Shown here one piece after another: positions 1 through 10,451 of a DNA stretch of 10,451 nt. This DNA comes from Actinomycetota bacterium (GTDB taxonomy: Bacteria > Actinomycetota > Actinomycetes > Actinomycetales > Microbacteriaceae): contig WLFI01000012.1 in the NCBI GenBank assembly GCA_009703845.1, positions 1-10,451 of the forward strand, written 5' to 3'. The notes beneath the pieces are model-generated. The model saw only the letters and a program-made list of their open reading frames with translations. It ran no database searches and was not told the DNA's origin. Numbering within the stretch: position 1 is the first letter of the stretch; each line of letters opens with the position of its first letter. Made by a program: the position numbers and the translations under genes.

Positions 1-812
1 CAGTTCGACTAACAGTGCCTGGTGATCGTTTCAACGATGAGGGCCAGATTGAGTTCGGCGAGCTCATTTCATCGAGACTCGAACAGGCTAATGCCGTCGC
101 CGTGCACTGGTCTGTGAGGCGAGCTGGCGCGACAACCTGGGACGTCACAGTGGGCTACACAATTGGCGAGAATTCAGGATTGGCTCTTTGGGCCTTCGAC
201 CCAAGACGAGTCTTGCTTACACCAGAGAACGAAGCTGCTTCAGGTTTATCGACTGTGGAAGGTGCATCCGGCCCGATTACCAAGGTGCGTGTCATTGCAG
301 ATACTCCGGCCGCCTTCAGGCGGATCGAAGCCACGGAACCGACAATCGAGAAGGCAAGCAAAGTAGAACCAGCAGAGGCTGAGCCTGTTGCAACCATTGA
401 ATCGCTCGACGACCTTCGAAAGAAACGTGAAGCGGCCAAGGTGGCAGAAGAGTCTCAAAAACCGACTGTCGACGACGAGATTTCTTTAGACGAACCGGCG
501 GCTGAGCCAGACGCGCTAGAACAATTAGACGAAATCGTGATCGAGAACGACTCGCCTCTTGAAAGCACACCAGAGCTAGAAGTTGATGACTCCCCCGAAG
601 CGACTTTCGATGACGAAATCTATAGCGAGGCTGAGAACGAGGAGCCTTTCGATCTCGAGCCTGAAACAGACGATGTGGATGCAGCCGAAGTCGTGCCGGA
701 GCCGGAAGAGAAGATTCAAGAAACTTCTGACGAACAGCAGCCCGCCAAGAAACCACGTGCGTCTATGCCTTCTTGGGACCAGATCGTTTTTGGAACCAAG
801 TCTGAGGACTAA
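1..812 (+). CDS. sepH: SepH-like cell-division regulator (DUF3071), 5' end cut by window edge
   Basis: This is the C-terminal part of a SepH protein. In actinobacteria SepH binds FtsZ and promotes assembly of the division ring in the cytoplasm. The frame is open from base 3 (visible start V-R-L-T-V-P-G-D) with no stop, so the gene begins before the window and the GTG at 15 is just an internal Val. About 269 residues are visible. Residues 1-85 match the end of the DUF3071 domain, with the W-x-V-x-V-x-Y and A-L-W-A-F-D-P-R-R pattern. The helix-turn-helix part lies off the window. A segment S-L-D-D-L-R-K-K-R follows, then about 100 residues that are very rich in Asp, Glu and Pro and probably disordered. 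The tail returns to a conserved-looking basic end, K-K-P-R-A-S-M-P-S-W-D-Q-I-V-F-G, typical of the family. The stop TAA overlaps the stop of the convergent phosphodiesterase gene. Family call is fairly sure; function is by homology. Confidence 0.85.
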   Translation, partial: VRLTVPGDRFNDEGQIEFGELISSRLEQANAVAVHWSVRRAGATTWDVTVGYTIGENSGLALWAFDPRRVLLTPENEAASGLSTVEGASGPITKVRVIADTPAAFRRIEATEPTIEKASKVEPAEAEPVATIESLDDLRKKREAAKVAEESQKPTVDDEISLDEPAAEPDALEQLDEIVIENDSPLESTPELEVDDSPEATFDDEIYSEAENEEPFDLEPETDDVDAAEVVPEPEEKIQETSDEQQPAKKPRASMPSWDQIVFGTKSED

Positions 813-1939
813 CTAAGTCGAATAAGCGGAACCTGAGTCTCAGCATCCGTGATTGAACCATGGTGACCTTTCATCAACAGTGAGCGCGGTTTGCAAGTTC
901 TTCTGTCGTATAAAGTCACCGCCGCGCTTGCTAACAACACGATGTCGGGCTGCTTCTCGACTTGCAGCCCGGTTGCGACCCAACCAGATCTTTCTAAGTC
1001 TGTCCAGGTTGCACACCAAACCAGCCCAGAGAGCTCGTCTTCAAGTTTTTGACGAAGGTCAGAGATTCGATGGTCAGAAACAATTTCGTCAGCCGATAGG
1101 TAAATAAGCGATGATCGGGTGTCGCCGCCGGCGATGAAACTTACCGATTTGAGAGCATCTAGCGTTTCGAGATGGATTTGACCATCGGTGTCAACATTGA
1201 CCATGCCGTGATCGGCGGTGAGCAACGCAATCGAGCGCTTGAGGTTGCTCAGGTGCCTCACAGCGCTGTCTATCTCTTCTAAGACCGCTAGCCAATCGCT
1301 GCTGCCAGCCCCGAGACGATGGCCTACTTGGTCTAGCTCGGGAACGTACAGATAAACCACACCGCCGTCGCGCTCGGCGATTTCGGCTGCAGTCTTGAAG
1401 CGATCGGCGATGTCATCGACGCCGTGAAAATAGCCCGAAGGCAAGGTCAACGAGGTGAAGCCGGTATTTCGGTAGATGGACGGACTAACCACCGACAATG
1501 CGTAGCTTTCGCTGAGAGTCGGGTAGGTCTTGTATGTCGAAGGGTCGTTGCCATCAACTTCCCAACCCGAAAGCAGGTTGTGCAGCTCAGTTCGGGTGGA
1601 GTTTGGAACGTTGTACCCAATCAATCCATGTTTCGCAGACCGTAGACCGGTTGTCAGGCCGGTAAGGCTAACCACCGTAGTGCTCGGAAACTCGCAACGA
1701 ATGGTTGATTTTTGAGCACGCCAGACGCGCCCGATGTTTGGTGCATGGCCGAGGTGGTCATCTAGGTTATGGCTTCCAAGACCATCGACCACAAGCACGA
1801 TATAGCCGCGCGATTTCTCAAACTTGAGAGCGTTCAACGGCTTTGCCGCGGTCGCAGCGGTCGCGGCGATAGCCGAACTCAACACAAGGCTGAGTATCCC
1901 GACATCCTTGGGTGCGGCAGGTATTCTCGTAACAGTCAT
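809..1939 (-). CDS. Alkaline-phosphatase-superfamily protein (nucleotide pyrophosphatase/phosphodiesterase type)
   Basis: A 376-residue predicted metal-dependent phosphodiesterase or phosphatase. The superfamily motifs appear in order: V-L-V-V-D-G-L-G with metal ligand Asp52; F-P-S-T-T (84-88) with Thr88 (or Thr87) as the likely nucleophile, followed by S-L-T-G-L-T-T-G; D-Q-V-G-H (203-207); A-D-H-G-M (242-246) with Asp243 and His244; and K-G-H-H-G-S (357-362). Together these supply the two-metal site expected of nucleotide pyrophosphatase/phosphodiesterases. The first 35 residues are Ala-rich but lack a basic start plus cleavage site. They resemble the L-S-x-V-L-x-S-A-x-A-A-L lead-in I associate with actinobacterial homologues, so I predict a cytoplasmic protein. 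The ATG at 1939 is the first plausible start; no clear Shine-Dalgarno precedes it, only an AGGG touching the start. It is divergent from parC across 36 bp and convergent with sepH. The substrate cannot be read from the sequence. Confidence 0.85.
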   Translation of the reverse strand: MTVTRIPAAPKDVGILSLVLSSAIAATAATAAKPLNALKFEKSRGYIVLVVDGLGSHNLDDHLGHAPNIGRVWRAQKSTIRCEFPSTTVVSLTGLTTGLRSAKHGLIGYNVPNSTRTELHNLLSGWEVDGNDPSTYKTYPTLSESYALSVVSPSIYRNTGFTSLTLPSGYFHGVDDIADRFKTAAEIAERDGGVVYLYVPELDQVGHRLGAGSSDWLAVLEEIDSAVRHLSNLKRSIALLTADHGMVNVDTDGQIHLETLDALKSVSFIAGGDTRSSLIYLSADEIVSDHRISDLRQKLEDELSGLVWCATWTDLERSGWVATGLQVEKQPDIVLLASAAVTLYDRRTCKPRSLLMKGHHGSITDAETQVPLIRLS

Positions 1940-1975
1940 CCCTGACAGTTTCGCACAGTAGTTTTTGAAAGACCC
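1940..1975. promoter_or_regulatory. Divergent promoter gap between the phosphodiesterase gene and parC
   Basis: Only 36 bp separate the two start codons, so both promoters must sit here or reach into the opposite coding regions. On the plus strand TAGTTT (1959-1964) fits the actinobacterial -10 pattern TANNNT and would start transcription about 5 nt before the parC ATG, giving an almost leaderless message. On the minus strand TACTGT (1961 down to 1956) fits the same pattern and would give about an 8-nt leader for the phosphodiesterase. The two -10 elements overlap, so polymerase binding in one direction would exclude the other. I see no convincing -35 boxes. This is a pattern match only. Confidence 0.35.
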
Positions 1976-4393
1976 ATGAGCTCAGAAATCAATCCCGAAG
2001 AACGCATCGTTGACATCGATCTGACGTCAGAGATGCAGGACTCGTTTCTGGAGTACTCCTACTCGGTCATTTACGCTCGAGCGCTGCCCGACGCTCGCGA
2101 CGGCCTTAAGCCCGTGCACCGCCGAATCATCTACCAAATGGGTGAAATGGGGCTGCGGCCAGATAAGGGTCACGTAAAGTCAGCTCGCGTTTCGGGCGAG
2201 GTAATGGGAAAGTTGCACCCACACGGCGATGGTGCAATCTATGACGCGATGGTGCGCATGGCGCAGCCGTTCACCCTGCGCGTGCCTCTTATTGATGGCC
2301 ACGGAAATTTCGGTTCACTAGATGATGGCCCGGCTGCTGCTCGTTACACCGAGACACGTCTGGCTCCAGCCGCGCTTTTGATGAATGATGGCCTCGACGA
2401 GGATGTCGTTGACTTCAAGCCAAACTACGATGCGCAACTTTCTGAGCCTGAGGTGCTGCCAGCAGCTTTTCCGAACTTGCTTGTAAATGGATCTTCTGGA
2501 ATCGCAGTAGGCATGGCTACAAACATGCCCCCGCACAACATGCGCGAAGTGATCGCTGCTGCAAGGCACTTGCTGGCCAACCCTGCCGCCACGACAGAAG
2601 ATTTGATGCGATTCGTTCCAGGTCCAGACCTTCCAACCGGCGGTATCATCGTCGGTCTCGATGGAATCAAGGACGCCTATGAAAATGGTCGTGGTTCTTT
2701 CAAAACCAGGGCGAAGGTGAGCGTTGAGAGCGTCAGCCCCCGCAAACTTGGCTTAGTGGTTACCGAACTTCCCTATCTTGTTGGCCCGGAAAAAGTCATT
2801 GAAAAGATCAAAGATGGAGTCAACAACAAGAAGCTGCTTGGCATCTCAGACGTCATTGACCTAACCGACCGAACCAACGGCCTCAAGTTGGTCATTGAAC
2901 TCAAGACAGGGTTTGACCCTCAAGTGGTTCTGGACCTTCTCTATCGGTATACGCCGATGGAAGACTCTTTTGGCATCAACAACGTCACTCTCGTAGATGG
3001 CAGGCCAAACACGCTCGGTTTGCGCGACCTGCTTGGCGTCTACCTCGCCCATCGCGTTCAGGTCACGCGACGCCGCACAACCAACCGCCTCGGCAAGAAA
3101 AAGGCCAGGCTGCATCTGGTTGAAGGTTTGCTGATCGCAATCGTCGCAATAGACGAAGTCATTCAAGTTATTCGAAGCTCCGAAGAAGTCGATGAGGCTC
3201 GCTCGCGACTAATGCAGATTTTTGAATTGAGCGAAATTCAAGCCGAGTACATTCTTGAGCTGCGTCTTCGTCGACTCACCAAATTTTCGAGAATCGAACT
3301 CGAAACCGAGAAGTCTCAACTCGAAGAAGAGATTCGCGCGCTTGAGCGAATTTTGTCAAACGATTCAGAGTTGCGTGACCTAGTTAGCAGTGAACTAGCC
3401 GACGTTGCCGAAAAGTACGGCGATGACCGGCGCACCTTGCTAATGGATGAGTCAGATGTGGTGCGTAGCGTTCCAGCATCCAGGTCAACGGCTGTTTCAG
3501 CCGAACTGGCTGACAGTGCCGCCACGGTGCTACTCACGGTCACAGGTCTAATGGGTCGTGTCGCAGAAATGCCTTCGGTAGCAGCTAAGCGCAAAAAGCA
3601 TGACGTCTTCAGCCATCGAATCGACACGACTACCCGAACCGACATCGGTGCCGTCACGAGCGCCGGACGAATGATTCGCGTTCACGTTGGTGATATTCCG
3701 GATGCGGGTGCTGCGCTAGAGGCCGGTGCGATGGTGCGCGCATCCGAGTTCTTTGGGCTTTTGGCTTCAGAAACGCTCGTCGGGTTAATCGAATTGAAGG
3801 ACACGAATGAGCTGGCCTTGGCAACTGCTCAGGGAACGGTTAAGCGTGTGCTGGCCGATTACCCAGCCAAAGAGCACTTCGAACTAATTGCTCTAAAAGA
3901 CGGCGATCAAGTTGTTTCCGCAGTGTTGGCCAACGAAGCGAAAGAATACGTAATCGTTACCAGCGACACTCAAGTTTTGCGATTCTCAGCCGACACGGTT
4001 CGATCCCAGGGCCGGGCGGCTTCAGGAGTTGCAGGAATCAATCTCGCAGATGGAGCGAAAGTTATTGCCTTTGCTGCGATCACGAGGCCAGATGAGGCTT
4101 TCGTAGTCACGGCCGCGAACTCCTCTGCCGCGTTGGCTGGTACCGATGCCGGAAGCATTAAGCTCTCTTCCCTGGCGGAGTTTCCAGCTAAGGGTCGCGC
4201 TACCGGAGGCGTACGCGGGCAAAAACTATTGCGTAGCGAAGATCAGTTGTATTTTGCCGCGGCAACCAATCAATCGCCGGCGGCAAGTGCCACGGACGGC
4301 AAACCACTGGAGTTGCCAGAATCTGCAAAGCGCGACGCTAGCGGCACACCTGCCCCCGCCGCCATTCGCGGCGTTGGGTTCTTGCTCGACTAG
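1976..4393 (+). CDS. parC: DNA topoisomerase IV subunit A (ParC)
   Basis: The 805-residue breakage-reunion subunit of topoisomerase IV. As A2B2 with ParE it decatenates daughter chromosomes and relaxes supercoils. The N-terminal winged-helix domain carries A-R-A-L-P-D-A-R-D-G-L-K-P-V-H-R-R (34-50) and the drug-binding helix region M-G-K-L-H-P-H-G-D-G-A-I-Y-D (77-90). The catalytic pair Arg123-Tyr124 lies in A-A-R-Y-T-E-T-R-L-A. The tower domain follows, then a charged coiled coil near 440-465. From about 515 a degenerate beta-pinwheel shows repeated G-x-x-x-R-V/L-type blades. I see no GyrA-box, and the gene sits by parE and rpoD rather than recF/dnaA, so ParC fits better than GyrA. Gly86 occupies the position of E. 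coli GyrA Ser83. Length is normal. The last 35 residues are Ala/Pro-rich and probably unstructured. The ATG at 1976 has only a weak purine stretch ahead. The gene is convergent with parE. Confidence 0.93.
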   Translation: MSSEINPEERIVDIDLTSEMQDSFLEYSYSVIYARALPDARDGLKPVHRRIIYQMGEMGLRPDKGHVKSARVSGEVMGKLHPHGDGAIYDAMVRMAQPFTLRVPLIDGHGNFGSLDDGPAAARYTETRLAPAALLMNDGLDEDVVDFKPNYDAQLSEPEVLPAAFPNLLVNGSSGIAVGMATNMPPHNMREVIAAARHLLANPAATTEDLMRFVPGPDLPTGGIIVGLDGIKDAYENGRGSFKTRAKVSVESVSPRKLGLVVTELPYLVGPEKVIEKIKDGVNNKKLLGISDVIDLTDRTNGLKLVIELKTGFDPQVVLDLLYRYTPMEDSFGINNVTLVDGRPNTLGLRDLLGVYLAHRVQVTRRRTTNRLGKKKARLHLVEGLLIAIVAIDEVIQVIRSSEEVDEARSRLMQIFELSEIQAEYILELRLRRLTKFSRIELETEKSQLEEEIRALERILSNDSELRDLVSSELADVAEKYGDDRRTLLMDESDVVRSVPASRSTAVSAELADSAATVLLTVTGLMGRVAEMPSVAAKRKKHDVFSHRIDTTTRTDIGAVTSAGRMIRVHVGDIPDAGAALEAGAMVRASEFFGLLASETLVGLIELKDTNELALATAQGTVKRVLADYPAKEHFELIALKDGDQVVSAVLANEAKEYVIVTSDTQVLRFSADTVRSQGRAASGVAGINLADGAKVIAFAAITRPDEAFVVTAANSSAALAGTDAGSIKLSSLAEFPAKGRATGGVRGQKLLRSEDQLYFAAATNQSPAASATDGKPLELPESAKRDASGTPAPAAIRGVGFLLD
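4390..4393. other. Tail-to-tail stop-codon overlap of parC and parE (CTAG)
   Basis: The palindrome CTAG carries both stops: TAG of parC at 4391-4393 on the plus strand and TAG of parE at 4392-4390 on the minus strand. There is no intergenic base and no room for a classical hairpin terminator outside coding sequence. Transcripts from each side must therefore end inside, or run antisense into, the neighbouring gene. Confidence 0.9.
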
Positions 4394-6471
4394 GCGTCAA
4401 CCTTATCGGTGTCGAAATCGTCAGCGCTGTCGATGATGAAATCTCGACGAGGCGCGACATCATTACCCATCAATAGTTCGAATACTCGCTCAGCCGCTTC
4501 TGCGTCTTCTACTCGAACGCGGCGTAAAGCACGTCTGGAGCGATCCATCGTGGTTTCTGCAAGTTGATCAGCATCCATTTCGCCCAATCCCTTGTATCGC
4601 TGAATTGGCTCTTGATAGCGCTTGCCTTGAGCCTTCAACTTAGCTAGCAGTGACTCAAGTTCTTGCTGAGAGTATGTATAAATAGTGTCGTTTGGCTTGG
4701 TGCCGGCGTTGACGACAACAACCCGATGTAAAGGAGGAACCGCTGCATAAACTCGCCCGGCGTCGACAAGCGGTCTCATGTATCTAAAGAACAGGGTGAG
4801 AAGCAGCGTTCGAATGTGAGCGCCATCGACATCGGCGTCGCTCATCAGAATCACCTTGCCGTAGCGAGCGACATCTAAATCGAAAGATCGACCAGAACCA
4901 GCACCAATCACCTGAATAATCGAGGCGCACTCGGCATTGCTCAACATGTCGCTAACCGATGCCTTTTGCACGTTCAAAATCTTTCCGCGAATCGGCAATA
5001 GGGCCTGGTACTCACTATCGCGAGCAAGCTTTGCCGTTCCTAGCGCCGAGTCACCCTCGACGATGAATAGTTCGCTGACTGCAGTTTCTTGTGTGCGGCA
5101 ATCTACCAACTTGGTTGGAAGCGAAGAAGATTCGAGGGCGTTCTTGCGGCGCTGGGTCTCTTTGTGAGTGCGCGCAGAAATGCGTGATTTCATCTCGGCC
5201 ACCACTTTTTCAAGCAGCATGGCGGCTTGCGCCTTATCGTCGCGCTTTGAGCTTTCGAAACGCTCGGTTAGAGCCTTCGCGATGGTGTTTGAGACGATGT
5301 TGCGAACAGCTGGGGTTCCTAGAACCTCTTTGGTTTGGCCCTCGAACTGCGGTTCGGCGAGTCGCACTGTGACCACAGCGGTTAGGCCTGCAAAGACGTC
5401 ATCTTTTTCGACCTTGTCGTTACCCGCCTTGAGTTTGCGCGAGTTGGCTTCGATTTGGGCTCGAAGAACCTTGAGCAGCGCTTGTTCGAATCCGCTGACG
5501 TGGGTTCCACCTTTAGGCGTAGAAATTATGTTGACGAAGGATTTCAAAGTTGTGTCATAGCCGGTTCCCCAGCGAAGAGCGACGTCGACTTCGCAGTTTC
5601 GTTCAACCTCGCGCGATTCCATGTTGCCCTGTTCGTTGAGCACGGGCACGGTTTCGGTGAATGTTGTGGCGCCGCTCAAGCGCCAAGTGTTGGTTATCGC
5701 ATTGTCGTTTGCCAAGTAATCCACAAACTCGACAATGCCGCCATCGTACTTGAAGTCGCTTACTATGGCTTCGCTTGAGCGCTGGTCATTGACCTGCAGT
5801 CGCAACCCAGGCACCAAAAATGCGGTTTGACGTGCACGCGACATGAGCTCGTCGGTTGCAAACGAAGCATCCTTGATAAAAATCTGCGGGTCAACCCAGT
5901 ATCGAACTCGGGTGCCGGTAACTCCCTTAGCTACCTTGCCCACTACATCGAGCGAGCTGGCATCTTCAAAAGGTGTGAACGGACTGTTGGCCGAGATACC
6001 ATTCGAGTCATCGAATCGACCTGGCTCACCTCTGCGAAATGACATGCGGTGGGTCTTGCCATCGCGGTCAACCTCAACGTCTAGGCGAGCCGAGAGCGCG
6101 TTTACGACCGAGGCGCCAACGCCGTGAAGTCCTCCGGATGCCGCATATGAACCAGACCCGAACTTTCCTCCGGCGTGCAGCTTTGTGAAAACGACCTCTA
6201 CACCGCTGAGACCGGTTTTTGGTTCGATGTCAACGGGGATGCCGCGAGCTTGGTCTCTAACCTCTACCGAACCGTCGGCGTGCAACTGAATATCTATCGC
6301 ACTTCCGTGGCCAGCAAGCGCCTCGTCGACTGAGTTATCGATGATCTCCCAGAGGCAGTGCATAAGACCACGGCTATCGGTCGACCCGATGTACATACCC
6401 GGGCGCTTACGAACCGCCTCTAAACCCTCTAGAACAGAGAGGTGTCTGGCGGAGTAATCGGTGTTGGGCAC
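4390..6471 (-). CDS. parE: DNA topoisomerase IV subunit B (ParE), ATPase subunit
   Basis: The 693-residue ATPase subunit partnering ParC. The N-terminal GHKL ATPase shows Y-S-A-R-H-L-S-V-L-E-G-L-E-A-V-R-K-R-P-G-M-Y-I-G, the N-box E-I-I-D-N-S-V-D-E-A-L-A-G (Asn46), D-Q-A-R-G-I-P-V (73-80) and the ATP-lid glycines G-G-L-H-G-V-G-A (113-120). The transducer domain contains Q-F-E-G-Q-T-K-E (375-382). The TOPRIM domain has V-E-G-D-S-A-L-G (471-478; Glu472) and D-A-D-V-D-G-A-H-I (545-553; metal ligands Asp545, 547, 549). The C-terminal R-Y-K-G-L-G-E-M-D motif is followed by Q-L-A-E-T-T-M-D. The long insertion of Gram-negative GyrB is absent, as expected. The start is GTG at 6471: a stop (TAA, 6483-6481) lies four codons upstream, so little choice remains, and the N-terminus aligns with ParE. 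No Shine-Dalgarno is visible. Odd point: Ala75 replaces the first Gly of the D-x-G-x-G nucleotide motif. Confidence 0.93.
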   Translation of the reverse strand: MPNTDYSARHLSVLEGLEAVRKRPGMYIGSTDSRGLMHCLWEIIDNSVDEALAGHGSAIDIQLHADGSVEVRDQARGIPVDIEPKTGLSGVEVVFTKLHAGGKFGSGSYAASGGLHGVGASVVNALSARLDVEVDRDGKTHRMSFRRGEPGRFDDSNGISANSPFTPFEDASSLDVVGKVAKGVTGTRVRYWVDPQIFIKDASFATDELMSRARQTAFLVPGLRLQVNDQRSSEAIVSDFKYDGGIVEFVDYLANDNAITNTWRLSGATTFTETVPVLNEQGNMESREVERNCEVDVALRWGTGYDTTLKSFVNIISTPKGGTHVSGFEQALLKVLRAQIEANSRKLKAGNDKVEKDDVFAGLTAVVTVRLAEPQFEGQTKEVLGTPAVRNIVSNTIAKALTERFESSKRDDKAQAAMLLEKVVAEMKSRISARTHKETQRRKNALESSSLPTKLVDCRTQETAVSELFIVEGDSALGTAKLARDSEYQALLPIRGKILNVQKASVSDMLSNAECASIIQVIGAGSGRSFDLDVARYGKVILMSDADVDGAHIRTLLLTLFFRYMRPLVDAGRVYAAVPPLHRVVVVNAGTKPNDTIYTYSQQELESLLAKLKAQGKRYQEPIQRYKGLGEMDADQLAETTMDRSRRALRRVRVEDAEAAERVFELLMGNDVAPRRDFIIDSADDFDTDKVDA

Positions 6472-6483
6472 CAGAAAATGTTA
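6472..6483 (-). promoter_or_regulatory. Possible -10 element for a leaderless parE transcript
   Basis: On the minus strand TAACAT (6483 down to 6478) matches TANNNT, and six bases later comes the parE GTG. A start point 6-7 nt after the -10 would fall on the G of the start codon. That would explain why no ribosome-binding site is present. A good -35 is not visible. Leaderless messages are common in actinobacteria, but this is inferred from spacing alone. Confidence 0.35.
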
Positions 6484-6601
6484 CGAGTTCAAGCCCAAGA
6501 ATTGGCGCTCAAACACGATGCAGAGAAGAAACTATTCGCAGTTAGCGAAACTGGCTCAAGAATGGACAGTTTTGGGCTTGGCATGTGGTTCTATTTAGAG
6601 C

Positions 6602-6607
6602 AGGAGG
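6602..6607 (+). promoter_or_regulatory. Strong ribosome-binding site of the DUF7455 gene
   Basis: AGGAGG lies 4 nt before the ATG at 6612. It decides the start: an earlier in-frame GTG at 6585 has no such signal and would add residues read from the ribosome-binding site itself. It stands out because parC, parE and murT all lack a clear Shine-Dalgarno. Confidence 0.8.
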
Positions 6608-6611
6608 AAGA

Positions 6612-6851
6612 ATGTCAGAAATTCAAGAAGTTACCGAAACCGAGCAAGAAGTCACTGCGTCAAGCAGCCAGACCGCACCGCTTACCGCCGGGGACCGTTG
6701 TGACTCATGTGGTGCCCAGGCTTATGTTCGTGCGACATTGGTATTCGGTGAACTACTTTTCTGCCTTCACCACGCAACGCTAAACAAAGAGGCTTTGGCT
6801 GCGAACACCCTTCACTGGCACGACGAGAGTGACAAGCTTCTCGCTCGTTAG
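6612..6851 (+). CDS. DUF7455-family small zinc-ribbon-like protein
   Basis: A 79-residue protein of the small DUF7455 family seen near sigA in many actinobacteria; its role is unknown. After about 22 polar residues the core reads L-T-A-G-D-R-C-D-S-C-G-A-Q-A-Y-V-R, then F-G-E-L-L-F-C-L-H-H. Cys30, Cys33, Cys51 and His53/His54 make a plausible single zinc site. The C-terminus, L-H-W-H-D-E-S-D-K-L-L, resembles the family's D-E-T-x-x-L ending. There is no signal peptide or membrane segment, so a cytoplasmic protein is expected. It is transcribed alone, divergent from parE and convergent with the gatD-like gene, with an 18-bp gap and no recognisable terminator hairpin. A nucleic-acid or protein-binding adaptor is possible but not shown. 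Confidence 0.82.
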   Translation: MSEIQEVTETEQEVTASSSQTAPLTAGDRCDSCGAQAYVRATLVFGELLFCLHHATLNKEALAANTLHWHDESDKLLAR

Positions 6852-6869
6852 TTCACCCAAGGCATTCAG

Positions 6870-7484
6870 CTAGTGGTTTGCCTCTAGGCGCCAGATCTCT
6901 TCAACAAAACCATCCGCGACCTCTTTCGATTCGCTCGAACTATTCTCTGCCCCCATTAGCCTGACAACTCGTTCAACCCAACTCGGGTTCTTAGCGAAAA
7001 AAGGACCGTGTAGCAGGGTAAGAATGACGTTGGACTCCACAGAAACCGGCGGCAATTCCAAGTCACTGTTCAGATACCCAAGGGCGTTGCTCGGCCAATC
7101 TTCAGCGCTTGATGTGGCCACGACGAATTCACTTCGGCGATCGCTTTTGGAACCAGCATTGACGTTCGCCCACTTCAACGCACTGCCAACCACAATCGCA
7201 GGTGTTTTCGACTCGATAATTGCCTCTAGCAAGTCTCGAATAAGCGCATCGTGAGCGGCCAGTGCTTGCATCGCGGCAGCTGAGCCGTGCCCGATGGTGA
7301 CAAAAATGCCGGTCTCGCTGCTTTTAACCAAGCGCAGGAGTTCGAGCAATTGGCTCTCGGTTGCTACCGACACACTCTGCGCCTGCTCCCCCATCCACTC
7401 AAAATTCTTTTGAAGAACAAATGAGTTTGCGGAGTCTCCGTTCAGGTTGAGCATCTCGGGAAACAAAGTGAATATTGTCTTCAT
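6870..7484 (-). CDS. gatD: GatD-like class I glutamine amidotransferase homologue lacking the catalytic cysteine
   Basis: A 204-residue GatD homologue. Normal GatD hydrolyses glutamine and passes ammonia to MurT for amidation of lipid II D-Glu. The N-terminus L-F-P-E-M-L-N-L-N-G-D-S-A-N (7-20) and the C-terminal L-L-H-G-P-F-F-A-K-N-P (157-167; His159 matching catalytic His189 of S. aureus GatD) are clearly of the family. Between them it is abnormal. The nucleophile elbow, normally C-A/G-G-Y-Q, reads V-V-G-S-A-L-K-W, with Gly100 at the Cys94 position. The G-G-G segment reads G-H-G-S (65-68). The E-N-H-G-G-R-T segment has collapsed, perhaps to G-Y-L-N-S-D (136-141). The protein has no Cys at all and is about 40 residues shorter than S. 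aureus GatD (about 243). The frame is intact, with a strong ribosome-binding site and an ATGA overlap with murT, so it looks expressed. I infer a non-glutaminase scaffold or ligase partner. Confidence 0.8.
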   Translation of the reverse strand: MKTIFTLFPEMLNLNGDSANSFVLQKNFEWMGEQAQSVSVATESQLLELLRLVKSSETGIFVTIGHGSAAAMQALAAHDALIRDLLEAIIESKTPAIVVGSALKWANVNAGSKSDRRSEFVVATSSAEDWPSNALGYLNSDLELPPVSVESNVILTLLHGPFFAKNPSWVERVVRLMGAENSSSESKEVADGFVEEIWRLEANH

Positions 7485-8752
7485 CGCTCGACCTCCTCTG
7501 GGCTCCAGAAGCCAAGAGCGCGCCTCATTCGACGCATAGCGTCAGCACTGAAAACCACGGTTTTGTGGCCCGTTTTAGGCTTTGGCATCGCGAAGAACGC
7601 AGTTGCGGCTCGCTCGAGATCATCGGTAACTAAACCCATTGGCACATCGTTGTAGTGCAGCACGAGGGCTGCTTCGTAGGCGTTGAAGCCCGTGCATACA
7701 TCGACGTGTTTCAGATTCGAATAGTCAACCGTCCAAAGCCATGACGGGTCGTGCACGTCACGGCCGATTGCGAAAAGCAATTGTTCTGGTTCGCCAACCA
7801 AGTTATCTAAGTTGAGCTGCATTGACCCTGGGTTCTGAACGAGGATGAACTCGACATCCTCCCCGTTAACCTGAACCATCTCGCCACGGGCAAAAACTGG
7901 CGGCACTTCACCCAAGGCTTTGGTCGCGAGCTGAAGGTCGAAACCTTCACCGAGAAAGGCCCGGGCGCTTTCGAATGCAGCGACCGCATCAAGAGCGAAG
8001 TGCACGCCTCGCGAAGGCAGGTCGAAATCGGTTTTGCCCCATGCCCCAGAAAGTTCTGCGCGAACACCGTCTAGGCGGCTCACTTCACTGGATGTTTGAG
8101 GCCTTGGCAGGTCAGGCAGGTAAGTTGGAGCATTTTGCAAACCTCGGCCTTGAGCACCGAGCACCTTAGAGGCCACTCCAAAGAACCTAGGCTGAACGCC
8201 TCGCACCTCATTCGCGATCAGCAACGTATTTTGGTCATCGGCATTTAACAAGACATCGCCGCTGGCCCGTTGCGCCACAAGTGCGAGGTCTGCGCGAACT
8301 AAAGCCGGGTCAACAAACCTATCTAGTTGGTCTTCCATTACATTCAAGACCGTGACCTGAAGAGGGGCTATCTTTCGACTCAACTCTTCGGCGTGCGCTT
8401 CATCCATTTCAAGAATCGCGACTTGGCCAGAAATCTTTCCTGACCAATTAGCACGTTCGATGATTGTCGAATAGAAGCCTTGCAAAATGTTTGCGGTCGA
8501 AGGGTTTGTGAATACGGCAACACCATGTTCGCGAACGATATTCACCAACATCTTGGTGGTGGTTGACTTTCCTGCCGAACCTGTGACGATTACCAGGCCC
8601 TTCGGGAACGAACCGAGAACTCGATAGAGAATTCCCGGCGCAATCTTGCTAAGAATTAGACCGGGCAGCGCCGATCCGCCGCCTTTACGAACAAGTCGAA
8701 TAAGAATGCGCGCGATTCGCCCAACCAGCAATGCGGGCCAGTATCGAATCAC
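7481..8752 (-). CDS. murT: MurT-like Mur ligase (DUF1727) without zinc ribbon
   Basis: A 423-residue Mur-ligase-family protein paired with the gatD-like gene. MurT activates the alpha-carboxyl of D-Glu in lipid II with ATP so GatD-derived ammonia can form D-isoglutamine. Seen here: a basic, hydrophobic N-terminus; P-loop G-S-A-G-K-S-T-T-T (58-66), usually G-T-N-G-K-T-T-T; T-N-P-S-T-A-N (82-88); L-E-M-D-E (114-118); N-V-M-E-D-Q-L-D-R (137-145), usually N-x-x-R-D-Q-x-D-R; N-A-D-D (170-173); and in the DUF1727 part V-Q-N-P-G-S-M (305-311), usually A-K-N-P-A-G, and D-P-S-W-L-W (335-340). Asp335 aligns with Asp349 of S. aureus MurT, the third member of the shared triad. The Cys4 zinc ribbon expected near 200-240 is missing; the only Cys is 353. 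GTG at 8752 starts 7 bp after rpoD ends, without a clear Shine-Dalgarno. Family membership is firm; standard amidation activity is doubtful. Confidence 0.85.
   Translation of the reverse strand: MIRYWPALLVGRIARILIRLVRKGGGSALPGLILSKIAPGILYRVLGSFPKGLVIVTGSAGKSTTTKMLVNIVREHGVAVFTNPSTANILQGFYSTIIERANWSGKISGQVAILEMDEAHAEELSRKIAPLQVTVLNVMEDQLDRFVDPALVRADLALVAQRASGDVLLNADDQNTLLIANEVRGVQPRFFGVASKVLGAQGRGLQNAPTYLPDLPRPQTSSEVSRLDGVRAELSGAWGKTDFDLPSRGVHFALDAVAAFESARAFLGEGFDLQLATKALGEVPPVFARGEMVQVNGEDVEFILVQNPGSMQLNLDNLVGEPEQLLFAIGRDVHDPSWLWTVDYSNLKHVDVCTGFNAYEAALVLHYNDVPMGLVTDDLERAATAFFAMPKPKTGHKTVVFSADAMRRMRRALGFWSPEEVER
7491..7497 (-). promoter_or_regulatory. Ribosome-binding site of the gatD-like gene inside murT
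   Basis: On the minus strand AGGAGGT lies 6 nt before the ATG at 7484, within the codons for the last residues of the MurT-like protein. With the ATGA stop-start overlap (7484-7481) it indicates translational coupling and near-equal production of the two subunits, as expected for a complex. Confidence 0.8.
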
Positions 8753-8759
8753 GGTTTGG

Positions 8760-10451
8760 TTAGTTCTCTAGGAAGTCGCGAAGCATCTGCGAGCGTGAAG
8801 GGTGACGAAGCTTTGACATCGTCTTGGCTTCAATCTGCCTAATTCGTTCGCGTGTGACGCCAAATTCTTCACCGATTTGATCGAGAGTCTTTTGCACGCC
8901 ATCGCCCAAACCGAAGCGGCTTCGAATGACGCCGGCCTCTCGTGGGTGCAGAGAATCTAGGATGCGCTCGAGTTCTCTTTGCAGCATCGAATAACCAACG
9001 GCGTCTGCGGGAACAACAGCTTCGGTGTCTTCAATAAGGTCGCCGAATTCTGAATCGCCGTCTTCGCCGAGAGGCGTCGAGAGCGAAATCGGCTCGCGAC
9101 CATACTTCTGAACCTCGACTACCTTTTCGGGGGTCATGTCGAGCTCGCGAGCTAGTTCTTCTGGAGTTGGTTCGCGACCAAGGTCTTGAAGCAGTTGACG
9201 CTGCACTCGGGCAAGCTTATTGATGACTTCAACCATGTGAACCGGGATGCGGATGGTGCGCGCCTGGTCAGCCATCGCACGGGTAATAGCTTGACGAATC
9301 CACCAGGTTGCATAGGTAGAGAACTTATATCCCTTGGTGTAATCAAACTTCTCTACGGCGCGAATTAGACCTAGGTTGCCTTCTTGAATGAGGTCAAGAA
9401 ACTGCATTCCACGGCCGGTATAACGCTTAGCCAGCGAGACAACCAAACGTAGGTTGGCTTCGAGAAGGTGAGACTTGGCACGTTGTCCGTCTTTCATGAC
9501 CCAACGCAGATCGCGGGTCATCTCTTTCGAGAGCCTCTTCTCGGTGGCTAGCTTCTCTTCGGCGAACAAACCAGCCTCGATGCGTTTTGCAAGTTCAACC
9601 TCGAGCTCGGCGTTAAGCAGGGCCACCTTACCGATTTGCTTTAGGTAATCTTTGACCGGGTCAGCAGTAGCGCCAGAGATTGTGGTGGTTTGAACCGGGA
9701 TGTCGTCATCGTCGGCATGCGAGATAACAAAACCGCCACCGGCTTCGAGAGCCTTCTCTTTTTCTTTTGCCTCGGTGTCTTCGTGCGTTTCTTCTTCGTG
9801 AGCCTCTTCTTCGGCAAGCTCTACGATGTCAACAGCGGCGGCAGCTTCGGCGACGATGTCGCCAACTTCAAGGTCGTCATCATCTTCAAACTCTTCTTCT
9901 TCACCTGCAGCTCCCTTAGGAAGCTTCGCGGCTTTCGCAGCCTTTGCTTTGGTCGCGGCTGGCTTTGCTCCATCGACTTTTGTTGCTAGCGCTTTTTTCG
10001 CGACTGGCTTTTCAGCAGTCTTCTTAGCTTCAGGCTTTGGCTCAACTACCTTGACGTCGGCTTTCTTGGCCTTTGAAGCAGCCGGAGCTGCCTTAGCCTC
10101 AGGAGCTTTTGAAACGGATGCCTTTGGGGCCGTTGATTTCACAGTAGCGACAGGCTTCGTAGCTGCCGCGGTCTTTTTAGCTTCTGTGAGGGTCGACTTG
10201 GCCGCGGGCTTGGTCTCGGGCTTAGCCGCGGTCTTTGCTGCAGGCTTGGCCGCAGGCTTGGCCGCAGGCTTTTCGGCTTGCTTTGCCGTCTTTGGCTTGA
10301 CAGGGGCTGTCTTAAGTTCTGGCTTGGCCGAAACTACCTTCTTGACCGGTGATTTTAATGAAGTCGCCTTCGGCTGAGCCGCTGCTTTTGGTTCAGATTT
10401 GGTCTTTGTGTTCTTGACTGCAGGAGTAATGATGTTGCTTTCTGGCTTGGC
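8760..10451 (-). CDS. rpoD: Primary sigma factor RpoD/SigA (HrdB-type), 5' end cut by window edge
   Basis: The housekeeping sigma-70 factor, which directs RNA polymerase to most promoters. About 563 residues are visible. The frame stays open without a stop from base 10451, so the start lies outside the window and the GTG at 10142 is internal. Counting from the window edge, residues 1-180 are Lys/Ala/Pro-rich with K-P-A-A repeats. An acidic stretch (about 183-230) follows, then region 1.2 ([16 protein letters not shown], about 264-279). Region 2 includes [11 protein letters not shown] and [13 protein letters not shown] (about 334-389). Region 3 is about 400-470. Region 4 has the helix-turn-helix [11 protein letters not shown] and ends [16 protein letters not shown] (to about 561). 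The core closely matches mycobacterial SigA, whose N-terminus is likewise basic then acidic. It leads the murT-gatD-like genes. Confidence 0.95.
10241..10271 (-). repeat. 12-bp in-frame tandem repeat in the rpoD N-terminal tail
   Basis: CAGGCTTGGCCG (plus-strand reading) occurs twice exactly at 10241-10252 and 10253-10264, and a third partial copy runs to 10271. On the coding strand it encodes successive K-P-A-A units. Degenerate relatives of the unit extend on both sides (about 10200-10240). Being a multiple of three, copy-number change by slippage would alter tail length without a frameshift. Confidence 0.75.

Follow-up and report, generated by a model that had tools for sequence, protein, structure and literature searches.

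The described system closest to the locus analysed here is MurT/GatD, the lipid II isoglutaminyl synthase of S. aureus, S. pneumoniae and S. pyogenes, which is encoded by two coupled genes with MurT and GatD folds and in which canonical MurT acts at the alpha-carboxyl of D-Glu. More distant relatives are MurF/MurD and the pseudomurein peptide ligases, which couple an activated carboxyl to an amino acid or a peptide, carry a full N-terminal domain and have no GatD partner. For decades group B cross-linking has served as a hallmark in chemotaxonomy, and the Microbacteriaceae-type family is described as group B throughout. The open-licence literature searched on group B biosynthesis yielded no enzyme assigned to the defining bond of this wall type.

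The window, the whole stretch of 10,451 nucleotides that was analysed, corresponds to one entire contig, G000:C24, from a genome of 945 kb that is 62% complete. On its minus strand a sigA/rpoD gene is followed after 7 bases by murT and then gatD, with the following features:

8760..10451, minus strand: sigA/rpoD-type sigma factor gene, open at the contig end, its stop 7 bases upstream of the murT start
7481..8752, minus strand: MurT-like ligase gene, class C subtype C1, GTG start, 423 aa
8555..8581, minus strand: MurT P-loop GSAGKSTTT, residues 58-66 (canonical GTNGKTTTT), by sequence comparison
7988..7999, minus strand: MurT Phe252...Asp255, site of the two adenine-contacting Asn (S. pneumoniae N270, N273), by alignment
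7805..7837, minus strand: MurT QNPGSMQLNLD, residues 306-316 (canonical KNPAGF), the subtype C1 signature, by sequence comparison
7748..7750, minus strand: MurT Asp335, kept, equivalent to S. pneumoniae D355 and S. aureus D349, by alignment
6870..7484, minus strand: GatD-like gene without the catalytic Cys, 204 aa, overlapping the murT stop by 4 bases
7281..7292, minus strand: GHGS, residues 65-68, in place of the GatD oxyanion-hole GGGQ, by alignment
7185..7187, minus strand: Gly100 codon, in the column of the GatD nucleophile Cys (S. aureus C94, S. pneumoniae C107), context AIVVGSALK, by alignment
7008..7010, minus strand: His159 codon, the GatD triad His, kept (LLHGP), by alignment

At the protein level and over 400 codons, the window MurT shares 86% identity with its counterpart in a named Rhodoluna MAG. 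Some related database proteins carry the labels Rhodoluna sp. or Microbacteriaceae. On this identity and these labels the host is taken as a Rhodoluna-like member of the Microbacteriaceae. The available portion of PMC4156110 describes the wall of Rhodoluna lacicola as peptidoglycan of type B2beta that contains Dab together with homoserine and glycine; in the hydrolysate the ratio Dab:Ala:Gly:Hse:Glu was 0.8:0.5:0.9:0.4:1.0, in which Dab stands for bridge and stem undivided, and the peptides D-Ala-D-Dab and Gly-D-Glu were recovered. Through Rhodoluna, the nearest named genus found, the host lineage thus has a group B wall, as the earlier note had supposed, the data being those of R. lacicola and not of the window strain. 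On many stems, something in this genus has to link an amine to the alpha-carboxyl of D-Glu.

The distribution of the pair was followed in 199 genomes of the window genome's family, 178 of them near-complete, in which MurT was searched at E<=1e-25 with 8 candidates scored per genome. Loci were classed by HMM, with a MurT tree as a check; rows are loci, and G113, G122 and G159 give two each. Five repeat fetches (L001, L058, L059, L063 and L072) and L151, which is not a GatD, were dropped before counting. In the GatD counts the divergent L117 and L129 stand separately and L128, following the placement of its MurT, counts as class C; in the MurT counts L117 is one of the 97 class C rows, and the 12 class B rows include L128 and L129. 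MurT of any class is present in 162/199 genomes. Class C, to which the window belongs, occurs in about 129/199, a figure reached by subtracting 18 canonical-only genomes, 12 class B genomes and G005, G053 and G123 from the 162, with unfetched genomes assigned by score only. The canonical (class A) pair occurs in 22/199 genomes (all candidates scored) and on its own in 18/199 (7/18 fully re-searched), and class B, a second Cys-less type, in 12/199. Canonical and class C pairs share a genome in 4/199 cases against about 14 expected (p 2.8e-6), and class B and class C never do (0/12, p 1.9e-6). In a quick MurT tree class C forms one clade (99 rows, including two repeat fetches; SH-aLRT 100), so its loss of Cys has one origin; class B lies on a separate branch, and the in-family canonical MurTs are intermixed with MurTs of other families.

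The GatD-like protein has no Pfam match at E<=0.01 and a single family match, to NCBIfam GatD (E 7e-4). Its AlphaFold model (pLDDT 93.6) has solved GatDs as its nine best Foldseek matches, and a GatD class I glutaminase fold is predicted from the model. The likeness to the isoglutaminyl synthase extends to the triad His, which is kept in 67/97 class C rows and lost in 30/97, and the two other members of the proposed triad, GatD His159 and MurT Asp335, are both present in the window, where only the catalytic Cys is absent. The nucleophile column, in contrast, holds Gly in 69, Ala in 17, Ser in 5, Asn in 4, Thr in 2 and Cys in none of the 97 class C rows, and an exact GGGQ/GGGE is found in 0/97, as compared with 22/22 for each of Cys, His and GGGQ/GGGE among the class A rows of the same family. 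In other families of the order, taken from a search that scored 8 candidates per genome and of which the matches were used and the misses left unused, Cys is kept in 31/34 loci read; the three exceptions have Arg or Asp in the column together with degenerate MurT motifs. A local oddity of the window contig is ruled out, the Cys being missing in 97/97 class C rows. In S. aureus the GatD mutants C94G and C94S lose glutamine-dependent amidation, according to the available portions of PMC3266927 and PMC6113224. By analogy, glutamine-dependent amidation by the Cys-less pair would be excluded, and the proposal of the earlier note that the subunit cannot supply ammonia agrees with the predicted absence of a Cys glutaminase at Gly100 and throughout class C.

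Amidation of D-Glu could nevertheless persist with free ammonia in place of glutamine, as in carbamoyl phosphate synthetase I, GatD being a structural partner only. Table 2 of PMC3266927 reports that S. aureus MurT with GatD C94G retains NH3-dependent amidation at pH 8.5, for which GatD is still required, but no NH3 use at pH 7.5. Gly, the same change as C94G, is the commonest natural replacement (69/97), and the patchy presence of the pair would fit a dispensable modification. Against this, the oxyanion motif has been replaced, and MurT is altered too in its loops on the side of the C-terminal domain; the canonical pair stands beside class C in four genomes, a coexistence by which the two are not simply redundant; and in Rhodoluna the carboxyl seems to be largely occupied by D-Dab, at 0.8 Dab per Glu in the hydrolysate, bridge and stem together (available portion of PMC4156110). 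Ammonia-driven amidation is regarded as rather unlikely.

The MurT-like protein matches Mur_ligase_M and, slightly below its cut-off, MurT_C. Its closest solved structure is S. pneumoniae MurT 6fqb_A (E 1e-23), and with its model (pLDDT 85.9) MurT fills the 11 best rows of structure matches, followed by pseudomurein ligase, MurF and other Mur ligases. Features shared with the isoglutaminyl synthase are the P-loop Lys, the Mg-binding acidic residues, the acceptor Asn85, the hinge Arg304 and the GatD-facing Asp355/349. In the S. pneumoniae numbering, which follows the available portion of PMC6085368, K59, N85, E110, E113 and R304 are kept in 97/97 class C rows and D112 and D355 in 96/97; N85 is described there as contacting the acceptor carboxylate in related ligases. 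Class C MurT thus looks like an active ligase, and the earlier suggestion of an enzyme still able to activate a carboxyl is favoured by these catalytic residues, as judged from the sequences.

Unlike in the isoglutaminyl synthase, the adenine Asn pair is replaced in class C, N270 by Tyr or Phe in 87/97 rows (Asn remaining in 2/97) and N273 by Asp in 92/97 (Asn remaining in 5/97). The motif KNPAGF has become [K/Q]NxxSxQLNxD, 3 residues are lost ahead of D355, and the loops on the side of the C-terminal domain are unlike those of canonical MurT. The window MurT has one Cys and hence no Cys4 zinc ribbon. Its NPxS-like motif resembles that of MurF. In S. aureus MurT the change N267Y abolishes activity, according to the available portion of PMC6113224, and N267 is taken as the equivalent of S. 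pneumoniae N270. With the Asn pair changed and N267Y inactivating, the base-binding site is rebuilt, so that the identity of the nucleotide is itself unproven.

For the two pairs of loci compared, one of them near saturation of synonymous sites, dN/dS is 0.11-0.17 for GatD and 0.05-0.07 for MurT. Purifying selection acts on the murT-gatD pair. The Cys-less MurT/GatD pair is real and conserved, and is undescribed in the literature searched. A pseudogene is ruled out by dN/dS values of 0.05-0.17 and the invariance of residues. Decay to a non-functional remnant might be suspected from the loss of Cys in all and of His in 30/97 class C rows, but it is very improbable given this selection, the intact ORFs, the invariant ligase residues and the retention of the pair in small genomes.

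The sigA gene lies directly upstream in 72/76 class C, 9/9 class B and 0/22 canonical assessable loci; 21 class C loci, 1 class B locus, 19 loci of other families and 1 odd locus were too short for this test, and 2/12 class B genomes were unfetched. The class B pairs, recognised by 'THNALEVLG', resemble class C in a GatD without Cys and in the slot behind sigA. They differ in their separate MurT branch, in having lost the GatD His too and in keeping N273 in 12/12 and N270 in 10/12 rows. We read the common slot as in-place replacement, which suggests equivalent work by class B and class C.

Cys-less pairs are also found outside the window's family, in organisms whose wall types are not established. 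In a second phylum, B-like pairs occur in the Erysipelotrichaceae-type family, which includes group B genera; this family, taken around an Erysipelotrichaceae MAG, was represented by 115 genomes sorted by MurT_C match score. The score was high in 48 genomes and low in 27, and 40 had no match. The GatD Cys is kept in 30/30 high-scoring loci read and missing in 27/27 readable low-scoring partners (28 low-scoring loci were read from 27 genomes; L431 gave no GatD, and in L409 a Cys lies one residue past the aligned column). By score, the two types never share a genome among the 115 (p 4e-8). This set shows exclusion, not wall type.

That canonical and Cys-less pairs exclude each other in both phyla suggests that they share a substrate. 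It bears on the possibility that peptidoglycan was abandoned for another precursor, a glycopolymer or a cofactor, a reading to which the replaced adenine Asn pair (N270 in 87/97, N273 in 92/97) and the stretch shortened by 3 residues ahead of D355 lend something. With the exclusion, and with the acceptor-side N85 kept in 97/97 rows, such a change of substrate is considered rather improbable, somewhat more so than persisting amidation.

No MurT was found at E<=1e-25, with 8 candidates scored per genome, in 37/199 family genomes, or 32/178 of the near-complete ones; among the 37 is G099, 66% complete, in which a GatD-like match lies at a contig edge. A second search of 20 of these genomes, scoring every candidate, left 19 empty, and the sole match we read as MurC; with the divergent L117 MurT as query 20/20 were empty. 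A hidden divergent copy is thereby ruled out for these 20 genomes. An extra Mur ligase is likewise absent from 15 of the 17 MurT-less genomes tested, which have exactly five Mur-domain genes each; the other two have 6 (G023) and 7 (G020) Mur-domain matches. Searched alongside, the genomes of class C (15), class B (4) and class A (4) each have at least six. Six Mur-domain genes each are present in the single-contig genus-mates G010, G092 and G154, the count of 7 matches in G010 resulting from a FolC split into two pieces, and in the incomplete genome of the window. By cluster order and place we read these as MurC, D, E, F, FolC and the window-type MurT. The window-type MurT is the only spare Mur-type ligase in the genus-mate genomes.

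That part of the family lacks any MurT found, and that presence of the pair differs within genera (g7, g9, g58 and g84), could also mean that the pair adds an optional decoration, a small amine or amino acid such as Gly, to D-Glu alpha-carboxyls while another enzyme makes the bridge. Small single-contig genomes of the window's genus nonetheless retain the pair, and genomes of <=2.0 Mb make up 34/162 of the MurT-positive set as against 1/20 of the MurT-less genomes listed (sizes of the other 17 unseen). Optional decoration is held to be about as doubtful as ammonia-driven amidation.

Because the chemistry demands an enzyme at the D-Glu alpha-carboxyl and the window-type MurT is the only spare Mur-type ligase there, the reading preferred here is that of a bridge ligase. 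MurT would still activate a carboxyl with a nucleotide, and the GatD-like subunit would be a pseudo-amidotransferase unable to draw ammonia from glutamine. The likeliest target would be the D-Glu alpha-carboxyl in lipid II, as for canonical MurT, and the activated carboxyl would be joined to an amine not derived from glutamine, for which the bridge residue D-2,4-diaminobutyrate is the best candidate in the Rhodoluna-like lineage. What we infer is the substrate, the nucleophile and what the GatD subunit does; the earlier note proposed that it might shape the acceptor site. The Cys-less MurT/GatD pair as bridge ligase in the window's lineage is the leading hypothesis, unproven and put at somewhat under an even chance.

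The earlier note had linked loss of the GatD Cys to group B walls and had cast the pair as builder of the group B branch. The first idea stands coarsely, at the level of the family and for one clade of one origin. The 18 canonical-only and 37/199 MurT-less genomes, 32 of the MurT-less being among the 178 near-complete, speak against a general group B enzyme, and that part of the proposal is not supported. If the MurT-less and canonical-only genomes are all group B, the Cys-less pair can be no more than one solution among several. It would then be one of several alternative routes to group B branches, not universal, and a non-Mur enzyme could still make the bridge in any genome.

Subtype C1, that of the window, is found in Rhodoluna, Cryobacterium, Glaciihabitans, Agromyces, Naasia and Amnibacterium, and subtype C2 in Curtobacterium, Microcella, Okibacterium, Microbacterium esteraromaticum and resistens, and Pontimonas. 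A pattern scan of named genomes gave at least 13 usable Microbacteriaceae loci among the matches listed, in which other Mur ligases matched too. The Rathayibacter locus is incomplete and was read at the P-loop only. Dab walls are known in Agromyces and Rathayibacter, D-Orn walls in Curtobacterium and the former Aureobacterium species of Microbacterium, and Lys walls in Microcella and Okibacterium; the literature search on wall types of Curtobacterium, Okibacterium, Microcella, Naasia and Amnibacterium found nothing usable. Dab walls are reported for Rhodoluna, Cryobacterium and Glaciihabitans in the available portions of PMC4156110 and PMC7033078 (Table 3). The differences of Pontimonas to Rhodoluna listed in the available portion of PMC4156110 do not include the diamino acid, so that the Pontimonas wall may hold Dab and would be a possible counter-example to an association of C2 with non-Dab walls. 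C1 with Dab and C2 with non-Dab walls is a pattern that is suggestive only, drawn from few genera and two gene clades.

A broader form of the bridge-ligase reading would make the pair, in many Microbacteriaceae, an amidotransferase turned amino-acid ligase that creates group B by placing a D-diamino bridge onto D-Glu, with D-Dab for C1, D-Orn or D-Lys for C2, and class B as an independently recruited replacement in the same slot. This extension, at roughly one chance in three, is more tentative than the bridge-ligase role in the window's own lineage. Should the pair make the group B bond, wall type would become predictable from sequence, and the change from amidotransferase to amino-acid ligase through loss of the glutaminase would clearly exemplify the repurposing of an enzyme.

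Some database entries name the conserved MurT with a Cys-less GatD as isoglutaminyl synthase. With the GatD Cys lost this label is contradicted as far as glutamine-dependent activity is concerned, and this holds even if the pair is not a bridge ligase.

In nearly all proteins of class C (one clade of Microbacteriaceae-type MurT/GatD pairs without the GatD catalytic Cys), the adenine-contacting Asn pair of MurT is replaced by an aromatic residue and Asp (97 MurT rows). The window MurT has the replacement at:

7988-7999, minus strand: replaced adenine-contacting Asn pair

Because Asp occupies the base-binding site, GTP or another nucleotide is a possible substrate of class C MurT. The class C MurT of Microbacterium esteraromaticum (P0182) carries the database name ‘proposed amino acid ligase found clustered with an amidotransferase’.

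A class C pair is kept in a strongly reduced genome of 927 kb (G015, locus L097), its GatD having Ser at the Cys position and retaining the triad His. Genome G122 (L049) and Amnibacterium setariae (L301/L052) each have, besides a normal copy of C1 (the subtype of the window pair), a second and divergent class C copy whose motif is of the KSPA type.

Family f1, to which the window's genome belongs, also has divergent MurT/GatD-like pairs at L117 (G053), L311 (G123), and L129 (G005). Among these, GatD was read for L117 and L129, and both lack the Cys. The MurTs of the same two loci contain Cys-rich stretches, which may be a zinc ribbon. Within f7, another family of the same order, a single open reading frame spans the MurT and GatD parts at L132 (G494) and L133 (G503). 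Both have Arg for the GatD Cys, Gln for the His, and degenerate MurT motifs; the two loci mark yet another deviation from canonical MurT/GatD.

Two neighbouring genes of the window encode type II topoisomerase subunits:

1976-4393, plus strand: GyrA/ParC-like subunit gene
4390-6471, minus strand: GyrB/ParE-like subunit gene

The two are convergent and overlap by 4 bases at their ends.
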